The notes under the pieces are model-generated. The model was given only the letters and a program-made list of their open reading frames with translations, was not told where the DNA came from and did not search any database. From Bacteroides sp. Marseille-P3684 (GTDB lineage: Bacteria; Bacteroidota; Bacteroidia; Bacteroidales; Bacteroidaceae), in contig NZ_LT985808.1 of assembly GCF_900291465.1 (NCBI RefSeq), positions 3,314,670 through 3,378,669 on the forward strand: a stretch of DNA of 64,000 nt, written 5' to 3'. Of the stretch, positions 1-64,000 are shown piece by piece. A program made the translations under genes and the position numbers. Each line of letters opens with the position of its first letter. Position 1 is the first letter of the stretch.

Positions 1-34
1 GTTTCAATTTCCAAAGATTTGACTTCCGGGCGCG

Positions 35-114
35 AAACAATTGTGTTTGGCAGGTGAAACTATATTGTTTGACGCGGCAAACTATATTGTTTGGCGCGCG
101 AAACAATATTGTTC
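35..114. repeat. Palindrome array 1 (4 units, 22-bp period)
   Basis: Four copies of a 14-bp inverted repeat related to AAACAATATTGTTT start at 35, 57, 79 and 101. The period is exactly 22 bp, and the 8-bp GC-rich spacers are not conserved. Related arrays lie at 18211-18290 and 61146-61247. Sequence to the right (115-340) is related to that right of array 2, including a TATAGTTTTCTAAAAT stretch and the hairpin at 316-336. Function is unknown; operator-like binding sites or a dispersed intergenic repeat are both possible. Confidence 0.85.
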
Positions 115-315
115 CGGGCACGTTTTGTCTGTTTTTCGAAAACAGAATGTATAGTTTTCTAAAATGAAGGGCTTTTTCCCAGCATTCCGTTTGCAGTCAT
201 TCACCTTTCGTCTCCAGATTATCGGATATTCGAAAAGAACGGGTTAGCAGAAAAGGATGTTTCAGGCAAATCTGTCAAGGGAAAACAAATAAATGATTGC
301 AGAATGAAAATGTAG

Positions 316-336
316 GGGCGACCGGTCGGGTCGCCC
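316..336. repeat. GGGCGACC hairpin of a dispersed repeat
   Basis: GGGCGACC (316-323) and GGTCGCCC (329-336) form a perfect 8-bp stem with a 5-nt loop. A near-identical copy lies at 18528-18548, and the text on both sides (GATACACATGCCG) is also shared. It sits just downstream of the last fimbrial gene and could stop that transcript, but no clear T-run follows, so the terminator role is only possible. Confidence 0.6.
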
Positions 337-369
337 GATACACATGCCGCAGGGGACAATTGTCAATTA

Positions 370-1653
370 TCAATTGGAACGATGATCCATTGAAGAAATT
401 CCCACATCATACACCAACGTACCGTCGGGGGTTACGGCGTCAGGTTCTCCCAACGCGAGGGTACGTGTAGGGAGGACGGCACGGGTCGTCGATCCGTCTT
501 CAAAGATGATGGGGGGCACGTCGCGGTCTTTCAGTTCCGAAGGGTTGTCCGTCAGCGTCAGGTTCAGACGGATGCGGTAGATGGTGTTCGCATCGAGCTG
601 GTACGGGTTGTCGATACCCGGAGTGCTCAGGAGGTTGGCAGTCAGGAAGACACGGGCATTGGGGATGACATACTGGTCGCGAGGAACAGCCTGCACGGGC
701 GGGTTCGCCAATGGATTGCCGAAACGTTGCTCGCATGCCTTGCCGTAGAACAGGTCGGCATAGACGGCTGTCTTCCAGTCGGTGGCTGCCGTGGCAGGAA
801 TGTAGAGATACCGTTGTACGGACTCTCCGGGCTTATAGCTCTCCCGGGGACCCCAATAGGCATTGCCTTCGCGAGGCAGGATGTCGACAATCTGGAAACG
901 GGGCGGCCAGTTGCGGTCGACCTCCACCCGTTCACCGGGGAAGAGGTGAATCTGCGACGCGACGTTGTAGAACTCCGTACCGAAGGGCTTGTTCAGCTCG
1001 CTCTTGAAGTACAGGGTGAAGTTGAGCAACGTCAGCAGACGGCCCATGTAGAAGGTGATGCCCCTGTTCTGGAAGTCACTGGGGACGCCCTCGAAGACGG
1101 CAGACATCGGCATGGAGACGGGCAATCCCTCGTAGACGCTGGAGTAGAAGGCCTTCTCATAGGCGGTCTCGGCATCGTACTGCTGATATTCCACGTCAAT
1201 CATCCACTTCTTGAAGTCAGCGAGCGTGATGTGCCCCTCCTCCTGTTCGGTTCCTTCACCGGAATAGGTGTTGTAGAGGTCCTCCACGTTGCGCGGCGTG
1301 ACGTTTGCCACACAGACGATGGTCCGCGAAAGCTCATGAAACTGGATGGTGATGTTCGGGTACGAGGTATGCCCCTGCGAGAGCAGGATTTCGTGGTAGT
1401 CCTCGTCGCGGTTGTGGAACCCTTCCTGGTCGAACTCAAAGAAGCGCAGGGAGTTCATGTAGTTCTCCGTAGCCGGGTCCAGCGGATTCTCTGCCCGGGT
1501 AGTGACGGCATTGACCATCGGACGCAACCCGATGTGGACGGGCACTTCCACCAGCCCGTCGCCTTCCTTCTTCGGCAGAACATCGTCCCGTCCGGAATCA
1601 TCGCAAGCCGTAAACGCCAACAGGGCGAACAGCAGTATAAATAAATTCTTCAT
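370..1653 (-). CDS. Fimbrillin-type lipoprotein, last gene of fimbrial operon
   Basis: Predicted accessory pilus subunit of 427 aa. The ATG at 1653 is preferred to the in-frame TTG two codons upstream, because it gives a standard lipoprotein signal (hydrophobic residues 4-14, lipobox FTAC, Cys17). A TRA motif at residues 52-54 matches the arginine site seen in the other pilin-like proteins here and is the likely maturation point. The rest lacks enzyme motifs and has the beta-rich, Tyr/Asn-rich texture of Bacteroidales fimbrillins. It is the promoter-distal gene of an operon running from 17528. The intergenic gap upstream contains heptamer repeats. The exact subfamily (Mfa3/Mfa4-like or other) cannot be set by eye. 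Confidence 0.7.
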   Translation of the reverse strand: MKNLFILLFALLAFTACDDSGRDDVLPKKEGDGLVEVPVHIGLRPMVNAVTTRAENPLDPATENYMNSLRFFEFDQEGFHNRDEDYHEILLSQGHTSYPNITIQFHELSRTIVCVANVTPRNVEDLYNTYSGEGTEQEEGHITLADFKKWMIDVEYQQYDAETAYEKAFYSSVYEGLPVSMPMSAVFEGVPSDFQNRGITFYMGRLLTLLNFTLYFKSELNKPFGTEFYNVASQIHLFPGERVEVDRNWPPRFQIVDILPREGNAYWGPRESYKPGESVQRYLYIPATAATDWKTAVYADLFYGKACEQRFGNPLANPPVQAVPRDQYVIPNARVFLTANLLSTPGIDNPYQLDANTIYRIRLNLTLTDNPSELKDRDVPPIIFEDGSTTRAVLPTRTLALGEPDAVTPDGTLVYDVGISSMDHRSN

Positions 1654-1663
1654 ATCCAAAAAA

Positions 1664-1698
1664 ATTGTCCATTGTCAATTGTCAATTGTCAATTATCC
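1664..1698. repeat. Heptanucleotide tandem repeat (ATTGTCA)
   Basis: Five heptamers, ATTGTCC, ATTGTCA three times and ATTATCC, run head to tail. They overlap the stop codon of the gene that ends at 1689 and fill the leader of the next gene. The same heptamer, in the opposite orientation, fills 5839-5871; a shorter run is at 355-377. Confidence 0.8.
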
Positions 1699-2885
1699 TC
1701 GTATTGTGATTCATTATAATTCAGGTCCACATCCGCCTCCCAGCTGTTGAACCCCCAGTCGACGACGACGACACCCTCCTTGATGTCAATCTTTCCCAGG
1801 TAGTGGTAGTAGTAGCCGGGGCGGAAGACCTTCTCGTTGAGGTTGTAGGAGAAGTTTGCGGGGACGCCGTTCACCACGCCGCTGAAGAGGATGTTCAGGG
1901 GGTGCGAGGTGGCATCCGTCGGCAGGATGTCCGCCATGACGTTGAAGGCGTGGTAGGTGACGATGCTGTCGCTGCCATCCTGTGCCTGATGACGGATTCT
2001 GACGGGGGTGATGTACTTGTTCAGCAGGATAAGGCTCTCGTCCTTCTTGCCCCAGGTGGTCTGCAGCGTGTCGGTGTAGTTCATGCTGTATTCATCGCTG
2101 TTGTAGTAGACCGGAGGCTGGAGTCCGTTGACCTGGATACCGGCGTTGAGCAGGTCGACCGAACTGATGAACTCGTTCTCGGAGTAGAGCGAGAGGACGA
2201 GCCGCGCATTCTGATGGATGACGGGGTTCAGGGTCATCTGCACCACGTCCTCATCCGTCGGTTCCAGGTGGAAATAGGTGGGATAGGTCTCCACGTAACG
2301 CCAGTCGCTGCTCATGTACTCCTGCCCGTTGGTGAGCTTCAGCCCCGCATTGTCGTCCAGCGGAAGGGCAGGCGACGCGGCATAGATAATCCAGTCGCCA
2401 TCCCGCAGGATGAGGGGCGTACCCACCTCCTTGTCAAAGCTCCCGTCCGCCTTGACCGAGCAGGGACGGAGGTAGTAGAAGTGGGTGTCGGCATCACCAC
2501 GCACCACGAAGGTGCAGTTCAGCGGAGCGGTATTCGGCCTGCGCTGCCACTTGTCGTCCGTCGAATTCTTTACGGCAGGCCAGACCAGCAGACGGACGGT
2601 GCTGCCGATTGCCATGTCGTCGAGGTAAGGGTTGAGTATCTGTTGCACTCTGCGCGGGTTCTCCAGTTCGGGATGGACCTTTTCCGGATTTCCCGTCACG
2701 TCCAGGGCACGTGTGCCGGTGCCGACAGTGCGTCCTGCAGCAGGGCTGCCCGAGAGAACAATGTCCACACGGTGTCCTTCCTCCTTGCCGGGTTGCGGCA
2801 CCTCGTTGTCGGAGGAGCAGGCACCCAGAAGTGCCAGCACCAGACTGCCAAGGCAGACTGTCAATGTATGTTTCATGTAAGTCAT
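1689..2885 (-). CDS. Fimbrillin-type lipoprotein
   Basis: Predicted pilus subunit of 398 aa. The N-terminus has a lipoprotein signal with lipobox LGAC (Cys23), followed by TRA at 58-60, the presumed arginine cleavage site. Residues after that are beta-rich with no catalytic motif. The C-terminus ends in a strand-like segment (VVVVDWGFNSW) similar in style to the terminal strands of fimbrillins. A second ATG three codons in (2876) is an equally good start. The stop codon lies inside the heptamer repeat. A 14-bp stem hairpin separates the gene from the one upstream, so its expression may differ from the rest of the operon. The family assignment rests on context and N-terminal architecture. Confidence 0.7.
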   Translation of the reverse strand: MTYMKHTLTVCLGSLVLALLGACSSDNEVPQPGKEEGHRVDIVLSGSPAAGRTVGTGTRALDVTGNPEKVHPELENPRRVQQILNPYLDDMAIGSTVRLLVWPAVKNSTDDKWQRRPNTAPLNCTFVVRGDADTHFYYLRPCSVKADGSFDKEVGTPLILRDGDWIIYAASPALPLDDNAGLKLTNGQEYMSSDWRYVETYPTYFHLEPTDEDVVQMTLNPVIHQNARLVLSLYSENEFISSVDLLNAGIQVNGLQPPVYYNSDEYSMNYTDTLQTTWGKKDESLILLNKYITPVRIRHQAQDGSDSIVTYHAFNVMADILPTDATSHPLNILFSGVVNGVPANFSYNLNEKVFRPGYYYHYLGKIDIKEGVVVVDWGFNSWEADVDLNYNESQYEDN

Positions 2886-2925
2886 TGCGTTTATTCGTTG
2901 TTTTCGGGTTTATTGGGTTAGCCGC

Positions 2926-2968
2926 CATCTATCCGCCACATAGACGGCATCCAGGTGGCGGATAGATG
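2926..2968. other. Intergenic hairpin inside fimbrial operon
   Basis: CATCTATCCGCCAC (2926-2939) pairs perfectly with 2955-2968 across a 15-nt loop. It lies between the large tip-like gene and the next fimbrillin gene. There is no T-run after it on the minus strand, so RNA stabilisation or attenuation is more likely than full termination. Confidence 0.6.
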
Positions 2969-2987
2969 AGGTCAAAGTGGCACTTAC

Positions 2988-5825
2988 TTACCGCTTGATA
3001 AGGCGGAGCTCGCCGGTGAAGTTGTTGATACCTGTGGGCGATGAAGCTGTGAACGGCAGGCGCGGAGAAAGTCCGAGGCGGACATTCAACTTGCCGGAGT
3101 TACCCCAAGGCGCCTTGAACCATACACAGAAATAACCGGCATCACTCATCGTACTGGTCAGGTAAACCGACTCGATGCCGTAATAATACATTCCAGCTCT
3201 ATCTTCCTTCAGATTCGCCATTCCGGTAATGGGCAGGAACATGGTTGCCGAGGGATTGCTCCAGTCCACGAGGTGCTCGTAGTTCAGTGCATCCAGTGTG
3301 GCATTCACGGGGTCCGACAACTTGTAGCGGTCGATGCGCAGGTAGAAGACAGGTGCTTTCTTCCCGTTCAGCAGGGTCTGCACCTTCGGGCTGACTTCGA
3401 GTCTCCAGCGCATGGCATACGCCTCCGGCGTGTGGAGTGCCTTGATGGCGTATACGGTTCCCCACTTCGTGATGCTATTCAACTCCAGGTTCCCTGCCGG
3501 TCTTCTAGCAATCTCCTGCCGAAGCGCCTCCGGTTCGATGCAGGAACCGATGGCATCGTGTTTCCGCACGATGAGGTAGACCGATACCTGCCCCGGAGCC
3601 GGGTCATAAGCGGGACAAAAACGTCCCCCGTTTGTGGAATTCGTCTCATAGTCTCTATCCGGAGCATCCCATGTAGCCCTGGAGGGATAATTACCCGGCT
3701 CGCCGTACTGCTCATGAAACTTCTCCCAAAGCGCATATCCCTCCATAAAACTCTTGCCCTGTGTATCCTTCATGTCTGCGGTAGGCGCCTTCATGCCCGG
3801 TCGGTAAAAGGGAATGCAGACACGCAGGATAGAATCATTCCGCAGTTTGGTCTGATAACCTCCATCACTCCACTGACCGTTACCGCTTGAAGGACCGGGC
3901 ATAAAGGCATAGTTTCCGGCAGCGGAACAGGAAGGATAGATTTGCAGGTATTCGTCCATGGTGGGAACCCGCCATCCGGGAGGCACAGGCTGCTCCGAGG
4001 GACCATCCTCCCAACGTTTCCGGGGATACTTGGTGGCACGCATGTAGGTCTGGCTATTGGCTCCTCCCGGCGTCCACCGGTCGTACACTTCCTTCTCCAC
4101 AACCTCGTTAGCGGCATGCTGGTAATTGGCCAAGATATCACCCGCTCCCCATTGCCACATAGCCTCAGTGCCGGATTCAATGAGCTTATACCACTTGGTC
4201 CGTGCGGTCTCAACCATGTAATCAGGCAAGATGGGGAAAAAGCGCATCTGGCCATTACCATATCCGCTGCCCTCGCTGTTCACCAACGGCACTTTCCAGC
4301 GATCCCGCCACGTGGGCAGGGGGGTTGAAGAGTTGTAGTAATTCTTGTAGAACGGCCAGTAAGGAACATTCCGTCCCGGCTGGTAGTAATAGCCTTGCAG
4401 GCGGTCGGGGTCTGTCTCCGGGTCGGAGGCGTCCCACTCTTCCGCACCGAGGTTGCGGTCCATCCACATGGAGCCGCCGAAGTAAACCGGGTTACCGGTG
4501 GCAAGCTGCTGGTAGTCGAACACACCGTCCGAGCCGTCGCCCACGCCGTTCTCCTTGCCTTCGCCGTGAATCCAACGCACCTTCTGCGGGATTTGCGTCA
4601 CGATGAACACGCCGTATTCGAGGAAGGAGATGCGCACGGTGTAGCTGTAACCTGCGCGGAGATAGAGCTTGGTCTCGCCCGGTTCATCCGCGCTCTGCAC
4701 AGTGCGCGGCAACTCAAAAGGCGGCAGCACGAGGGTGGCGGTATCCTCGTTATTGGGAACGGGCACCACCTTGTCGATGTTTCCGTATGCCTTCATCGCA
4801 AAGCGGTTGAGCACAAATTTGTCACCTCTCAGCGTCACCTGCGCCTGAAGGGCATAAGTCTTGTCGTCGCCGGGGGCAGTGACACCGCTTGCCAGGTCGT
4901 AGGAATCCCCGTGTGTGGGGAAGACCAGCGAGGTGGAGAAGCGCGACGAGGTCACGGGGATGGGTTCCGTCAGCAGCTCCGGCACGTCGGGGTGTATCCG
5001 GGTCGTGCAGGGAGCACCTGTCACGGTGAGTCTGCCGGTCTTGAGGTTGACCTGTCCCTTGCTGTAGATATTCGTCAGGCTGATGTCGGCAATACTGATG
5101 TCATACAGTCCCTTCCCTTTCTTATCCGGATGCTCCTGCTGCATCACCTCGAAGGTGAGCTGCGAGAAGACGTGCTGGAAGGGGATGTGGCAGTGAGGCA
5201 GGGCGGTCTTGACATTCTGGTTGAGCAGACGTCCCCACATGAGGTCGCGCAGGCTGTCCTTCGGGAAGCCGTCGTCCTGCACACTCAGGTCCGGCGTCTC
5301 ATAGTACCAGGTGTCAGGGTCGTCGCCGTACGCCGAGGCACCTGCCGTCCGCTTCAGGGGCACGAAGTTCTCCTTCGTATCCTTGGCGGGATAGTGGTTC
5401 TCCCCGTCGTAGGTGAAGCCGTAGAAGTCGATGGTGCGTTTGGCGGAAGGGTCGTCCGCCTTCTCCCGGTCATTGGACGGGTTGAAGCTGAAGTCGGTGT
5501 TGACGTTTGCCACCTTGATGTATTTGTGGTTCGCCTCTCCCGTCTCCTGTTCCGAGGCAAGCTGGTCAAAGCGGAGCATCGTGGCAGGTTCATAGGTATC
5601 CGGTGCCGCCTCGTCATACGTCTGTGTGAAGGCAAAGAGGCGGTAGAGCGAGCCGGTGGGGAAGAGCGAGTCGCCGTCATCCTCCACGGCACGTGTGGCG
5701 ACAAGGTCGCCCACCCGGTCATCGGGGCGCATGCCGTCCAGCCCCTCCTCATGGAAGAGGTCGGAGCAGCCGGCTGCCAGCAGCAGACCGAGTGCTAAGA
5801 GTGGTAATCTGGTATATCTGTTCAT
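2988..5825 (-). CDS. Large fimbrillin-type lipoprotein with FISUMP-like C-terminus (candidate tip adhesin)
   Basis: Lipoprotein of 945 aa, twice the size of the neighbouring subunits. Signal peptide with lipobox AAGC (Cys20) and TRA at 44-46. Residues from about 50 to 420 look like fimbrillin repeats. From about 447 it carries a FISUMP-like region (Fibrobacter succinogenes major paralogous domain): a GGSMWMDRNLGA segment and, near 617, the typical PPGWRVPTMDEY segment. This region is rich in Trp, Tyr and Gly. In type V pili the tip protein is the large multidomain member, so an adhesive tip role is a reasonable inference. No metal-dependent adhesion site or protease motif was seen. It sits mid-operon, followed by a hairpin and preceded by heptamer repeats. 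Confidence 0.7.
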   Translation of the reverse strand: MNRYTRLPLLALGLLLAAGCSDLFHEEGLDGMRPDDRVGDLVATRAVEDDGDSLFPTGSLYRLFAFTQTYDEAAPDTYEPATMLRFDQLASEQETGEANHKYIKVANVNTDFSFNPSNDREKADDPSAKRTIDFYGFTYDGENHYPAKDTKENFVPLKRTAGASAYGDDPDTWYYETPDLSVQDDGFPKDSLRDLMWGRLLNQNVKTALPHCHIPFQHVFSQLTFEVMQQEHPDKKGKGLYDISIADISLTNIYSKGQVNLKTGRLTVTGAPCTTRIHPDVPELLTEPIPVTSSRFSTSLVFPTHGDSYDLASGVTAPGDDKTYALQAQVTLRGDKFVLNRFAMKAYGNIDKVVPVPNNEDTATLVLPPFELPRTVQSADEPGETKLYLRAGYSYTVRISFLEYGVFIVTQIPQKVRWIHGEGKENGVGDGSDGVFDYQQLATGNPVYFGGSMWMDRNLGAEEWDASDPETDPDRLQGYYYQPGRNVPYWPFYKNYYNSSTPLPTWRDRWKVPLVNSEGSGYGNGQMRFFPILPDYMVETARTKWYKLIESGTEAMWQWGAGDILANYQHAANEVVEKEVYDRWTPGGANSQTYMRATKYPRKRWEDGPSEQPVPPGWRVPTMDEYLQIYPSCSAAGNYAFMPGPSSGNGQWSDGGYQTKLRNDSILRVCIPFYRPGMKAPTADMKDTQGKSFMEGYALWEKFHEQYGEPGNYPSRATWDAPDRDYETNSTNGGRFCPAYDPAPGQVSVYLIVRKHDAIGSCIEPEALRQEIARRPAGNLELNSITKWGTVYAIKALHTPEAYAMRWRLEVSPKVQTLLNGKKAPVFYLRIDRYKLSDPVNATLDALNYEHLVDWSNPSATMFLPITGMANLKEDRAGMYYYGIESVYLTSTMSDAGYFCVWFKAPWGNSGKLNVRLGLSPRLPFTASSPTGINNFTGELRLIKR

Positions 5826-5838
5826 ACAATGGACTATT

Positions 5839-5871
5839 CAATTGACAATTGACAATGGACAATTGACAATT
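5839..5871. repeat. Heptanucleotide tandem repeat (CAATTGA)
   Basis: Four full heptamers (CAATTGA, CAATTGA, CAATGGA, CAATTGA) and a partial fifth occupy most of the 54-bp gap between two fimbrial genes. The unit is the reverse complement of the one at 1664-1698. Confidence 0.8.
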
Positions 5872-5879
5872 CTATTTTA

Positions 5880-7169
5880 TTATGAGTCTCCTTCATTGGT
5901 TCCCGGACGGAAGACGTAGTCATGCACTCCGCCGTCCTTCCATTCCATGAGCACGGCATCGAGGTAGAGGTTGTGGCGTCCGAAGACGAGGGTTATCTTG
6001 TACCGCTTGCCGGTCTCGATGGACTTCACGGGATTGGTCGTGCCCACCTCATGCACGGGGACGATGACATCCTTCCACTGCATGGTGTGGGTCAGTCCGT
6101 TCTCTTCGTTCGTACGCTGCGTGTCCATGGGGAATTTGTCGAGGTGCGAGAGCAGGGCGCTGACGTCCATCTTCAGGAAGACCCCTTTCCCGGCAGGCGT
6201 GTTCAGGATGTCTGTCGCTGCAGTGCGGCTGGTGCGCACGTTGACGAAGAGGGAGTCCACAGCCACGTCGCGTCCCACGGTGAGCTGGGTGTGTCCCGTC
6301 GTGCGGATGGAGAAGTCATCGGGGAGGTCCTGCATCTCCGTCACCTTGTAGCCGTGGATGGAGGCTTGGTTCTGCGCCTGTGCCTGGTCCGGCAGCCAGT
6401 TGAGCTTCTGCGGAACACTGAAGGGCATCCAGCCGGCATCCGTGGCAGTCGGAGCAGCACCAGTCCCGTCGTAGTAGCACACCCGGATATTGCTCAGCAC
6501 GACGTCGCGCACATACTGCATGTCGACCATCGACTGGTCGCGCTGTGCCACGAAGAGCACCTGCGCCGTCAGGTGGCGGAAGTAGAGGCGGTTCCTTTCC
6601 TGTCCGAACTTGTCCTCCTTGTTTCCCCAGTAAGCCGGGTCGGCATCGAGAGAGAGGAAGTCCATCCGTCCCAGGGGCAGCTTGCCTCCCGACACCGCCT
6701 CGCTGCTCAACGTCAGTTCGCGGTAGTCGAACGCACCACGGTCTGTCGCCTTGGGCGCAAGCACCACTGCCGGCGCATAGCCTCGCGCAACGTACGTTTC
6801 GCCGTTGGAGGCATACTCCACGCCGGTGTTGTAGGTCATCTTGTAGTAGTCGTTGATTTTGCCCAGCACCTCCACGAGGTGGGTGTAGGCGTCGTCCGTG
6901 CTCAGGTAGTCCGCAGGCGGATTGTCGAAGTTGTCAGCCTGCTGCTGCGTCATGAGCAGGATGTTCGGGGTCATGCGTACGCCGTCAATCTGTTGCAGTC
7001 CGGCGCGGCTCACCACGAAGTTCATCTGGATTTCGTTCGTCGGCGCATCCTTTCGCATCATCCGGTCTTCCTCCGAGACGACGCACGAGGCGAGCAGCCC
7101 CATCGCTCCTGCCAGAAGGGGGAGCAGCGGACGGAAGCGCCGGGTTGTCAAGTGGGAGTTTATCTTCAT
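5880..7169 (-). CDS. Fimbrillin-type lipoprotein
   Basis: Predicted pilus subunit of 429 aa. The signal peptide has a basic n-region (HLTTRRFR) and lipobox LASC (Cys29). SRA at 54-56 takes the place of the TRA motif found in its neighbours. The C-terminus (VFGRHNLYLDAVLMEWKDGG) has the alternating pattern of a terminal fimbrillin beta-strand. It follows the 698-aa subunit by only a few bases, so the two are probably translationally coupled. No enzyme signature. It could be an accessory or adaptor subunit between shaft and tip, but the sequence does not decide this. Confidence 0.7.
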   Translation of the reverse strand: MKINSHLTTRRFRPLLPLLAGAMGLLASCVVSEEDRMMRKDAPTNEIQMNFVVSRAGLQQIDGVRMTPNILLMTQQQADNFDNPPADYLSTDDAYTHLVEVLGKINDYYKMTYNTGVEYASNGETYVARGYAPAVVLAPKATDRGAFDYRELTLSSEAVSGGKLPLGRMDFLSLDADPAYWGNKEDKFGQERNRLYFRHLTAQVLFVAQRDQSMVDMQYVRDVVLSNIRVCYYDGTGAAPTATDAGWMPFSVPQKLNWLPDQAQAQNQASIHGYKVTEMQDLPDDFSIRTTGHTQLTVGRDVAVDSLFVNVRTSRTAATDILNTPAGKGVFLKMDVSALLSHLDKFPMDTQRTNEENGLTHTMQWKDVIVPVHEVGTTNPVKSIETGKRYKITLVFGRHNLYLDAVLMEWKDGGVHDYVFRPGTNEGDS

Positions 7170-7175
7170 GTCTCG

Positions 7176-9272
7176 TCAGTCTAAAAAGGTTTTACCTTCA
7201 CCGGCGTCCACCCAGGGGATGCTGAAGGTGTTCACTTCGATGTACGTACCTCCGTCGTCGCCGTTGCCGGGGACGGTGATGCGATGCAGCTGCGGCAGGT
7301 AGTAGGTGTTGCGCAGCAGCTGGGAGTTGACATAACCCATGTTCAGGTCTTTATAGTTGGTGATGTCCTCAGAGTTCTTCACGTTGTAGTCCTGGATGTA
7401 GGAGAAGAAGTAGCACCAGCCGCCCACGTGGGGAACAATCTTGTTGCGCACCCCGGTGAGTGTGCCGGGGGTACGTGCCATGCGTTCGGTGATGAAGTAG
7501 TATTTCGTCTCTTGCTTTCCCGTCACCGGGTCGGTGTACGGCAGGGGAACGGTCCAGTAGGTGCCGGGCGTGAAGAAGTTCGCCTGCCACTCCGTTCCGG
7601 GGTTGCGGTAGGCACCCTGCACCTTGAGGCAGAGGGCAAGGAAGCGCTCGATTTTCTGATACAGGTCTACCTCGGTATCGGTGGTGTTCGGCACCACGGT
7701 GGTCTCTCCCGCTACCTGAAAGCGTTGTCCGAAGTCGATGTGCACGCAGTCCAGCTCGAAGTTTGCCTTGGCACTGCCTGCCGCCAAACGCACCCCACGG
7801 TCGGACATGAAGACAGCCTCATAGAAGTAGCCGTCCTTCGTCGTCGACTGGCGGAAAAGCTCCTCCACGAAGTCACGCTCCTCGTCGGTCAGGTTGGTAT
7901 TCTTGTGGTCTGTCACGGACGTCCACGTCGCGCGGTCCACATAGAGTTCGCGAGGCATGAGTCGGGCAGCCACCTGCAGGTGGGTGATGGAGCGGACGGG
8001 GTTAATGCGGTTGTTCGCCAGCAGGTTGTTGCCGTCTGTCTGGTCAGGCGTCGGCTTGGCATAGCCGTTGGGCAGGGCATAGACACCCTTCACGTAGCCG
8101 CCACCCTGACGGCTTTTCGTACGTTTGAGCTTGGCATCATCGAGCTTCTCCGCCCGTTCGAAATGCTGGTAGAACTGCGCATTGGTCAGCTTGCTGTAGT
8201 CCTGCGGCGGTGTATAGACGAACTCGGCATCAAGCTTGCCCTGGTCGTAACGGTAGGTCTTGGCGTCGACCTGCTGCATCACCGACGTGAGGTCCATGTT
8301 GGGGTCCTCGTACCACAGCTTGGAATACTTGCTCGGCTCCGCCTCCTTGGGGATGAGGTAAATCTCGCGGTTCAGGCTGTTGACGGTGTAGTAGACCGAG
8401 TCGGCACGGATGAAGCCGATGCCGCCGTTGATGTTGGTCACCCCGGTCTCGTCCGCCTTCTTGTACGTCTTGAGGAAGTCCACTCCCCCACTCGTCTCCG
8501 TGTCGGCGTAGAGCAGATGCACCTTCGCCACGCTGCGGGTCAGCTCGAAGTGGACGTCGAGCGGATTGTCCTTGGAATGCACTTCACTGAGGTCGAACGA
8601 GGAGGAGCTGGCGTTGTCCGTCCCGATTGCCTGCATCTGGATACATCCGTCGGGAGCTTCCTCCAGGAAGGTCTGCCGTCCGTAGGAATCGCGCGCAAAA
8701 TAGTTGATAACGTCGTAGAAACGCGACATCCCCATAACCGACGGTCCGGAGCCTATGATCATCCACATGTACTTGTAGCTATCCAGCTCTTCGGGAGGAA
8801 GAGTGGAAAAGCCCTTTCCCATCGCCTTCACCTTCTCGTACTGTTCCGGTGTAAGGTTGGCAAACGCCACCATGTAGTGTGTACCGGACTTCAGGGTGAG
8901 GTTATCGGCAGAATACAGATACTCCGTGTTGTTCTCCACCTTTCCGGTGAGGTTGATGTCTGCCACATAGCCGTAGTTCCCGTCGAAGATGAAGACGTAG
9001 AACGAGCGGATGGCGTTCTCGTGGTCCGAACCGACGGACTCGCCCGTCTCCTCTGCACGGGTAGTGGGAGCACCCGGCTCCGCCAGCGAGATGTGGAAGC
9101 GGAAACAAGTCTGCCCCACCGCTACGGGTTGTGGCTCAGGCAGCGGACCGATGTCGTCCTTCATGTCGGAGCAGGCACCCAGCAGCACGGCAAAGAGCAG
9201 GAGGCACAGCGGCAACATCCGTCGGCTAAGCACCCCTGCGAGGCGGTCTGTCTGTATATTCAGTCTGTTCAT
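7176..9272 (-). CDS. Mfa1-like fimbrial subunit lipoprotein
   Basis: Pilus subunit of 698 aa. The ATG at 9272 is chosen over the one at 9296, because the latter overlaps the upstream gene and adds residues before the signal peptide. Lipobox LGAC (Cys34), TRA at 71-73, then a segment (NAIRSFYVFIFDG) typical of the N-terminal beta-sandwich of FimA/Mfa1-type pilins. The protein is Tyr/Asp-rich and ends in a VNTFSIPWVD strand. Similar length and design to the upstream 769-aa Mfa1-type protein suggest a second structural or adaptor subunit. It overlaps nothing, with 13 bp to the upstream stop. Confidence 0.72.
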   Translation of the reverse strand: MNRLNIQTDRLAGVLSRRMLPLCLLLFAVLLGACSDMKDDIGPLPEPQPVAVGQTCFRFHISLAEPGAPTTRAEETGESVGSDHENAIRSFYVFIFDGNYGYVADINLTGKVENNTEYLYSADNLTLKSGTHYMVAFANLTPEQYEKVKAMGKGFSTLPPEELDSYKYMWMIIGSGPSVMGMSRFYDVINYFARDSYGRQTFLEEAPDGCIQMQAIGTDNASSSSFDLSEVHSKDNPLDVHFELTRSVAKVHLLYADTETSGGVDFLKTYKKADETGVTNINGGIGFIRADSVYYTVNSLNREIYLIPKEAEPSKYSKLWYEDPNMDLTSVMQQVDAKTYRYDQGKLDAEFVYTPPQDYSKLTNAQFYQHFERAEKLDDAKLKRTKSRQGGGYVKGVYALPNGYAKPTPDQTDGNNLLANNRINPVRSITHLQVAARLMPRELYVDRATWTSVTDHKNTNLTDEERDFVEELFRQSTTKDGYFYEAVFMSDRGVRLAAGSAKANFELDCVHIDFGQRFQVAGETTVVPNTTDTEVDLYQKIERFLALCLKVQGAYRNPGTEWQANFFTPGTYWTVPLPYTDPVTGKQETKYYFITERMARTPGTLTGVRNKIVPHVGGWCYFFSYIQDYNVKNSEDITNYKDLNMGYVNSQLLRNTYYLPQLHRITVPGNGDDGGTYIEVNTFSIPWVDAGEGKTFLD

Positions 9273-9285
9273 GGTCAATGGCAGT

Positions 9286-11595
9286 TTAGTTGGCATCTAT
9301 GTGTGTAAAGTCAATATTCTGGCCGCTCTTGACGCGCCACGGCAGGATTTCGATGTAGAAGCGCAGGTAGCTCACCATCGAGTCGTCCTCGCGGTCGGCA
9401 TCAAAGGGTTGCGGCTCCGGTGTGCCGGGCTTGTCCACGCCGGTGATACGCAATTCATACCAGTTGTTGCGCACCACGCCGTAACGTCCCAGGTAGTTCT
9501 GTCCCTGTGTGGCGACGGTTGCTCCGGATGCGTCGGCGTTGGTCTTGGGATAAACCACCTGCGAAGGTGTCGGCGTCTCGCCGGCATGCCACGGTGTCTC
9601 GTTGTCGTCGAAGTGGCGGAGAGGCACGACGTAGTACATCTTCCCGCCCCGGTAGAAGCCGAAGCGCGAGGTGTAGTTGTCCGCCAGCCAGGAGAGCGCG
9701 GAAGTCAGGAAGTCATGCAGCACCTGTGCCACCTCGGTGTGGGTGGCATCCGTACCGTCCGGGTTATTGGTCCACGTCACGGGCGTTCCCTTCACGCGGA
9801 CGAGTCCTTCCAGTCCGGTGACGGAGGTCAGCTCGGCATCGCTCTTGAAGTGGGAAGCTGCCGCAGCGAAGGCTGCACCGAAGTCGCCCGTCGCCGTCCC
9901 TGCCGGGTTGGCTTTGGGAGCCAGCAACGGCGTCGTGCCGTTCATGCCGTAGAGGTCGGCAAAGTGCACGGTCTGGTCCTCCGCCATAAACGAGGTCCGG
10001 AAGCGGTCGGTGTTGGCAGCATGGAACAGCTGTGCCGTCGGCTGGCTGAGCAGGCTGCGGAAGAGCGTCAGCCAGTTGGCACGCCACGCCGTCAGCTGCG
10101 CCTGGGTCACGGAGTAGCCTGCAGGATATTGGTAGGTCTCGTCCTTCGCAAAGAGGTCGGCGAGCAGTTTCAGGTTCTGGTCGGCAAGCAACTTCTGCGT
10201 CACCAGGTTGTTCAGCCCCTGCACGGTGAAGACCTTGTCGGGCAGTTCGCTGGAGGTCAGCACGCCGTAGTCCCGTATCTCCTGCCCGTTCTTCGACGAA
10301 CCGAGGGTCACCTCCAGTTCGACAGCGGTCGTGGTGCGCTGACGCATGCGGTCCACGTCGGTGGTGTTCTCCATCGGGTAGTCGGCATCCGCCAGCGAGT
10401 TGTGCCATACGGCACGGTCGGGAACGGTCGTGTTGAGGTAGTTCGCAGTATTGTAGTCAGCTTTGTAATGGGGAGACACTGCCCAGTTGATGAGGTAGAG
10501 CGGCGTCCCCGTCCCCAACGGAGAAGCACCCAGGAAACGGTAATTGTCCGTTGCGCCGGAAGAGGCATAACGGGCATAGGTCGTGAAAGTCCCCTGCGGT
10601 GAACCGTCACCGGTGTTGATGTGCTTCGTCAGGTATGCCGTGCGGGCGGCATTGAGCAGGGTCCAGCCGGTAATATCATAGGTAAAGGCGGCGTTGCCGT
10701 CGTCCTTGCCGATTGCCGTTGCTCCCGTCTTGCTCACGTTCACCTTCGCCACGGCACGCTCCACGTAGATGGTCGCAGCAGGCTCTCCACTCGCCGCATC
10801 CGACGCCTTGCCGTAGAGACGGTCGAGGGCGATGGGCGCAAGGACCTGTGTCGAGGAGTTTGACACGGACGGAGCGGACTTCAAGCTTCCTCCCTGCACG
10901 GTGGAGAGGACGGCGTTGGTCATCAGCAGGTAGTTCACGCCGTAGAAGTCAGCAAAGGGATGGGACGTCTCTCCATTTCCGCCGGGCGTGAGCCGAGGCA
11001 ACGTGTTCACCGACGAGTCAAAGCCAGCCTTGAGCCGGAGGAAGTCGGGGAAGCTGATGTTGCCGCTCCCCCCTGCATCGGTGTTGCCCACGATGTAGGT
11101 GTCCGGACCGAAGCGCAGTGTGTTGCCTGCCGCACCGGCACCCGCCGTGAAGTGGAACAGCTGCTCGGGAGCGTTGAGGAGGACAAAGGCATAGAGCTTG
11201 TCCGTGTCCCCGATGTTGTTGCGCACGATGGGCGTCACGAACGAAGACCCCGATGTGATGTTCGGGTCGCTCTCCTTCGTGAACGAGCGGTCGAGCCGGT
11301 AGACGGAGCGTGCCACGGCACTGTTCTCGTTCGCCCCGGAGAAGAGTATCAGGTAGGAATGGGAGAGATTGACGGCATATTCAGCCTCGGACCCGTCCTG
11401 CGGAGTGGCAGCACGGGTACGCCCCTCCGTCGGTACTTGCAGACGGAGCAACATGTAGGCTTCGCCGTCGGCGTTGAACACCTGCTCGATGCCGACAGGA
11501 CGCGGCTCTTCGCGCAACGTCTCGTCGGAGCAGGCGGTCAGCATCCCCAGGCAGAGGAGCGCCATCTCTATCGTATGTATTGTTTTCAGTTTCAT
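9286..11595 (-). CDS. Mfa1-family fimbrial major-type subunit (second copy)
   Basis: Lipoprotein of 769 aa with lipobox LTAC (Cys22) and TRA at 60-62. It is a paralogue of the 642-aa subunit encoded at 13539-15467. Both share the stretch RHF(D/N)DNETPW, the stretch GRYGVVRN.WYE, the same position of TRA, and a C-terminal strand followed by a short polar tail. In Mfa1-type pilins the C-terminal region contributes to subunit polymerisation. The two genes are separated by the anchor and a DUF3575 gene, so the operon seems to contain a duplicated shaft module. Its codons are much more GC-rich than those of the first copy. Confidence 0.8.
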   Translation of the reverse strand: MKLKTIHTIEMALLCLGMLTACSDETLREEPRPVGIEQVFNADGEAYMLLRLQVPTEGRTRAATPQDGSEAEYAVNLSHSYLILFSGANENSAVARSVYRLDRSFTKESDPNITSGSSFVTPIVRNNIGDTDKLYAFVLLNAPEQLFHFTAGAGAAGNTLRFGPDTYIVGNTDAGGSGNISFPDFLRLKAGFDSSVNTLPRLTPGGNGETSHPFADFYGVNYLLMTNAVLSTVQGGSLKSAPSVSNSSTQVLAPIALDRLYGKASDAASGEPAATIYVERAVAKVNVSKTGATAIGKDDGNAAFTYDITGWTLLNAARTAYLTKHINTGDGSPQGTFTTYARYASSGATDNYRFLGASPLGTGTPLYLINWAVSPHYKADYNTANYLNTTVPDRAVWHNSLADADYPMENTTDVDRMRQRTTTAVELEVTLGSSKNGQEIRDYGVLTSSELPDKVFTVQGLNNLVTQKLLADQNLKLLADLFAKDETYQYPAGYSVTQAQLTAWRANWLTLFRSLLSQPTAQLFHAANTDRFRTSFMAEDQTVHFADLYGMNGTTPLLAPKANPAGTATGDFGAAFAAAASHFKSDAELTSVTGLEGLVRVKGTPVTWTNNPDGTDATHTEVAQVLHDFLTSALSWLADNYTSRFGFYRGGKMYYVVPLRHFDDNETPWHAGETPTPSQVVYPKTNADASGATVATQGQNYLGRYGVVRNNWYELRITGVDKPGTPEPQPFDADREDDSMVSYLRFYIEILPWRVKSGQNIDFTHIDAN

Positions 11596-11649
11596 CTGCG
11601 TTGTCAGGTTGTTGTTGGGAGGATGGAGCGTCGTCCATCCATCGTCATC

Positions 11650-12213
11650 CTAGAACTCATACACCACGCTGAGTGCCGCCTTCTGCGGCCCGATGTAGTG
11701 TTTCGTCTTGTCGCGGGTCCGTTCGCCGCACGTGGGACAGGCATACTCCCGGTAGTCCACGTATTCATAGCCGAGTCCTACCGAAGCCTCCATGCCCCAG
11801 TGGTCACCAAGGGACCATACATAGCCGTAGGTCAGTCCGCCACCGGCGAACTTCGCCTCATAGCGTCGGTCGGCAAGGCTCTTCCAGATGCGGAAGGGCA
11901 GCTTGACCCCTCCCAGGTTGGCTTGCCCGGCATTGAGCGCGACGCCGAAGAAGTGTCCTTTGAACCACGGACGGAGGTAGTGGCGCACTTCGGGTGCGAG
12001 GCACCAGTTGCGCAACTTCTTCCCCTCTCCCAGGCTGAACGGGCTGAACCCGTATGCCGCCTGCACCGTGGTGTGCCATCCCAGCTCCATCTCGACCGTC
12101 GCGTTGGGTGTCAGCGTGGCATCCCACAGCAAGTTGTTCTTCAACCGCACGGTCTGTGCGGAGAGTGCTGCCGGGAGCACGGCGAGGAGGAACGGGAGGA
12201 GGAGGCGGGGCAT
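11650..12213 (-). CDS. DUF3575 outer-membrane protein (second copy)
   Basis: Small secreted protein of 187 aa. The ATG at 12213 is chosen because the longer frame begins with TTG and overlaps the upstream gene; this start gives a clean signal peptide ending ALSAQ (residue 20). The mature part is a DUF3575-type barrel: VRLKNNLLWDAT near the start, alternating Gly/aromatic strands, and a C-terminal aromatic residue (VVYEF). A CxxC pair (159-162) precedes the last two strands. The homologue at 16923-17528 has CxxC at the same distance from its end. DUF3575 genes regularly accompany Bacteroidales fimbrial operons, where an assembly or outer-membrane role is presumed but not defined. Confidence 0.8.
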   Translation of the reverse strand: MPRLLLPFLLAVLPAALSAQTVRLKNNLLWDATLTPNATVEMELGWHTTVQAAYGFSPFSLGEGKKLRNWCLAPEVRHYLRPWFKGHFFGVALNAGQANLGGVKLPFRIWKSLADRRYEAKFAGGGLTYGYVWSLGDHWGMEASVGLGYEYVDYREYACPTCGERTRDKTKHYIGPQKAALSVVYEF

Positions 12214-12235
12214 GGGGAAGGTTTTTATCTGTTCA

Positions 12236-13375
12236 TTAAATGTCTTCAAACTGAATGCGCTTCTGCCACTTCAGGATTCCGATGCGGATGGTGATGGCAC
12301 GAAGGCGGTTTCCGGCAATGAGAAGGTCAATGTCATACTGGTTCTCACGGTCGAGGTATTCCTGGGGCGAATAGCGTCGTGCATAGGCATCCCGTCCGTA
12401 ACTGAGGAACTCCGGCAGGTTGAGCACAGCCACCAGTCGCTTGTTGTCTTTCTTGTTCACGATGTAGAGCTTTGCCGCACGGTCGGCTTCCGCCTCGGGA
12501 TAGACCATCAGACGGGAAACCGAGAAGTCGTAATGCAACGAGTTGGCATGCACGATGACCCCGTCATCGGGAGTCGTGACCGCCGACGAAGCCTCGTCGA
12601 TAGTCCACTGGGCAAAGGGAGTATAGAGCAGGGGCTCTTCAGCCACCACCTCGTTCCTCTCATTCAGGTGGCCGTTGTCTGCCATGATGAAGACCCCATA
12701 ATCGGTATCTTTCAGTTCGGCAGCATCCTCGGTCTGACGGATGGTGAGGTTGATAAGCTTGGTGTCGCGTATCAGGGGCACCGTGGCATACGTCGGCTTC
12801 ATGAAGCGTACCTCACACGTCTGCACCTCCAGGGTGTGCCAGAGTGTGTCGAGTGCCACCCCTCCGTTGTCGACAGCACGGGCTGCCAGTGTTTTCCCGT
12901 CATACTCGCCGAGGGAGACCGTCCGCGGGTCTTTGCTGCGTTCCAGCTCAATCTGCAACTTGTCGAGCGCATCTCCGGTTTGCAGGCGGGGAATGACAAA
13001 CTTCGCTCCCGGTCGCTTTTGGCGTTGAGCCTCTCCGGCTTGCATGGCCACAGCCATCAGGCGATAGTTCCCCGGTTCGAGTCCTTCGACGTGCATCCGG
13101 TAGCCGGGGTCAGCCAAGGGGGCGTTGTCAGCATAGTTTTCAGCAGTCTCCACGCGCACCACCTTGTTGTTGGTGTCGAGCACATAGAGCGTGACAGCTC
13201 CCACCTGGTCGTTGAAAAGGTCGCCGTGCATGTTGTAGTCGTAGCGGAAGCTTACGTAGAGGCCTTCCTCACAGTCGCTGCGGTCTTCGTCCATCAAAGT
13301 GCAGGAAGAAGGCAAGAGCAACATCAGCAGGCATGCCAGCAGGCCGATAGATGGATAGTTGATCATTCGTTTCAT
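12236..13375 (-). CDS. FimB/Mfa2-family fimbrial anchor lipoprotein
   Basis: Anchor subunit of 379 aa that holds the pilus base in the outer membrane. Signal peptide with a long hydrophobic core and lipobox PSSC (Cys25), directly followed by DRSDCEEGLYVSFRYDYN, the recognisable start of the FimB/Mfa2 family. It lacks the TRA site that all seven other lipoproteins of this operon carry, which fits a subunit that keeps its lipid. The C-terminus (ITIRIGILKWQKR) resembles that of the shaft subunit (VKIHTVKWQKR). The gene follows the shaft gene after a 163-bp gap with a hairpin, a layout that could lower anchor expression relative to shaft. Confidence 0.85.
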   Translation of the reverse strand: MKRMINYPSIGLLACLLMLLLPSSCTLMDEDRSDCEEGLYVSFRYDYNMHGDLFNDQVGAVTLYVLDTNNKVVRVETAENYADNAPLADPGYRMHVEGLEPGNYRLMAVAMQAGEAQRQKRPGAKFVIPRLQTGDALDKLQIELERSKDPRTVSLGEYDGKTLAARAVDNGGVALDTLWHTLEVQTCEVRFMKPTYATVPLIRDTKLINLTIRQTEDAAELKDTDYGVFIMADNGHLNERNEVVAEEPLLYTPFAQWTIDEASSAVTTPDDGVIVHANSLHYDFSVSRLMVYPEAEADRAAKLYIVNKKDNKRLVAVLNLPEFLSYGRDAYARRYSPQEYLDRENQYDIDLLIAGNRLRAITIRIGILKWQKRIQFEDI

Positions 13376-13433
13376 AAATAACTGTTAGGTGAAGGGTTCA
13401 GTGTGTCTGAAAAAAGGAGTAGGACACAGAGTC

Positions 13434-13492
13434 ACAGAGACACAAAGGTCGTTCTGTCAACGGAAGTCGCTCTGCGCTATTTGTGTCTCTGC
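13434..13492. terminator. Hairpin between shaft and anchor genes
   Basis: ACAGAGACACAAA (13434-13446) pairs with TTTGTGTCTCTGC (13480-13492). A partial terminator or RNA-end stabiliser here would make the shaft transcript more abundant than the anchor transcript. The sequence shows the hairpin; the effect is inferred. Confidence 0.55.
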
Positions 13493-13538
13493 GTCCACTC
13501 TTAAGATTCCTTCCTCCTGCGAGGAAAAGTATTAATCA

Positions 13539-15467
13539 TTACAGGTCCGTGTTCTGTGTACGTTTCTGCCACTTCACGGTGTGGATCTTCACGCTGAGGT
13601 AACGCTCAACGGAGTCATCCCAGTGTCCCTTATCGCCACCATTGGGAAGTTCAGGAATACCGGCAGTACCGATTTTGCTGATGCTGTTCACATTGATTTC
13701 ATACCAAGTGTTACGAACAACGCCATAACGACCCAGGTAGTCTTTGGCTGCATCATGCGCTCCTTGTACATCATAAGGTTTGCCATTCAACGGTGCCCAC
13801 TCGCTCTTCCAGGGAGTCTCGTTGTCGTTGAAGTGACGGATCATGACCGGATAGTAAGCCACACCACCCGTATACTTGCTTATCGTGATCTTGGCAAGAC
13901 GGTTATTAATTTCTGTCTGCACAGCATCGCGGCCTTCTGCATTGACAGTACCCTGAGGAGCTTCCCAGCCGGTTTTTACCAATTCCAGTTCAGGAACGAG
14001 CTTGCCATTGACATAGCTAAATGCTTTGAACTTTGCAAAGTTTTCAGCGGTCAACGGAGTGGCTGCCTGGTTGTGCTTCTCCATCCAGTCTTTTACGAAA
14101 TCCCAGCTGGTAACCTCAGCCAAGAGCTCTTTCTGTACAGTAGCTTCATCTGCATAGATGTTGTTACCCTTGTCGCTACGCAGATAGAAATCGGCAGGTG
14201 AATATGAACCATCTCCCTGTTTCTTCTGCAATTCTGCTTTCACGATGACACGGGTAGTCTGGTAATCCAACATGTGCGCTACATCAAATGTATTCTCGAA
14301 GCAGTAAGCCACATTTTCACTGCCTACATCATTCCAGTTGCCGACAGCTTCAGGATTAGCCAAACGATTGAAGTAATCCCCTGCTTTGCCGTCAGCAATA
14401 GCCAATGCATAAGTCGGAGCTTCTGCAAAGTTGATACGATACAAATCAGCTGCACCGTCCATCTTGCGGTTCTCAATGAAACGAGAGGTTTCAGGTACAT
14501 TGTAACCCTGCTCTCCCTTACGTGTAGACACATAGTCGCGATAAGTTCCAAAGTTGCCTACATTGCGGGTAATGTATTCCTGCTTAGCCGTATTGTCAAG
14601 CGTCCAACCAAGAATTTTGTATTTGAACTCAGCATCACCAACCTTGAAAGACTCCTTACCAGACTGAAGGTTCGCAGTTACATCAACCTTTGCTACGGCA
14701 CGCTCTACGTACACTTCGGTGCTTTTACTACCTTGCTCGGCAGCTTGGCGGGAAGGATAAATACTGTTGGCATCAATCTTTACCAAAGTGGTAGCTACAG
14801 CATCCGCCGCGTTAGCAGCAGCATCATCCTTGTTGCTCAACGGAGAGTTACCCATGAAGAAGCCATTGGAAGTGAAGATTTTCTCATCAGTCTGCGCAGC
14901 TGCAACCAACTTCACAAATTCCTCATAGGTCATTGCCTCGTTTGTAGCTGACACTTCGTTGCTTCCACTATTGTATTTCTGCACAGCATCTGTCAGCTTG
15001 ATGGTGTTCTTGTCAAAAGTAATGGCTTCCGGCTTGTTCAGCATCACGTATGCCATCAAATTCATTTTCGTAGGATCGCTTGAATCCGCAATACCTGCAC
15101 CGTTAATCTCCTGAATGATTTGGGCGGTAGAAGTGATTTCATCGTGATTCACCAGCGCAAAGTTTCCAGTCATGTCATAAGCAGCACTGAATGTTGCATT
15201 GGATTCAGAATCACCCGTAAAGAGCAACAGCCAAGCATTGTTCACCTTATATTCATCAAGCACACCGTTATCATTGGGTGTGGTTGCACGAGTTCCCGCC
15301 ACAGGCACATCCAACGACAAACGGATGTAGCCCTTACCCTCTTCGTTGAAAAGATAGGTGTTGTCTCCACCTACCTCCGGCTTGAGGACCTCGTTGTCAC
15401 TACATGCTGTAAACGCAGTCAGGCAAAGGGCTGCGGCAGCAACAAAAAATTTAGTTCTCATAAACAT
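13539..15467 (-). CDS. Mfa1-family fimbrial major subunit
   Basis: Presumed shaft pilin of 642 aa. Lipobox FTAC (Cys22) and TRA at 59-61. The mature N-terminal part (YKVNNAWLLLFTGD) and the C-terminal block (RHFNDNETPWK, GRYGVVRNTWYE, then VKIHTVKWQKRTQ) mark the Mfa1 family. It lies directly before the anchor gene, the usual shaft-anchor order. An internal ATG at 15461 is an equally good start. Base composition is clearly lower in GC than the flanking fimbrial genes (sampled lines near 43 percent against about 62 percent in the second copy), which suggests either high-expression codon choice or exchange of this gene alone. Confidence 0.85.
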   Translation of the reverse strand: MFMRTKFFVAAAALCLTAFTACSDNEVLKPEVGGDNTYLFNEEGKGYIRLSLDVPVAGTRATTPNDNGVLDEYKVNNAWLLLFTGDSESNATFSAAYDMTGNFALVNHDEITSTAQIIQEINGAGIADSSDPTKMNLMAYVMLNKPEAITFDKNTIKLTDAVQKYNSGSNEVSATNEAMTYEEFVKLVAAAQTDEKIFTSNGFFMGNSPLSNKDDAAANAADAVATTLVKIDANSIYPSRQAAEQGSKSTEVYVERAVAKVDVTANLQSGKESFKVGDAEFKYKILGWTLDNTAKQEYITRNVGNFGTYRDYVSTRKGEQGYNVPETSRFIENRKMDGAADLYRINFAEAPTYALAIADGKAGDYFNRLANPEAVGNWNDVGSENVAYCFENTFDVAHMLDYQTTRVIVKAELQKKQGDGSYSPADFYLRSDKGNNIYADEATVQKELLAEVTSWDFVKDWMEKHNQAATPLTAENFAKFKAFSYVNGKLVPELELVKTGWEAPQGTVNAEGRDAVQTEINNRLAKITISKYTGGVAYYPVMIRHFNDNETPWKSEWAPLNGKPYDVQGAHDAAKDYLGRYGVVRNTWYEINVNSISKIGTAGIPELPNGGDKGHWDDSVERYLSVKIHTVKWQKRTQNTDL

Positions 15468-15499
15468 AGTTGGTTTGATTATTAATACTCGATTTCAAT

Positions 15500-16903
15500 T
15501 CATTGTTTCAGCAAGTTCAGGTTGTCGGCAGCCAACTGCAATCCACCTTGTGCCGCACGGGCGAAGTGAACAATCGCGGCTTCCGTCTCTCCACGCAGCA
15601 CGCACAGGATGCCCCGGGCATTCTCGGCTTCAGCGGAATCTCCTGCACGGGAGAGGAAACGCTCTGCAGCCTTGTCATCGCGGCTTCTCAACGACACATT
15701 TGCCGCATTGAGGTTGGCGATGGCATCGCCCGGATACATATAGGCTGCTGTCAGGAACACCTTATTATATTCCTCACTTCCGGCAGGATAAGTCTGTGCC
15801 AGGAGGTAAAGCTCTTCCAAAGACAGCTGGTTGGGTTTCGTCCGGAATATCTCCGCAGCCTCCTCCGGAGTGAACGGACGGACCACATACTGCACCGTGT
15901 AATCGGCATGACGCAGGAGCGGATAGATGGCGGTGAGCAACGTCCGGTAATCATCCGGGTAAGTAGCACGGATGCGGTGCTCCTTCTCGTCGGGAGTCCC
16001 TTCGCCGTCGATGAGTTCCAGAATCCCGTCGCGGTGTGCCAGCGATGATTCGGAAACCCGGCGACGGAAGCCTTCCCAGTCCTCCGGTGTAGAGGAAACA
16101 TCGAAACGGACGCCGTCAAAGCGGTGCAACCCTTTCACATAATCCAAGAGTGACTGCATACGCTCACGCGCCAGACGTTCGTTGTTGGCATATGAACCTT
16201 CCGGCGAAGCATAACCGTGGATGGAAATGGCAGTGATGCTCACATTGGGGTCTTCCTTTACCTTATTAATCGTACCGCGGATCTTGTCCAGTTCCGCCGT
16301 ATTCTCCATGTAGGATGCATCGATGGCAGTCGCATTGACCCGGTAATTGAGCAATGCACTTCCGCTGACCTCACGCAGCTTGCGAGGTTCGGCAGGCGGC
16401 GTCACAAACGCATACTGCACCTCGTCGAACGGGTCATAGTCGATGCGGACTGTCCGGGCAGTCGCCTGCTCCAGCTTGTCGCCGCAGGCACAGAGGTCCT
16501 GCATCACGGCGAGCGTGGCACCTTTCATCCAAGGCTGGTAGACAGCCACATCGGTGTAGGCATACGTCTGTGCCGTGCCGTTCCGCCGACGCATCTCGAC
16601 CGCATCGGGATAGGCATCACTTCCTGCCCGTTCGTGGTAGATGTGGGCGCGGCGTCCCGTGACGAGGAAAGGCGTCAGGGGCATCTCCCGTCTTCCGTCG
16701 GCAGAGGTGATGACCGGCTGGAAAGCCATGAGCTGGTCAGCCTTCAAATCCAGTTCGTCCAGCACAAACTCCATCGACACGACCAGCTTTCCGGAGTTGG
16801 AGCGTGCGGTGAGCTTGCGTATATCCACACGAGGTGTGCCTGCCGCAAGGGGCAGGCATACCATCGCAAGGATGAAAGTGAGAAAAACATTCTTCGTTTT
16901 CAT
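15500..16903 (-). CDS. DUF3868/OmpA-like periplasmic or outer-membrane protein
   Basis: Protein of 467 aa with a Sec signal peptide (cleavage near residue 21). The N-terminal third matches the DUF3868 style (beta-rich; VFLVTGRRAHIYHER region). The middle has an OmpA-like peptidoglycan-binding segment: ITAISIHGYASPEGSYANN followed by LARERMQSLLDYV, the usual helix after the beta-strand. The C-terminal quarter has tandem helical (TPR-like) repeats with Ala-rich heptads. It sits between DUF3575 and the shaft gene, an arrangement known for Bacteroidales fimbrial loci. A role in linking the assembly site to the cell wall is plausible. Confidence 0.82.
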   Translation of the reverse strand: MKTKNVFLTFILAMVCLPLAAGTPRVDIRKLTARSNSGKLVVSMEFVLDELDLKADQLMAFQPVITSADGRREMPLTPFLVTGRRAHIYHERAGSDAYPDAVEMRRRNGTAQTYAYTDVAVYQPWMKGATLAVMQDLCACGDKLEQATARTVRIDYDPFDEVQYAFVTPPAEPRKLREVSGSALLNYRVNATAIDASYMENTAELDKIRGTINKVKEDPNVSITAISIHGYASPEGSYANNERLARERMQSLLDYVKGLHRFDGVRFDVSSTPEDWEGFRRRVSESSLAHRDGILELIDGEGTPDEKEHRIRATYPDDYRTLLTAIYPLLRHADYTVQYVVRPFTPEEAAEIFRTKPNQLSLEELYLLAQTYPAGSEEYNKVFLTAAYMYPGDAIANLNAANVSLRSRDDKAAERFLSRAGDSAEAENARGILCVLRGETEAAIVHFARAAQGGLQLAADNLNLLKQ

Positions 16904-16922
16904 AATGGTTCAGGGTATGGGG

Positions 16923-17528
16923 TTAGAAAACATACACCAGGTTGATAGCGGCCTTCGTCGGGCCTACATAATTCTTGTGGTCGCGTCCGAGGAGTGCGCC
17001 ACAACGTTCACACTCATACTTCTTGTACTGCGTATAGACATAGCCCACTCCGATGGCAGCCTCCACGTTCCAGTGCTTGCTCAGCGGAAACGCATAACCA
17101 TAGGCGATGCCGCCTCCGGCATACCAGCCCACGTAGCGGTTGTCCTTCAGTGAAGGGAACATGCCGAAGGGGAGGTGGATGCCCTGCACACGGTATTCTC
17201 CGCCCAGTGCGTCGACACCGACGAAGTGTCCCATCATGGGACGGCAGAACCAGTAACGGAATTCGGGATTGACTACCCAGTGGCGCATCAGCCGTTCGCT
17301 ATCGGTCGATTTCCAGGGGTTGAGTCCATAGATTACCTGCAACGAGGTGTGCCTCCCCGTCTGCAACTCCGCCCCGATGTTGGGAGTCGTCGTTGCATCA
17401 TAGAGCAAGTTGGTCTTTACAGCCACTTTCTGTGCACGGATGGCGGGGGTCATACACAGCAACAGTATCATACACGCGAGTACGCGATAGATGAGAAGTG
17501 TTGAAGATCTCTTTATCATACGGTGCAT
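16923..17528 (-). CDS. DUF3575 outer-membrane protein, first gene of fimbrial operon
   Basis: Protein of 201 aa. The start at 17528 (or 17519) is used because the longer frame extends into the promoter region. A signal peptide with core LACMILLLCMTPA is cleaved near RAQ. The mature barrel starts VAVKTNLLYDATTTPN, a DUF3575 hallmark, and ends with an aromatic residue. CxxC at 173-176 (CERC) matches the other copy (CPTC), each 29 residues from the C-terminus. It leads an 11-gene operon whose putative -7 box is at 17628-17635. Confidence 0.82.
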   Translation of the reverse strand: MHRMIKRSSTLLIYRVLACMILLLCMTPAIRAQKVAVKTNLLYDATTTPNIGAELQTGRHTSLQVIYGLNPWKSTDSERLMRHWVVNPEFRYWFCRPMMGHFVGVDALGGEYRVQGIHLPFGMFPSLKDNRYVGWYAGGGIAYGYAFPLSKHWNVEAAIGVGYVYTQYKKYECERCGALLGRDHKNYVGPTKAAINLVYVF

Positions 17529-17574
17529 TGTTATTTTATAAATGCTAGTTGTCTTACGTATCACTTTTAAATCC

Positions 17575-17635
17575 CGTCCCTGTTGCGTATATTTAGGGAC
17601 GCACGAGTACGGAATTTGTTTTCGTTGCAAAATTA
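17575..17635 (-). promoter_or_regulatory. Putative fimbrial operon promoter and leader hairpin
   Basis: On the minus strand TAATTTTG (17628-17635) matches the Bacteroidetes -7 box TAnnTTTG; no good TTG lies about 20 bp upstream. The leader that follows contains a 7-bp stem (17575-17581 with 17595-17601) around a 13-nt loop, 47 bp before the start codon. Regulation through this hairpin is possible but not shown. Confidence 0.45.
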
Positions 17636-17920
17636 GAGAGAATAGCGCGTACCAGCGACGAATATCAATGTACATCTGAAAACTTCATTACACTGTTTAC
17701 TAGTAAATTACGAAATACATCCATGTACAAATGCATCCAAACGCATGATTTTTCCTCCTTCCAGCACACGGACGGCTTCCTAGTGACATTCCCAAGCTGT
17801 TCCCACCACCGGGCATCCATGAGGAAGGGAGGATTCCGCCCCACGCCTGGGGGGTCTTGTCCATTATCCGTCGTCCATTGTCAAGAGAGACGGCTGCCAT
17901 TGACCGCCGAAGAGGTGTTT

Positions 17921-18016
17921 TGACAAAATGTCAAACGAAGGTCTCCACAGTGCCCTTCCTCGCACCAAAATACGATTGGGTGGATTCCGAGGCCCTTCTC
18001 AGGCAATTCGCAAAAT
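17921..18016 (-). repeat. Conserved 96-bp block, copy A
   Basis: The reverse complement of this stretch aligns without visible gaps to 61444-61541; shared words include GCGAATTGCC, GAGAAGGG, GGGCACTGTGGAG and CGTTTGACA. In both copies the block lies between a palindrome array and a gene start: here 194 bp from array 2 and 392 bp from the fimbrial start codon. One frame reads ELPEKGL...FW..GHCG..RLT in both copies, so a short peptide cannot be excluded, but most likely it is a dispersed repeat. The rest of 17636-18210 holds nothing else I recognise. Confidence 0.75.
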
Positions 18017-18210
18017 ACACATTGACACAGATTCGTTCCAAGCGTTATCATCCCGACACAACCTAAGAGCAGCATCCTTCCCATGCGACAGCAGGATTCC
18101 CACACAGCACACATGATGATACCTTCTGATTTATTGACACGCCTCACCTTCCAGCGAACGAAACCCGGAGTTTTTGCCTTTCATTCTCCGAACATTTGAC
18201 TTCCACGGAT

Positions 18211-18290
18211 GAAACAATATTGTTTGGGAAGTGAAACTATATTGTTTGATTCGTCAAACACTTGTGTTTCGCACGTGAAACAATATTGTT
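18211..18290. repeat. Palindrome array 2 (4 units, 22-bp period)
   Basis: Units start at 18211, 18233, 18255 and 18277. Two are the perfect palindrome AAACAATATTGTTT; the others are AAACTATATTGTTT and AAACACTTGTGTTT. Spacers are 8 bp and unrelated in sequence. The sequence before it (ATTTGACTTCC) and after it (TATAGTTTTCTAAAAT, then the hairpin at 18528-18548) is shared with array 1, in the same orientation. Confidence 0.87.
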
Positions 18291-18527
18291 TGAGCCTCAA
18301 AATGTAAGTATTTCGAAAATGAAATGTATAGTTTTCTAAAATAAGAGTCCTTTTCCGGCTTTTTCATTAACCTTCCTTTGCAATTGCACGCTATTTGTTC
18401 CGAAATTCATCAAATATGCGTTAGAAGAAAACGGCATTTCTCGTGCATTTGTAAAGGAAAAAACGGTGTTTTGATTGACAAATGATAATTTTCGGCGGTG
18501 TGATGTCCAATCATCCCTGAAATGTAG

Positions 18528-18548
18528 GGGCGACCGGTCGGATCGCCC
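18528..18548. repeat. GGGCGACC hairpin, second copy
   Basis: GGGCGACC (18528-18535) and GATCGCCC (18541-18548), with one mismatch in the stem, preceded by TGTAG and followed by GATACACATGCCG as at 316-336. No gene ends here, so in this copy it is not an operon terminator; it supports the view that this is part of a dispersed repeat. Confidence 0.65.
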
Positions 18549-18598
18549 GATACACATGCCGAAGGGCAGTTGTTCTTGATGGGTGGGAATATTGGAAG

Positions 18599-18686
18599 GG
18601 AGGAAATGGTGGAACGGACGAAATGAGAACGGGCGTGATTGGGAGGGATTTGGACGGGTGTGATTGGGATGGACGTAATTGGACCG
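18599..18686. repeat. Degenerate G-rich tandem repeat
   Basis: Imperfect direct copies of ACGGGTGTGATTGGGATGGA-like units (GTGATTGGGAGGG, GTGATTGGGATGG, GTAATTGGA) run up to the left end of the IS element. Poorly conserved; function unknown. Confidence 0.5.
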
Positions 18687-18688
18687 AG

Positions 18689-20526
18689 GGTGTGTCGTAA
18701 TAAGCGATGCACCTTCTTTCTTTCGTCAATTACAAAAGAAAAGTTCGCTATCTTCAAGCAGCGATATGTTGAAGATTTCTTTGATTTATGTGTTCCCTGC
18801 ATCTGAAGAAAGCGGCTGTAAGCTCACAAAACAGTTTAATCAGCCAGTCTATGCCTTCTTTTCTCATCTTTGCACATAACTTTTTTATATTAAAGGCAAT
18901 GGCAAGGAAGGAGAAGTCCATAAAGACCTTGTCCTTTCCAAAATGGCGGAAACGTTTGTAGTTCATGTTATATTTTATCTGCCCGAATACGGCTTCCGGT
19001 TCTATGCATCTTCGTCCCCTGTGTTTCAGCCCTTCCTCGGAGCAGAGCAACTCTTTGGCTTTTTGCTTGTATTTCCTGAGCCTGTGGTTCAGTTCTATTG
19101 TCCTGTCCCCTTTTGCTTTAAAACATAGACACCTTAGCGGGCAGCCTTCGCACCTGACAGCCCTGTATCTGGCACTTTCGCTCACATATCCGGATGCGGT
19201 TTTCACATGCCTGTTTCCTATCCTCCGCATCTTTTGTCCCATGGGGCATACGCAATAGTCATGTTCTTCATTGTAGTAGAAGTTTTCAGCCTTGAACGGG
19301 TCGGGTCTGAATCTCGGCCGTTGCTCCATGTGGAAGTAATTGTATTTGACGTAAGCTTCCATGCCGTTTTCTGCCATGAAGCGGTAATTTTCCTCGGAGC
19401 CGTAGCCCGAATCAGCCACTACTGTATGGGCCAGCCTGTCGTATCTGTTTGAGAAGGATTGCAGGAAAGGTATCATAGTCAGCGTGTCCGTAGGGTTGGG
19501 AAAAAGTGCAAAATCGGTAATGAACTGGTTCTCGGTGGCAATCTGAAGGTTGTAACCGGGTTTGGTCTGTCCGTTACGCATGGCATCCTCCTTCATCCTC
19601 ATGAAAGTGGCATCCTTGTCCGTCTTGGAATAGGAGTTGCGCTCCTGCAGCGTGTCCAGATGATTGTCGTATTCCTGCAGCTTGTCCCTGTGCGCTTCCA
19701 GTTCTTTCAGCTGCCTGCGTTTCTTTCTTTGTGCGGCCTTCTCCTCTTTTGTGGAAGGCTCGGGAACCTGTTCAAGCGCATTGCGCAGTTCGCCCGCCAT
19801 TTCGGTCAGCATGGCTGGGGTAAACTCAACTTCCTCATTGTTTTCCGGTGATTTCTCCTGGGCGATGGCATCGTCTATCTGACCCAACAGGACATGGATT
19901 TTCTTCATCAGGCGTTCACGGTTCCGCTCGACGGTCTTTTTCCACACGAAAGTATACTTGTTGGCCTTGGATTCAATCTTCGTTCCGTCAATATATTCCA
20001 CGTTCAGGCTGATGAACCCTTTGGCGGAAAGCAGAAGGACGATTTGGGTGAATACTTCGTTGATTTCCTTCTTCACGCGGTTGCGGAAGCGGTTGATGGT
20101 AATGAAGTCCGGTTTCTCGTGCCCGGCCAGCCATATATAATGGATGTCGCGGTGGAGGAGTTTTTCTATCTTGCGGCAGGAGTAGATGTTGTTCATATAG
20201 GCGTACAGGATGACCTTGAGCATCATTCGGGGATGGTAAGGGCTACGGCCGCATTCCTTATATAACTTCCTGAAACCTTCCAGATTCAGGCTCTCAACAA
20301 GGGCGTCAACCATGCGTACCGGATCGTTCTTTGCAATATCCTCATCGATTCTTTGAGGAAACAGCACTGTTTGGTTGGGAATGTAAGGACGAAAATGTAT
20401 CTTTGTCATAAGATTATTTTTGTTATAATGCTTAAAGATACAAAATCTTTAGGTAATAGCAAAGCCTCGGCTTGTGAAAGTCGGGGCTTTGTGCATAAAA
20501 AAAGAAGGTGCGCTTTTTGACACACC
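18689..20526 (-). mobile_element. IS1182-family insertion sequence
   Basis: A single transposase gene (18754-20409) lies between imperfect terminal inverted repeats. The left end starts GGTGTGTCGTAATAAGCG and continues GCACCTTCTTTCTTT; the right end, on the other strand, starts GGTGTGTCAAAAAGCGC and continues ACCTTCTTTTTTT. The element is about 1.84 kb, normal for the family. I could not find a clear target-site duplication. It separates repeat-rich DNA upstream of the fimbrial operon from a 23-bp minisatellite. The transposase is intact, so the copy may be active. Confidence 0.85.
18754..20409 (-). CDS. IS1182-family transposase
   Basis: DDE transposase of 551 aa. The N-terminal part contains the family segment RSPYHPRMMLKVILYAYMNN and a helix-turn-helix-like region. 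Catalytic residues are visible: first Asp in VEYIDGTKIESKANKYTF, second Asp in VVADSGYGSEENYRF, and the Glu in the C-terminal segment HRGRRCIEPEAVFGQIKYN. A zinc-finger-like cluster (CPMGQKM, then CEGCPLRCLCFKA) lies between the second Asp and the Glu, as in many IS1182 members. A charged coiled-coil insertion (EEKAAQRKKRRQLKELEAHR) follows the first Asp. No frameshift or stop interrupts the frame, so the element is probably functional. Confidence 0.9.
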   Translation of the reverse strand: MTKIHFRPYIPNQTVLFPQRIDEDIAKNDPVRMVDALVESLNLEGFRKLYKECGRSPYHPRMMLKVILYAYMNNIYSCRKIEKLLHRDIHYIWLAGHEKPDFITINRFRNRVKKEINEVFTQIVLLLSAKGFISLNVEYIDGTKIESKANKYTFVWKKTVERNRERLMKKIHVLLGQIDDAIAQEKSPENNEEVEFTPAMLTEMAGELRNALEQVPEPSTKEEKAAQRKKRRQLKELEAHRDKLQEYDNHLDTLQERNSYSKTDKDATFMRMKEDAMRNGQTKPGYNLQIATENQFITDFALFPNPTDTLTMIPFLQSFSNRYDRLAHTVVADSGYGSEENYRFMAENGMEAYVKYNYFHMEQRPRFRPDPFKAENFYYNEEHDYCVCPMGQKMRRIGNRHVKTASGYVSESARYRAVRCEGCPLRCLCFKAKGDRTIELNHRLRKYKQKAKELLCSEEGLKHRGRRCIEPEAVFGQIKYNMNYKRFRHFGKDKVFMDFSFLAIAFNIKKLCAKMRKEGIDWLIKLFCELTAAFFRCREHINQRNLQHIAA

Positions 20527-20577
20527 TTCCTACATTGTTTATTATTGGACGCTATGGCAGGATTCCTCCACAAATAA

Positions 20578-20700
20578 CCGAACGGAATCGTCACAAATAA
20601 CCGAACGGAATCGTCACAAATAACCGAACGGAATCGTCACAAATGACCGAACGGAATCGTCACAAATAACCGAACGGAATCGTCACAAACAACCGAATTT
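20578..20700. repeat. 23-bp tandem repeat (about 5.3 copies)
   Basis: Copies start at 20578, 20601, 20624, 20647 and 20670, with a partial sixth at 20693. The unit reads CCGAACGGAATCGTCACAAA followed by three variable bases (TAA, TGA or CAA). Conservation is nearly complete, so the array is young or kept uniform. It begins 52 bp from the IS right end. No gene overlaps it. From 20701 to 20990 I see only AT-rich sequence without a recognisable feature. Confidence 0.9.
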
Positions 20701-20990
20701 ATAAATAAAACATTGGATATTAAAATCATAAGATATACCTTCGCAAAAAGGCATAAAAAAACCCGGATTCATCACCAGTAACTGAAAGCTGGGAGAGGAA
20801 CGCCCGGGACTGCATTGCAAAAGTACATATAATATGGAACATAACAAAGATTTTTTAGTCTTCTCCACCAAACGTATGGAGCGGTATTAATGCATTCCGC
20901 CGACTAATCCAAAGACTGTCGTTTAACCCGAAATCATTCTCTTTTTTCGCATCCACTCCTTACCATTGGCAGAAGACAATAGAAAACAAA

Positions 20991-21036
20991 GGCGCGAACC
21001 GCGCAGACCGTTCACGGTTCTGCCTGATTCGCGCCC
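20991..21036. terminator. fba terminator hairpin
   Basis: A long interrupted stem starts GGCGCGAA (20991) and closes TTCGCGCC (to 21035), with inner pairs between GCAGACCGT and ACGGTTCTGC. It lies about 60 bp past the fba stop codon, and the minus strand continues into a TTTGTTTTCTATT stretch, which fits an intrinsic terminator for fba. Confidence 0.75.
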
Positions 21037-21094
21037 TTATTCTATCTATACACGTTCCTCCACAAGGGAGGAATCGGGAGAGGCTTGGAAATTG

Positions 21095-22099
21095 TTACTT
21101 CGCCAATTTGCCGTTAGAGCCCAGCACATTCACAATCTTGTGCATGTAGAGCTTCTTCATCTCGTCACGAGCCGGACCGAGGTACTTGCGCGGGTCAAAC
21201 TCGGCAGGTTTCTCAGCCAATACCTTGCGGATGGCAGCAGTCATCGCCAGACGGCTGTCGGAGTCGATGTTGATCTTGCAAACTGCGGACTTGGCTGCCT
21301 TGCGGAGCTCGTCTTCGGGGATACCGATGGCTGCTTCGAGCTTGCCACCGAACTGGTTGATCATGTCAACATATTCCTGGGGAACGGAAGAAGAACCGTG
21401 GAGCACGATGGGGAAGCCCGGCAACTCCTTCATGACACCGTCGAGTACGTCAAATGCCAAGGGAGGAGGAACGAGACGTCCGGTAGCGGGGTCAACGTGG
21501 CACTGCTCGGGTTTGAACTTGTATGCACCGTGTGAGGTACCGATGGAGATAGCCAAGCTGTCGCAACCGGTCTTCGTGGTGAAGTCAACCACTTCTTCAG
21601 GACGGGTGTAAGTGTGATGCTCGGCAACCACCTCGTCTTCCACACCGGCAAGCACGCCCAGCTCACCTTCTACGGTGACATCATACTTGTGTGCATATTC
21701 TACCACGCGACGGGTCAGTTCCACATTCTCGTCATACGGCAGGTGTGAGCCGTCAATCATGACGGAAGAGAAGCCCAGGTCCACGCAGCTCTTGCAGAGT
21801 TCGAACGAATCTCCGTGGTCGAGGTGGAGCACGATTTCAGGATGTTCACATCCCAGTTCCTTGGCATATTGAACGGCACCTTCAGCCATGTAGCGGAGCA
21901 AGGTCTGGTTGGCGTAGTTACGTGCACCTTTTGACACTTGCAGGATGACCGGTGACTTGGTTTCTACTGAAGCTTGGATGATGGCCTGCATCTGCTCCAT
22001 GTTGTTGAAGTTGAAAGCAGGGATTGCATAACCACCTTTGATGGCACGTGCAAACATGTCTCTTGTGTTCACAAGGCCCAATTCTTTATAACTTACCAT
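21095..22099 (-). CDS. Class II fructose-bisphosphate aldolase
   Basis: Cleaves fructose 1,6-bisphosphate to glyceraldehyde 3-phosphate and dihydroxyacetone phosphate in glycolysis, and runs in reverse in gluconeogenesis; cytosolic zinc enzyme of 334 aa. Family features: YAIPAFNFNNMEQMQAII near the start, the zinc-site segment IVLHLDHGDSFE, then SVMIDGSHLPYDENV, GVLAGVEDEV, SIGTSHGAYKF, and IVLHGSSSVPQE near the phosphate site. The length matches the class II enzymes of Bacteroides. Monocistronic: own promoter upstream and a strong terminator downstream. Confidence 0.96.
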   Translation of the reverse strand: MVSYKELGLVNTRDMFARAIKGGYAIPAFNFNNMEQMQAIIQASVETKSPVILQVSKGARNYANQTLLRYMAEGAVQYAKELGCEHPEIVLHLDHGDSFELCKSCVDLGFSSVMIDGSHLPYDENVELTRRVVEYAHKYDVTVEGELGVLAGVEDEVVAEHHTYTRPEEVVDFTTKTGCDSLAISIGTSHGAYKFKPEQCHVDPATGRLVPPPLAFDVLDGVMKELPGFPIVLHGSSSVPQEYVDMINQFGGKLEAAIGIPEDELRKAAKSAVCKINIDSDSRLAMTAAIRKVLAEKPAEFDPRKYLGPARDEMKKLYMHKIVNVLGSNGKLAK

Positions 22100-22157
22100 A
22101 GTGTGATTGTTATTAAAATTGATGAATGATTGATTCTCGTTTGTTTATCGTCGGCAC

Positions 22158-22165
22158 AAAAGTAG
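22158..22165 (-). promoter_or_regulatory. Putative fba -7 box
   Basis: TACTTTTG on the minus strand matches TAnnTTTG, 59 bp upstream of the fba start codon. A convincing TTG at the expected distance was not found. Confidence 0.5.
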
Positions 22166-22329
22166 CAAAGAATGTGAAAGGAAGGACCACAAAAGTTGCA
22201 AATATTCCGTTCTTTTCTTGAAAATTCCTTCAGTTTGATGCCTCCTGCAACCTTTCTGACAAATGTTTGCTACCTTGAGTTTGCAAGCACAGAAGGGAAG
22301 GAAACGGCTGTCCCTCCCCTCTCCTGCCC

Positions 22330-23115
22330 TCACTTTTCGTTCTTTTTCGCCTCCTCCCAGATGGCATCCATCTCGGCAAGGGTCATGTCGGTGAGCTTCC
22401 GTCCTGCCTTCAGGGTATGTTCCTCCAGGTAGTTGAAACGGCGAATGAACTTCTGGTTCGTACGTTCCAGGGCGTTGTCCGGATTGATCTTGTACAGCCG
22501 CGCGGCATTAATAAGGCTGAAGAGGACGTCGCCGAACTCCGCTTCCGCCTTCTCCTTGTCCATGTCAGCCACTTCGGCTTCAAACTCGCTGATTTCCTCC
22601 TTCACCTTGCCCCACACCTGTTCGCGCTCTTCCCAGTCAAAGCCGACGTTGCGTGCCTTGTCCTGGATGCGGTAAGCCTTGATGAGCGAAGGCAGCGCGT
22701 CGGGCACTCCGCTGAGGACACTCTTGTTGCCGTCCTTCTCCTTCAGCTTGATCTGTTCCCAGTTCTCCGACACCTGTTCGGCCGTGTCCGCCTTCACCTC
22801 TCCGAACACGTGGGGATGGCGGAAGACCAGCTTGTCACTCAGACGGTCGCAAACATCCTTGATGTCAAACTGTCCCTTTTCAGAGCCTATCTTGGCATAG
22901 AATGCCACGTGCAGCAGGACATCGCCCAGCTCCTTGCAGATGTTCTTGGGGTCGTCCTTCATCAGGGCATCACAGAGTTCATAGACTTCTTCAATGGTAT
23001 TGGGACGCAGACTTTCGTTGGTCTGTTTCTTGTCCCACGGACACTTCACACGCAGTTCGTCGAGTATGTCCAGGAAGCGTCCGAATGCTTCCAATTGTTC
23101 TTGTCGTGTATGCAT
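22330..23115 (-). CDS. MazG nucleoside triphosphate pyrophosphohydrolase
   Basis: Hydrolyses NTPs and dNTPs to the monophosphates and pyrophosphate, acting in nucleotide-pool housekeeping. The 261-aa protein has two MazG repeats. The first has LRVKCPWDKKQTNESLRP and the metal site EEVYELCDAL...KELGDVLLHV. The second has KVKEEISEFEAEV...AEAEFGDVLFSLINAAR. These EExxE and ExxD patterns hold Mg ions. Length and two-domain layout match E. coli MazG. A TACCTTTG box (minus strand, 23156-23163) lies about 40 bp upstream. The gene is separated from fba by 230 bp and probably has its own transcript. Confidence 0.95.
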   Translation of the reverse strand: MHTRQEQLEAFGRFLDILDELRVKCPWDKKQTNESLRPNTIEEVYELCDALMKDDPKNICKELGDVLLHVAFYAKIGSEKGQFDIKDVCDRLSDKLVFRHPHVFGEVKADTAEQVSENWEQIKLKEKDGNKSVLSGVPDALPSLIKAYRIQDKARNVGFDWEEREQVWGKVKEEISEFEAEVADMDKEKAEAEFGDVLFSLINAARLYKINPDNALERTNQKFIRRFNYLEEHTLKAGRKLTDMTLAEMDAIWEEAKKNEK

Positions 23116-23451
23116 CGTTGTTGTTTTTGTTGACGAGGGTTTAACTGAATCCTTGCAAAGGTAATGATATTACCGCTTTACCGGTTCCATCCGGAAGGGG
23201 AAAAGTCGTTTTGGGGATGAAGGGAATGTTCCTTTCCCCTTTTACGTTTTTTTAATACTTCATTTTACTGCCAAAGGAAACGAACGCCATACAGCGAAAA
23301 ACTATTACTTTCACATCAGCCCACAGGCGGGACATTGGCGATATATCCATTTTACCCCCCCCCACCAGCTTTTTTACATAAGTTTTACATCACTGATTCA
23401 AAAAAGGATAACAGAAAACCGAAAGAGTCAGGAAGGCACCGTCAAGGAGTG
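23116..23451. other. Divergent intergenic region with C9 tract
   Basis: This spacer between mazG and the first barrel gene holds the mazG -7 box (23156-23163) and a run of nine C residues at 23355-23363, about 90 bp before the predicted -33 element of the plus-strand promoter. No gene, RNA or repeat recognised otherwise. Confidence 0.5.
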
Positions 23452-23481
23452 TTGCAGTCTATTAAATAATTCATAGCTTTG
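23452..23481 (+). promoter_or_regulatory. Promoter of barrel gene pair
   Basis: TTG (23452-23454), 19 bp, then TAGCTTTG (23474-23481), a near-perfect Bacteroidetes primary-sigma promoter, 29 bp before the start codon at 23510. Confidence 0.7.
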
Positions 23482-23509
23482 CGAACTGACAAACCAAAAC
23501 CTTTAAACA

Positions 23510-24166
23510 ATGAAAAAGATCCTGGCCTTCACTTTATTTGTCCTTATGGGAGTGGTCACAAGCTTTTCCCAGGACATCAATTTTCACGCGAAAGCCGGTG
23601 TGGGCTTTGCCAATTTCACCGGAGATGCCAACGGCGACCCCCTCTTCTCTTACAAAGTCGGTGTGGGTATGAATATCGGTCTGGGAGGACACTGGGAACT
23701 GCATCCGGACCTCTTCTTCGTCCGCAAAGGAATGAGCAACAGCGCCGAGGTCCGTTCCGATGACATCGGTATGAAAGGTGACCTGACGCTCAATGCCTGT
23801 TATCTGGAACTGCCCGTCATGGCTGCTTACCGCATCCCCCTCGAACGGATGGATGTCGTGCTGTACGCCGGTCCCTATCTTGCCTACGGAGTAGGAGGCA
23901 AGGGCAAGTCAACCGTCACCGGCAGGGAGGACTCGGATGAACCTGTACGAACAATAACTGAAAGCCAGAGTGTCTTCGGCAACGGCGGACTCAAACGTTT
24001 CGATTCCGGTCTGGGACTGGGTATGGACCTTGAATTCGGACGTTTCATTGCCGGCATCAATGTCAACATCGGACTGGTCAACCTGGCTAGAACTAAAGAT
24101 TTCGATGAGGATGACATCGCAGTCCGCAACCTGGCGGCACACATCTCCTTCGGCTACAAGTTTTAA
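23510..24166 (+). CDS. PorT/OmpA-like outer-membrane beta-barrel protein
   Basis: Outer-membrane protein of 218 aa. Sec signal peptide MKKILAFTLFVLMGVVTSFS. The mature part has the pattern of small eight-strand barrels of Bacteroidetes (outer-membrane beta-barrel domain): GVGFANFTGDANGDP, then alternating strands with Gly/aromatic residues, LELPVMAAYRI, GPYLAYGVGGKGKS, and a C-terminal aromatic (FGYKF). The neighbour at 24244-24906 is a tandem paralogue with the same segments in the same order. Function is unknown; small barrels of this type are usually structural or porin-like. It is the first gene of a two-gene transcript. Confidence 0.82.
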   Translation: MKKILAFTLFVLMGVVTSFSQDINFHAKAGVGFANFTGDANGDPLFSYKVGVGMNIGLGGHWELHPDLFFVRKGMSNSAEVRSDDIGMKGDLTLNACYLELPVMAAYRIPLERMDVVLYAGPYLAYGVGGKGKSTVTGREDSDEPVRTITESQSVFGNGGLKRFDSGLGLGMDLEFGRFIAGINVNIGLVNLARTKDFDEDDIAVRNLAAHISFGYKF

Positions 24167-24243
24167 AAGCGAATCAATAAAAAGGAGTCAACCGACATCC
24201 CGTTGGATCCACCATACTACTAACCCCAAAATAACAAGTAACA

Positions 24244-24906
24244 ATGAAAAAGATTTTCTTTCTTGCCTTGTTTGCCATTCTGGGAATGACAGCAAGCTAT
24301 GCACAAAGTGTAAGTTTTAACGTGAAAGCCGGTGCCGGTATTGCCAACATGAACAGCGATGCAGATAGTGACCCCCTCTTCTCCTACAAAGTCGGTGTCG
24401 GTGCTGAAATCGGCTTGGGAGGCAACTGGGCACTCCAACCGACCCTCTTCTTCGTCCGTAAAGGAACGACCAGCAGCGTCGGTGAGAATATAGAAGGAAC
24501 GCTATTCACATTAAAGTCGACCATAAATGCCAACTACCTGGAGTTGCCCATCATGGCTGCCTATCGCATCTCACTGCCTTCAACCAACGTGGTACTCAAT
24601 GCCGGTCCTTACCTCGCCTACGGGTTAAACGGAAAATACAAGTTTGAAGCAGGTGAAGAAGAGATGAAAACAAACATCTTCGGTAAAGACGCTTTCAAAC
24701 GCTTCGACTGCGGTCTGGGCGTAGGCGTTGCCTTCGAATTTGGCAAGTTCATTGCAGGCATCGACGCCAACTTCGGTTTGGCCAACATTGCTCCCTCTGG
24801 TAAGAACAACGACCAGCCTAACATGGAAGTTGCTGACATGGAATTTGATAAGGATACCAAAATCCACAACATGGCTGCCCACATCACTATCGGCTACAAG
24901 TTCTAA
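24244..24906 (+). CDS. PorT/OmpA-like outer-membrane beta-barrel protein (paralogue)
   Basis: Outer-membrane protein of 220 aa, paralogue of the gene 77 bp upstream. Signal peptide MKKIFFLALFAILGMTASYAQ. Shared landmarks: DPLFSYKVGVG, GLGG.W.L.P.LFFVRKG, LELPIMAAYRI, NAGPYLAYGLNG, FKRFDCGLGVG, and the end IGYKF. Identity is highest in strands and low in presumed outer loops (for example the VGENIEG and EAGEEEMKT loops), as expected when loops diverge under surface selection. A terminator follows at 24937. Confidence 0.82.
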   Translation: MKKIFFLALFAILGMTASYAQSVSFNVKAGAGIANMNSDADSDPLFSYKVGVGAEIGLGGNWALQPTLFFVRKGTTSSVGENIEGTLFTLKSTINANYLELPIMAAYRISLPSTNVVLNAGPYLAYGLNGKYKFEAGEEEMKTNIFGKDAFKRFDCGLGVGVAFEFGKFIAGIDANFGLANIAPSGKNNDQPNMEVADMEFDKDTKIHNMAAHITIGYKF

Positions 24907-24936
24907 AAAAACATCTTACATCGTTTCGTAACTATG

Positions 24937-24982
24937 GGAGGCTGGCTCTTTGCCTGATGGCAAGGGTCAGCCTCCTCTTTTT
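24937..24982 (+). terminator. Terminator of barrel gene pair
   Basis: GGAGGCTG (24937-24944) pairs with CAGCCTCC (24968-24975), with further pairing inside the loop (TTGCC/GGCAA), and is followed by TCTTTTT on the plus strand. Confidence 0.85.
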
Positions 24983-25108
24983 GAGTGTCCGGTAATTCTG
25001 CCCCGGTCGGACGGTCCACTAAGAAGAGCATCACAAGTAAAACGTACCGATTTTGCCTTTCCGGTGGATTTTCGACCTAATGATTAACACGATACGTGGC
25101 TTTTTTGC

Positions 25109-25116
25109 TACTTTTG
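25109..25116 (+). promoter_or_regulatory. Putative valS -7 box
   Basis: TACTTTTG matches TAnnTTTG and lies about 130 bp before the valS start codon. The rest of the 24983-25247 leader shows no recognised riboswitch or T-box. Confidence 0.45.
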
Positions 25117-25247
25117 CACCCATTAAAGACAAAATCCGATTCAATTCAATTTCCGCAAGCTCCGATTTCCGGTCTGACTTCGCTGTCCAGTGCCCGGTCG
25201 GGCAGCTGCGGAACTTCAATTATTAAAAAACTACGAACATAACAACA

Positions 25248-27890
25248 ATGGAATTAGCAAGTAAGTACAATCCCGCTGACGTGGAAGGGAAATGGTACCA
25301 GTATTGGCTGGACAACAAGCTTTTCAGTTCGAAACCTGACGGTCGTGAGCCTTACACCGTCGTCATCCCGCCGCCCAACGTCACCGGCGTGCTCCACATG
25401 GGACACATGCTTAACAATACCATTCAAGATATTCTGGTTCGCCGTGCCCGCATGATGGGCAAGAATGCCTGCTGGGTGCCGGGAACGGACCACGCCTCCA
25501 TCGCTACCGAAGCCAAGGTGGTGAACAAACTTGCCCAGGAGGGTATCAAGAAGACGGACCTCACCCGCGAAGAGTTCCTCAAACATGCCTGGGCATGGAC
25601 CGAGGAGCACGGAGGCATCATCCTGAAACAGCTCCGCAAGCTGGGTGCGTCCTGCGACTGGGACCGCACCGCCTTCACCATGGATGAAGAGCGCAGCCGG
25701 AGTGTCATCAAGGTCTTTGTCGACCTCTACAACAAGGGACTTATCTACCGAGGCGTCCGCATGGTCAACTGGGACCCGAAAGCCCTCACGGCCCTGAGCG
25801 ATGAAGAGGTGGTCTACAAGGAAGAACACAGCAAGCTGTACTACCTCCGCTACAAAGTGGACGGGGACGCAGAAGGACGCTATGCCATCGTTGCCACCAC
25901 CCGCCCCGAGACTATCATGGGCGACACCGCCATGTGTATCAACCCGAACGACCCGAAGAATGCCTGGCTGAAGGGCAAGAAGGTGATTGTACCCCTCGTG
26001 GGACGTGTCATCCCGGTGATTGAGGATGAATACGTGGACATCGAATTCGGTACGGGCTGTCTGAAGGTGACTCCGGCGCACGATGTGAACGACTACATGC
26101 TCGGCGAGAAACACAACCTGCCCAGCATCGACATCTTCAATGACAATGGTACGCTGAGCGAGGCTGCAGGACTCTACGTCGGCATGGACCGCTTCGACGT
26201 ACGCAAGCAGATTGAAAAGGACCTCGCCGACGCCGGTCTGCTGGAGAAGGTGGAAGCCTACACCAACAAGGTAGGCTGCTCTGAACGCACCGGTGTGCCC
26301 ATCGAACCGAAGCTCTCCATGCAGTGGTTCCTGAAGATGGAACATCTCGCCAAGCCGGCTCTCGAAGCGGTGATGAACGACGACATCAAGTTCTATCCTG
26401 CCAAATACAAGAATACCTATAAATACTGGATGGAGAACATCAAGGACTGGTGCATCAGCCGCCAGCTGTGGTGGGGACACCGCATCCCTGCCTATTTCCT
26501 GCCTCAGGGAGGCTTCGTCGTGGCTGAGACTGCCGAAGAGGCACTTGCCCTCGCCAAGGAGAAGACCGGCAATGCCGGACTGACCCTTGCCGACCTCCGT
26601 CAGGATGAAGACTGCCTCGACACCTGGTTCTCCTCTTGGCTGTGGCCCATCTCGCTGTTCGATGGCATCAACCATCCGGGCAATGAGGAAATCAACTACT
26701 ACTACCCCACTTCGGACCTGGTGACGGGACCGGACATCATCTTCTTCTGGGTGGCACGCATGATTATGGCGGGCTATGAGTACGAAGGCAAGATGCCGTT
26801 CAAGAATGTCTACTTCACCGGTATCGTGCGCGACAAGCTGGGACGCAAGATGTCCAAGTCGCTCGGCAACTCGCCCGACCCGTTGGAACTCATCGAACGT
26901 TACGGTGCCGACGGTGTACGTATGGGTATGATGCTCTCGGCTCCTGCGGGCAACGATATCCTCTTCGATGACTCGCTCTGCGAACAGGGACGCAACTTCA
27001 ACAACAAGATATGGAATGCCTTCCGCCTCGTGAAAGGCTGGCAGGTAGCCGACAAGGAACAGCCTGAATCTGCCGCCATCGCGACCCGCTGGTTTGACAG
27101 TCTGCTGGCAAAGACGGGTGCCGAGGTGGATGACCTGTTCGGCAAATACCGCCTGAGCGAAGCACTGATGGCTGTCTACAAGCTGTTCTGGGACGAATTC
27201 TCCAGCTGGTACCTGGAGCTGGTGAAGCCTGCCTACGGAGAACCCATTGACCGCCGGACCTACGAGCAGACCCTCGCCTTCTTCGAGGAGTTGCTGACGT
27301 TGCTCCACCCCTTCATGCCGTTCATCACCGAGGAGCTGTGGCAACACCTGGCTGAACGCAAACCGGGAGAAAGCATCATGACGGCACAAATCAACCGCCA
27401 CGAACAAACCGACCGGGCAGAAGCCCAATCCATCATCGACGGCATGGAACACATGAAAGAGGTGGTGACGAATGTACGCAACGTCCGTGCGCAAAAGAAC
27501 ATCTCCCCCAAGCAGCAGCTCGGTCTGCTCGTCATGGGTGAAGACAACCTCGTGGACCAATTCAAGGCTGCGCTCATCAAGCTGGGCAACCTGACCGGAA
27601 TCAGCGTCCCCAACGAGAAACCGGACAATGCCGCTTCCTTCCTCGTGGGAACCACGGAATACTTTGTCCCGTTGCTTGGCATGATTGATGTGGAAGAAGA
27701 GCTGAAGAAGCTGGAGGCAGACCTGACCTATCAGGAGGGCTTCCTGCAGAGTGTCCTCAAAAAGCTGGGCAACGAGAAGTTCGTCAACAATGCCCCGGCA
27801 AAGGTCATCGAGATGGAACGCAAGAAACAGGCTGACGCTGAAAGCAAGATTGCCGCACTCAAGGAAAGCATCGAAAAGCTGAAGGGATAA
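25248..27890 (+). CDS. Valyl-tRNA synthetase
   Basis: Class I aminoacyl-tRNA synthetase of 880 aa that charges tRNA-Val with valine in the cytosol. HIGH-type signature HMGH at residues 50-53 ([13 protein letters not shown]), editing (CP1) domain with [12 protein letters not shown] and a [16 protein letters not shown] segment, KMSKS motif near 533 ([10 protein letters not shown]), an anticodon-binding domain, and a C-terminal Val-tRNA-synthetase coiled-coil arm ([24 protein letters not shown]). The full length and all signatures are present. A bidirectional terminator follows. Confidence 0.98.
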
Positions 27891-27924
27891 CAACCACCGT
27901 TCCCTGAAGAACCGCAATAAGACT

Positions 27925-27973
27925 GAGGCGCAGAGATACCGGGAGTCCTCATCCTCCCGCATCTCTGCGCCTC
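27925..27973. terminator. Bidirectional terminator between valS and zupT
   Basis: GAGGCGCAGAGAT (27925-27937) pairs perfectly with 27961-27973. TTTT follows on the plus strand. The position between convergent genes suggests that it serves both. Confidence 0.85.
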
Positions 27974-28007
27974 TTTTGTATTCCAATGGCGGTCATCAAC
28001 CGCAAGT

Positions 28008-28796
28008 TCAGAGCAGCAATAAGCTCATCGCCATGATGGCCATGCCTGCTACGATGCCGCCGACACCCAGATGGTGGTGACCGTATTTCTCGGTACCGGG
28101 CAAGAGCTCGTCAAACGAGATATAGACCATGATGCCCGAGACGAAGGACAGCAGCAACGCATTGAGCGTCGGAGTCCAGAACGGTTGCAGGAACAGGAAG
28201 CCGACCAGGGCGCCAATAGGCTCTGCCATGCCGGAAAGGAACGAGTACCAGAATGCCTTCTTCCGACTTCCGGTGGAATGAAAGATGGGGACTGACACGG
28301 CAATGCCCTCCGGGATGTTGTGGATGGCAATGGCAAACACGATGGGCAGGGCGATGTCAATGTTCGTCAGTGCCGACGCAAAGGTCGCCAGTCCCTCCGG
28401 AAAGTTATGGATGCCGATGGCAAGCGCCATCAGGATACCCGTACGTTTCAACCGGCGGGTCTGTCCGTAATCGGAGTCCGTGTGTATCTCGTGGGGGTTC
28501 TCGTCGGCAGGTACCAGACGGTCGATGAGGGCAATCAGCCCGATGCCGGCAAAGAAAGCCAGCAACATGTAGACTTGCGGCAGCTTCCCGGGATAGATGC
28601 CGCTCAATGCGAGCACCGACTGCGGCATCAGCTCCATGAAGGAAACATAAATCATCACACCGGCAGAAAGTCCCAGTGCGGCTGAAAGAAATCGGGTATT
28701 GGTCCGTTTGGCAAAGAAGGCTATCAGGCTGCCTATGCCGGTGGAAAGGCCCGCAATCAGGGTCATTCCCAGTGCGAGTGCAACATTATCGTTCAT
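28008..28796 (-). CDS. ZIP-family zinc/divalent metal transporter
   Basis: Inner-membrane metal importer of 262 aa with about eight hydrophobic segments. The two transport-site signatures of the ZIP/ZupT family are visible: HNFPEGLATF in the fourth helix and HNIPEGIAVS in the fifth. A polar loop (NPHEIHTDSDYGQTRR) lies between helices three and four, as in ZupT. Substrate is probably Zn2+ with other divalent metals. Own promoter at 28845-28875; the gene is convergent with valS. Confidence 0.93.
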   Translation of the reverse strand: MNDNVALALGMTLIAGLSTGIGSLIAFFAKRTNTRFLSAALGLSAGVMIYVSFMELMPQSVLALSGIYPGKLPQVYMLLAFFAGIGLIALIDRLVPADENPHEIHTDSDYGQTRRLKRTGILMALAIGIHNFPEGLATFASALTNIDIALPIVFAIAIHNIPEGIAVSVPIFHSTGSRKKAFWYSFLSGMAEPIGALVGFLFLQPFWTPTLNALLLSFVSGIMVYISFDELLPGTEKYGHHHLGVGGIVAGMAIMAMSLLLL

Positions 28797-28844
28797 TTTG
28801 TCAGTATTTTCGGTCAGGTTATTACTCGGTGAATATCATGGGCG

Positions 28845-28875
28845 CAAAAGTACAGAAAGGTGACATACGAACCAA
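28845..28875 (-). promoter_or_regulatory. zupT promoter
   Basis: On the minus strand TTG (28873-28875), 20 bp, then TACTTTTG (28845-28852): an exact match to the Bacteroidetes promoter. The start codon is about 50 bp downstream. No Zur-like palindrome was recognised next to it. Confidence 0.75.
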
Positions 28876-28927
28876 TACCCACATCCATATATTTGCAGCA
28901 GGCGTCCGCCGGCAGCTTTTCTCCCGA

Positions 28928-29890
28928 CTAACGGAGCCGGGCAGCCTCATCGCGCCGGCGCTTCTTCCACAACTGCCAGGAGTTGATGATGTTCTGCCAC
29001 AGTACATATCCGCCGGGGGCAACCGAAGAGAGCGGATTCAGGTAGGTATATGCCATCCAGATGGCAAGCACGGTGTTCTTCTGCCCGAGTGCCTGACCGC
29101 CACTGATGCGTTCGCCGTAACAGGCTCCGATACGCTTGCCCAGGAAGAACTGCAGGCAGCAGGCGACCAACGCAGCCAGAGCCACCAGCCACTCGACAAA
29201 GACCGGTGCGTCGCTGTTGACCAGTGAGCGTGCGGTCTGTCCACAGACGATGGCCAACGAGATGCCCCAGATATAGAAAGCCGCATTGCTGACCGTGGCA
29301 AGCCAGTGATGTACCCTCGGCAGCCACCAGCGAAGCAGCACCGCCAGGATGAACGGACAAAGCAACAAGGGGAACACCTTGCTCAGAATCTTCAGGAAAG
29401 CCACAAAGAACGACAACCCCTCGTGGGGTTCCACTAACGGAAAGACCAACGGGACCACAATGGCGGCAAGCAGATTGGACAGCAGTGTATAGGTCGTCAG
29501 ACTCGCCGCATTACCACCCAGCTTGCCGGTGATGACAGCCGCTGCCGTAGCCGTCGGACAAATGAAGCACACCATGGCTCCCTCGAACACCTCCCGATAG
29601 GTCTCACTCATGGAACAGAACAACAGGATGGCAGCAAGCCCCAGACAGGCAAACAGCTGGAACAGCAACAGCCACAGGTGCCACTTCACAGGCATCAGGT
29701 CGCGCAGGTCAATCTTACAGAACGTCAGCAACAGCTGGGCGAAAATAAGCAGCGGCGTAAGCACGTCGACCGAGACCAGAATGAAAGGCTTGAGCGGAGC
29801 TACCAGGGGGACATTCGCAAAAAAGAAATAACACAGGACACCTGCCAGCATAGCCACAGGCAAAGTCCAGTTCTTGAGAAATTGAAGCAT
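28928..29890 (-). CDS. Bile acid:sodium symporter (BASS)-like transporter
   Basis: Inner-membrane protein of 320 aa with nine to ten hydrophobic helices. The ATG at 29890 is preferred to an upstream frame start, because it begins right at the first charged n-region (MLQFLKNW) and leaves the -7 box TATCTTTG (29913-29920) upstream. A segment with CPTATAAAVITGKLGGNAA, followed by a Leu/Ala-rich helix, matches the substrate-binding half-repeat of the BASS fold, and a second half-repeat follows (KNTVLAIWMAYTYLNP). The substrate is unknown; family members move bile acids, pantoate or other organic anions. The C-terminus is basic (KKRRRDEAARLR). Confidence 0.75.
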   Translation of the reverse strand: MLQFLKNWTLPVAMLAGVLCYFFFANVPLVAPLKPFILVSVDVLTPLLIFAQLLLTFCKIDLRDLMPVKWHLWLLLFQLFACLGLAAILLFCSMSETYREVFEGAMVCFICPTATAAAVITGKLGGNAASLTTYTLLSNLLAAIVVPLVFPLVEPHEGLSFFVAFLKILSKVFPLLLCPFILAVLLRWWLPRVHHWLATVSNAAFYIWGISLAIVCGQTARSLVNSDAPVFVEWLVALAALVACCLQFFLGKRIGACYGERISGGQALGQKNTVLAIWMAYTYLNPLSSVAPGGYVLWQNIINSWQLWKKRRRDEAARLR

Positions 29891-30068
29891 AGTCCTATCG
29901 TTTTTCAGCCTGCAAAGATAGGCTGTTTCTTCCAAACACGGCTCCATTCCGAAGCGATAAGTTCGGTCGTGACACCCTCCTGCCCCAACCGGGAATCAAC
30001 TTGTTCTCAGATTGCCCCTTCCGCCGGACAAATCCTAATAAAATTCGTGAAAACAACGACGTTCCTTA

Positions 30069-30099
30069 TTGCAGGAGATGAATATAAACCGTAATTTTG
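30069..30099 (+). promoter_or_regulatory. Promoter of NifU-like/GGGtGRT operon
   Basis: TTG (30069-30071), 20 bp, TAATTTTG (30092-30099): exact consensus form. Start codon at 30185, so the leader is roughly 80 nt. Confidence 0.75.
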
Positions 30100-30184
30100 C
30101 AGACGGAAAAAATGGGAGGTTAAGCAGCCTTTCGACAAAGAATTGTGGTTACAACTATTTTCTATTCTATAAAACGTAATTGAT

Positions 30185-30886
30185 ATGACTTATTCACACG
30201 AAGTAGAACACATGTGTGTTGTAAAGAAAGGTCCCAACCACGGACCGGCTCCTATTCCTGAAGAAGGAAAATGGGTAAAAGCGAAAGAAATCGTTGATAT
30301 TTCCGGTTTGACACACGGTGTGGGTTGGTGCGCTCCCCAGCAAGGTGCATGTAAACTGACTCTGAATGTTAAGAACGGCGTTATCGAAGAGTGTCTGGTA
30401 GAGACCATCGGCTGCTCCGGTATGACCCACTCGGCTGCCATGGCTTCTGAAATCCTGCCGGGCAAAACCATCCTCGAAGCCTTGAACACCGACCTCGTAT
30501 GCGATGCCATCAATACAGCTATGCGTGAATTGTTCCTCCAAATCGTTTATGGACGTACCCAGTCAGCTTTCTCTGAAGGCGGTCTGATGATTGGTGCCGG
30601 TCTGGAAGACCTCGGTAAAGGTCTCCGCAGCCAGGTAGGTACGCTCTATGGTACGAAAGTGAAAGGAACCCGTTACCTGGAACTGACCGAAGGCTATATC
30701 ACCCGTATGGCACTCGACAAGGACGACCAGGTGATCGGCTATGAATTTGTACACATGGGCAAATTCATGGAACAAGTGAAGAAAGGCGTTGACGCCAACG
30801 AAGCACTGAAAGCTGTGACAGGCACTTACGGACGCTTCAAGCCCGAACAAGGCGCAGTTAAATATATTGACCCACGTAAAGAATAA
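30185..30886 (+). CDS. NifU/IscU-like protein of the GGGtGRT pair
   Basis: Protein of 233 aa whose first 110 residues resemble the NifU/IscU scaffold. C49 lies in HGVGWCAPQQGAC (C56 follows), C70 in EECLVETIGC, and C77 in IGCSGMTHSAAMASEILPGKT, which parallels the GCxxxxASSS region of IscU. The last 120 residues (about 120-233) are not part of IscU and contain FSEGGLMIGAGLEDLG and the segment DKDDQVIGYEFVHMGKF. No signal peptide; cytosolic. The next gene starts 15 bp downstream. The pair is widespread in anaerobes, with no established biochemistry that I know of. An Fe-S or other metal-cluster role is inferred from the cysteines only. Confidence 0.75.
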   Translation: MTYSHEVEHMCVVKKGPNHGPAPIPEEGKWVKAKEIVDISGLTHGVGWCAPQQGACKLTLNVKNGVIEECLVETIGCSGMTHSAAMASEILPGKTILEALNTDLVCDAINTAMRELFLQIVYGRTQSAFSEGGLMIGAGLEDLGKGLRSQVGTLYGTKVKGTRYLELTEGYITRMALDKDDQVIGYEFVHMGKFMEQVKKGVDANEALKAVTGTYGRFKPEQGAVKYIDPRKE

Positions 30887-30901
30887 AGGAGGACACAGAT
30901 T

Positions 30902-31912
30902 ATGATTAGACCAGTACAATTTGAAAGCCAAGATCGCCGTATGAAGCAAATTCTGGCTGCTTTGAACGAAAACGGCATCAAAGACATCGAAGAAGCTAAC
31001 GCAATCTGTGACGCTGCCGGTCTCGACCCGTACCTGACTTGCCAAGAGACACAAGGTATCTGCTTCGAAAACGCAAAATGGGCTTACGTGGTAGGTTGTG
31101 CCATCGCCCTGAAGAAAGGCTGCAAGAACGCTGCCGACGCTGCTGAAGCCATCGGTATCGGTTTGCAGGCATTCTGCATCCCCGGTTCTGTTGCCGACGA
31201 CCGTAAGGTGGGTCTGGGTCACGGAAACCTGGCTGCCCGTCTGCTCCGCGAAGAGACCCAATGCTTTGCGTTCCTCGCAGGCCACGAGTCATTCGCCGCT
31301 GCCGAAGGTGCCATCAAGATTGCCGAAATGGCAAACAAGGTTCGCAAGAACCCCTTGCGCTGCATCTTGAACGGTTTGGGTAAGGATGCTGCCATGATTA
31401 TCTCACGCATCAACGGCTTCACCTATGTTCAGACTCAATTCGACTATTATACCGGCGAACTGAAGGTGGTAAACGAAATCGCTTACTCCGACGGTCCGCG
31501 TGCCAAGGTGAAATGCTATGGCGCTGACGACGTGCGCGAAGGTGTTGCCATCATGTGGAAGGAGAACGTAGACGTTTCCATCACCGGTAACTCTACCAAC
31601 CCGACCCGCTTCCAGCACCCGGTTGCCGGTACCTACAAGAAAGAGCGTGTCCTCGCCGGCAAACCCTACTTCTCTGTAGCTTCCGGTGGTGGTACGGGAC
31701 GTACCTTGCACCCGGACAACATGGCTGCCGGTCCTGCTTCTTACGGTATGACTGATACACTCGGCCGTATGCACTCCGACGCTCAGTTCGCAGGTTCTTC
31801 ATCCGTTCCTGCTCACGTAGAAATGATGGGCTTCCTCGGCATCGGCAACAACCCGATGGTAGGATGTACTGTAGCTTGTGCCGTAAACGTGGCTCTGGCT
31901 TTGAACAAGTAA
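30902..31912 (+). CDS. GGGtGRT protein
   Basis: Cytosolic protein of 336 aa named for its motif GGGTGRT (residues 262-268, in SVASGGGTGRTLHPDN). Six cysteines cluster in the first 92 residues (36, 47, 54, 66, 74, 92), and more occur later (for example CILNGLG and VGCTVACAVNVAL near the end). This pattern suggests a metal- or cluster-binding enzyme. Gly-rich segments (GIGLQAFCIPGSVADDRKVGLGHGN) look like ligand-binding loops. Codon choice looks optimised (few rare codons), hinting at high expression. Co-transcribed with the NifU-like gene and followed by a strong terminator. Function unknown. Confidence 0.82.
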   Translation: MIRPVQFESQDRRMKQILAALNENGIKDIEEANAICDAAGLDPYLTCQETQGICFENAKWAYVVGCAIALKKGCKNAADAAEAIGIGLQAFCIPGSVADDRKVGLGHGNLAARLLREETQCFAFLAGHESFAAAEGAIKIAEMANKVRKNPLRCILNGLGKDAAMIISRINGFTYVQTQFDYYTGELKVVNEIAYSDGPRAKVKCYGADDVREGVAIMWKENVDVSITGNSTNPTRFQHPVAGTYKKERVLAGKPYFSVASGGGTGRTLHPDNMAAGPASYGMTDTLGRMHSDAQFAGSSSVPAHVEMMGFLGIGNNPMVGCTVACAVNVALALNK

Positions 31913-31936
31913 TCCCTGCACACATTCACCATATCC

Positions 31937-31977
31937 GGACGCTCCTGTTTCCGCAAAGGACAGGGGCGTCCTTTTTT
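31937..31977 (+). terminator. Terminator of GGGtGRT operon
   Basis: GGACGC(T)CCTGT at 31937 pairs with 31959-31971 (ACAGGGGCGTCC), and TTTTTT follows. Confidence 0.9.
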
Positions 31978-32003
31978 ATGCCTCTTCGGGACAGATACAA
32001 CTG

Positions 32004-32040
32004 AAAAGGTCAGGACCGCATCATACAGTCCTGACCTTTT
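32004..32040. terminator. Terminator after susD-like gene
   Basis: AAAAGGTCAGGAC (32004-32016) and GTCCTGACCTTTT (32028-32040) form a perfect 13-bp stem. It lies 50 bp past the SusD stop codon (minus strand) and ends in T residues on that strand. Confidence 0.85.
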
Positions 32041-32088
32041 CATGTATCTGTAGCAGCTAACCGGAAAGCGGATAGCCGGTCAGTTCAA

Positions 32089-34038
32089 TCAATAGCCGTT
32101 GTTGCCATACTCGGCAGAGTTCTCAATCTGGTTCAAGAAGTCGTAAGAGATGGGACGCAGGTAGTTCTTCTCGGTGAACGAACGGGCGGCACGGGGATTG
32201 CCTTTGGCAAGCTGGGACTCGAAGGCGTGGTGACGCTTGAGCAATGCCCAACGGTTGAACTCACCGCACAACTCACGGGCATACTCGTCGAGCACATCCT
32301 GCTCGGTTGCGGTCGTCAGACGCATGTGTGCCTCGAAGTCTTCGGCATTGCGGCAGGCACGCTGACGGAGCGGATTCAGGTACTGGGCTGCACGGGCACC
32401 GTCACCCAACATGGCATTTGCCTCGGCGGCAATGAGGTAAACCTCAGCCAGACGCATGATGAAGGTGTCACCCACCTTACGTTGCAGGTTGCTCGTGTAG
32501 GCACCGTCAAAGCACCAGTTGAGCTTGTTGAAACCCGGATAGAGCTGGTATGTATTGGTCCCATCAAACGCAACCTCCACGTATTTGCCTTCCTCATCGA
32601 ACAGGTCGTCGATATTCACACAGACGTAGGCACGTTCAGCCTTCTCTTCGGCTGTCAACGGGTCTTTCGACAGGTAAATCACGAAGCGGTCTTCGTCCAC
32701 ATCCAACGGATAGGGCGTATAGTACACGTTGTCTACATCCTGCAGCACGGTGATGTCACCGGAGTGGTCGCCACGCGGCCAGATCTTGTGCGGCCATTGG
32801 TTCCAGGTGCCGGTAGTCATGTTACCGTCGGCATACGGGTAAATCTTCTTGCCCACATGACGTTGGTCGATGCCGTACTTCTCGCACAATCCCTCGTCCA
32901 GGGTTACGGTCTTGTCCTCATAATCGGACGGGTACCAGGTAGTCTGCTTCAGTGTCGGGTTACCGTAGGCAGTCATGAAGGTCACCTCCCAACGCTTGTC
33001 ATAGTCGGCGTCGAACAGGTCGATAAGATACTTGGACGGAGCGAGGATGTTGTTGTTCACACGGCCCAGGTAGTAGTTCGCATTGTCCTTCACCAGGTAG
33101 ATATCGTTGAGGTTGTTGGGCTTGGGATACATGTAGGAGAAGATGTTCGACTGCGCATAGTTGGCAGAAGTAGCCACCTTCGTACTCGGAGCGGAAGCGA
33201 TGAAGAGTGCCTCATCGTTGGACTTGTTGTTGGCTGCTGCCCAAACCTCGGCTACATCGTCATAGAGACGGGCACCATAAGTGGAGGCGTTGGCAATCAG
33301 GTCTTCCGCTACCTCCTTGGCACGTTGCCAGTAGGACACGCCGTCTTCGCTCAACCCCTCGCCTGCTCCCTGTGCATAGACACGGGCCAGAAGACCGAGA
33401 GCCGTTTTCTTGGTGCAACGGGCATAGTCACCGTTCAGCGGTTCCACGTCAAGGTATTCGGCTGCCAGCTTCAGGTCTGCGACCATCTGTCCGTACAGTT
33501 CCTCATAGGTGTTGCGCTGCGGACGCATCTCGGCACCGTCCTGCGAGCTGTTCAGCTTCAGCGTCACATTGCCGTAGTTGGAGACGAGGATATAATAGTA
33601 GTAGGCACGCAGACAGCGGGCTTCGCCTTCGAGCACCCGGATGGCATGTTCGTCACCGCCCACCACTTCGGGAGCCACCTCGATGGCAGTGTTACAGGTA
33701 TTGATGAGCGAATAAGCCTGGTTGAACAGCTTGTTCGTGTAGTTGGTATTCGTGGTCAGACCCTCGTAGTAGAACACCTGCTGTCCCCACGTACGATTGT
33801 TGGAAGTCAGCCAGAGGTCCGTTCCGCCCTCGGCAACGGCAAAGTAGTCGAAGGCCGAGAAGAGCTGTCCATAGAGAGGTTCGTAGCAATAGGTCACCAT
33901 GCCCTGCCACTTTGTGAAGTTGCGGGTCTCGTCACCGCCGCTTCCGGCACCGGGATTGTATTCATCCAGACTGCAAGCGCCGAGTGCAAAGGCTGCGAAC
34001 GCCACAGTCAATGCGTTGGAAAATATGTTTCGTTTCAT
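32089..34038 (-). CDS. SusD/RagB-family glycan-binding lipoprotein
   Basis: Surface lipoprotein of 649 aa that forms the lid of a SusC transporter and binds the oligosaccharide. The ATG at 34038 gives signal MKRNIFSNALTVAFAAFALGAC with lipobox LGAC (Cys22); the longer frame adds 13 unlikely residues. The TPR-like helical N-terminal half has the family segment YEPLYGQLF...TNTNYTNKLFNQAYSLINTCN and RCLRAYYYYILVSNYGNV. The C-terminal part contains RLAEVYLIAAEANAMLGDGARAAQYLNPLRQRA and ELCGEFNRWALLKRH, both typical. Directly downstream of SusC (123 bp) and followed by a terminator. Context points to pectin fragments as ligand. Confidence 0.93.
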   Translation of the reverse strand: MKRNIFSNALTVAFAAFALGACSLDEYNPGAGSGGDETRNFTKWQGMVTYCYEPLYGQLFSAFDYFAVAEGGTDLWLTSNNRTWGQQVFYYEGLTTNTNYTNKLFNQAYSLINTCNTAIEVAPEVVGGDEHAIRVLEGEARCLRAYYYYILVSNYGNVTLKLNSSQDGAEMRPQRNTYEELYGQMVADLKLAAEYLDVEPLNGDYARCTKKTALGLLARVYAQGAGEGLSEDGVSYWQRAKEVAEDLIANASTYGARLYDDVAEVWAAANNKSNDEALFIASAPSTKVATSANYAQSNIFSYMYPKPNNLNDIYLVKDNANYYLGRVNNNILAPSKYLIDLFDADYDKRWEVTFMTAYGNPTLKQTTWYPSDYEDKTVTLDEGLCEKYGIDQRHVGKKIYPYADGNMTTGTWNQWPHKIWPRGDHSGDITVLQDVDNVYYTPYPLDVDEDRFVIYLSKDPLTAEEKAERAYVCVNIDDLFDEEGKYVEVAFDGTNTYQLYPGFNKLNWCFDGAYTSNLQRKVGDTFIMRLAEVYLIAAEANAMLGDGARAAQYLNPLRQRACRNAEDFEAHMRLTTATEQDVLDEYARELCGEFNRWALLKRHHAFESQLAKGNPRAARSFTEKNYLRPISYDFLNQIENSAEYGNNGY

Positions 34039-34161
34039 TGTTTTAGATGTTAGTGTATTCAACTTCCGCAAGCCCAAGTGGACAAATTGAACTTATCCCC
34101 TTGTCAACGTCACCCCTTGAGCATACACGGAACTTAAGTTAGTGATGTTTATGGATGGGGG

Positions 34162-37100
34162 TTAGAAGGAGAGGTTCACACCGAAGACCATCTGCTTGGT
34201 CAGCGGGTAGTTCAATCCTCCGTTCATTTCCGGGTCATAGTCTTCAAGCAAGTGGCTCTTGGCTACCACCAGCGGGTTGGTGATGGTGGCGTAGAAACGG
34301 CACTTGCCGATGCCTGCCTTCTTCAAGAGATTCTCGGGAAGGGTATAACCCAGGGTGATGTTGCGGATCTTGAAGAACGAACCGTCGACATACTCCAGTG
34401 CTGAATAGCCTACGTAGGAAACACGCTCCCTGTTGGCGTTGATTGCCGGGAAGTCGTTCGAGGGATTGTCCTCCGTCCAGTAGTTGAAGTAGGTCGGGAA
34501 GTTCTCGATACCTCTCGGGTCGTAGGAGCTGAGCATGCCGTACTTGATCATCTGTCCCCAGCGCATGTACATGAAGATACTCAGGTCGAAATTCTTGTAT
34601 TTGAAGGTGTTCTGGAAGCCCAGTGTCCAGTCGGGCGAGTTGTGTCCCAGCACCTGGTAGTCGGCGTCACTGTAGGCGTACTTGTTCTCGGAGTTGTAGT
34701 AGATGCGGTCACCGGTCTCTTCGTCGATTTTGTAGAACACACCATCGGACTCCTTGTACAGGCCGGGCACGTTGATCTTGATGTCACCGGGAGCGCAGTT
34801 GAAGACAGCGGCGTCCGCCTCTTCACCCTTCTGCCACATGCCGTCGATCTTGTAGTTATAGAACGAGTTTACCGGCTCGCCGATGGTGAGGGAGTAGTCG
34901 CCGTTGGTGATGTTGTTGGCAGCGCCGTCAATGAGTGCCTTGATTTCCTCCTTGTTGTAGTTGAAAGTCACGGTGGAGTTCCATGAGAAGTCCTTCGTCT
35001 CGATGTTTCGGGTGTTCAATGCCATCTCGAAACCGCGGTTCTCGGTCTCACAGATGTTCATGTTCATCTTGTAACGGGTAGACGAGTTGTAACCACCGTT
35101 GGTGATGGGCAGCTGACGTTCCCAGATGACGCCCTTGGTCTTGGTGAAATAGTAATCCATCGACACGTCGATGCGGTTGTTCAGGAAGGCAGCATCAAGA
35201 CCGATGTTGGTGTTGTAGGACTTCTCCCAGCCCAGTGCACGGTTGGTGTACATCTCCGAGAAGCGGTAGATGGTATGGTTGGCGCCACTGAAGCTCAGGG
35301 TAGACTCTTCCAGGTTGGAAGCCGACGAATAGGGGTCGATGGAGGCAGTACCGGTAATACCCCAGCCGACACGCCACTTCAGGTTGTCGAGCCAGCTGCG
35401 TGTGCCCTCCATGAATTTCTCGTCAGACATACGCCATCCGGCAGATACGGCGGGGAAGGTATCCCAGCGGTTACCCGGAGCCAGGCGTGAAGAACCGTCG
35501 TGACGGACGGAAGCCGAGAAGAGGTACTTGCCCTTGTAAGAGTAGTTGATACGTCCCACCAGACCGAAGCCCTTCGACATGGTGTAGTCCGAGGCGGCTG
35601 TAACGTAGTCGTTGTTGAGACCCATGTTGTGCCACAGGTAGGCGTTGTCGGAGATGTTGGTCTCCTGCTGCCACGTCTCATCCTGCTGGTTGTGGTTCCA
35701 GGAGGTTACGGCAGTCAGCGTGAAGTCGTGGTCGTTCTTGATCTGGAAGTTGTAGGTGATGACGTTCTCCCACTTGTAGTCGTAGTCGCGCGACTGCGTG
35801 ATGCGGGCGTAGACGTTGGCATTCGTGCCCACGGCATCGGCACCGCTCGTATTATAATATTGGTAAGAACCGATGCCCTGGAAGTAGTTCGTGCGCGAAT
35901 AGTTCAGGTTGGCACCGATACGCGAGAGGATGGTCAGTCCCTTGACCGGACGCAGCTCGATGTAGGGGTTGAAATAGAGCTTGTAGTTCTGGTTCTGGTT
36001 GCGGTAGTTGCTCTTGTTGTTCAGCAACAGGTTGGTCAGTGTTCCAGCGGACGGGTTGACTTTGTAGCTGCCGTCCTCGTTATACAGCTCACCGAGCGGC
36101 TCACTTCTCAACGCACGGTCGAGGCTGGCGTATGCCCGGTTGCGGTGTACGTAGGACATCTGTGCGTTCACACCGACGCTCATCCACTCCCTCACCTTGT
36201 GGTCGATACGCATGTTGGAGGAGTACACCTTATATTCATCGTCGCTGTACTGGCCGTTCTCGTTGGAGAAGTTCAGGGAGAAGTAAGCCTTGGTCTTCTC
36301 CGTTCCGCCCGACACGGCGACACTGTAGTTCTGTGTGATACCGGTCTTGAGCAGTTCGTCCGCCCAGTCGATATACTTGCCCTGCTGGTGCAGCGCGTAG
36401 GAGCCTGTACCGAGCACGGCGTCCAGCACACGTTCGTCATCGGCGGTACTGGTCCAGTTGCCGGTTGCGCGGTTGGCATCGCGGATGCCCTGGAGGTAGC
36501 TCTCTCCCGTACGCATCTCAGGCACCTGGGACCATCCGTTCACACCGACGTAAGCATTGAAGTCTACATTGATTTTACCTTCCTTGCCGCTCTTGGTCGT
36601 AATCAATACCACACCGTTGGCACCGCTCGCACCATAAACGGCTGTCGAGGAAGCATCCTTCAGGACTTCGATGGATTCGATGTCGTTCGGGTTCAACGTA
36701 GCGTAGTCACCGGGCATGCCGTCGATGATGAACGTCGGGTTACCGCTCGCAGTGAACGAACGCGTACCACGCAACTGCATGTTGACGCCTTCACCGGCCT
36801 GACCCGACGTACGGGTGATGTCCAGACCTGCCACCTTTCCCTGCAAGGCCTCCATCGGGTTCGAACCCGGATTGAGGGTAATGTCTTCGCTCTTGACAGA
36901 GACGATGGAACCGGTCAGGTCGCGTTTCTTCATCGTACCGTAACCGATGACCACCACTTCGTCAAGCAGTTGGTTGTCAGGCTCCATCGTCACACGCATC
37001 GGTCCGGAAGTAATCTTCACGGTCTGTGACTTGTAGCCCATGTAAGTCAGTTGGAGTTCGGTGGCTCCGGCAGGAGCGCTGATTTTGAAATTGCCATCGA

Positions 37101-37365
37101 AGTCGGTGATGGCACCCGCCTGCGTACCTTTTACCAGTACGGAAACACCAATCATCGGCTCGCCATTCTCGTCAATGACTTGACCGGTGACGGTCTTTGT
37201 TTGCAAAACTTCCTGAGGATTAGCGCCTTCTACCCCCCCCCACGACGCTTTTGCGGACAAAGGCAGAGAGAACAATGCTGCGGACAATCCCCACACAAAA
37301 AGTGAACGGCCACAAAAGGCCTGTGTGGCACCCGACGGATGCACAGATCTTTTCTTGTTTTCCAT
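34162..37365 (-). CDS. SusC/RagA-family TonB-dependent transporter
   Basis: Outer-membrane transporter of 1067 aa for oligosaccharides, with SusD as lid. The ATG at 37365 is preferred (MENKKRS, then a signal peptide ending SLPLSAKA). Domains: carboxypeptidase-like regulatory domain (TVTGQVIDENGEPMIGVSVLVKG), plug (MEALQGKVAGLDITRTSG...IRIDGMP-type segment FIIDGMPGDYATLNPNDIES...YGASGANGVVLITTK), then a 22-strand barrel ending VFGVNLSF. There is no N-terminal STN domain, so signalling to a FecR partner is unlikely. Oddity: a run of nine G residues on the coding strand (37233-37241) lies right after the signal peptide, where slippage would frameshift the gene. Confidence 0.95.
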   Translation of the reverse strand: MENKKRSVHPSGATQAFCGRSLFVWGLSAALFSLPLSAKASWGGVEGANPQEVLQTKTVTGQVIDENGEPMIGVSVLVKGTQAGAITDFDGNFKISAPAGATELQLTYMGYKSQTVKITSGPMRVTMEPDNQLLDEVVVIGYGTMKKRDLTGSIVSVKSEDITLNPGSNPMEALQGKVAGLDITRTSGQAGEGVNMQLRGTRSFTASGNPTFIIDGMPGDYATLNPNDIESIEVLKDASSTAVYGASGANGVVLITTKSGKEGKINVDFNAYVGVNGWSQVPEMRTGESYLQGIRDANRATGNWTSTADDERVLDAVLGTGSYALHQQGKYIDWADELLKTGITQNYSVAVSGGTEKTKAYFSLNFSNENGQYSDDEYKVYSSNMRIDHKVREWMSVGVNAQMSYVHRNRAYASLDRALRSEPLGELYNEDGSYKVNPSAGTLTNLLLNNKSNYRNQNQNYKLYFNPYIELRPVKGLTILSRIGANLNYSRTNYFQGIGSYQYYNTSGADAVGTNANVYARITQSRDYDYKWENVITYNFQIKNDHDFTLTAVTSWNHNQQDETWQQETNISDNAYLWHNMGLNNDYVTAASDYTMSKGFGLVGRINYSYKGKYLFSASVRHDGSSRLAPGNRWDTFPAVSAGWRMSDEKFMEGTRSWLDNLKWRVGWGITGTASIDPYSSASNLEESTLSFSGANHTIYRFSEMYTNRALGWEKSYNTNIGLDAAFLNNRIDVSMDYYFTKTKGVIWERQLPITNGGYNSSTRYKMNMNICETENRGFEMALNTRNIETKDFSWNSTVTFNYNKEEIKALIDGAANNITNGDYSLTIGEPVNSFYNYKIDGMWQKGEEADAAVFNCAPGDIKINVPGLYKESDGVFYKIDEETGDRIYYNSENKYAYSDADYQVLGHNSPDWTLGFQNTFKYKNFDLSIFMYMRWGQMIKYGMLSSYDPRGIENFPTYFNYWTEDNPSNDFPAINANRERVSYVGYSALEYVDGSFFKIRNITLGYTLPENLLKKAGIGKCRFYATITNPLVVAKSHLLEDYDPEMNGGLNYPLTKQMVFGVNLSF

Positions 37366-37411
37366 TTTTACAAGGTTAACGGATGAATAATTGGTTAGTT
37401 TTTCCAAACGG

Positions 37412-37419
37412 CAAAGATA
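37412..37419 (-). promoter_or_regulatory. Putative susC -7 box
   Basis: TATCTTTG on the minus strand, 47 bp upstream of the susC start codon. No good -33 TTG was seen. Its place after the terminator at 37556-37619 suggests a separate susCD transcript. Confidence 0.5.
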
Positions 37420-37555
37420 ATGTTTCTCCCTGATATCGCATGCTATCTGAAAGAAATTTATTTACTTCCGAGAGCGTTTTTAACATACTAGGGCACAGCG
37501 GACGTATGTTCTTTTCAACGAGCTGCCGTCCGCCCTGCCGGCAGGCAACAAAAAA

Positions 37556-37619
37556 GACGAGTGAACAGGAGCCTGCACAACAAAGAGAATGATTCTCCTT
37601 GCGCTCCTGTTCACTCGTC
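37556..37619. terminator. Terminator after the two-domain polysaccharide enzyme gene
   Basis: GACGAGTGAACAGGAGC (37556-37572) pairs perfectly with 37603-37619, and an inner GAGAATGATTCTC hairpin fills the loop. On the minus strand it is followed by TTTTTTGTTGCC. It divides the enzyme genes from susCD. Confidence 0.9.
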
Positions 37620-37646
37620 CCTTGTGGACGGACCGTGGTCCGCCCT

Positions 37647-40600
37647 TTACTTTCTCTGCAACCAGTAGACGCCCTCCTTCTTGACAGTGAGACGGAAGGA
37701 ATCCTTCACCTTCACGTTGTCCACGAGGACGGATACTTCGCACGTCTGCGGGTCAATGTACTTCACGGCGTATTTGCCGGATGAGAGGGGGACGGTGATG
37801 TCCGTCAGACGGTGCACATTGAGCACGGCACCCTGCTTCTTCCCGGCAATCATCTCATAGTCTTCCGTGTCAACCGGCACCACGTCCATCAGGGGGACGG
37901 CAGCCAGGAAGGCCTCATCGGCTACCTGAAGCACGGGACACGAGCCGCCGCCCATCAGCACTGCCCAACCGTGGTCGGGATAGTTCTGGGCATAGAGCAC
38001 GACAGCCTTGTCGGGATACTTCGTACGGTATTCGCTCACCGCCTTGTATGCCTCGCGGTATCCCATCTTGCCGATCTTCATCTTGCGGGCATGCTGACGG
38101 GGTGCAAGGTTCTTGCCACCCTCGGGAGCATAGACCGTGCCGTCAGTGCGGTAGTGCCAGTAGCGGATGTCGATGATGTCGACCACGGCAGCACGTTTGG
38201 GGTCGCTCAGGATGGCATCCTGCACATCCTTGGTCGCACTCAGGGCGACAGTGGCGTGCTTGCCCGTCTCCTGCTCCCACTCGGCAATGCAGTCGAGCCA
38301 GAACTCCATGAAGTGGAGCGGTCCGGTGTACTCGGCACTGATCAGCTGCACGACATTCCGGTTGTCCGCGAAGTTGTCGAGGCACTGACGGATGTACTGC
38401 CGGTGAAGCTCGCGGCGCACGGGGTGAGTCGTGTCATAGAACTTGTCGGCGACGAAGATGCGCTTGTCTCCGGCAAAGTTGACCGGTTCGCCCATGTCGG
38501 TGTGGTTGATGTTGTTGGCATCGCGCCAGGGGCAGTCCACCCAGTGGGCGCCGGCTTCAAGGATATTGTGCTGGAAGTAGTTCTGGTGGAAGAGCAACAT
38601 GCCCGCCGCTTCCGCCTTGTCGGCAAACGACTTCAGGCGGAACCAGTACCAAGCGTTGGGACGCGTCAGGTCGTACTTCGTCAGTCCGTCCCAAGCCTTT
38701 CCCTCGCCCGAACGGCCGAAAGGTTGTTCATAGAGGGGCGCCCACACATCGCCGTCGCGACGGCGGATGCGTTCGTGGTCGGTGCGGCGCAGGTCGTACC
38801 AGAGTCCGTAGTTATGGTCGAACACCACGTTGCCACGACGTTTCATCATGACCAGTGCGGAGTCAATGCGGTCGGTCAGTCCCAGTCCTTCCTGGTCGGG
38901 GACGAAACGGGTGACGTGAGGCTTGGCGGTCTTGATGAAGTTGTACTTCGTCCGTCCGTTCCACCACACGACCTCCTGACGGTTGCCTTCGAGCAGCTTG
39001 CCGTCAGCCACGAGGTGTCCGTTGAGCAGGGCGAACTGCATCTTGGCAGGCGCCTTCCGCGGGGTTGCCTTGAGGTCATCGACCGACTTCAGCCCCGTGG
39101 GGTCCACGGACGCGGCAAAGGTGCCCTGGCTGATCCAGTCTTCCAGGGTCAGGCGGGGCTCCAGGCTCTGCTTCGCCATCTCGGCAGCCTGTTCAACGGT
39201 AGGGCTGCTCGTGGCGTCGGTCCATCGCGGCAGGAGGCGGGCACGTGCACTCACGTCCGTCTTCAGGCGGTCAGCAAGCTGGGCATAGAAACAGCTGCGC
39301 GGATTGACATGGTTGTTCGACTGTGCCCATTCGCCGTCGCCGGAGAAAGAGCCCCAGCACCCGAAGGCACGGTTGGGAGCGTCCTTCACGGGAGTATAGC
39401 AGAAGAGTTCGTTGGCGGTACATTGCCAGAAGAGGCTGTTGCCGGTGTTCCAGCCGGCACCGACCTTGTCCTGTCCCAGGTTCTCGAACTTCAGGTCGTG
39501 CCCGTCGATGTTGACCACATCGAAGAGCAAGCCTGCCGCCCACGAACCGATGGAGCCGCTGAAGCTGTTCGACTCCCAGGAGTCACACTGCACGAAGGCG
39601 TTCGGACCGGCAGCGCTGTAACCGGCGACAAAGTCGTTCATGGCATGCTCGGAGTAGCAGCGTTGGAAGAGCACCTGCTGTCCGAGGGTGAAGAAGGCAC
39701 GGCGACGCATGCCTGCCAGTTCGGACACGGGCTCGAGCGAGCGGCAGTCCTCCACGGTGACACGTGCCCCGGTGCGCTGCACGACGACGGCACTGCCTGC
39801 AAAATGCTTGAAGTCCACCCGACGCACCCAGCAGTTCTCGGCGTTCTCGATGGAGATGCCGCTCCAGCAGTGGTCTTCGTCCAAGGGGTACTTGCGGTTG
39901 TAGTCGGACATCAGCGTGAGGTTCTCCACACCGGAGTCTGCCACACGTTGCGTCCATGCGTAGGTCATCAGGCGGCACTGTCCGTAGCTCTTGTCAAGTG
40001 CCATCGACACAGGTGCATCGATGGTGACGCGGTTTCCTTCAACGGAAGTGACCGTACGGTCCCAGTAGAGGTCCACGTCACCGGGTTTCCAGCCCAGTGC
40101 ACTGATGCCTCCGCCGAAGATGCTGCACCCGAGCGAGGCAATCCACTCCTGGGTACACGGACGGTAGAGCATCACGCGGTCTCCCGCCTTCAGCCCGTCC
40201 GCCGAAGCTACTTCAAAGGTGAGGGCATTCACCGGGACGTAGTCGGACGTAATGTCGGTCGAGGAGGTCTCGCGGTAGTCGTTCTGCCCCTCGATGTAGA
40301 GCAGGGCACAGCGGTCCACGCCTTTCTTGAGGAGAACGGTCTCCTCTTTCGACTGTCCTCTCAGCACGACTCCGGAAGCGGAGATACGCAAGGGCTCGGA
40401 CAGTTCGAAGGTGCCCTTGCCGAGCAGGACGGCACCACGCAGTCCGTTGGCACCGGGAGTCAGCGTAGCCACATGGTCCAGTGCACGCTGGATGCGCTCG
40501 CTGTTGTCGCCGGGCTGACAGGAAACAAACACGACATTGTCCGCATTGGGAATGTCAACATTGGAATTGCGGTAGCCGCAGGTGGAATAGTCCAGCAGGC

Positions 40601-40736
40601 GGTTGCCCCGTGCGTCCGCCACATACGTCAGGTGTGTGCCGTCAGTCTGCACGGTGAAGTCCTGTGCCTGCATCGGAGCCGTTATCCCCGCAGCGAGCAG
40701 TCCCAAGGCTAGAATCTTTAAATGAATGGCATGCAT
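37647..40736 (-). CDS. Secreted two-domain protein: beta-helix plus TIM-barrel-like (DUF6298-type), pectin locus
   Basis: Secreted protein of 1029 aa. The start at 40736 gives a signal peptide ending APMQAQD; the longer frame adds residues before it. Residues about 40-420 are a right-handed beta-helix of the pectate-lyase superfamily type (GVVLRGQSKEETVLLKKG, repeated NxxV/I turns, GISIENAENCWVRRVDF). Residues about 590-930 look like a glycoside-hydrolase TIM barrel (NVVFDHNYGLWYDLRRTDHERIRR, FRLKSFADKAEAAGMLLFHQNYF, VQLISAEYTGPLHFMEFWLDC), with acidic residues at strand ends as candidates for catalysis. The C-terminal 80 residues look like a beta-sandwich. It follows the pectate lyase gene by 46 bp, so both probably act on pectic glycans. 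Activity is not proven by sequence. Confidence 0.75.
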   Translation of the reverse strand: MHAIHLKILALGLLAAGITAPMQAQDFTVQTDGTHLTYVADARGNRLLDYSTCGYRNSNVDIPNADNVVFVSCQPGDNSERIQRALDHVATLTPGANGLRGAVLLGKGTFELSEPLRISASGVVLRGQSKEETVLLKKGVDRCALLYIEGQNDYRETSSTDITSDYVPVNALTFEVASADGLKAGDRVMLYRPCTQEWIASLGCSIFGGGISALGWKPGDVDLYWDRTVTSVEGNRVTIDAPVSMALDKSYGQCRLMTYAWTQRVADSGVENLTLMSDYNRKYPLDEDHCWSGISIENAENCWVRRVDFKHFAGSAVVVQRTGARVTVEDCRSLEPVSELAGMRRRAFFTLGQQVLFQRCYSEHAMNDFVAGYSAAGPNAFVQCDSWESNSFSGSIGSWAAGLLFDVVNIDGHDLKFENLGQDKVGAGWNTGNSLFWQCTANELFCYTPVKDAPNRAFGCWGSFSGDGEWAQSNNHVNPRSCFYAQLADRLKTDVSARARLLPRWTDATSSPTVEQAAEMAKQSLEPRLTLEDWISQGTFAASVDPTGLKSVDDLKATPRKAPAKMQFALLNGHLVADGKLLEGNRQEVVWWNGRTKYNFIKTAKPHVTRFVPDQEGLGLTDRIDSALVMMKRRGNVVFDHNYGLWYDLRRTDHERIRRRDGDVWAPLYEQPFGRSGEGKAWDGLTKYDLTRPNAWYWFRLKSFADKAEAAGMLLFHQNYFQHNILEAGAHWVDCPWRDANNINHTDMGEPVNFAGDKRIFVADKFYDTTHPVRRELHRQYIRQCLDNFADNRNVVQLISAEYTGPLHFMEFWLDCIAEWEQETGKHATVALSATKDVQDAILSDPKRAAVVDIIDIRYWHYRTDGTVYAPEGGKNLAPRQHARKMKIGKMGYREAYKAVSEYRTKYPDKAVVLYAQNYPDHGWAVLMGGGSCPVLQVADEAFLAAVPLMDVVPVDTEDYEMIAGKKQGAVLNVHRLTDITVPLSSGKYAVKYIDPQTCEVSVLVDNVKVKDSFRLTVKKEGVYWLQRK

Positions 40737-40782
40737 AGTTGTTCTGATTGAGTTGACTGATGGAGGCATCTGCCTTCACTTC

Positions 40783-42468
40783 TTAGAGCAGGCTCTTGCG
40801 TCCTGCCAGGGTATCATGATTGTTCTTTACATCGGTCCAGTCGACCTTCTTTGTCGGGTCGATGCCGTTGATGTATTTCTCGATGTTGGTGTAGCCGTCA
40901 CCGTTGCAGTCTTTCACGGCGTCGGTCGGGTCGTTCGGGTCCAGTCCGTACTTGATTTCCCAGGCATCGGGCATACCGTCGTTGTCGCTGTCGACCACGG
41001 GCGTACCTTTATATTCAGGCAGACCACCGACCTGGCTCGGATGGGTGATGATGCCCTGCTTGTAGGAGTCGGCAGGCAGACGGCGTTTGACGTAGGGACT
41101 TGTGAACTCCTTGGCATCGGGGGCATAGATGGCCTTGCCGGTCTTCACGCTCTCCACGACACGGGCGTCGACGGCATCGCGCTTGGGGAAGGTAGCTCCC
41201 ACGTTGGAGAGTACGAAGTCATACGCCTCCCTGGCAGGCATAATGGTCACGTGGGGCATGGGGAAAGGCTTGTCCACGCGCACCTCGGGGATGCGTTCCG
41301 CCGGCACGGGACCATTGCCTATCTGTACGCCTCCTGCCCAGTTGTCCTTGGTGACCTGCTCGTTGCCCCACACGACATTGCCGCTCACGTAGGCTTTGCC
41401 GAAGGTGTTCTTGGATTCAGGGGAACGTCCGGAGTCCAGCTTCACGATGCGGTAGCTGATGGGCTTGCCTTCGGGAGTGATGGGACCCGGCTTGAAGTTG
41501 TTGTTGATGAGATTCAGTCGGCTGGTGTGGTCGCCTCCATCGACGGAGCGGTTCCACCAGTTGAAGGTGACGTTGTTGACAAAGTTGAAGTCCTCGTTCA
41601 TGCCGATGGAGCAGTTGCGGCTGATGTTCGAGGCGAAGAGGTTGCGGGCGAACATGCAGTTATGTCCCCCGATGGTAGCACCGAAGGCGTGGTTGTACAT
41701 GTCAAGAGCCTCCGAGAAGATGGAGTTCTGGATGGTGATGTTCACCGTGGGCAGTTTCTCACCCTTCTTGGTCTTCGGGTCGCGGTTGTACACGTGGCGG
41801 TACATGGACATGTTCTCGTCGAGCCCCCACGATGCCGACACATGGTCGATCATGATGTTGCCCACACCGTTGCCGCCCACTGCGTCGTCACGGAAGCCGA
41901 CGTCGGTTGCCCCGCGACGGAAGCGCATGTGGCGGATGACCACGTCGTGCGTATCAATCAGGAAGGAAGCTCCGGTGACGCAGATGCCGTCGCCCGGTGC
42001 GGTCTGTCCGGCAATGGTCACATAGGGAGCGCGTACGTTGATGGGGCTCTTCAGCTCGATGACGCCGGAGACATTGAACACGATGATGCGTGCACCTCCC
42101 GTCTCGCAGGCTTCACGGAAGGAGCCGGGACCGCGGTCGTTGAGGTTGGTCACCACCAGCACCTTGCCGCCACGTCCGCCGGGCGTATAGGCTCCTCCCC
42201 CTTCAGCTCCCGGGAAGGCGGGAATCTCTGCCTTGAGCAGGTCTCCGGGACGGGAAGCCCAGGGTTTATAGGGACGGCCGTTGATGGCCTCTTGTTCGAC
42301 AATGGGTAATGCCTTGTTCCAAGCCGCGTCGGACAGCCGGTCGATTTCTGCCTGCTGACGCTCGATGCGTGCCTGAATGGAGTCGGGGATAGTGGGATAC
42401 TGTGCTGCCGCAGGCAGTACGCATGCCGACAGGAGGAGTGCCGACATGAGTTTCTCGAAGTTTTTCAT
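40783..42468 (-). CDS. Pectate lyase (PL1-like) with C-terminal calcium-repeat segment
   Basis: Secreted lyase of 561 aa that would cleave de-esterified homogalacturonan by beta-elimination. Signal peptide ends VLPAAAQ. The catalytic domain starts FPGAEGGGAYTPGGRGG, followed by VTNLNDRGPGSFREAC, IVFNVSGVIELKSPI, TIAGQTAPGDGICV and IMIDHVSASWGLDENMS, the polysaccharide lyase 1 pattern with Ca-binding Asp and a basic groove. The C-terminus has DSDNDGMPDAWEIKYGLDPNDPTD and DCNGDGYTNIEKYING, thrombospondin-3/EF-hand-like calcium loops common on Bacteroides lyases. First gene of the enzyme transcript; -7 box TATATTTG at 42510-42517. Confidence 0.9.
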   Translation of the reverse strand: MKNFEKLMSALLLSACVLPAAAQYPTIPDSIQARIERQQAEIDRLSDAAWNKALPIVEQEAINGRPYKPWASRPGDLLKAEIPAFPGAEGGGAYTPGGRGGKVLVVTNLNDRGPGSFREACETGGARIIVFNVSGVIELKSPINVRAPYVTIAGQTAPGDGICVTGASFLIDTHDVVIRHMRFRRGATDVGFRDDAVGGNGVGNIMIDHVSASWGLDENMSMYRHVYNRDPKTKKGEKLPTVNITIQNSIFSEALDMYNHAFGATIGGHNCMFARNLFASNISRNCSIGMNEDFNFVNNVTFNWWNRSVDGGDHTSRLNLINNNFKPGPITPEGKPISYRIVKLDSGRSPESKNTFGKAYVSGNVVWGNEQVTKDNWAGGVQIGNGPVPAERIPEVRVDKPFPMPHVTIMPAREAYDFVLSNVGATFPKRDAVDARVVESVKTGKAIYAPDAKEFTSPYVKRRLPADSYKQGIITHPSQVGGLPEYKGTPVVDSDNDGMPDAWEIKYGLDPNDPTDAVKDCNGDGYTNIEKYINGIDPTKKVDWTDVKNNHDTLAGRKSLL

Positions 42469-42550
42469 AGACTCTTGTACTTTACAGATTGGTTTGTAAC
42501 TTTAGACGGCAAATATACAGAAAGTTTAATAGGAGAAGTGTTAAATTACA

Positions 42551-42581
42551 TTGCCTCCTACCGCTCTGTGTCGTATCTTTG
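42551..42581 (+). promoter_or_regulatory. Promoter of DUF4923 gene
   Basis: TTG (42551-42553), 20 bp, then TATCTTTG (42574-42581): exact consensus. It is divergent from the pectate lyase promoter (TATATTTG, minus strand, 42510-42517), so the two promoters share a 70-bp region. Confidence 0.75.
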
Positions 42582-42605
42582 CGGCGATAAACCATAAAAC
42601 AGCAA

Positions 42606-43238
42606 ATGACTATGAAAAGAAGTAACTTATGGAAGTGCGTATGCCTGCTGCTCCTGTTCAGCCTCACGCTTCCGACGCAAGCACAGAGCTTGAAAGACCT
42701 GTTCGGCAGCCTCAAGGAAGGAGTGAAGGAAGGGGTGGACAAGGTGGTCAACAAGGTGACGGTCAACGACAGCACCATCGTCGGCACATGGCACTACGTG
42801 AAACCTTCCTGCAAATTCAAGAGTGACAACCTGCTGGCACAGGCAGGCGGAGCGGTTGCCTCGACCAAGGTGGAGAGCGAACTGGCAAGCGCCTGCAAGA
42901 AGCTGAAGATAACCAACAGCAATACCACGTTCACCTTCAAGAGCGACAAGACGTACACCCAGACCATCGCCGGCAAGTCGACCAGCGGCACCTACACGTT
43001 CGACCGCGACAAGATGACCGTCGTCATGACGGGCACGCTGGGATTCAGCACCACGGCACACGTCAAGTTCCAGAAAGACAAGATGACCCTGGTCTATGAT
43101 GCCGACCGTGTGTGGGAACTGGGCAAGAGCCTTGCCAACGTCGCCGGAAAGTTCATGAACAGCAACATGCTGACCATCTTCAACTCGGTGTCTGACAGCT
43201 ATGAGGGCATGCAGCTGGGCTTCGAGCTGCAGAAGTAA
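42606..43238 (+). CDS. DUF4923-family secreted lipocalin-like protein
   Basis: Secreted protein of 210 aa (start at 42606, or the ATG two codons on). Signal peptide with core CVCLLLLFSLTLPTQA. An amphipathic stretch (LKDLFGSLKEGVKEGVDKVV) follows, then a lipocalin-like beta-barrel beginning IVGTWHYVKPSCKFKS and running through GTYTFDRDKMTVVMTG and KFQKDKMTLVYDADRV. Two cysteines (in PSCKF and SACKK) could form a disulfide. Bacteroidales proteins of this family are of unknown function. Single-gene transcript with its own promoter and terminator. Confidence 0.75.
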   Translation: MTMKRSNLWKCVCLLLLFSLTLPTQAQSLKDLFGSLKEGVKEGVDKVVNKVTVNDSTIVGTWHYVKPSCKFKSDNLLAQAGGAVASTKVESELASACKKLKITNSNTTFTFKSDKTYTQTIAGKSTSGTYTFDRDKMTVVMTGTLGFSTTAHVKFQKDKMTLVYDADRVWELGKSLANVAGKFMNSNMLTIFNSVSDSYEGMQLGFELQK

Positions 43239-43272
43239 GTACGGACGGGACTGACCCTCCACGCAACGACAC

Positions 43273-43327
43273 GACGCGGATGGACGGTTTTCTTCGGCAG
43301 ACGACGGAGGAAGCGTTCATCCGCGTC
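43273..43327 (+). terminator. Terminator of DUF4923 gene
   Basis: GACGCGGATG (43273-43282) pairs with CATCCGCGTC (43318-43327) across a partly structured loop, followed by TCTGTTTCT. Confidence 0.7.
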
Positions 43328-43428
43328 TCTGTTTCTAAAAATATCCTAAAAAAGAGGCTGCAAGGTGTCCGTTTCCATCCCTATCGCGTATTACATATAA
43401 AACACAGTTTGTTAAACGACATATCCTT

Positions 43429-44613
43429 ATGACACCGACTCCCATGCACGAGCGGCACATCGCCCGACTCATCTATAAACGCATCATCGGCACCATCACC
43501 CCGGAAGAGACCGACGAACTGGAGGCATGGCGCAAGGCAGACCCGCGCAACGAAGCGACCTACCGGCGTCTGCTCGACACCCACTTCCTGGAGCGTGAGT
43601 ACCGACGGGCGAAACACATCGATGCCCGCCGTCCGCTGGAGGACATGAAAGCACGCATCCGCCGGGAATCGCGCCCGTCGCGGTTGCGCAGACGCTGGGC
43701 AGTGTCACTGGTGGCTGCCGCCTCGCTGGCCGCCGTGATTTGCATCAGCTACTTCGGCCACTCCCCCGTGAACGATGAACTCACCCCCATCGCCCGGCAG
43801 CTGGAGCAGGCACAAATCCGGCACGGGAAGACGCAGGCGATGCTGACCCTCGCCGACGGGTCGGAAATCTCCCTGGGCGAAGACTCGGCACGCAACTCCC
43901 GCCTCATCGCCCGTCAGCGGACCGACGAACCGGAGGCTTCCCGCAAGGCACGCATCAACAAGCTGACCACTCCCCGCGGAGGAGAGTTCAAGATTATCCT
44001 GGAAGACAGCACCGAAGTGTGGCTCAACGCCGAGTCGCAGCTCATCTACCCCGAGAACTTCACCGGCTCTGAACGTCGGGTCACCGTGAAGGGGGAAGCC
44101 TACTTCAAGGTGGCAAAGGACAGCCTGCGTCCGTTCTACGTGGAGTCGGACAACATGCAGGTGCGCGTCTACGGAACGGAGTTCAACATCAACGCCTACA
44201 ACGAGGAGAACTGCATCTACACCACCCTCGTGTCGGGCAGCATTGCGCTGCGTCCCCTCAACGACACCCACGCCGAGCTGGTGCTCACACCCGGACATCA
44301 GGCGGTATTCCTGAAGAGCGACCGCTCCACCCGCGTCCGTCCGGTCGACACACGTGCCGTGACGAGCTGGCATGACGGACGGTTCTCCTTCGAGGAACTC
44401 ACCTTGCAGCAAATCATGACGACCCTCTCCCGCTGGTACAACTTCGACTTCCGGTTTGCCGACGAACGGCTCGCCTCCACCGTGTTCAAGGGGAGCGCCC
44501 CCCGCTACGCCGAACTGGCGGAAGTGCTGTCGATACTGGAAAAGAGCGGCGGCATCACCTTCCGCGTCGAAGGCAAGACCATCGTCGTGGAGCATGCGGA
44601 AGACTCCCTGTAA
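43429..44613 (+). CDS. FecR-family anti-sigma factor (no adjacent sigma gene)
   Basis: Inner-membrane anti-sigma factor of 394 aa. Cytoplasmic N-terminus (about 1-87; TPEETDELEAWRKADPRNEATYRRL is the sigma-binding type segment), one membrane helix (about 88-108), then a periplasmic FecR domain (TTPRGGEFKIILEDSTEVWLNA...VKGEAYFKVAKD..PFYVES....VYGTEFNI) and a C-terminal DUF4974 domain (FEELTLQQIMTTLSRWYNFDF). In most Bacteroides loci an ECF sigma gene precedes it and a TonB receptor with STN follows; here the flanks are a DUF4923 gene and repeats, and the nearest SusC has no STN. It may act on a distant sigma factor or be a locus remnant. Confidence 0.9.
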   Translation: MTPTPMHERHIARLIYKRIIGTITPEETDELEAWRKADPRNEATYRRLLDTHFLEREYRRAKHIDARRPLEDMKARIRRESRPSRLRRRWAVSLVAAASLAAVICISYFGHSPVNDELTPIARQLEQAQIRHGKTQAMLTLADGSEISLGEDSARNSRLIARQRTDEPEASRKARINKLTTPRGGEFKIILEDSTEVWLNAESQLIYPENFTGSERRVTVKGEAYFKVAKDSLRPFYVESDNMQVRVYGTEFNINAYNEENCIYTTLVSGSIALRPLNDTHAELVLTPGHQAVFLKSDRSTRVRPVDTRAVTSWHDGRFSFEELTLQQIMTTLSRWYNFDFRFADERLASTVFKGSAPRYAELAEVLSILEKSGGITFRVEGKTIVVEHAEDSL

Positions 44614-44704
44614 AAACCGACTTTCATCCGACAGTTGCATCGTCCAACCCTATCCGACTCAGGGACTTGCAGACAAGACTGACAGTACCCTCCTGCGGGA
44701 CTGT

Positions 44705-44836
44705 TGGTTCCATGCGCTTGGGACTTCGAGTTCCACGGCTTGGGACTCCGAGTTCCACGGCTTGGGACTTCGAGTTCCAAAGCCTGGAACTCCGAGTTCC
44801 AGAGCCTGGGACTGTCAGTTCCACGCCGTGGAACTC
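44705..44836. repeat. Array of six 22-bp inverted-repeat units
   Basis: Units start at 44705, 44727, 44749, 44771, 44793 and 44815. Each is itself an inverted repeat of the form GAGTTCC...GG(A/G)ACTC; the unit at 44771 is perfect (GAGTTCCA, 5 nt, TGGAACTC). The period is 22 bp, the same as that of the AAACAATATTGTTT arrays, with an unrelated sequence. It lies about 90 bp past the fecR stop codon. From 44614 to 44704 nothing else was recognised. Confidence 0.85.
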
Positions 44837-44915
44837 AGAGCGTCTTGCCCGTCAGGCAAAAACGAGATAAGCAGGGAGCGGTCAGCGGCAGCGCATCCGC
44901 ACGAAGACAAAAGAA

Positions 44916-44960
44916 AGAAGGGAAACCAACATCTCCTCCCGGAGTGATGGCTTCCCTTCT
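44916..44960 (-). terminator. Hairpin, terminator-like on the minus strand
   Basis: AGAAGGGAA(A)CCA (44916-44928) pairs with TGGCTTCCCTTCT (44948-44960), with an inner CTCC/GGAG stem. On the minus strand it is followed by TTCTTTTGT, so it reads best as the end of a leftward transcript. It might also close the fecR transcript. Confidence 0.55.
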
Positions 44961-45338
44961 TCATGAACAGGACATGAACCCTTTCCTTTTTAAGCTATTA
45001 TTAACACAAAGTCCCTTTCAACATCTCTTCAAGAGAGATTCGAAATCGCATTCTCGCTCTCTATACATTCACCTTTTTCGCCTCTTCTACATATTCCTTA
45101 ACTGTCAAGCTGTGCTTTGGAAAAATGGAAGAGGGCAATCACGCCTGACTTCCCTCTCTCTAGAAAAACAACCCTAAAACTAAATAAAACCTATCGAAAA
45201 ACTCTAGGCATTGGTATCAAACTATCATATCTGTTCATTATATATATATATCATCTTTCCCTTTCTACAGCTGCAAAGGTAGGCGGGTTTCCCGGGAAAT
45301 AATAATACAATCTTATCCAATTCTAATACTTTCTTATC
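44961..45338. other. AT-rich intergenic region with a possible minus-strand promoter
   Basis: No ORF with coding character. A minus-strand TACCTTTG (45274-45281) fits the -7 box, and the hairpin at 44916-44960 could be its terminator, which would give an RNA of about 350 nt. No TTG lies at the right distance. A (TA)n run (45239-45250) is next to it. The sequence does not match tmRNA, RNase P or SRP RNA features that I know. Confidence 0.3.
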
Positions 45339-45550
45339 AAAGTTTAACCCAAATCGGTCATTAGACTTTGAGTAGATTGTCCGCATCTGTCCCGCAGCTT
45401 GTTTCTCGTTTGGGTGAAGACGTAGCGGGCTACGTCGAGACAAAACGAGGAAGAAGATGCCGACAGAGGGGAACAAGATGCTCAAAGAGCTTGCCTTTTG
45501 AAACGGAGAGAACTTGGAGCGGTCTAATGACCGATTTGGGTTTAAACCTT
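45339..45550. repeat. About 210-bp imperfect palindromic element
   Basis: The outer arms 45339-45365 and 45522-45550 are inverted copies (GGTCATTAGAC/GTCTAATGACC, with AACCCAAATC/GATTTGGGTT). Inside, CTTTGAG (45366-45372) mirrors CTCAAAG (45481-45487), and the centre is a near-perfect 18-bp palindrome, GACGTAGCGGGCTACGTC (45418-45435). One arm carries an extra 34 bp (45488-45521). It could be a non-autonomous inverted-repeat (MITE-like) element or a very large RNA hairpin. It lies 43 bp past the araC-like stop codon. Confidence 0.8.
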
Positions 45551-45593
45551 AGTGGGGCAAGAAGACTGTTCCGGACGGTCCTTCTGGAGGCGT

Positions 45594-46472
45594 CTAGACG
45601 ATCACTTTCTGCTTGCGGTAGTTCTCCCGGTACTCCTTGGGCGAACAGTGTTTGTTCTTCTTGAAGATGCGATTGAAGTTTGACAGATTGTTAAATCCGC
45701 ATTGGAAGCAGACTTCGGCGACAGGAAGTCGCGAGTCGACCAGCAGACGGGAGGCATGGTCCAGGCGCAACGTTATCAAATAGTCAGAAAAGGTCTGTCC
45801 GGTAATCTGGCGGAAGAAGCGGCTGAAAGAGACTTCGGTCATGCCCACCATGTCTGCCAGCGTCGACAGACGGATTTCGTCCTTATAATGCTCTTCCACA
45901 TAGTCTTGTACTTTATTGATGCGCACCGAGTCGACCACGTGACGGATGCGGGCGAACGATTCGCTCGACAAAACTTTCGCCTGATGGTCCTGTGACAGTT
46001 CGTAGAGGATGACCATGAAACGGACGACGGCATAGAAACCCGGGGTCGCAGCCGCCAGCTCATAGAGCATGGGACGCACTTTGGCAACGATGTCCGCCGA
46101 GAACGACAGGCCGCACCGGGCACGTTCGAGCATGGAAAGGATGGAGCGGAAATGGGTCTTGCGCGTGAACGCACCGTCAAAGAGGTCGGAGGAGAAATGG
46201 ATGGTTATCTCGCGCACATCGGTCGACGTACACTGATAGCGTTCCCAGACGTGCTCCAGGTCCTGCCCGGTGATGAGCACCAGGTCATAGTCGCCCAGGG
46301 TCTCCATCGAGTCGCCCACGATGCGCCGCGCACCGGCACCGTGCTCCGTGAAGTTCAGTTCGTAGTCGGCATGGCAGTGGATGGGGTACGGAAGGAGCTT
46401 GTTGTAGCGGTCGGAGATGTAGAAACAGTCTTCCGCCGAGAGTTGGGTGTCAACTTGTGAGTTCAGTTTCAT
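45594..46472 (-). CDS. AraC-family transcriptional regulator
   Basis: DNA-binding regulator of 292 aa. The N-terminal half looks like a cupin ligand-sensing domain (LPYPIHCHADYELNFTEHGAG and GDSMETLGDYDLVLITGQDLEHVW). The C-terminal third (about 190-288) is the double helix-turn-helix: VQDYVEEHYKDEIRLSTLADMVGMTEVSFSRFFRQITGQTF, then LDHASRLLVDSRLPVAEVCFQCGFNNLSNFNRIFKKNKHCSPKEYR. It starts 30 bp after the DUF4435 stop, so the three genes 48365-45594 seem to be one operon. It may control that operon or a sugar response; the domain cannot tell which. Confidence 0.9.
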   Translation of the reverse strand: MKLNSQVDTQLSAEDCFYISDRYNKLLPYPIHCHADYELNFTEHGAGARRIVGDSMETLGDYDLVLITGQDLEHVWERYQCTSTDVREITIHFSSDLFDGAFTRKTHFRSILSMLERARCGLSFSADIVAKVRPMLYELAAATPGFYAVVRFMVILYELSQDHQAKVLSSESFARIRHVVDSVRINKVQDYVEEHYKDEIRLSTLADMVGMTEVSFSRFFRQITGQTFSDYLITLRLDHASRLLVDSRLPVAEVCFQCGFNNLSNFNRIFKKNKHCSPKEYRENYRKQKVIV

Positions 46473-46502
46473 GATACATCGGTTAAGGTCAACGACGACG
46501 GC

Positions 46503-47504
46503 TCAGCGCTCCATGTGTTCCAGGAAAGTGGCAATCCGCCGGCGTATCCGTTCGTAGAACGGGGAGTCTTTGTAGTAGGTATGCTTCCGAATCACCTGGT
46601 CCACCCCGCTCTGGCTGCGCTGGTAACAGGTCAGCTCGTTCTGGAACTGGATGTCATGTTCGGCAAGGTCCCTGATTTCATTCTCACGCTCCCGTCTCAG
46701 GATGACACAGAGCGGGGCGAGTATCTTCAGCACCACATTGTCCATGATGTGGTGTCCCTGGATGAAGAGGTAGGTGTTGTCGGGAGTCACTCCCAGTCCG
46801 CGCATCTCCTTCTTCAGGGCTTCGATTTCGCGCAGCGCCTTCGGGTAGTCGTGCTCCAGCCGGTGCAGCTTCTGGTTCACCCGACGCTCCATCCGTTGCA
46901 GGGCGACTTCCAGGTGGTAGACACTCACCTTGTCGAGGCGCACCACCTCGCAGAAGTCCAGCAGGGAGAACACGCCGGGACGGTGTTTGCGATAGAACCA
47001 CACGGACCACACGAAGAGCGGATAGGCGATGCGCGAGTACATCCGCATGAACTCTTCGAGGTCGATAATCTCGCGGTCGTTGAGCGTCGCCATGACACAC
47101 ACCTCATGCAGCGCACCGGCATAGCAGAGGTAGTTCTCGATGGCGTAGGTATAGGTCTGGAAGACGAAGCGGTTCTGGTTTATCATGCGCGACGTGGAGG
47201 TGGCACCCTGCAGCAGGTAGTCGTAGTCGCTGTCGACGCAGGCTATCATGTTCTGTCCCAGTTGCTCGCCCAGATTGTTCATCAGCACCGACTTCTTGCC
47301 TTTCGCCAGGGAGGTGGATGAGGGGAGCATCACTTGGAAATAGAGGCGGTCGTTCTCAAACTCATTGAGCAACGTACGCCAGAAGAACACATCGTCGTAA
47401 CTCTCCACGTAGGCGACAATCTTCCGCCGTGCCTGTTTCGGGCGCAGACGGTTGGCAGCCTCCACGTAGAGGGAGTTGAGATTTTGGGCAAGACGTTTAC
47501 TCAT
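46503..47504 (-). CDS. DUF4435 (TOPRIM-nuclease-like) protein, partner of AAA ATPase
   Basis: Protein of 333 aa. N-terminal TOPRIM-like features of DUF4435: IVAYVESYDDVFFW (Glu34), MIACVDSDYDYLL (Asp91 and Asp93) and YAIENYLCYAG (Glu123). These acidic residues would bind Mg2+ for nucleic-acid cleavage. The C-terminal part (about 170-333) is helical and charged. It begins 33 bp after the ATPase stop. In PARIS-type phage defence, a DUF4435 nuclease (AriB) is held by an ABC-type ATPase (AriA); the same pairing here suggests a related system, though the ATPase is shorter than usual. Confidence 0.8.
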   Translation of the reverse strand: MSKRLAQNLNSLYVEAANRLRPKQARRKIVAYVESYDDVFFWRTLLNEFENDRLYFQVMLPSSTSLAKGKKSVLMNNLGEQLGQNMIACVDSDYDYLLQGATSTSRMINQNRFVFQTYTYAIENYLCYAGALHEVCVMATLNDREIIDLEEFMRMYSRIAYPLFVWSVWFYRKHRPGVFSLLDFCEVVRLDKVSVYHLEVALQRMERRVNQKLHRLEHDYPKALREIEALKKEMRGLGVTPDNTYLFIQGHHIMDNVVLKILAPLCVILRRERENEIRDLAEHDIQFQNELTCYQRSQSGVDQVIRKHTYYKDSPFYERIRRRIATFLEHMER

Positions 47505-47537
47505 GGTACATATATAATAAGGTATAGGGATAAAGTG

Positions 47538-48365
47538 TCACTGTTGGGTGATGTCGCTCACCTCCGTCACGGCATCCATCCATCCGTCCATGATGACGGC
47601 AGGCGAATGGGTGGTCAGGATAATCTGCACGTTCGGGTTCAGCTCGCGGATGAGCTTGATGAGCTGCTGCTGCCATTCGATGTGGAGGGAGATTTCCGGC
47701 TCGTCCATGAAGAGGGCGAAGGGCTGCCCGTCCTGTACGAGCACCGTCAGCAGAATGACCAGAATCTGTTTCTCTCCCGACGAGAGCTGGTAGGGATGCA
47801 GCTCGTCGCCATCCTGCTCGATGAGTATCTCGTTGCTCTTGCGGTTGATTTTCTTGCCGGTCTCGCTGAAGAGGGAGTCAATCATGTCCTGGAACTTCCG
47901 TTTGGGGACGGACGCCTCCGTCGCCTTCCGCTGGCTCTCGGGCGTCCCCTCGGTCAGCAGCTCGATGATGCGGTTGCCGATGTTCACCTGATAGTCGAGG
48001 TAGCGGCGTTGCAGCCGGTAGAGCTGCCAGTCAAGCTCCGTGCGCACATTCACGTCCGTCACCTTCTGCATCAGCCCGGCATTGAGCAGCGGACGGTCAA
48101 AACTACGGATGACATCAAAACGGATGTAGGACGCGTCTTCGGGGGAAAAGACGAAACGGACGTTCTCCGGCAGAATCTGTTTGTCAAGTTCTCCGCCGGA
48201 GAGCAGGTGAAGCACATGGACAGCCTGGTTGACGATGGTGCTCTTCCCGATGCCGTTGATGCCGCTCAGGATATTCACGTCGGGACGCAAGTCCCAGGCA
48301 ATGTTCTTCCATCCCCAGATGCCCTTGATTTCAATACGCTTGATGTAATCGGCTTGTTTGCTCAT
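47538..48365 (-). CDS. ABC-type AAA ATPase, PARIS/AriA-like partner of DUF4435
   Basis: ATPase of 275 aa. The start at 48365 (MSKQADYIKR) is chosen because the longer frame covers the -7 box TATCTTTG (48404-48411). Walker A GINGIGKST (35-43), ABC signature LSSGEKQ (194-200), Walker B ALFMDEPE (217-224) and H-loop TTHSP (251-255) are all intact, in the order of the SMC/ABC-like ATPases used as sensors in defence systems. The middle segment (about 60-180) is helical and charged. It is much shorter than typical AriA proteins (about 400 aa or more by my recollection). The genes AAA, DUF4435 and araC follow each other with 30-33 bp gaps. Confidence 0.85.
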   Translation of the reverse strand: MSKQADYIKRIEIKGIWGWKNIAWDLRPDVNILSGINGIGKSTIVNQAVHVLHLLSGGELDKQILPENVRFVFSPEDASYIRFDVIRSFDRPLLNAGLMQKVTDVNVRTELDWQLYRLQRRYLDYQVNIGNRIIELLTEGTPESQRKATEASVPKRKFQDMIDSLFSETGKKINRKSNEILIEQDGDELHPYQLSSGEKQILVILLTVLVQDGQPFALFMDEPEISLHIEWQQQLIKLIRELNPNVQIILTTHSPAVIMDGWMDAVTEVSDITQQ

Positions 48366-48550
48366 GGTATGCTCCTTTCGAATGATAAAGTTTGTTGTCA
48401 AAGCAAAGATAAGGAAATCTCACTAAAGCGGTTGCCTGTCGCTTTATTATTTTTCAAGAAAACAGACGAGAAAAAAAGAGCGGCAATCCTGCCTGCCCGA
48501 ACGGGGATTAACCGTACCTTTGCACGTCAAACCAATATCTGATTCATCGT

Positions 48551-49477
48551 ATGAAAAGTAAAAACTACACCGGACATATCTGCATGCTGATTGCCAGCAC
48601 AGCCTGGGGACTGATGTCGCCCATCGGGAAAGACGTCATGAGTACTGAAATCACAGCCTTGTCGCTTGCCACCTTCCGCATGGTGGGTGCAGCGCTCTGC
48701 TTCTGGATTGCTTCCCTCTTCACGAAGCGCGAGGAAGTGAAGCCGCACGACCTGATGCTGCTGTTCTTTGCCGCCCTGTTCGCCATCGTGTTCAACCAGG
48801 GCATGTACATCTTCGGACTGTCGCTCACCTCGCCCATCGACGCTTCCATCATCACCACCACGGCACCCATCGCCACGCTGATTCTTGCCGCCATCTTCCT
48901 GCACGAGCCCATCACCGGCAAAAAGCTGGGCGGCGTGTTCCTCGGTGCCATCGGTGCGCTCATCATGATTATCGGAAGCAACTCCACCAACGGCACCCAC
49001 AACAGCAACGCGTTGGGCGACTTCCTCTGCTTCATTGCCCAGGTGAGCTTTGCCGCCTACCTGACCTTCTTCAAGGGGCTCGCCTCGAAATATCACCCCA
49101 TCACGTGCATGAAGTGGATGTTCACCTATGCCGCCATCTGCTTCATCCCCTTCTCCTACAGCGAGGTGTCGGCAATCCCCTTTACCGAGATTTCCGCCCG
49201 GACGTGGGGTGAGACCGCCTTCGTCGTCGTGGGTGCCACGTTCATGACCTTCCTGCTGCTGATGAACGCACAGAAGGTGTTGCGCCCGACGGTACTCAGC
49301 ATGTACAACTACACACAGCCCATTGTGGCATCCATCGTGTCCGTCCTCATCGGCATCGGCACCTTCGGCTGGACCAAAGGCGTGGCTGTGGTGCTGGTCT
49401 TTGCCGGCGTATACCTGGTGACCCAGAGCAAGTCCCGCGCACAGATGCTGAAAGAGATGGAGGAAAAGGGCTCCTGA
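48551..49477 (+). CDS. EamA/DMT-family transporter
   Basis: Inner-membrane protein of 308 aa with ten predicted helices in two five-helix halves, as in the drug/metabolite transporter superfamily. The first half has TAWGLMSPIGKDVMS and FRMVGAALCFWIASL; its fifth helix ends the EPITGKKLGGVFLGAIGALIMI segment typical of EamA. The second repeat ends with VLIGIGTFGWTKGVAVVLVFAGVYLV. The substrate (amino acids, other metabolites or drugs) cannot be read from the sequence. A TACCTTTG -7 box at 48515-48522 serves it. It ends 48 bp before the helicase gene. Confidence 0.9.
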   Translation: MKSKNYTGHICMLIASTAWGLMSPIGKDVMSTEITALSLATFRMVGAALCFWIASLFTKREEVKPHDLMLLFFAALFAIVFNQGMYIFGLSLTSPIDASIITTTAPIATLILAAIFLHEPITGKKLGGVFLGAIGALIMIIGSNSTNGTHNSNALGDFLCFIAQVSFAAYLTFFKGLASKYHPITCMKWMFTYAAICFIPFSYSEVSAIPFTEISARTWGETAFVVVGATFMTFLLLMNAQKVLRPTVLSMYNYTQPIVASIVSVLIGIGTFGWTKGVAVVLVFAGVYLVTQSKSRAQMLKEMEEKGS

Positions 49478-49525
49478 GGCCCCGTCCGCTCCCTCCTGCC
49501 TGTCAACTTAACACCCTGAAGCCTT

Positions 49526-51400
49526 ATGCCCTCCTCCCCCATTCTGGAACTGCAACGGCAGTATGAACTGCTGGAAATGGAATACAACCACGAGAAAGAG
49601 CTCTTTCTCCAGCAAGCCGACCGCACGGACCTCGACAAGAAGGTGCGCCGCGGCATCTGCTGGTTCCCCCTGTCGGCGGGAAGGAGCTACTACAACTCGC
49701 TCAACCAATATGTCGTCGAGGTGTTCCGCACGGAGAACACCGACGTCGACCACCACTTCGAGTTCGGGCGTCCCGTGATGTTCTTTGACGCCGACACCGT
49801 CAACGGACAGACCCGCAACCTCCCCTTCACCGGCACGGTAAACTATGTCGATGAAGACCGCATGGTCGTCATCCTGCCGGGTCCCGAGGCGCTGGCTTCC
49901 CTGCAAGGCGCCCTCCGCCTCGGCGTACAGCTCAGCTTCGACGAGAACATCTTCAAGCTGATGTTCGCCTCGCTGCGTGCCGTGATGAATGACAAGAACG
50001 GACGGCTCGCCGAACTGCGCGACATCTTCCACGGGACACGTCCGGCGGGTGAGCTGACGTTCACTCCCCTGCGCTTCCCCTGGCTGAACAGTACACAGGA
50101 GAGTGCGGTGAACAAGGTGCTCCGCGCCAAGGACGTCGCCATCGTCCACGGTCCTCCCGGAACAGGAAAGACCACGACCCTGGTCGAAGCCATCTACGAA
50201 ACCCTCCACCGCGAGAATCAGGTGCTCGTGTGCGCCCAAAGCAACATGGCTGTCGACTGGATTTCGGAGAAGCTGGTCGACCGCGGTATCCCCGTGCTCC
50301 GCATCGGCAATCCCGTCCGCGTGAATGACAAGATGCTGTCATTCACCTACGAACGACGCTTCGAGGCACATCCCGACTACCCCCTGCTGCACAGCATCCG
50401 CCGCGCCATCCGTCAGCTTTACGACACCTCGCGCAAGGGACGGTCGGAGAGCGTCCGCCAGAAAATCAACTCCCTGCGCGACCGTGCCGACGAGCTGGAA
50501 GTGCGCATCCAGGAATCACTCTTCAACGAGGCACGCGTCATAGCCTGTACGCTGACGGGGGCTGCCAGCAAGCTACTCTTCCGCCACCGTTTTGCCACCC
50601 TCTTCATCGACGAAGCGGCACAAGCACTGGAAGCCGCCTGCTGGATTGCCATCCGCAAAGCCAACCGCGTCATCCTTGCAGGCGACCACTGCCAGCTTCC
50701 GCCCGTAGTGACCTGCTACGAAGCCATGAAGGGAGGACTGGCACAGACGCTGATGCAGAAGATTGTGCGCAACAAGCCCGACTGTGTCTCCCTGCTGAAG
50801 GTGCAATACCGGATGAACGACGCCATCATGCGCTTCTCTTCCGACTGGTTCTACCACGGCGAGGTGCGTTCCGCCCCTGAAGTGAAGTACCGCGGCATCC
50901 TCGACTACGACACGCCGATGGTGTGGGTCAACACCGAGATGGAAGATGCGGCGGAGGAGTTCGTGGAACGCAGCTTCGGACGCATCAACAAGGCGGAAGC
51001 CGAACTGACCCTCAGCTCCCTGGAAGCCTACCTCACGAAAATCGGCAAGCAACGCATCCTCGACGAACGCATAGACATCGGCGTCATCTCTCCCTACCAG
51101 GCACAGGTACACTACCTGCGGCAACAGCTGAAGAAGCGTGCCTTCTTCGCCCCCTACAAGCATCTCATCACGGTGAACACCGTCGACGGCTTCCAGGGAC
51201 AGGAGCGCGACGTGATTGTCATCAGCCTGGTGCGCGCCAACGAGAAAGGCGAGATAGGCTTCCTGAACGACCTGCGCCGCATGAACGTTGCCATCACCCG
51301 CGCACGGATGAAGCTCATCATCCTGGGCAACGCCGACACGCTGACACGACATCCGTTCTACAAGCGGCTTTATGAGTATATTTCAACATTGGAAGCGTAA
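49526..51400 (+). CDS. SF1 (Upf1/IGHMBP2-like) AAA helicase
   Basis: Predicted superfamily 1B nucleic-acid helicase of 624 aa. Motifs in order: Walker A VHGPPGTGKTTTLVEA (about 210-225), motif Ia VCAQSNMAVDW, Walker B FIDEAAQALEA, motif III GDHCQLPPVV, motif IV QYRMNDAIM, motif V NTVDGFQGQERDVIVISLVR and motif VI RRMNVAITRARMKLIILGN. The N-terminal 200 residues form the beta-barrel-containing region seen in Upf1-like bacterial proteins. No nuclease domain is fused. Bacteroides members are core proteins of uncertain role, possibly in DNA repair or RNA processing. Confidence 0.93.
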   Translation: MPSSPILELQRQYELLEMEYNHEKELFLQQADRTDLDKKVRRGICWFPLSAGRSYYNSLNQYVVEVFRTENTDVDHHFEFGRPVMFFDADTVNGQTRNLPFTGTVNYVDEDRMVVILPGPEALASLQGALRLGVQLSFDENIFKLMFASLRAVMNDKNGRLAELRDIFHGTRPAGELTFTPLRFPWLNSTQESAVNKVLRAKDVAIVHGPPGTGKTTTLVEAIYETLHRENQVLVCAQSNMAVDWISEKLVDRGIPVLRIGNPVRVNDKMLSFTYERRFEAHPDYPLLHSIRRAIRQLYDTSRKGRSESVRQKINSLRDRADELEVRIQESLFNEARVIACTLTGAASKLLFRHRFATLFIDEAAQALEAACWIAIRKANRVILAGDHCQLPPVVTCYEAMKGGLAQTLMQKIVRNKPDCVSLLKVQYRMNDAIMRFSSDWFYHGEVRSAPEVKYRGILDYDTPMVWVNTEMEDAAEEFVERSFGRINKAEAELTLSSLEAYLTKIGKQRILDERIDIGVISPYQAQVHYLRQQLKKRAFFAPYKHLITVNTVDGFQGQERDVIVISLVRANEKGEIGFLNDLRRMNVAITRARMKLIILGNADTLTRHPFYKRLYEYISTLEA

Positions 51401-51416
51401 GATTTTACAACGTTTC

Positions 51417-51448
51417 TTTGGGAGACGCGATTCAATTCGCTATTTTTG
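51417..51448 (+). promoter_or_regulatory. Promoter of etfBA-acyl-CoA dehydrogenase operon
   Basis: TTTG (51417-51420), 20 bp, TATTTTTG (51441-51448): exact Bacteroidetes promoter form. The start codon of etfB is about 150 bp downstream, so the leader is long. Confidence 0.75.
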
Positions 51449-51594
51449 CCGCTGTCTATAAGTGTAATAAGGCACCCAAAACTAAGAAGGAACATCCTCC
51501 GGACCTCCACACCGCAGACCGGCCGTCGGGCTGGCATTGCCGGCGGAGCTCCGTGAACAAGCTATTAATTCACTAATACCAAAAATAAACGAAC

Positions 51595-52473
51595 ATGAGT
51601 TTAAGAATCGTTGTACTGGCAAAACAAGTACCCGACACACGTAACGTCGGCAAAGATGCCATGACCGCAGAAGGCACAGTGAACCGCAGCGCCTTGCCTG
51701 CCATCTTCAACCCTGAAGACTTGAACGCACTGGAACAGGCATTGCGTCTGAAAGACCAACATCCGGGTTCCACCGTCACCCTCCTCACCATGGGACCGGG
51801 ACGCGCTGCCTCCATCATCCGCGAAGGGCTCTTCCGCGGTGCCGACAATGGCTATCTGCTGACCGACAGGGCTTTTGCCGGAGCAGACACACTGGCTACG
51901 TCATACGCCCTCTCCATGGCAATCCGCAAAATCAAAGACTATGACATCATCATCGGCGGCCGCCAGGCCATAGACGGCGACACTGCCCAGGTAGGACCGC
52001 AAGTTGCCGAGAAGCTGGGACTGACCCAGATCACCTACGCTGAGGAAATCCTGCATGTCGACGAGGCTGCACGCACCATCACCGTGAAGCGACACATCGA
52101 CGGCGGCGTGGAGACCGTAGAGGGTCCGCTGCCCATTGTCATCACCGTCAACGGTTCGGCTGCTCCCTGCCGTCCGCGCAACGCCAAGCTGGTGCAGAAA
52201 TACAAACATGCCCTCACCCCGACCGAGAAGGCACAGCAGGCTCCTGCCTATCCCGAACTCTACGAACAACGCCCCTACCTGAACCTTGTGGAATGGAGCG
52301 TTGCCGATGTGGACGGAGACCTGGCACAGTGTGGCTTGTCCGGCTCGCCCACCAAGGTGAAGACCATCCAGAACATCGTGTTCCAGGCCAAAGAGAGCAA
52401 GACGCTCACCAGCTCGGACGCAGATGTCGAGGGACTGATTGTAGAACTGTTAGCTAACCACACCATCGGGTAA
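51595..52473 (+). CDS. Electron transfer flavoprotein beta subunit
   Basis: Beta subunit of a heterodimeric flavoprotein, 292 aa. Features: IVVLAKQVPDTRNV at the N-terminus, EDLNALEQALRLKD, the nucleotide-binding region LLTMGPGRAASIIREGLFRGAD, and IIGGRQAIDGDTAQVGPQVAEKLGL, which is the ETF-beta signature. It accepts electrons from the acyl-CoA dehydrogenase encoded two genes downstream and passes them on within the cell. The length is slightly greater than the common 250 aa form, with a polar C-terminal extension. It starts 12 bp before etfA. Confidence 0.95.
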   Translation: MSLRIVVLAKQVPDTRNVGKDAMTAEGTVNRSALPAIFNPEDLNALEQALRLKDQHPGSTVTLLTMGPGRAASIIREGLFRGADNGYLLTDRAFAGADTLATSYALSMAIRKIKDYDIIIGGRQAIDGDTAQVGPQVAEKLGLTQITYAEEILHVDEAARTITVKRHIDGGVETVEGPLPIVITVNGSAAPCRPRNAKLVQKYKHALTPTEKAQQAPAYPELYEQRPYLNLVEWSVADVDGDLAQCGLSGSPTKVKTIQNIVFQAKESKTLTSSDADVEGLIVELLANHTIG

Positions 52474-52484
52474 AAGAAAGAACT

Positions 52485-53504
52485 ATGAACAACGTATTCG
52501 TATACTGTGAGCTTGAAGGCACAACCGTTGCCGACGTAAGTCTCGAACTCCTTACCAAAGGACGCAAACTGGCGAACCAACTGGGTTGCCAACTGGAAGC
52601 CGTCGTTGCCGGTGCCGGCCTTGATGGCGTTGAAAAGCAAATCCTTCCCTACGGGGCAGACAAAGTGCATGTGTTCGATGCCCCGGGACTCTTCCCCTAT
52701 ACTTCCCTCCCCCACACTTCCATCCTCGTGAACCTCTTCAAGGCAGAGAAACCGCAAATCTGCCTGATGGGAGCGACCGTCATCGGACGTGACCTCGGTC
52801 CGCGCGTGTCGTCGGCACTGACCAGCGGTCTGACAGCCGACTGTACGTCTCTCGAAATCGGCAACCACGAGGACAAGAAGAACGGTGTTACTTACGAAAA
52901 CCTGCTCTACCAGATTCGTCCGGCATTCGGCGGCAACATTGTGGCTACCATCATCAACCCCGAACACCGTCCGCAGATGGCGACCGTGCGCGAAGGTGTG
53001 ATGAAGAAAGAGGTGCTTGACCCGAACTACCAAGGCGAAGTCATCCGCCACGACGTGGCAAAGTTCGTGCCTGAGACCGACTACGTGGTGAAGGTCATCG
53101 ACCGCCACGTGGAGAAAGCCAAACACAACCTGAAAGGCTCGCCCATCGTGGTTGCCGGAGGCTACGGCATGGGCTCGAAGGAAGGCTTCGACATGCTGTT
53201 CGACCTTGCCAAGGAACTGCATGCTGAGGTAGGCGCTAGCCGTGCTGCCGTGGATGCAGGCTTCTGCGAACACGACCGCCAGATCGGTCAGACGGGAGTC
53301 ACCATCCGTCCGAAACTCTACATCGCATGCGGCATCAGCGGACAAATCCAGCACATCGCCGGCATGCAGGAGAGCGGCATCATCATCTCGGTCAACAACG
53401 ACCCGAACGCCCCCATCAACAGCATCGCCGACTATGTCATCGTCGGTCCGGTGGAGGAAGTCATCCCGAAGATGATCAAGTACTACAAGCAAAACAGTAA
53501 GTAA
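52485..53504 (+). CDS. Electron transfer flavoprotein alpha subunit
   Basis: Alpha subunit of 339 aa. The C-terminal FAD-binding domain shows GGYGMGSKEGFDMLFDLAK, GASRAAVDAGFCEHDRQIGQTG and LYIACGISGQIQHIAGM, the consensus for FAD binding in ETF-alpha. The N-terminal half (VYCELEGTTVADVSLELLTKGRKLANQLG) is the alpha/beta adenine-nucleotide-like fold. It pairs with the beta subunit 12 bp upstream. Whether the complex bifurcates electrons cannot be decided from these features alone. Confidence 0.96.
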   Translation: MNNVFVYCELEGTTVADVSLELLTKGRKLANQLGCQLEAVVAGAGLDGVEKQILPYGADKVHVFDAPGLFPYTSLPHTSILVNLFKAEKPQICLMGATVIGRDLGPRVSSALTSGLTADCTSLEIGNHEDKKNGVTYENLLYQIRPAFGGNIVATIINPEHRPQMATVREGVMKKEVLDPNYQGEVIRHDVAKFVPETDYVVKVIDRHVEKAKHNLKGSPIVVAGGYGMGSKEGFDMLFDLAKELHAEVGASRAAVDAGFCEHDRQIGQTGVTIRPKLYIACGISGQIQHIAGMQESGIIISVNNDPNAPINSIADYVIVGPVEEVIPKMIKYYKQNSK

Positions 53505-53538
53505 CCCCGTCTGATACAGACACAACAAGTTAGCAACA

Positions 53539-55245
53539 ATGGCAAACTTTTATACCGATACCCCCGAACTGAAGCATCACCTGAACCACCCGTTGATGCA
53601 ACGCATCGTGAAACTCAAAGAGCGAAACTATGCGGACAAAGATAAATATGACTACGCCCCGATGGACTTTCAGGACGCCATGGACAGCTACGACCGTGTG
53701 CTCGAAATCGTCGGCGAACTGTGCGGCGACATCATCGCTCCCAACGCCGAGGACGTGGACCACGAAGGTCCGACCGTAGCCAAGGGACGTGTGACCTATG
53801 CTGCCGGCACGCAAATCAATCTCGATGCAGCCCGCAAGGCAGGACTGATGGGCATGTCGATGCCGCGCCGTTTTGGCGGACTGAACTTCCCCATCGTGCC
53901 TTACATCATGGCTGCCGACATCGTGTCGCGCGCCGATGCAGGCTTCGAGAATCTCTGGGGCTTGCAGGACTGTGCCGAGACGCTCTATGAATTCGGCAAC
54001 GAAGACCAGCACCAGCGTTTCCTGACCCGTGTCTGCCAGGGCGAGACCATGTCGATGGACCTGACGGAACCGGATGCCGGCTCCGACCTGCAATCGGTCA
54101 TGCTGAAGGCTACCTTCGACGAGAAGGAGAACTGCTGGCGGCTGAACGGCGTGAAGCGTTTCATCACCAACGGTGACTCGGACATACACCTCGTCCTGGC
54201 ACGTTCGGAAGAGGGCACACGTGACGGTCGCGGACTGTCGATGTTCATCTACGACAAGCGCAACGGTGGCGTCGACGTACGCCGCATCGAGAACAAGATG
54301 GGTATCAAGGGCTCCCCGACCTGTGAACTGGTCTACAAGAACGCCAAGGCAGAACTCTGCGGTGACCGCAAGCTGGGCTTGATCAAATACGTCATGGCGC
54401 TGATGAACGGTGCCCGCCTGGGCATCGCCGCACAGAGCGTCGGCCTCTCGCAGGCAGCCTACAACGAGGCACTGGCATACGCCAAGGACCGCAAGCAGTT
54501 TGGCAAAGCCATCATCGAGTTCCCGGCTGTCTACGACATGCTGTCGGTCATGAAGGCCAAGCTCGACGCCTCCCGTGCATTGCTCTATGAGACGGCACGC
54601 TTCGTCGATGTCTACAAGGCTCTCGACGACATCGCCCGCGAACGCAAGCTGACTTCCGAGGAACGTCAGGAACAGAAGAAATACGCCAAGCTCGCCGACA
54701 GCTTCACGCCCCTCGCCAAAGGCATGGGCAGTGAATATGCCAACCAGAACGCCTACGACTGCATCCAGATTCACGGAGGCTCGGGCTTCATGAAGGACTA
54801 TACCTGCGAACGGCTCTACCGCGATGCCCGCATCACGTCCATCTACGAAGGCACGACCCAGCTGCAGACCGTCGCCGCCATCCGCTATGTGACTACCGGC
54901 GCTTACCTGAACCAGATCCGCGCCTACGAGGCACAGCCTTGTGCTCCTGAACTGGAAGGCCTCAAAGCCCGTCTGAAGGAGATGGCAGACCGCTTCGCCG
55001 CCGTTACCAACGAAGTGAACGAGCTGAAGAACCAGGAATTCCAGGACTTCGTGGCACGTCGCCTGGTGGAAATGGCAGCCTTCACCATCATGGGACACCT
55101 GCTGGTACAAGAGGCTACCACCGCTCCGGAACTGTTCGCCAAGTCTGCCAACGTCTACGTGCGCCATGCGGAAGCTGAGGTTGAGAAGCACTTCAACTTC
55201 ATCCGCAAGTTCCAGCCGGAAGACCTCGACAACTACCGCAAGTAA
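53539..55245 (+). CDS. Acyl-CoA dehydrogenase family protein
   Basis: FAD-dependent acyl-CoA dehydrogenase of 568 aa that would reduce or oxidise an acyl-CoA, with ETF as partner. Domains: N-terminal helical domain (about 60-160), beta domain (about 165-280: MSMDLTEPDAGSDLQSVMLKA and NGVKRFITNGDSD), C-terminal helical domain with IHGGSGFMKDYTCERLYRDARITSIYEGTTQLQ, where the Glu of YEGT is the expected catalytic base. An added C-terminal 100-residue domain makes it longer than classical members (about 380-400 aa). Substrate unknown. Third gene of the etf operon, followed by a terminator. Confidence 0.93.
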   Translation: MANFYTDTPELKHHLNHPLMQRIVKLKERNYADKDKYDYAPMDFQDAMDSYDRVLEIVGELCGDIIAPNAEDVDHEGPTVAKGRVTYAAGTQINLDAARKAGLMGMSMPRRFGGLNFPIVPYIMAADIVSRADAGFENLWGLQDCAETLYEFGNEDQHQRFLTRVCQGETMSMDLTEPDAGSDLQSVMLKATFDEKENCWRLNGVKRFITNGDSDIHLVLARSEEGTRDGRGLSMFIYDKRNGGVDVRRIENKMGIKGSPTCELVYKNAKAELCGDRKLGLIKYVMALMNGARLGIAAQSVGLSQAAYNEALAYAKDRKQFGKAIIEFPAVYDMLSVMKAKLDASRALLYETARFVDVYKALDDIARERKLTSEERQEQKKYAKLADSFTPLAKGMGSEYANQNAYDCIQIHGGSGFMKDYTCERLYRDARITSIYEGTTQLQTVAAIRYVTTGAYLNQIRAYEAQPCAPELEGLKARLKEMADRFAAVTNEVNELKNQEFQDFVARRLVEMAAFTIMGHLLVQEATTAPELFAKSANVYVRHAEAEVEKHFNFIRKFQPEDLDNYRK

Positions 55246-55325
55246 TACGCTCCGCCTTTCCCATCCCCGGCTTGCATGTAGTCGGGAAAGGGTAAGGAAC
55301 GGACGCAAAGGATACAAAACATCGT

Positions 55326-55362
55326 GAGGGTGTATCGGACACATTGAATCCGATACACCCTC
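55326..55362. terminator. Bidirectional terminator between acyl-CoA dehydrogenase and maf genes
   Basis: GAGGGTGTATCGG (55326-55338) pairs perfectly with CCGATACACCCTC (55350-55362), followed by TTCTTTTC on the plus strand. It lies between convergent operons. Confidence 0.88.
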
Positions 55363-55405
55363 GCTTCTTTTCTACCGCTTCCGTCCTGCCGACAGGAATG
55401 CGGCA

Positions 55406-55987
55406 TCACAGTTCCTTCAACTCCTGGTACAGGCGCTGGATGGGAAGTCCCATCACGTTGAAGTACGAGCCCGACAACCGACGGACCCCGATGAAGCCAA
55501 TCCACTCCTGCACCCCGTAGGCACCCGCCTTGTCCAGCGGACGGTAGTGGTCGACATAGTACGTGATTTCTTCTTCCGTCAGCGGAGCAAACTCCACCTC
55601 GGAGGTCACGGCAAAGCTCTTTTGGAAGGCAGCAGTCGAGAGCGTCACTCCCGTAATAACCCGGTGCGTACGTCCGGAGAGCTCCCGCAGCATCCGGCAG
55701 GCATCCGCCTCATCGGCAGGCTTTCCCAGCACCCGTCCGTCCAGCCAGACGATGGTGTCGGCTGTGATAATCAGCTCGTCGGAAGCGATGGACGGCAGAT
55801 AGGCAGCCGCCTTCTCACGGGATATGTAGACGGGGATGTCCTCCCCACTCAGTGTGTCAGGATACGACTCGTCCACTCCGGGAAGAGTCCGGACCTCATA
55901 GTCCACTCCCAGCCCGCTCAACAGCTCACGCCGACGCGGAGAGTTGGAGGCAAGGATGATGTGATATTTCTTCAGATTGTCTAACAT
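55406..55987 (-). CDS. Maf-like nucleoside triphosphate pyrophosphatase
   Basis: Cytosolic pyrophosphatase of 193 aa that removes non-canonical or excess nucleotides such as dTTP/UTP; linked to septum formation in other bacteria. The start IILASNSPRRRELLSGLGVDYEV is the Maf signature; ELIITADTIVWLDGRVLGKP and GRTHRVITGV follow at the usual spacing, then YVDHYRPLDKAGAYGVQEWIG near the C-terminus. Last gene of a seven-gene operon; it begins 18 bp after the kdsC stop. Confidence 0.94.
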   Translation of the reverse strand: MLDNLKKYHIILASNSPRRRELLSGLGVDYEVRTLPGVDESYPDTLSGEDIPVYISREKAAAYLPSIASDELIITADTIVWLDGRVLGKPADEADACRMLRELSGRTHRVITGVTLSTAAFQKSFAVTSEVEFAPLTEEEITYYVDHYRPLDKAGAYGVQEWIGFIGVRRLSGSYFNVMGLPIQRLYQELKEL

Positions 55988-56005
55988 GTGTCTTTGTTTA
56001 ACCGA

Positions 56006-56524
56006 TTACCACCCGAAGGCCTTTTCGTGTGCCATCCACTTGCCCTGGGCTTTCAATACCTGTTCAATGACGTCGCGTCCGCAGCCGTAACCGCCGTTGC
56101 GATGGGAGATGTAAGTCGATATGGACTTGATTTCAGGCGCGGCATCTGCCGGACAGCAGGGCAGTCCGCACCGGGTCATGACCTCGTAGTCGGGGATGTC
56201 GTCCCCCATGTAGAGCACCTCCTCGGGTTGCAGTCCGTATTTCTCCAGCAGGAGGGAGAACTCACGGGTCTTGACCGCCGCACGCATGTAGATGTCCCGG
56301 ATACCGAGCCCTTCGTAACGCAGACGGATGGCTTCCGAGTGTCCCCCGGTGATGATGGCGACGTGAAGCCCCATCTTCACAGCCAGCTGCAGGGCATAAC
56401 CGTCCTTGATGTTCACCGTACGCATGGGAAGCCCGTCCGCTCCCACCTGGATGGTCTCGGCACTCAGCACACCGTCGATGTCGAACACCAGTGCCTTAAT
56501 TCGTTTCAGATCGTAGTTTATCAT
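56006..56524 (-). CDS. 3-deoxy-D-manno-octulosonate 8-phosphate phosphatase (KdsC-like HAD)
   Basis: HAD-type phosphatase of 172 aa that hydrolyses KDO 8-phosphate to KDO for lipopolysaccharide synthesis. The correct start is ATG at 56524 ([10 protein letters not shown]); a longer open frame to 56686 reads low-complexity Arg/Thr residues inside the upstream gene and is rejected. Motif I VFDIDGVL (Asp15, Asp17), motif II ITGGHS, motif III Lys in AAVKTREF, motif [12 protein letters not shown]. The short cap-less form and length match KdsC. The first 29 bp overlap the end of the DUF2520 gene in another frame, so translation is likely coupled. Confidence 0.9.
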
Positions 56525-57281
56525 TGTGTATGCTTTTACTGATTCGTTCGTATAGGTCCTGCCACTCCGGGTGGGATGCCAGTGCGTCCAGGTGCTTGCC
56601 GATGACATTCTCGTCGTAGCGGATTGCCGGACCGGTCTGTGCCTGCGAGGGGGACAGCACGTGGACTTTCGCCGCCGTCTCGTCAATCAGCGGAAGCATG
56701 CTGTCGAAAGGCAGTCCCGCCTCAGCCAGCAGATGGGCGCTGAGCGCATACATGTGGTTCGTGAAGTTGCAGGCAAAGACTGCCGCCAGGTGCAGGGCAC
56801 GGCGTTGTGCCGAGTCTGCTTCACGGACGTTCGACGACAGGAAGGAGGCGAGTGCCTTCAGGCGACGGCAGTCGTCGGCATTGTTCGCCTCGATGAACAC
56901 GGGTATCCGACTGAAGTCCACCTCGCGCTGCTTGCTGAACGTCTGCATCGGATAGAACACCCCGTGACGCGGTGCGATGCCTTCCCACACGGACATGGGC
57001 AGGCTGCCTGCGGTGTGGACGAACAGTGCCTGCTCCCGTCCCTTCACGATGGAGGCTGCCAAGGCAGAGAGTGCCGAATCCTTCAGCGCAACGATGTAGA
57101 GTTCCGCATCCCGGCAGACCGCATCCAGGTCAGTGACCGCCTCACACCTCAACTTCCCGGCCAACGCCGATGCGGAAGCTTCCGTCCGGCTGAACACCTG
57201 CACCACGTCCTCGCCTCTCCGAACCAATGCCGTACCCAGCTGTGTCGCCAGGTTCCCGGCTCCTATCAACACAATCCTCAT
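56496..57281 (-). CDS. Rossmann-like/DUF2520 NAD(P)-binding protein
   Basis: Protein of 261 aa. N-terminal Rossmann fold starts [16 protein letters not shown] (Gly-rich loop 7-12) and is followed by [16 protein letters not shown], where the Arg near strand 2 suggests NADP. The second half is the helical DUF2520 domain ([59 protein letters not shown]). Related proteins resemble pyrroline-5-carboxylate or ketopantoate reductases, but no substrate is set. It overlaps the small membrane protein gene by 4 bp (ATGA) and kdsC by 29 bp. Confidence 0.88.
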
Positions 57282-57604
57282 CGGCGTGACATGAAGAACA
57301 GGATGACACCGACAACCAGCAGTCCCAACGGCAGCAGATAGCCGGACAGGTGACCGAGCAGGTTGATAATCAGTCCCAGGTTGAGAATCGCCCAGATGAA
57401 GAGCAGGAGCAGACCGACGGTCTTTTCACTTTTGACCAGCAGGAAAATGATGGCGGCAAAGAGCAACAGGTTGCTTTTGTCGACCAACCAGCCGTATCCG
57501 TGAGCGGCGAAGTGGAAATACTTGTCGAGCATGAACAGGGCACCCGCCACCATCAGGGTGATAGACGATGCGAGATAGGTCTCTTTGTGATTTGCTTGTG
57601 CCAT
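57278..57604 (-). CDS. Small membrane protein (LiaF-TM-like)
   Basis: Integral membrane protein of 108 aa; start MAQANHKE at 57604 is chosen because the longer frame crosses the preceding gap. Three or four hydrophobic segments (SITLMVAGALFMLD, NLLLFAAIIFLLV, VGLLLLFIWAILNLGLIINL, LLPLGLLVVGVILFFM), with a polar C-terminus SRR. The layout resembles the small transmembrane proteins with LiaF-type domains found in Bacteroidetes. No enzyme motif. It overlaps the DUF2520 start by the ATGA quartet and ends the gap after nitroreductase by 2 bp, so it is translationally linked on both sides. Confidence 0.75.
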   Translation of the reverse strand: MAQANHKETYLASSITLMVAGALFMLDKYFHFAAHGYGWLVDKSNLLLFAAIIFLLVKSEKTVGLLLLFIWAILNLGLIINLLGHLSGYLLPLGLLVVGVILFFMSRR

Positions 57605-57606
57605 CG

Positions 57607-58143
57607 TTATTGTGCTCCGTATTTGTTGATGTGTACTTTCTCCCACAGGAGGTTGTCTTCATTGAACGGTTTCCGCTCTGCTGCCTTGTGTCCGACAGCA
57701 ACGATGGAGAGCACCTGCATCTGCAGGGGGATGTCCAGCAACTCGCGCACCACCTCGTCAGCCGGAGTCTCGTCCTCCGTATAGCGTTCGCGTACCTGAA
57801 TCCAGCAGCTGCCCAGTCCCAGGTCTTCCGCCTGCAACTGAATCATCAGCGAAGCGATAGCCGTATCCTCAATCCACACGTCGCTCACCAGCGGGTCGCC
57901 TAGCACCACAATGGCGAGCGGCGCACCTCCCAGGAACTCTGCCCCGTGTGCCTTGCAATGGGACAGACGTTCCAGCATCTCCTTGTCATCCACCACGACA
58001 AACTGCCAGCAGTTCGTCCGTTTGGAAGAGGGGGACATCAGGGCGGCTTTCAGCAGTGCCACCACTTCGTCCTGCGACAGTTCTTCGTCCGTAAACTTCC
58101 GCGTACTGCGACGCTTCTTTATCAATTCACTAAAGTTTTCCAT
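57607..58143 (-). CDS. Nitroreductase-family FMN protein
   Basis: Flavin-dependent oxidoreductase of 178 aa, probably a homodimer that uses NAD(P)H. Family signatures: IKKRRSTRKFTDEELSQDEV near the start (FMN phosphate contacts), SPSSKRTNCWQFVVVDD, GGAPLAIVVLGDP and the C-terminal LGSCWIQVRERYTEDETPADEVV and LSIVAVGHKAAERKPF. The physiological substrate is not known; such proteins reduce nitro-aromatics, quinones or flavins. It lies 15 bp after the MNT gene. Confidence 0.92.
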   Translation of the reverse strand: MENFSELIKKRRSTRKFTDEELSQDEVVALLKAALMSPSSKRTNCWQFVVVDDKEMLERLSHCKAHGAEFLGGAPLAIVVLGDPLVSDVWIEDTAIASLMIQLQAEDLGLGSCWIQVRERYTEDETPADEVVRELLDIPLQMQVLSIVAVGHKAAERKPFNEDNLLWEKVHINKYGAQ

Positions 58144-58157
58144 ATTCCTTTTCCTTT

Positions 58158-58472
58158 TTATCTGTTAGCTGTTTCCTTCTCGTAAATAGGTATTCCTACC
58201 CGACGTATATGTTCACCGATAGGCTTGGTTTCATTCTTACCATAATCAACCAGGTCCACCTTGTAGAGTAAGCCCAAGTTCTCTATTTGGGCTCCCATGT
58301 CCAACAACTGACGGAAGGTAATCCCCTCCCCCACTATAGCCAAGTCTATGTCAGAGCCTTCATGATAAGTTCCTTTGGCTCTAGAACCAAAAAGCAAGAC
58401 TTGAGTTATATTAGGGAAACATCGGAACACATTACAAATACTACGAAGTACATTCTCACTTAATCCATACAT
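58158..58472 (-). CDS. MNT-type nucleotidyltransferase (MntA-like antitoxin candidate)
   Basis: Minimal nucleotidyltransferase of 104 aa. It has the exact GSX10DXD signature: Gly29-Ser30, then Asp41 and Asp43 (SDIDLAIVG), and a third acidic residue Asp73 in YKVDLVDYG. In characterised MntA-HepT systems this fold adds AMP units to the HEPN toxin and inactivates it. The gene starts 3 bp after the HEPN gene. Alternative name: HI0073-type nucleotidyltransferase. The pairing and motifs are seen directly; toxin-antitoxin activity is inferred. Confidence 0.88.
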   Translation of the reverse strand: MYGLSENVLRSICNVFRCFPNITQVLLFGSRAKGTYHEGSDIDLAIVGEGITFRQLLDMGAQIENLGLLYKVDLVDYGKNETKPIGEHIRRVGIPIYEKETANR

Positions 58473-58475
58473 CGT

Positions 58476-58913
58476 TCAAAACATTATGTCCATATCTGCC
58501 CTCAACCGCTCTTCATTCAACCGGACGTCCAGCTGTTGCAAAAGAGCGGCAAATTCATCGTAAATCTGCCGTGCAATATCCATCGCATCCCCTTCATTGT
58601 AAGTATGCGAAGTCGTCACCCGAGCCTGAGCCATGCGACGCCAACCGTCATGATTGACGACCAAACCATCTTCAAATGCTTGACGTAAGGTCCCGTTGGG
58701 ACCTTGCATAAACTCATAGCCTTTATATTTGAGCAGGTCTTGAAGGGTCTTCCAAGCCAACTCATACGTATATTCGAAACGCTGTATCAGTCCTTCTCTT
58801 TCAAGTTCCGATAAGCTCTCCGGAGATGAGAAAGTCTCCATCACCTCCTGAATCCTTTTGTTTGCCCGATGAAAGCTATCATATCGCTGCAACCAACGAA
58901 CGTCTTGTACCAT
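58476..58913 (-). CDS. HEPN nuclease-like protein (HepT/HI0074-like)
   Basis: Helical protein of 145 aa, usually called nucleotidyltransferase substrate-binding protein. It has an RX4HXY motif: Arg98, His103 and Tyr105 (RVTTSHTY), the catalytic and AMPylated residues of HepT toxins. A typical HEPN helix (RFEYTYELAWKTLQDLLKYKG) precedes it. In HepT the motif carries RNase activity, and Tyr is the target of the MNT partner. First gene of the operon, with a good promoter at 58940-58970. Confidence 0.87.
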   Translation of the reverse strand: MVQDVRWLQRYDSFHRANKRIQEVMETFSSPESLSELEREGLIQRFEYTYELAWKTLQDLLKYKGYEFMQGPNGTLRQAFEDGLVVNHDGWRRMAQARVTTSHTYNEGDAMDIARQIYDEFAALLQQLDVRLNEERLRADMDIMF

Positions 58914-58939
58914 GGTTTACTATCTTGTTTTCAGTTCTG

Positions 58940-58970
58940 CAAAAATAAAGCTTTATGCCGGAACCGTCAA
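58940..58970 (-). promoter_or_regulatory. Promoter of HEPN/MNT-nitroreductase-kdsC-maf operon
   Basis: On the minus strand TTG (58968-58970), 20 bp, TATTTTTG (58940-58947): exact consensus, 26 bp before the HEPN start codon. It is the only strong promoter seen for the seven genes down to 55406. Confidence 0.75.
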
Positions 58971-59021
58971 ACCTTATCGGCGGAAGACGGCAGACGTCAG
59001 CACTTCCTTTTTTCCCATTTC

Positions 59022-59039
59022 TTATGTTCTAGAACATAA
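59022..59039. promoter_or_regulatory. Perfect 18-bp palindrome, operator-like
   Basis: TTATGTTCTAGAACATAA reads the same on both strands. It lies in the divergent region between the HEPN/MNT operon promoter and the gene at 59151, 112 bp before that start codon. A dimeric repressor site is a likely role. Confidence 0.55.
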
Positions 59040-59150
59040 ACGCAGCAAATTCCCTCCATGAAAGCATCTCCCTTTGGCAGAGTTCACCTATCTTTAGTCC
59101 CTACAGAACATCATTTCAAATCACAGAACCTAATAACAAACACCTTAACC

Positions 59151-59870
59151 ATGGGATGGGACATTAGCTATCACCCCATATCCGAGCAACAAATGCAGGA
59201 ATGGTATTTCGACGTACTGGACAATCCGGAACGCATCGAGCAAGTGATCAGACGAAGCGGCATGGAGGAGTTCTATGCCGCCAAATACCGACAGACAATG
59301 GACGTGGCACGCTCCACCGGACCGGAAGACACCTTCGACAAAACACATGGATTCTACATCGCTGTCGTACAGGGCTTCTTCGGCGACTATTTCTACACAC
59401 GGGGCAGTGCACTCTCATCCATCGAGCACCCGGTCTTCAGGAACTACTGCCGCCCGTGGACAGACTTCGCCCCCGAACGGTATCTCACACAGACAGTCCA
59501 CAACCGGCTCGTCGAGAACTATTGCGGCGGCGTATACCTGCCCTACGAATCGGCTGCCCGTCTGCTGACGGACTATGCAGACGGCGGTCCCGTCCGCGAA
59601 GAGCTCGACCGGATGTTCTCTCACGGACGCATCGAGGTCCTGCTGAAGGCCTTACGTTTTGCCTGTGCACAGCGGACCGGACTGCTGGAAGCTGCCGAAG
59701 TGGTCACCCCGGACCCGTTCGACCTGAACAACTCATCGAGCTACTCCAACCTTTTCCACTGCGACATCGACGGTCCCCTGCTCTATCACGAAACTGCGAA
59801 AGCACAGCTGGAGCAACTGGACAGGCTGCCTGCCAACGAACTCCAACCCGACAGAAAGACGAATTACTGA
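59151..59870 (+). CDS. Uncharacterised protein (MGWDISYHP family)
   Basis: Protein of 239 aa; ATG at 59151 is used because the preceding in-frame region crosses the palindrome leader. It begins MGWDISYHPISEQQMQEWYFD and contains DTFDKTHGFYIAVVQGFFGDYFYTRGSA, a Gly/aromatic-rich loop, and a polar helical C-terminus. I do not recognise a catalytic motif or membrane segment. It seems cytosolic and stands alone. Similar openings occur in other Bacteroides hypothetical proteins by my recollection, so it may be a conserved family without a name. Confidence 0.65.
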   Translation: MGWDISYHPISEQQMQEWYFDVLDNPERIEQVIRRSGMEEFYAAKYRQTMDVARSTGPEDTFDKTHGFYIAVVQGFFGDYFYTRGSALSSIEHPVFRNYCRPWTDFAPERYLTQTVHNRLVENYCGGVYLPYESAARLLTDYADGGPVREELDRMFSHGRIEVLLKALRFACAQRTGLLEAAEVVTPDPFDLNNSSSYSNLFHCDIDGPLLYHETAKAQLEQLDRLPANELQPDRKTNY

Positions 59871-59949
59871 CCTATATTGTAGCCTAGATTCAAGCGTATG
59901 ATGTAAATTTGCAGGACAGGGCATCCACCTTGCCCGCACACGGAAAACC

Positions 59950-60930
59950 ATGAAACCAACAGTCCGCATCTATCGCAACAGCCAGGACATACCCGAACAG
60001 GTGAAGGGGAACAACCTCTTTCACTCGCGGGAGCTCTTCACCATCTGCGAGCGTACCCCCGGCTATACCCCTCTCCTCTTTGTCGCCTGGAGAGGTGAGA
60101 AGCCTGTGGGCAAACTGTTGTGCATCATCCGCAAGAGCGACCGGCTCTTCCCACCCTCGTTCATCCGGCGCGGGGAGGTCTACGGCACAGGCGAATATGC
60201 CAAGGGGGAGTCTGAGGAAGGCATCTTCCGCCTCCTGCTTGACACACTGACGCAAACGGCTCTCAGCCAATGCTTCCTCATCGAATTCCGTAACCTCTCC
60301 AACCCGCTCTTTGCCTACGGGCACTTCCGCAAGAACCGCTACTTCCCGGTCAACTGGCTGCGCATCCACAACTCCCTGCACGGGAAGTCTCCCCTGAAAC
60401 GCATGAGCGCCTCACGCCGCCGGCAAATCAGACGCGGACTGAACAACGGTGCATCCATCCACATCGCCCGGACAACCGACGAGATACGTGCCTTCTTCCG
60501 GATGCTGAAGAAATACTACGCCTCCAAGATACGCCAACATTTTCCCGGCATGGACTTCTTCCTGAAACTAGTCCATGCATACCCTGACAAGGAAATCGGG
60601 CGCATCTATATAATAAGGTATAAGGAGCGCATCATCGGCGGCTCCGTTTCCGTCTTCTCCGACGGGACCGCCTACTTGTGGTTCTCCGCCGGACTGCGCA
60701 AGAGCTACTCCCGGCAGTATCCCGGCGTACTCGCCGTCTGGGCAGCCATCGACGACGCCCGGCAGCAAGGATACGAACACATTGAGTTCATGGACGTGGG
60801 GCTTCCCTTCAAACATTACGGCTACCGCAACTTCATCCTCCGCTTCGGCGGCATCCAATACGGCACCCGGCGCTGGTTCCGCTTCCGCTGGAACTGGCTC
60901 AACCGTCTGCTGACCAAACTCTACATCTGA
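59950..60930 (+). CDS. FemAB/GNAT-like acyltransferase
   Basis: Protein of 326 aa with a split GNAT fold of the FemABX/Acetyltransf_6 type. The first half (SRELFTICERTPGYTPLLFVAWRGEKPVGKLLCII) is a GNAT beta-sheet edge; the second half has KRMSASRRRQIRRGLNNG, the typical basic helix, and IYIIRYKERIIGGSVSVFSDGTAYLWFSAGLRKSYSRQYPG, which matches the acyl-CoA/peptidyl-donor side. Family members move an amino acid or acyl group to cell-wall or other polymers; the substrate here is unknown. A TAAATTTG box (59904-59911) may serve it. Basic C-terminus (RFRWNWLNRLLTKLYI). Confidence 0.72.
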   Translation: MKPTVRIYRNSQDIPEQVKGNNLFHSRELFTICERTPGYTPLLFVAWRGEKPVGKLLCIIRKSDRLFPPSFIRRGEVYGTGEYAKGESEEGIFRLLLDTLTQTALSQCFLIEFRNLSNPLFAYGHFRKNRYFPVNWLRIHNSLHGKSPLKRMSASRRRQIRRGLNNGASIHIARTTDEIRAFFRMLKKYYASKIRQHFPGMDFFLKLVHAYPDKEIGRIYIIRYKERIIGGSVSVFSDGTAYLWFSAGLRKSYSRQYPGVLAVWAAIDDARQQGYEHIEFMDVGLPFKHYGYRNFILRFGGIQYGTRRWFRFRWNWLNRLLTKLYI

Positions 60931-61145
60931 CCCGCTTCACCAATTCCCTATCCGGACTTGAGAGAACAGGATGACAGTTTGCAATCCAATCGCCCGCTTT
61001 GCTTGACAAAAACAACAAAATCCCACATTCCGACTAACACCACTTTTTACAAAATCACTCAACGTAGGTTATTTTAAGAATATTCATGCAGACGAAGCTG
61101 CATAAACTTTCCATCCAAGGGACAAAATAAATATTTATGCTACTC
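60931..61145. other. AT-rich intergenic region
   Basis: No ORF with coding character and no repeat of the families listed, apart from the start of palindrome array 3 at its right end. Nothing else recognised. Confidence 0.4.
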
Positions 61146-61247
61146 AAACAATATTGTTTGATGCATGAAACACTTGTGTTTGACTCGCCAAACAATATTG
61201 TTTGAGACGTGAAACAATATTGTTTCGTCCGGCAAACAGCATTGTCG
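61146..61247. repeat. Palindrome array 3 (5 units, 22-bp period)
   Basis: Units start at 61146, 61168, 61190, 61212 and 61234. Three are the perfect AAACAATATTGTTT; one is AAACACTTGTGTTT; the last is degenerate. Spacers are 8 bp and unrelated. To the right, TTTGCATTCATTCACCT (61286-61302) resembles TTTGCAGTCATTCACCT at 189-206, right of array 1. The array sits 196 bp before the conserved block at 61444 and 668 bp before the mce start codon. Confidence 0.87.
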
Positions 61248-61443
61248 GTGCAGTAAAACGTTACAGTTGGCTATCCGATACATTAATTTGCATTCATTCA
61301 CCTCCAGTTCATCGCGGAAGGCAACAATTGCAACAGTATTATTCTGCACAGTCATCCGGTCAGGCAACATCCGAAACAACACTCTACCGGACGATTCGAT
61401 GTCCAAAAGGAAACACATTCCGTCCGAACGGCATCAAAGTGGA

Positions 61444-61541
61444 TTTGGCGAATTGCCCGAGAAGGGGCTTCCCGGTCACCACCTCGCATTTTGGCGCAAA
61501 GACGGGCACTGTGGAGCGATTCGTTTGACAGAATGTCATTT
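61444..61541 (+). repeat. Conserved 98-bp block, copy B
   Basis: Forward copy of the block seen in reverse at 17921-18016. It lies between palindrome array 3 and the mce gene, 373 bp before that start codon. The shared frame reads ELPEKGLPGHHLAFWRKDGHCG, which may be a short peptide or a by-product of the repeat. From 61542 to 61914 nothing else was recognised except a weak TACTTTTA promoter-like word (61864-61871). Confidence 0.75.
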
Positions 61542-61914
61542 TGTTACTTCCGACTCCGGGGAATCCCCCTCGATGCTTCCTTCTCCTCCCCTTCCTTTTC
61601 ATCCGACGGGACTTGGACACAGACAGAGCATACAAAGACATCCGTACAAACAGAAAGCCCCCGTCCGTCCCTTCCGCAACAGGGAGCACCGCTCCACAGG
61701 GCATCCTCTGATAGACAAATAGAAAGGAGGAAGCCCGACAATCAGTAATAAATATGTATAAAAAGTATCATTTTGCAGGCAAATCCGCAGAGTTGGCAAC
61801 AAACAAGGGCGACTTGTTTGCAAAATAATTGCGGAAAAATTTCCTCATTAAGTTCAAAAGCACTACTTTTATGCCAATTTATGAACCTCTAGTATTTAAC
61901 TAAAAAGAAAAATC

Positions 61915-62319
61915 ATGAAAATCTCACACATCGAGCACTTAGGAATTGCCGTGAAAAGCATTGAAGAAGCCCTTCCGTACTATGAAAATGTATTGGGTCT
62001 GAAATGCTATAACATTGAAACCGTAGAAGACCAAAAGGTGAGAACTGCCTTCCTGATGGTGGGCAACACGAAAATAGAACTGTTGGAACCGACGGGTCCT
62101 GACAGCACCATTGCCAAGTTCATCGAAAACCGCGGCATGGGTGTGCACCACGTGGCTTTTGCCATCGAGGATGGCGTCGCCAACGCACTGGCTGAAGCGG
62201 AAGGCAAAGGCATCCGCCTCATCGACAAAGCCCCGCGTAAGGGTGCTGAAGGCCTGCACATCGCATTCCTCCACCCGAAATCAACCTTGGGCGTACTGAC
62301 CGAACTTTGTGAGAACTAA
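61915..62319 (+). CDS. Methylmalonyl-CoA epimerase
   Basis: Interconverts (R)- and (S)-methylmalonyl-CoA in the succinate-to-propionate route used by gut Bacteroides. Glyoxalase/VOC-fold protein of 134 aa. Features: ISHIEHLGIAVKSIEEALPYYENVLGL at the start (His in HIEH as metal ligand), DSTIAKFIENRGMGVHHVAFAIEDGV (second His pair), and a C-terminal metal Glu near TLGVLTELCEN. It lies 118 bp before the carboxyltransferase gene of the same pathway, so co-transcription is likely. Confidence 0.95.
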   Translation: MKISHIEHLGIAVKSIEEALPYYENVLGLKCYNIETVEDQKVRTAFLMVGNTKIELLEPTGPDSTIAKFIENRGMGVHHVAFAIEDGVANALAEAEGKGIRLIDKAPRKGAEGLHIAFLHPKSTLGVLTELCEN

Positions 62320-62437
62320 TCAAAAATAACTCATTTCCGTTTCGCACCAACCCGACGCACAGCAGCTGACAAGCCGGAGGGGTGCGAAACAATAAAGACC
62401 TTATTATTCATATAATCCGGACAGAATCTATACTGTT

Positions 62438-63991
62438 ATGACTAAACAATTGGACAGAATCAAGGAGCTTGTGGAACTCCGTGCACAAGCCCGTATGGGT
62501 GGCGGTGAAAAAGCCATCGGCAAACAACACGACAAAGGAAAGTACACGGCGCGTGAACGCATTGCCATGCTGCTGGATGAAGGCAGTTTCGAAGAACTGG
62601 ACATGTTCGTGCGCCACAGATGTACGAACTTCGGACAAGAGAAGAAGTCATTCCCGGGCGACGGTGTGGTAACCGGCTACGGAACAATCGACGGACGTCT
62701 GGTCTATGTGTTTGCACAAGACTTCACCGTTTTCGGTGGTTCATTGTCTGAAACCATGGCACAGAAGATTTGCAAAGTGATGGATTTGGCCATGAAAATG
62801 GGTGCACCGGTCATCGGTATCAACGACTCGGGTGGTGCACGTATCCAGGAAGGTATCAATGCACTGGCAGGATATGCGGAGATTTTCCAACGCAACATCC
62901 TGGCTTCGGGTGTCATCCCGCAGATTTCCGGTATCTTCGGTCCCTGCGCCGGCGGTGCTGTATATTCTCCGGCATTGACCGACTTCACCCTGATGATGGA
63001 AGGCACTTCCTACATGTTCCTCACCGGACCGAAAGTGGTGAAGACCGTGACGGGTGAAGACGTTTCACAGGAAGACCTCGGCGGAGCCAGCGTACACTCC
63101 ACCAAGTCGGGTGTAACCCACTTCACAGCCTCAACCGAAGAGGAAGGTCTTGCCCTCATCCGCAAACTGCTCAGCTACATGCCGCAGAACAACATGGAAG
63201 AGGCTCCCTACGTGGAATGCACCGACCCCATCGACCGCATGGAGGACTCCCTCAACGAAATCATCCCTGACAACCCCAACAAGGCATACGACATGTACGA
63301 GGTCATCAGCGCCATTGTCGACAACGGCGAATTCCTCGAAGTACAGAAGAACTATGCCACCAACATCATCATCGGTTTTGCTCGCTTCAACGGACAATCG
63401 GTAGGTATCGTTGCCAACCAGCCCTGCCGCTATGCCGGTGTGCTCGACTGCAACGCTTCACGCAAGGGCGCACGTTTCGTCCGTTTCTGTGACGCCTTCA
63501 ATATTCCCATCGTTTCACTGGTCGACGTACCGGGCTTCCTGCCGGGTACAGGTCAGGAGTACAACGCCGTCATCCTCCACGGTGCCAAGTTGCTGTATGC
63601 CTACGGCGAGGCAACCGTACCCAAGGTGACCGTCACCCTGCGCAAGTCTTACGGTGGTTCGCACATCGTGATGAGCTGCAAGCAACTCCGTGGCGACATG
63701 AACTACGCATGGCCGTCGGCTGAAATCGCCGTTATGGGTGGTGCCGGTGCCGTGGAAGTGCTCTACGCCAAGGAAGCCAAAGAAGCTGCCGACCCGAAAG
63801 CCTTCATGGCAGAGAAAGAGGCAGAATACACCAAACTGTTTGCCAACCCGTATAATGCAGCGAAGTACGGCTACATCGACGATGTCATCGAGCCGCGCAA
63901 CACCCGCTTCCGCATCATCCGTGCCCTGGCACAGTTGCAGACCAAGAAGGTAGTAAACCCTGCCAAGAAGCACGGCAACATACCTTTGTAA
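62438..63991 (+). CDS. Acyl-CoA carboxyltransferase subunit (methylmalonyl-CoA decarboxylase alpha/propionyl-CoA carboxylase beta)
   Basis: Carboxyltransferase of 517 aa with two crotonase-like halves, both complete in the window. N-terminal half: FGRKYT-type start replaced by [29 protein letters not shown], oxyanion loop [78 protein letters not shown]-terminal half: [57 protein letters not shown]. With methylmalonyl-CoA epimerase next door this is most likely the decarboxylase alpha subunit (MmdA) of a sodium-pumping complex; biotin and membrane subunits would lie beyond the window. Confidence 0.93.
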
Positions 63992-64000
63992 CCTAACCTT

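Follow-up and report, generated by a model that had tools for sequence, protein, structure and literature searches.

Intergenic arrays of short palindromes set at steps of 22 bp were found in the genome of Bacteroides sp. Marseille-P3684 (the host genome), and on balance these are probably helically phased candidate sites for the binding of protein dimers, which have in part been spread by a small mobile element. The window, meaning the whole 64,000-bp stretch of DNA that was analysed, has three arrays of a unit designated type A (AAACN6GTTT, a AAACAATATTGTTT-type palindrome), the unit being 14 bp in length and its spacers 8 bp. It also has one array of another palindrome (type D) and copies of a dispersed element possessing a conserved block A. 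These features are as follows:

35..114, + strand, type A array with units AAACAATTGTGTTT, AAACTATATTGTTT (twice) and AAACAATATTGTTC starting at 35, 57, 79 and 101 in 22-bp steps, the last unit being mismatched
17917..18030, + strand, block A (TGACAAAATGTCAAACGAA...GCAAAATACACATTG), the conserved left part of the element
17921..18480, + strand, copy of the dispersed element with approximate ends at TG(T/A)CA motifs (17921; 18476-18480)
18212..18291, + strand, type A array with units AAACAATATTGTTT, AAACTATATTGTTT, AAACACTTGTGTTT (variant V) and AAACAATATTGTTT starting at 18212, 18234, 18256 and 18278
44697..44844, + strand, type D array of up to seven units resembling GGAACTCnGAGTTCC (up to four mismatches), the first step being 23 bp and later steps 22 bp
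60972..61538, - strand, copy of the dispersed element in the opposite orientation, between a FemAB/GNAT-type gene and a methylmalonyl-CoA epimerase gene
61146..61269, + strand, type A array with units E, V, E and E at 61146, 61168, 61190 and 61212, followed by two degenerate units
61429..61542, - strand, block A match of the 60972..61538 copy

An earlier note on this DNA had described inverted repeats in 22-bp steps at three sites of the window, and this description holds, the steps being exact and only the start of the second array moving from 18211 to 18212. The two degenerate units of the third array (61234 and 61256) have mismatches and keep the 22-bp register of the units from 61146. The window has 12 exact AAACN6GTTT units that form 8 pairs at exactly 22 bp, while 100 first-order Markov windows averaged 0.80 units and never had a pair. 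Tandem Repeats Finder assigned a period of 22 to all three type A arrays. The array at 35..114 is of a subfamily with conserved spacers (subfamily II), with its enclosing element starting to the left of the window. This first array is also doubled at a distance of 138 bp across the window start (host C1:3314566 and 3314704), the second copy lying upstream, outside the window. The type D array is situated between a convergent FecR-type gene and AraC-type regulator gene.

Two other repeats were observed in the window. A near-perfect 23-bp tandem repeat of 5.6 copies (CACAAATAACCGAACGGAATCGT), non-palindromic by the dyad test used, lies at 20569-20697 close to a transposase gene of IS1182 type (18754-20409). 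Another dispersed repeat, palindromic and resembling GGGGCGACCGGTCGGGTCGCCC, adjoins element copies at 311-348 and 18523-18560 and, by eye, about nine further copies.

In the DNA sampled from the host genome, 94 type A arrays of three to six units each were identified. Pairs of the form AAACN6GTTT-N8-AAACN6GTTT occur 219 times in this genome against 25 for the reversed pattern, and sites with at most two mismatches to AAACAATATTGTTT number 289 against 14. When neighbouring type A units 12-34 bp apart are considered, 288 of 294 lie at exactly 22 bp, the exceptions being 23 bp (twice), 18 bp (once), 28 bp (once) and 29 bp (twice). Units out of phase are thus far from being as frequent as those in phase, and the suggestion that the steps place each site on the same face of the DNA is a good one. 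The same spacing holds for 33 of 34 neighbours of type B, 68 of 68 of type C and 3 of 3 of type D, the other palindromes described below. The proposal of a conserved palindrome with varying spacers is likewise supported, as subfamily I has 101 distinct spacers among 131 and most unit positions are nearly invariant; in subfamily II just 27 of 73 spacers are distinct. The variant unit V (AAACACTTGTGTTT) occurs exactly once in 38 of 73 arrays with an oriented element and twice in none; in 28 of these 38 it is the third unit when counted from block A.

Most type A arrays sit inside a dispersed repeat element of about 560 bp, which was found by taking about 5 kb around the arrays. It starts with a TG(T/A)CA-like end and the 100-bp block A, continues through a variable stretch to the array, and closes with a CGTTAGC region and a right-hand end close to TGTCAAGC...TGACA. 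A block A match at a near-fixed distance was identified in 74 of 95 array records (72 of these at E 0.01 or better), giving 74 aligned copies, 37 on each strand. The ends of the element are placed where copies cease to be homologous, with homology fading at TGTCA/TGACA-like motifs and the flanks being unrelated. By eye, no clear target-site duplication was seen in the copies inspected, and no longer copy with a gene was present among those read. A covariance-model search with block A gave at least 61 matches in the host genome (61 candidates scored), and the stretches around 11 matches beyond the first set contained eight copies with a type B array and three more with type A. Block A in some copies is a long near-perfect inverted repeat, that of locus L041 (2197-2310) folding as RNA at -53.7 kcal/mol; other copies fold much less stably, and an alifold consensus of block A showed no structure.

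With GCGTTA as the right-hand landmark, 70 of 72 A copies could be measured (two were below the score limit), and in 53 of these 70 the block A anchor lies 485-489 bp away. The remaining copies measure 475-479 (9), 466 (2), 497-499 (4), 510 (1) and 443 bp (1), while B copies measure 477-478 bp in seven of eight cases and 499 bp in one, which has one extra unit. The main length classes are separated by roughly one or two turns of the helix, which suggests quantised lengths, although this is only a hint since the copies share ancestry. Measured from GCGTTA, the array centres of A copies lie at 1.5-2.5 modulo 22 in 62 of 70 (the other eight at 13.5-15.5) and those of B copies at 3.5-4.5 in eight of eight. 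Measured from block A, the B arrays are centred half a lattice, or about one turn, away from most A arrays because B elements are approximately 10 bp (one turn) shorter; 5 of 72 A copies are likewise half a lattice off. The register is therefore fixed from one side only, which counts against reading the arrays as binding sites.

Besides type A, at least three unrelated palindromes (B, C and D) occur at 22 bp in the host genome. Type B is GC-rich (GTACGGACGCGTCCGTAC-like, also in 22-bp steps) and replaces the type A array within the element of about 560 bp. Type C (CCTAAGTATAATACTTAGG) is present in every sampled region and absent among the hits of the window, and several C arrays adjoin AAAC arrays, continuing their 22-bp register to within 1 bp in the pairs compared. 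Host stretches chosen by position and amounting to 800 kb were scanned. By eye, 17 type B arrays (three near-identical) were identified at 0.56-0.90 Mb, the remaining 460 kb and the hits of the window yielding none; a stricter motif count gave 10 B arrays with at least three units. This domain has one A array of at least three units, of composite type. At 2.30-2.60 Mb type C is dominant, with five arrays against one of type A. The host GC skew has a noisy sign change between about 0.5 and 0.9 Mb and a second near 2.3 Mb, which places the origin and terminus near these positions. As for base composition, C1:560001-900000 (L288-L304) is a GC-rich domain whose 17 stretches average 0.59, compared with 0.51 in the surroundings of A arrays. 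GC values are 0.57-0.62 at four B loci outside the domain and 0.511 +/- 0.033 at A loci. As B arrays lie in GC-rich DNA, their domain pattern may merely reflect base composition.

The locus of the third array allows a comparison with related species. The gap between the FemAB/GNAT-type gene and the methylmalonyl-CoA epimerase gene, counted from last sense codon to start codon, is 987 bp in the host genome and 252 bp in sister species G003, whose epimerase is 96% identical. In sisters G008, G010, G001 and G009 the same gap is 123-228 bp, and none of the five gaps has an array at lags of 21-23. The empty site in G003 shows a lineage-specific insertion of the element at this one locus (61146). 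At the other sister loci, the FemAB/GNAT-type gene was not found in the stretch examined. Repeats of other words with a 22-bp period are present 350-520 bp upstream of the epimerase gene in G004, G005 (second copy) and G013, and as the FemAB-type gene was not found at these loci, no claim is made for positional conservation.

Pairs of the AAAC unit at 22 bp were absent from 14 sister species in a pair search and present in 2 of 101 genomes, namely the host and another member of its family in which one pair was found. A search of the phylum gave matches in 5 of 395 genomes, with one match in each of the four besides the host. Two adjacent A units had no match in a genome collection from which host records may be excluded. 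The earlier note had looked to conservation between strains for its proposal, and here that proposal stands less well, given the absence of paired units from the 14 sisters and of the array from five of them at the one locus compared. Neither array words nor positions are conserved between sister species, which is odd for an essential site and counts against the binding-array reading. Outside the host, block A has one clear match, in sister G003, and by eye the next 560 bp there are without a 22-bp array; weak matches were obtained in G035, G507 and G773, the first two appearing unrelated by eye. G773 belongs to a different genus of the family and has one copy of the element, block A included, in which the 22-bp array is made of an unrelated word. 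Four more loci of this genome (L239, L242, L243 and L245) have clear 22-bp arrays of that word with no block A by eye; in this genus, then, arrays occur without the element of about 560 bp.

Arrays built of different words are found more widely. A de novo scan of 80 named Bacteroidales loci around valS (L124-L203; 1.46 Mb; threshold of at least 42 of 66 identities) gave peaks at lag 22 (24 windows) and lag 21 (10 windows), with zero to five at other lags from 12 to 45 except for the harmonic 44 (eight). Shuffled loci gave no windows at the lags tested. The words differ by species, examples being GAGAAaaagTTCTC in B. faecis, TGCCAatgccTTGGCA in Mediterranea and GAAACnnnnTGTTTC in a Prevotella. 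Just 24% of the repeats at lags 20-24 (n=49) lie in an open frame of at least 150 codons, against 91.5% of 400 random windows. With taxa grouped by record titles, 18 arrays occur in 472 kb of Bacteroides, Phocaeicola, Mediterranea and Paraprevotella, none in 202 kb of Dysgonomonas, Porphyromonadaceae and Paludibacteraceae, and 16 in 789 kb of the remainder. In two sister species (ten contig starts each, 357 kb), arrays of other words occur at 21, 22 and 23 bp, the peak being less sharp (5, 4 and 4 at these lags against 0-3 elsewhere). The period outside the host genome accordingly ranges from 21 to 23, which counts against the binding-array reading. In 100 kb of E. coli K-12 no arrays were found at lags 20-24, and 199 kb of Bacteroides phages and plasmids contained three 22-bp repeats, two in pBF9343 and a short one in phage B124-14.

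In the dyad test, from which 19 of 69 repeats were excluded as low-complexity or in long open frames, the consensus arms of the 45 non-coding arrays outside the window (its five being excluded) had a mean length of 5.36 against 3.62 for shuffles. Arms of at least six were present in 20 of the 45 arrays against 6% of 200 random intergenic 22-mers. Palindromy reached p 0.05 or better in 20 of the 45, the other 25 not being individually significant.

Several known systems share some of these features. The operators of the lambda OR/OL phage type comprise three to four palindromic dimer sites of 14-17 bp, with centres about two helical turns apart and fast-changing specificity. The arrays here are alike in their clustered palindromic sites about two turns apart and in changing specificity, but the 94 A arrays are dispersed between genes in all orientations, and no repressor gene could be tied to them. 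The dyad symmetry and helical phasing of a clustered operator are seen in the A units and in 20 of the 45 de novo arrays. Nevertheless, to read the arrays as the operator of one conserved regulator is too narrow, since unrelated palindromes share the period in the host genome, periods of 21-23 occur in relatives and most A arrays lie in a dispersed element. The chromosome-organising sites of Noc, SlmA and MatP are dozens of dispersed short palindromes with a domain bias, found as single sites and conserved among relatives. Many dispersed palindromes with a domain-biased distribution are also present here, but as phased clusters whose word changes between sister species. A link to ParB_N was considered and rejected, the host having a single such gene, at 2.93 Mb, which is not linked to the arrays. 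CRISPR arrays, with repeats longer than about 20 bp and spacers of about 30 bp, do not fit the 14-bp units and 8-bp spacers.

With regard to the element, its dispersal as copies that have defined ends and unrelated flanks, and the empty site in a relative, are as in MITE-like elements. Tn7 has 22-bp inverted repeats (PMC8649781). Tn7-like ends, with their arrays of TnsB sites, share site arrays and TG..CA-like termini with this element; unlike in these, the array here is internal, palindromic and replaceable in sequence, in an element of about 560 bp without evident gene. A viral, phage or plasmid origin was rejected, as the two array patterns have no exact match in viral contigs and the window element (17917-18490) has none in 72,556 plasmid records or in phages.

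Among other explanations, selfish repeats of the REP/BIME kind, that is, extragenic palindromes whose single-strand hairpins are moved by a RAYT (Y1) transposase, are an unlikely source of the arrays. Like REP, BIME and REPIN sequences, the arrays are extragenic, species-specific, multi-copy palindromes with several families per genome, occurring in all gene orientations, and short palindromic repeats are a known wider class (PMC3733652). However, the Y1 transposase domain PF01797 has no match in the host genome (G000), while 5 of 15 genomes of the genus are positive, and for this reason REP/RAYT membership fails for the host. In addition, the exact 22-bp lattice with free spacers is left unexplained, spacer length being kept and the spacers not being for pairing. 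In a non-systematic look, GTAG/CGTC tags were not evident at the listed A, C and D units, and B has CGTC inside its palindrome.

Hairpins in RNA or as cruciforms, acting as transcription terminators or mRNA stabilisers at gene ends, are improbable as well. The arrays fold far more stably than shuffles (mean z -5.0, with 76% of 100 strand tests below -2), the comparison being 80 random non-coding 88-mers (mean z -1.06, 21% below -2), and none of the 11 type C arrays placed between called genes is in a divergent gap. Such strong folding may point to nucleic-acid structure and counts against reading the units as protein sites, but tandem palindromes fold by construction and RNA has no obvious use for exact spacing. 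The self-complementarity of subfamily-I spacers is 0.361, lower than the 0.439 +/- 0.022 predicted from composition, and pairing across spacers was thus not selected; in subfamily II and the rest this deficit is about one standard deviation. No preference for gene orientation was apparent in 37 placed arrays, none of which is inside a called gene (12 in convergent, 9 in divergent and 16 in tandem gaps; some share a gap, and one B array at a stretch end and one near-identical neighbour were excluded). This indifference together with the avoidance of complementarity disfavours terminator and RNA roles, and the sole terminator-like site in 17700-18750, at 18686, is outside the array. A long hairpin of the whole array was discarded, with complementarity between spacers 1 and 3 being 0.426 against 0.492 +/- 0.042 in 22 four-unit subfamily-I arrays, not beyond chance. 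A structured RNA family was likewise discarded, as Rfam gave no match in the window and one chance-level match in eight loci. Both REP/RAYT and hairpin functions fit less well than phased binding arrays.

It is also quite unlikely that the arrays have no function and that tandem duplication with copying by the mobile element keeps their period passively. Element copies do share ancestry, subfamily II spacers are conserved and the paired unit is confined to the host species among those searched. Against this, four unrelated palindromes in one genome share the period, B substitutes for A in the same element and other species have periods of 21-23 with other words. There is also heavy spacer substitution with almost no change in length, and the lag spectra argue against relatives having diverged arrays with many different periods.

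That the arrays are iteron-like sites or decoys for the replication proteins of plasmids, serving as chromosomal incompatibility determinants, is most improbable. Plasmid pBF9343 of B. fragilis (L331) does have four exact 22-bp iteron-like repeats at 7082-7168 immediately 3' of rep; these are direct and not evidently palindromic, in contrast to the chromosomal intergenic palindromes here, two other plasmids examined have no such 22-bp tandem array beside rep, and the window element is unmatched among the plasmid records searched.

The reading as phased binding arrays is favoured by the fixed spacing with free spacer sequence, by the unrelated palindromes and by the substitution of one for another in the same element. 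Each array would be a cis-acting site in which several palindromes of approximately 12-18 bp lie two turns of the helix apart. In this arrangement a sequence-specific DNA-binding protein might occupy the array as neighbouring dimers, all on the same helical face and binding cooperatively. The orthogonal palindromes A, B, C and D on the same 22-bp lattice would presumably serve paralogous or alternative proteins. Most A and some B arrays would be carried as the central module of a mobile element, small, non-autonomous and bounded by TGTCA/TGACA-like ends, which may spread them between genes. Protein binding, its cooperativity, the mode of movement and any role are inferred, the candidate roles being an architectural one in the chromosome, the insulation of inserts and control over the element.

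More tentatively, and as a possibility rather than a probability, the arrays could represent a class of chromosomal site in the Bacteroidaceae that is defined by geometry rather than sequence. One kind of protein would act on palindromes two turns apart, with words turning over between sister species and orthogonal versions in different parts of the chromosome (B in GC-rich DNA near the origin, A elsewhere and C predominating in the terminus region sampled), and it may function in a fast-evolving nucleoid organisation or in defending against or controlling mobile elements. Searches of the open full-text literature, which takes in few subscription papers and no bioRxiv preprints, gave no account of palindrome arrays at 22 bp in Bacteroidales. 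A Crp-like regulator of Bacteroides has been assigned a 22-bp palindromic motif, which is an ordinary regulon site (PMC3878776).

If the arrays do bind protein, they would constitute a widespread cis-acting system in a dominant family of gut bacteria, one that surveys of sequence conservation would miss because only the spacing is conserved. They would also provide a handle on a family of DNA-binding proteins whose specificity shifts from one sister species to another, and on the dispersal of binding sites by small mobile elements. Many seemingly unrelated intergenic tandem repeats in the Bacteroidaceae would then fall under one testable rule.
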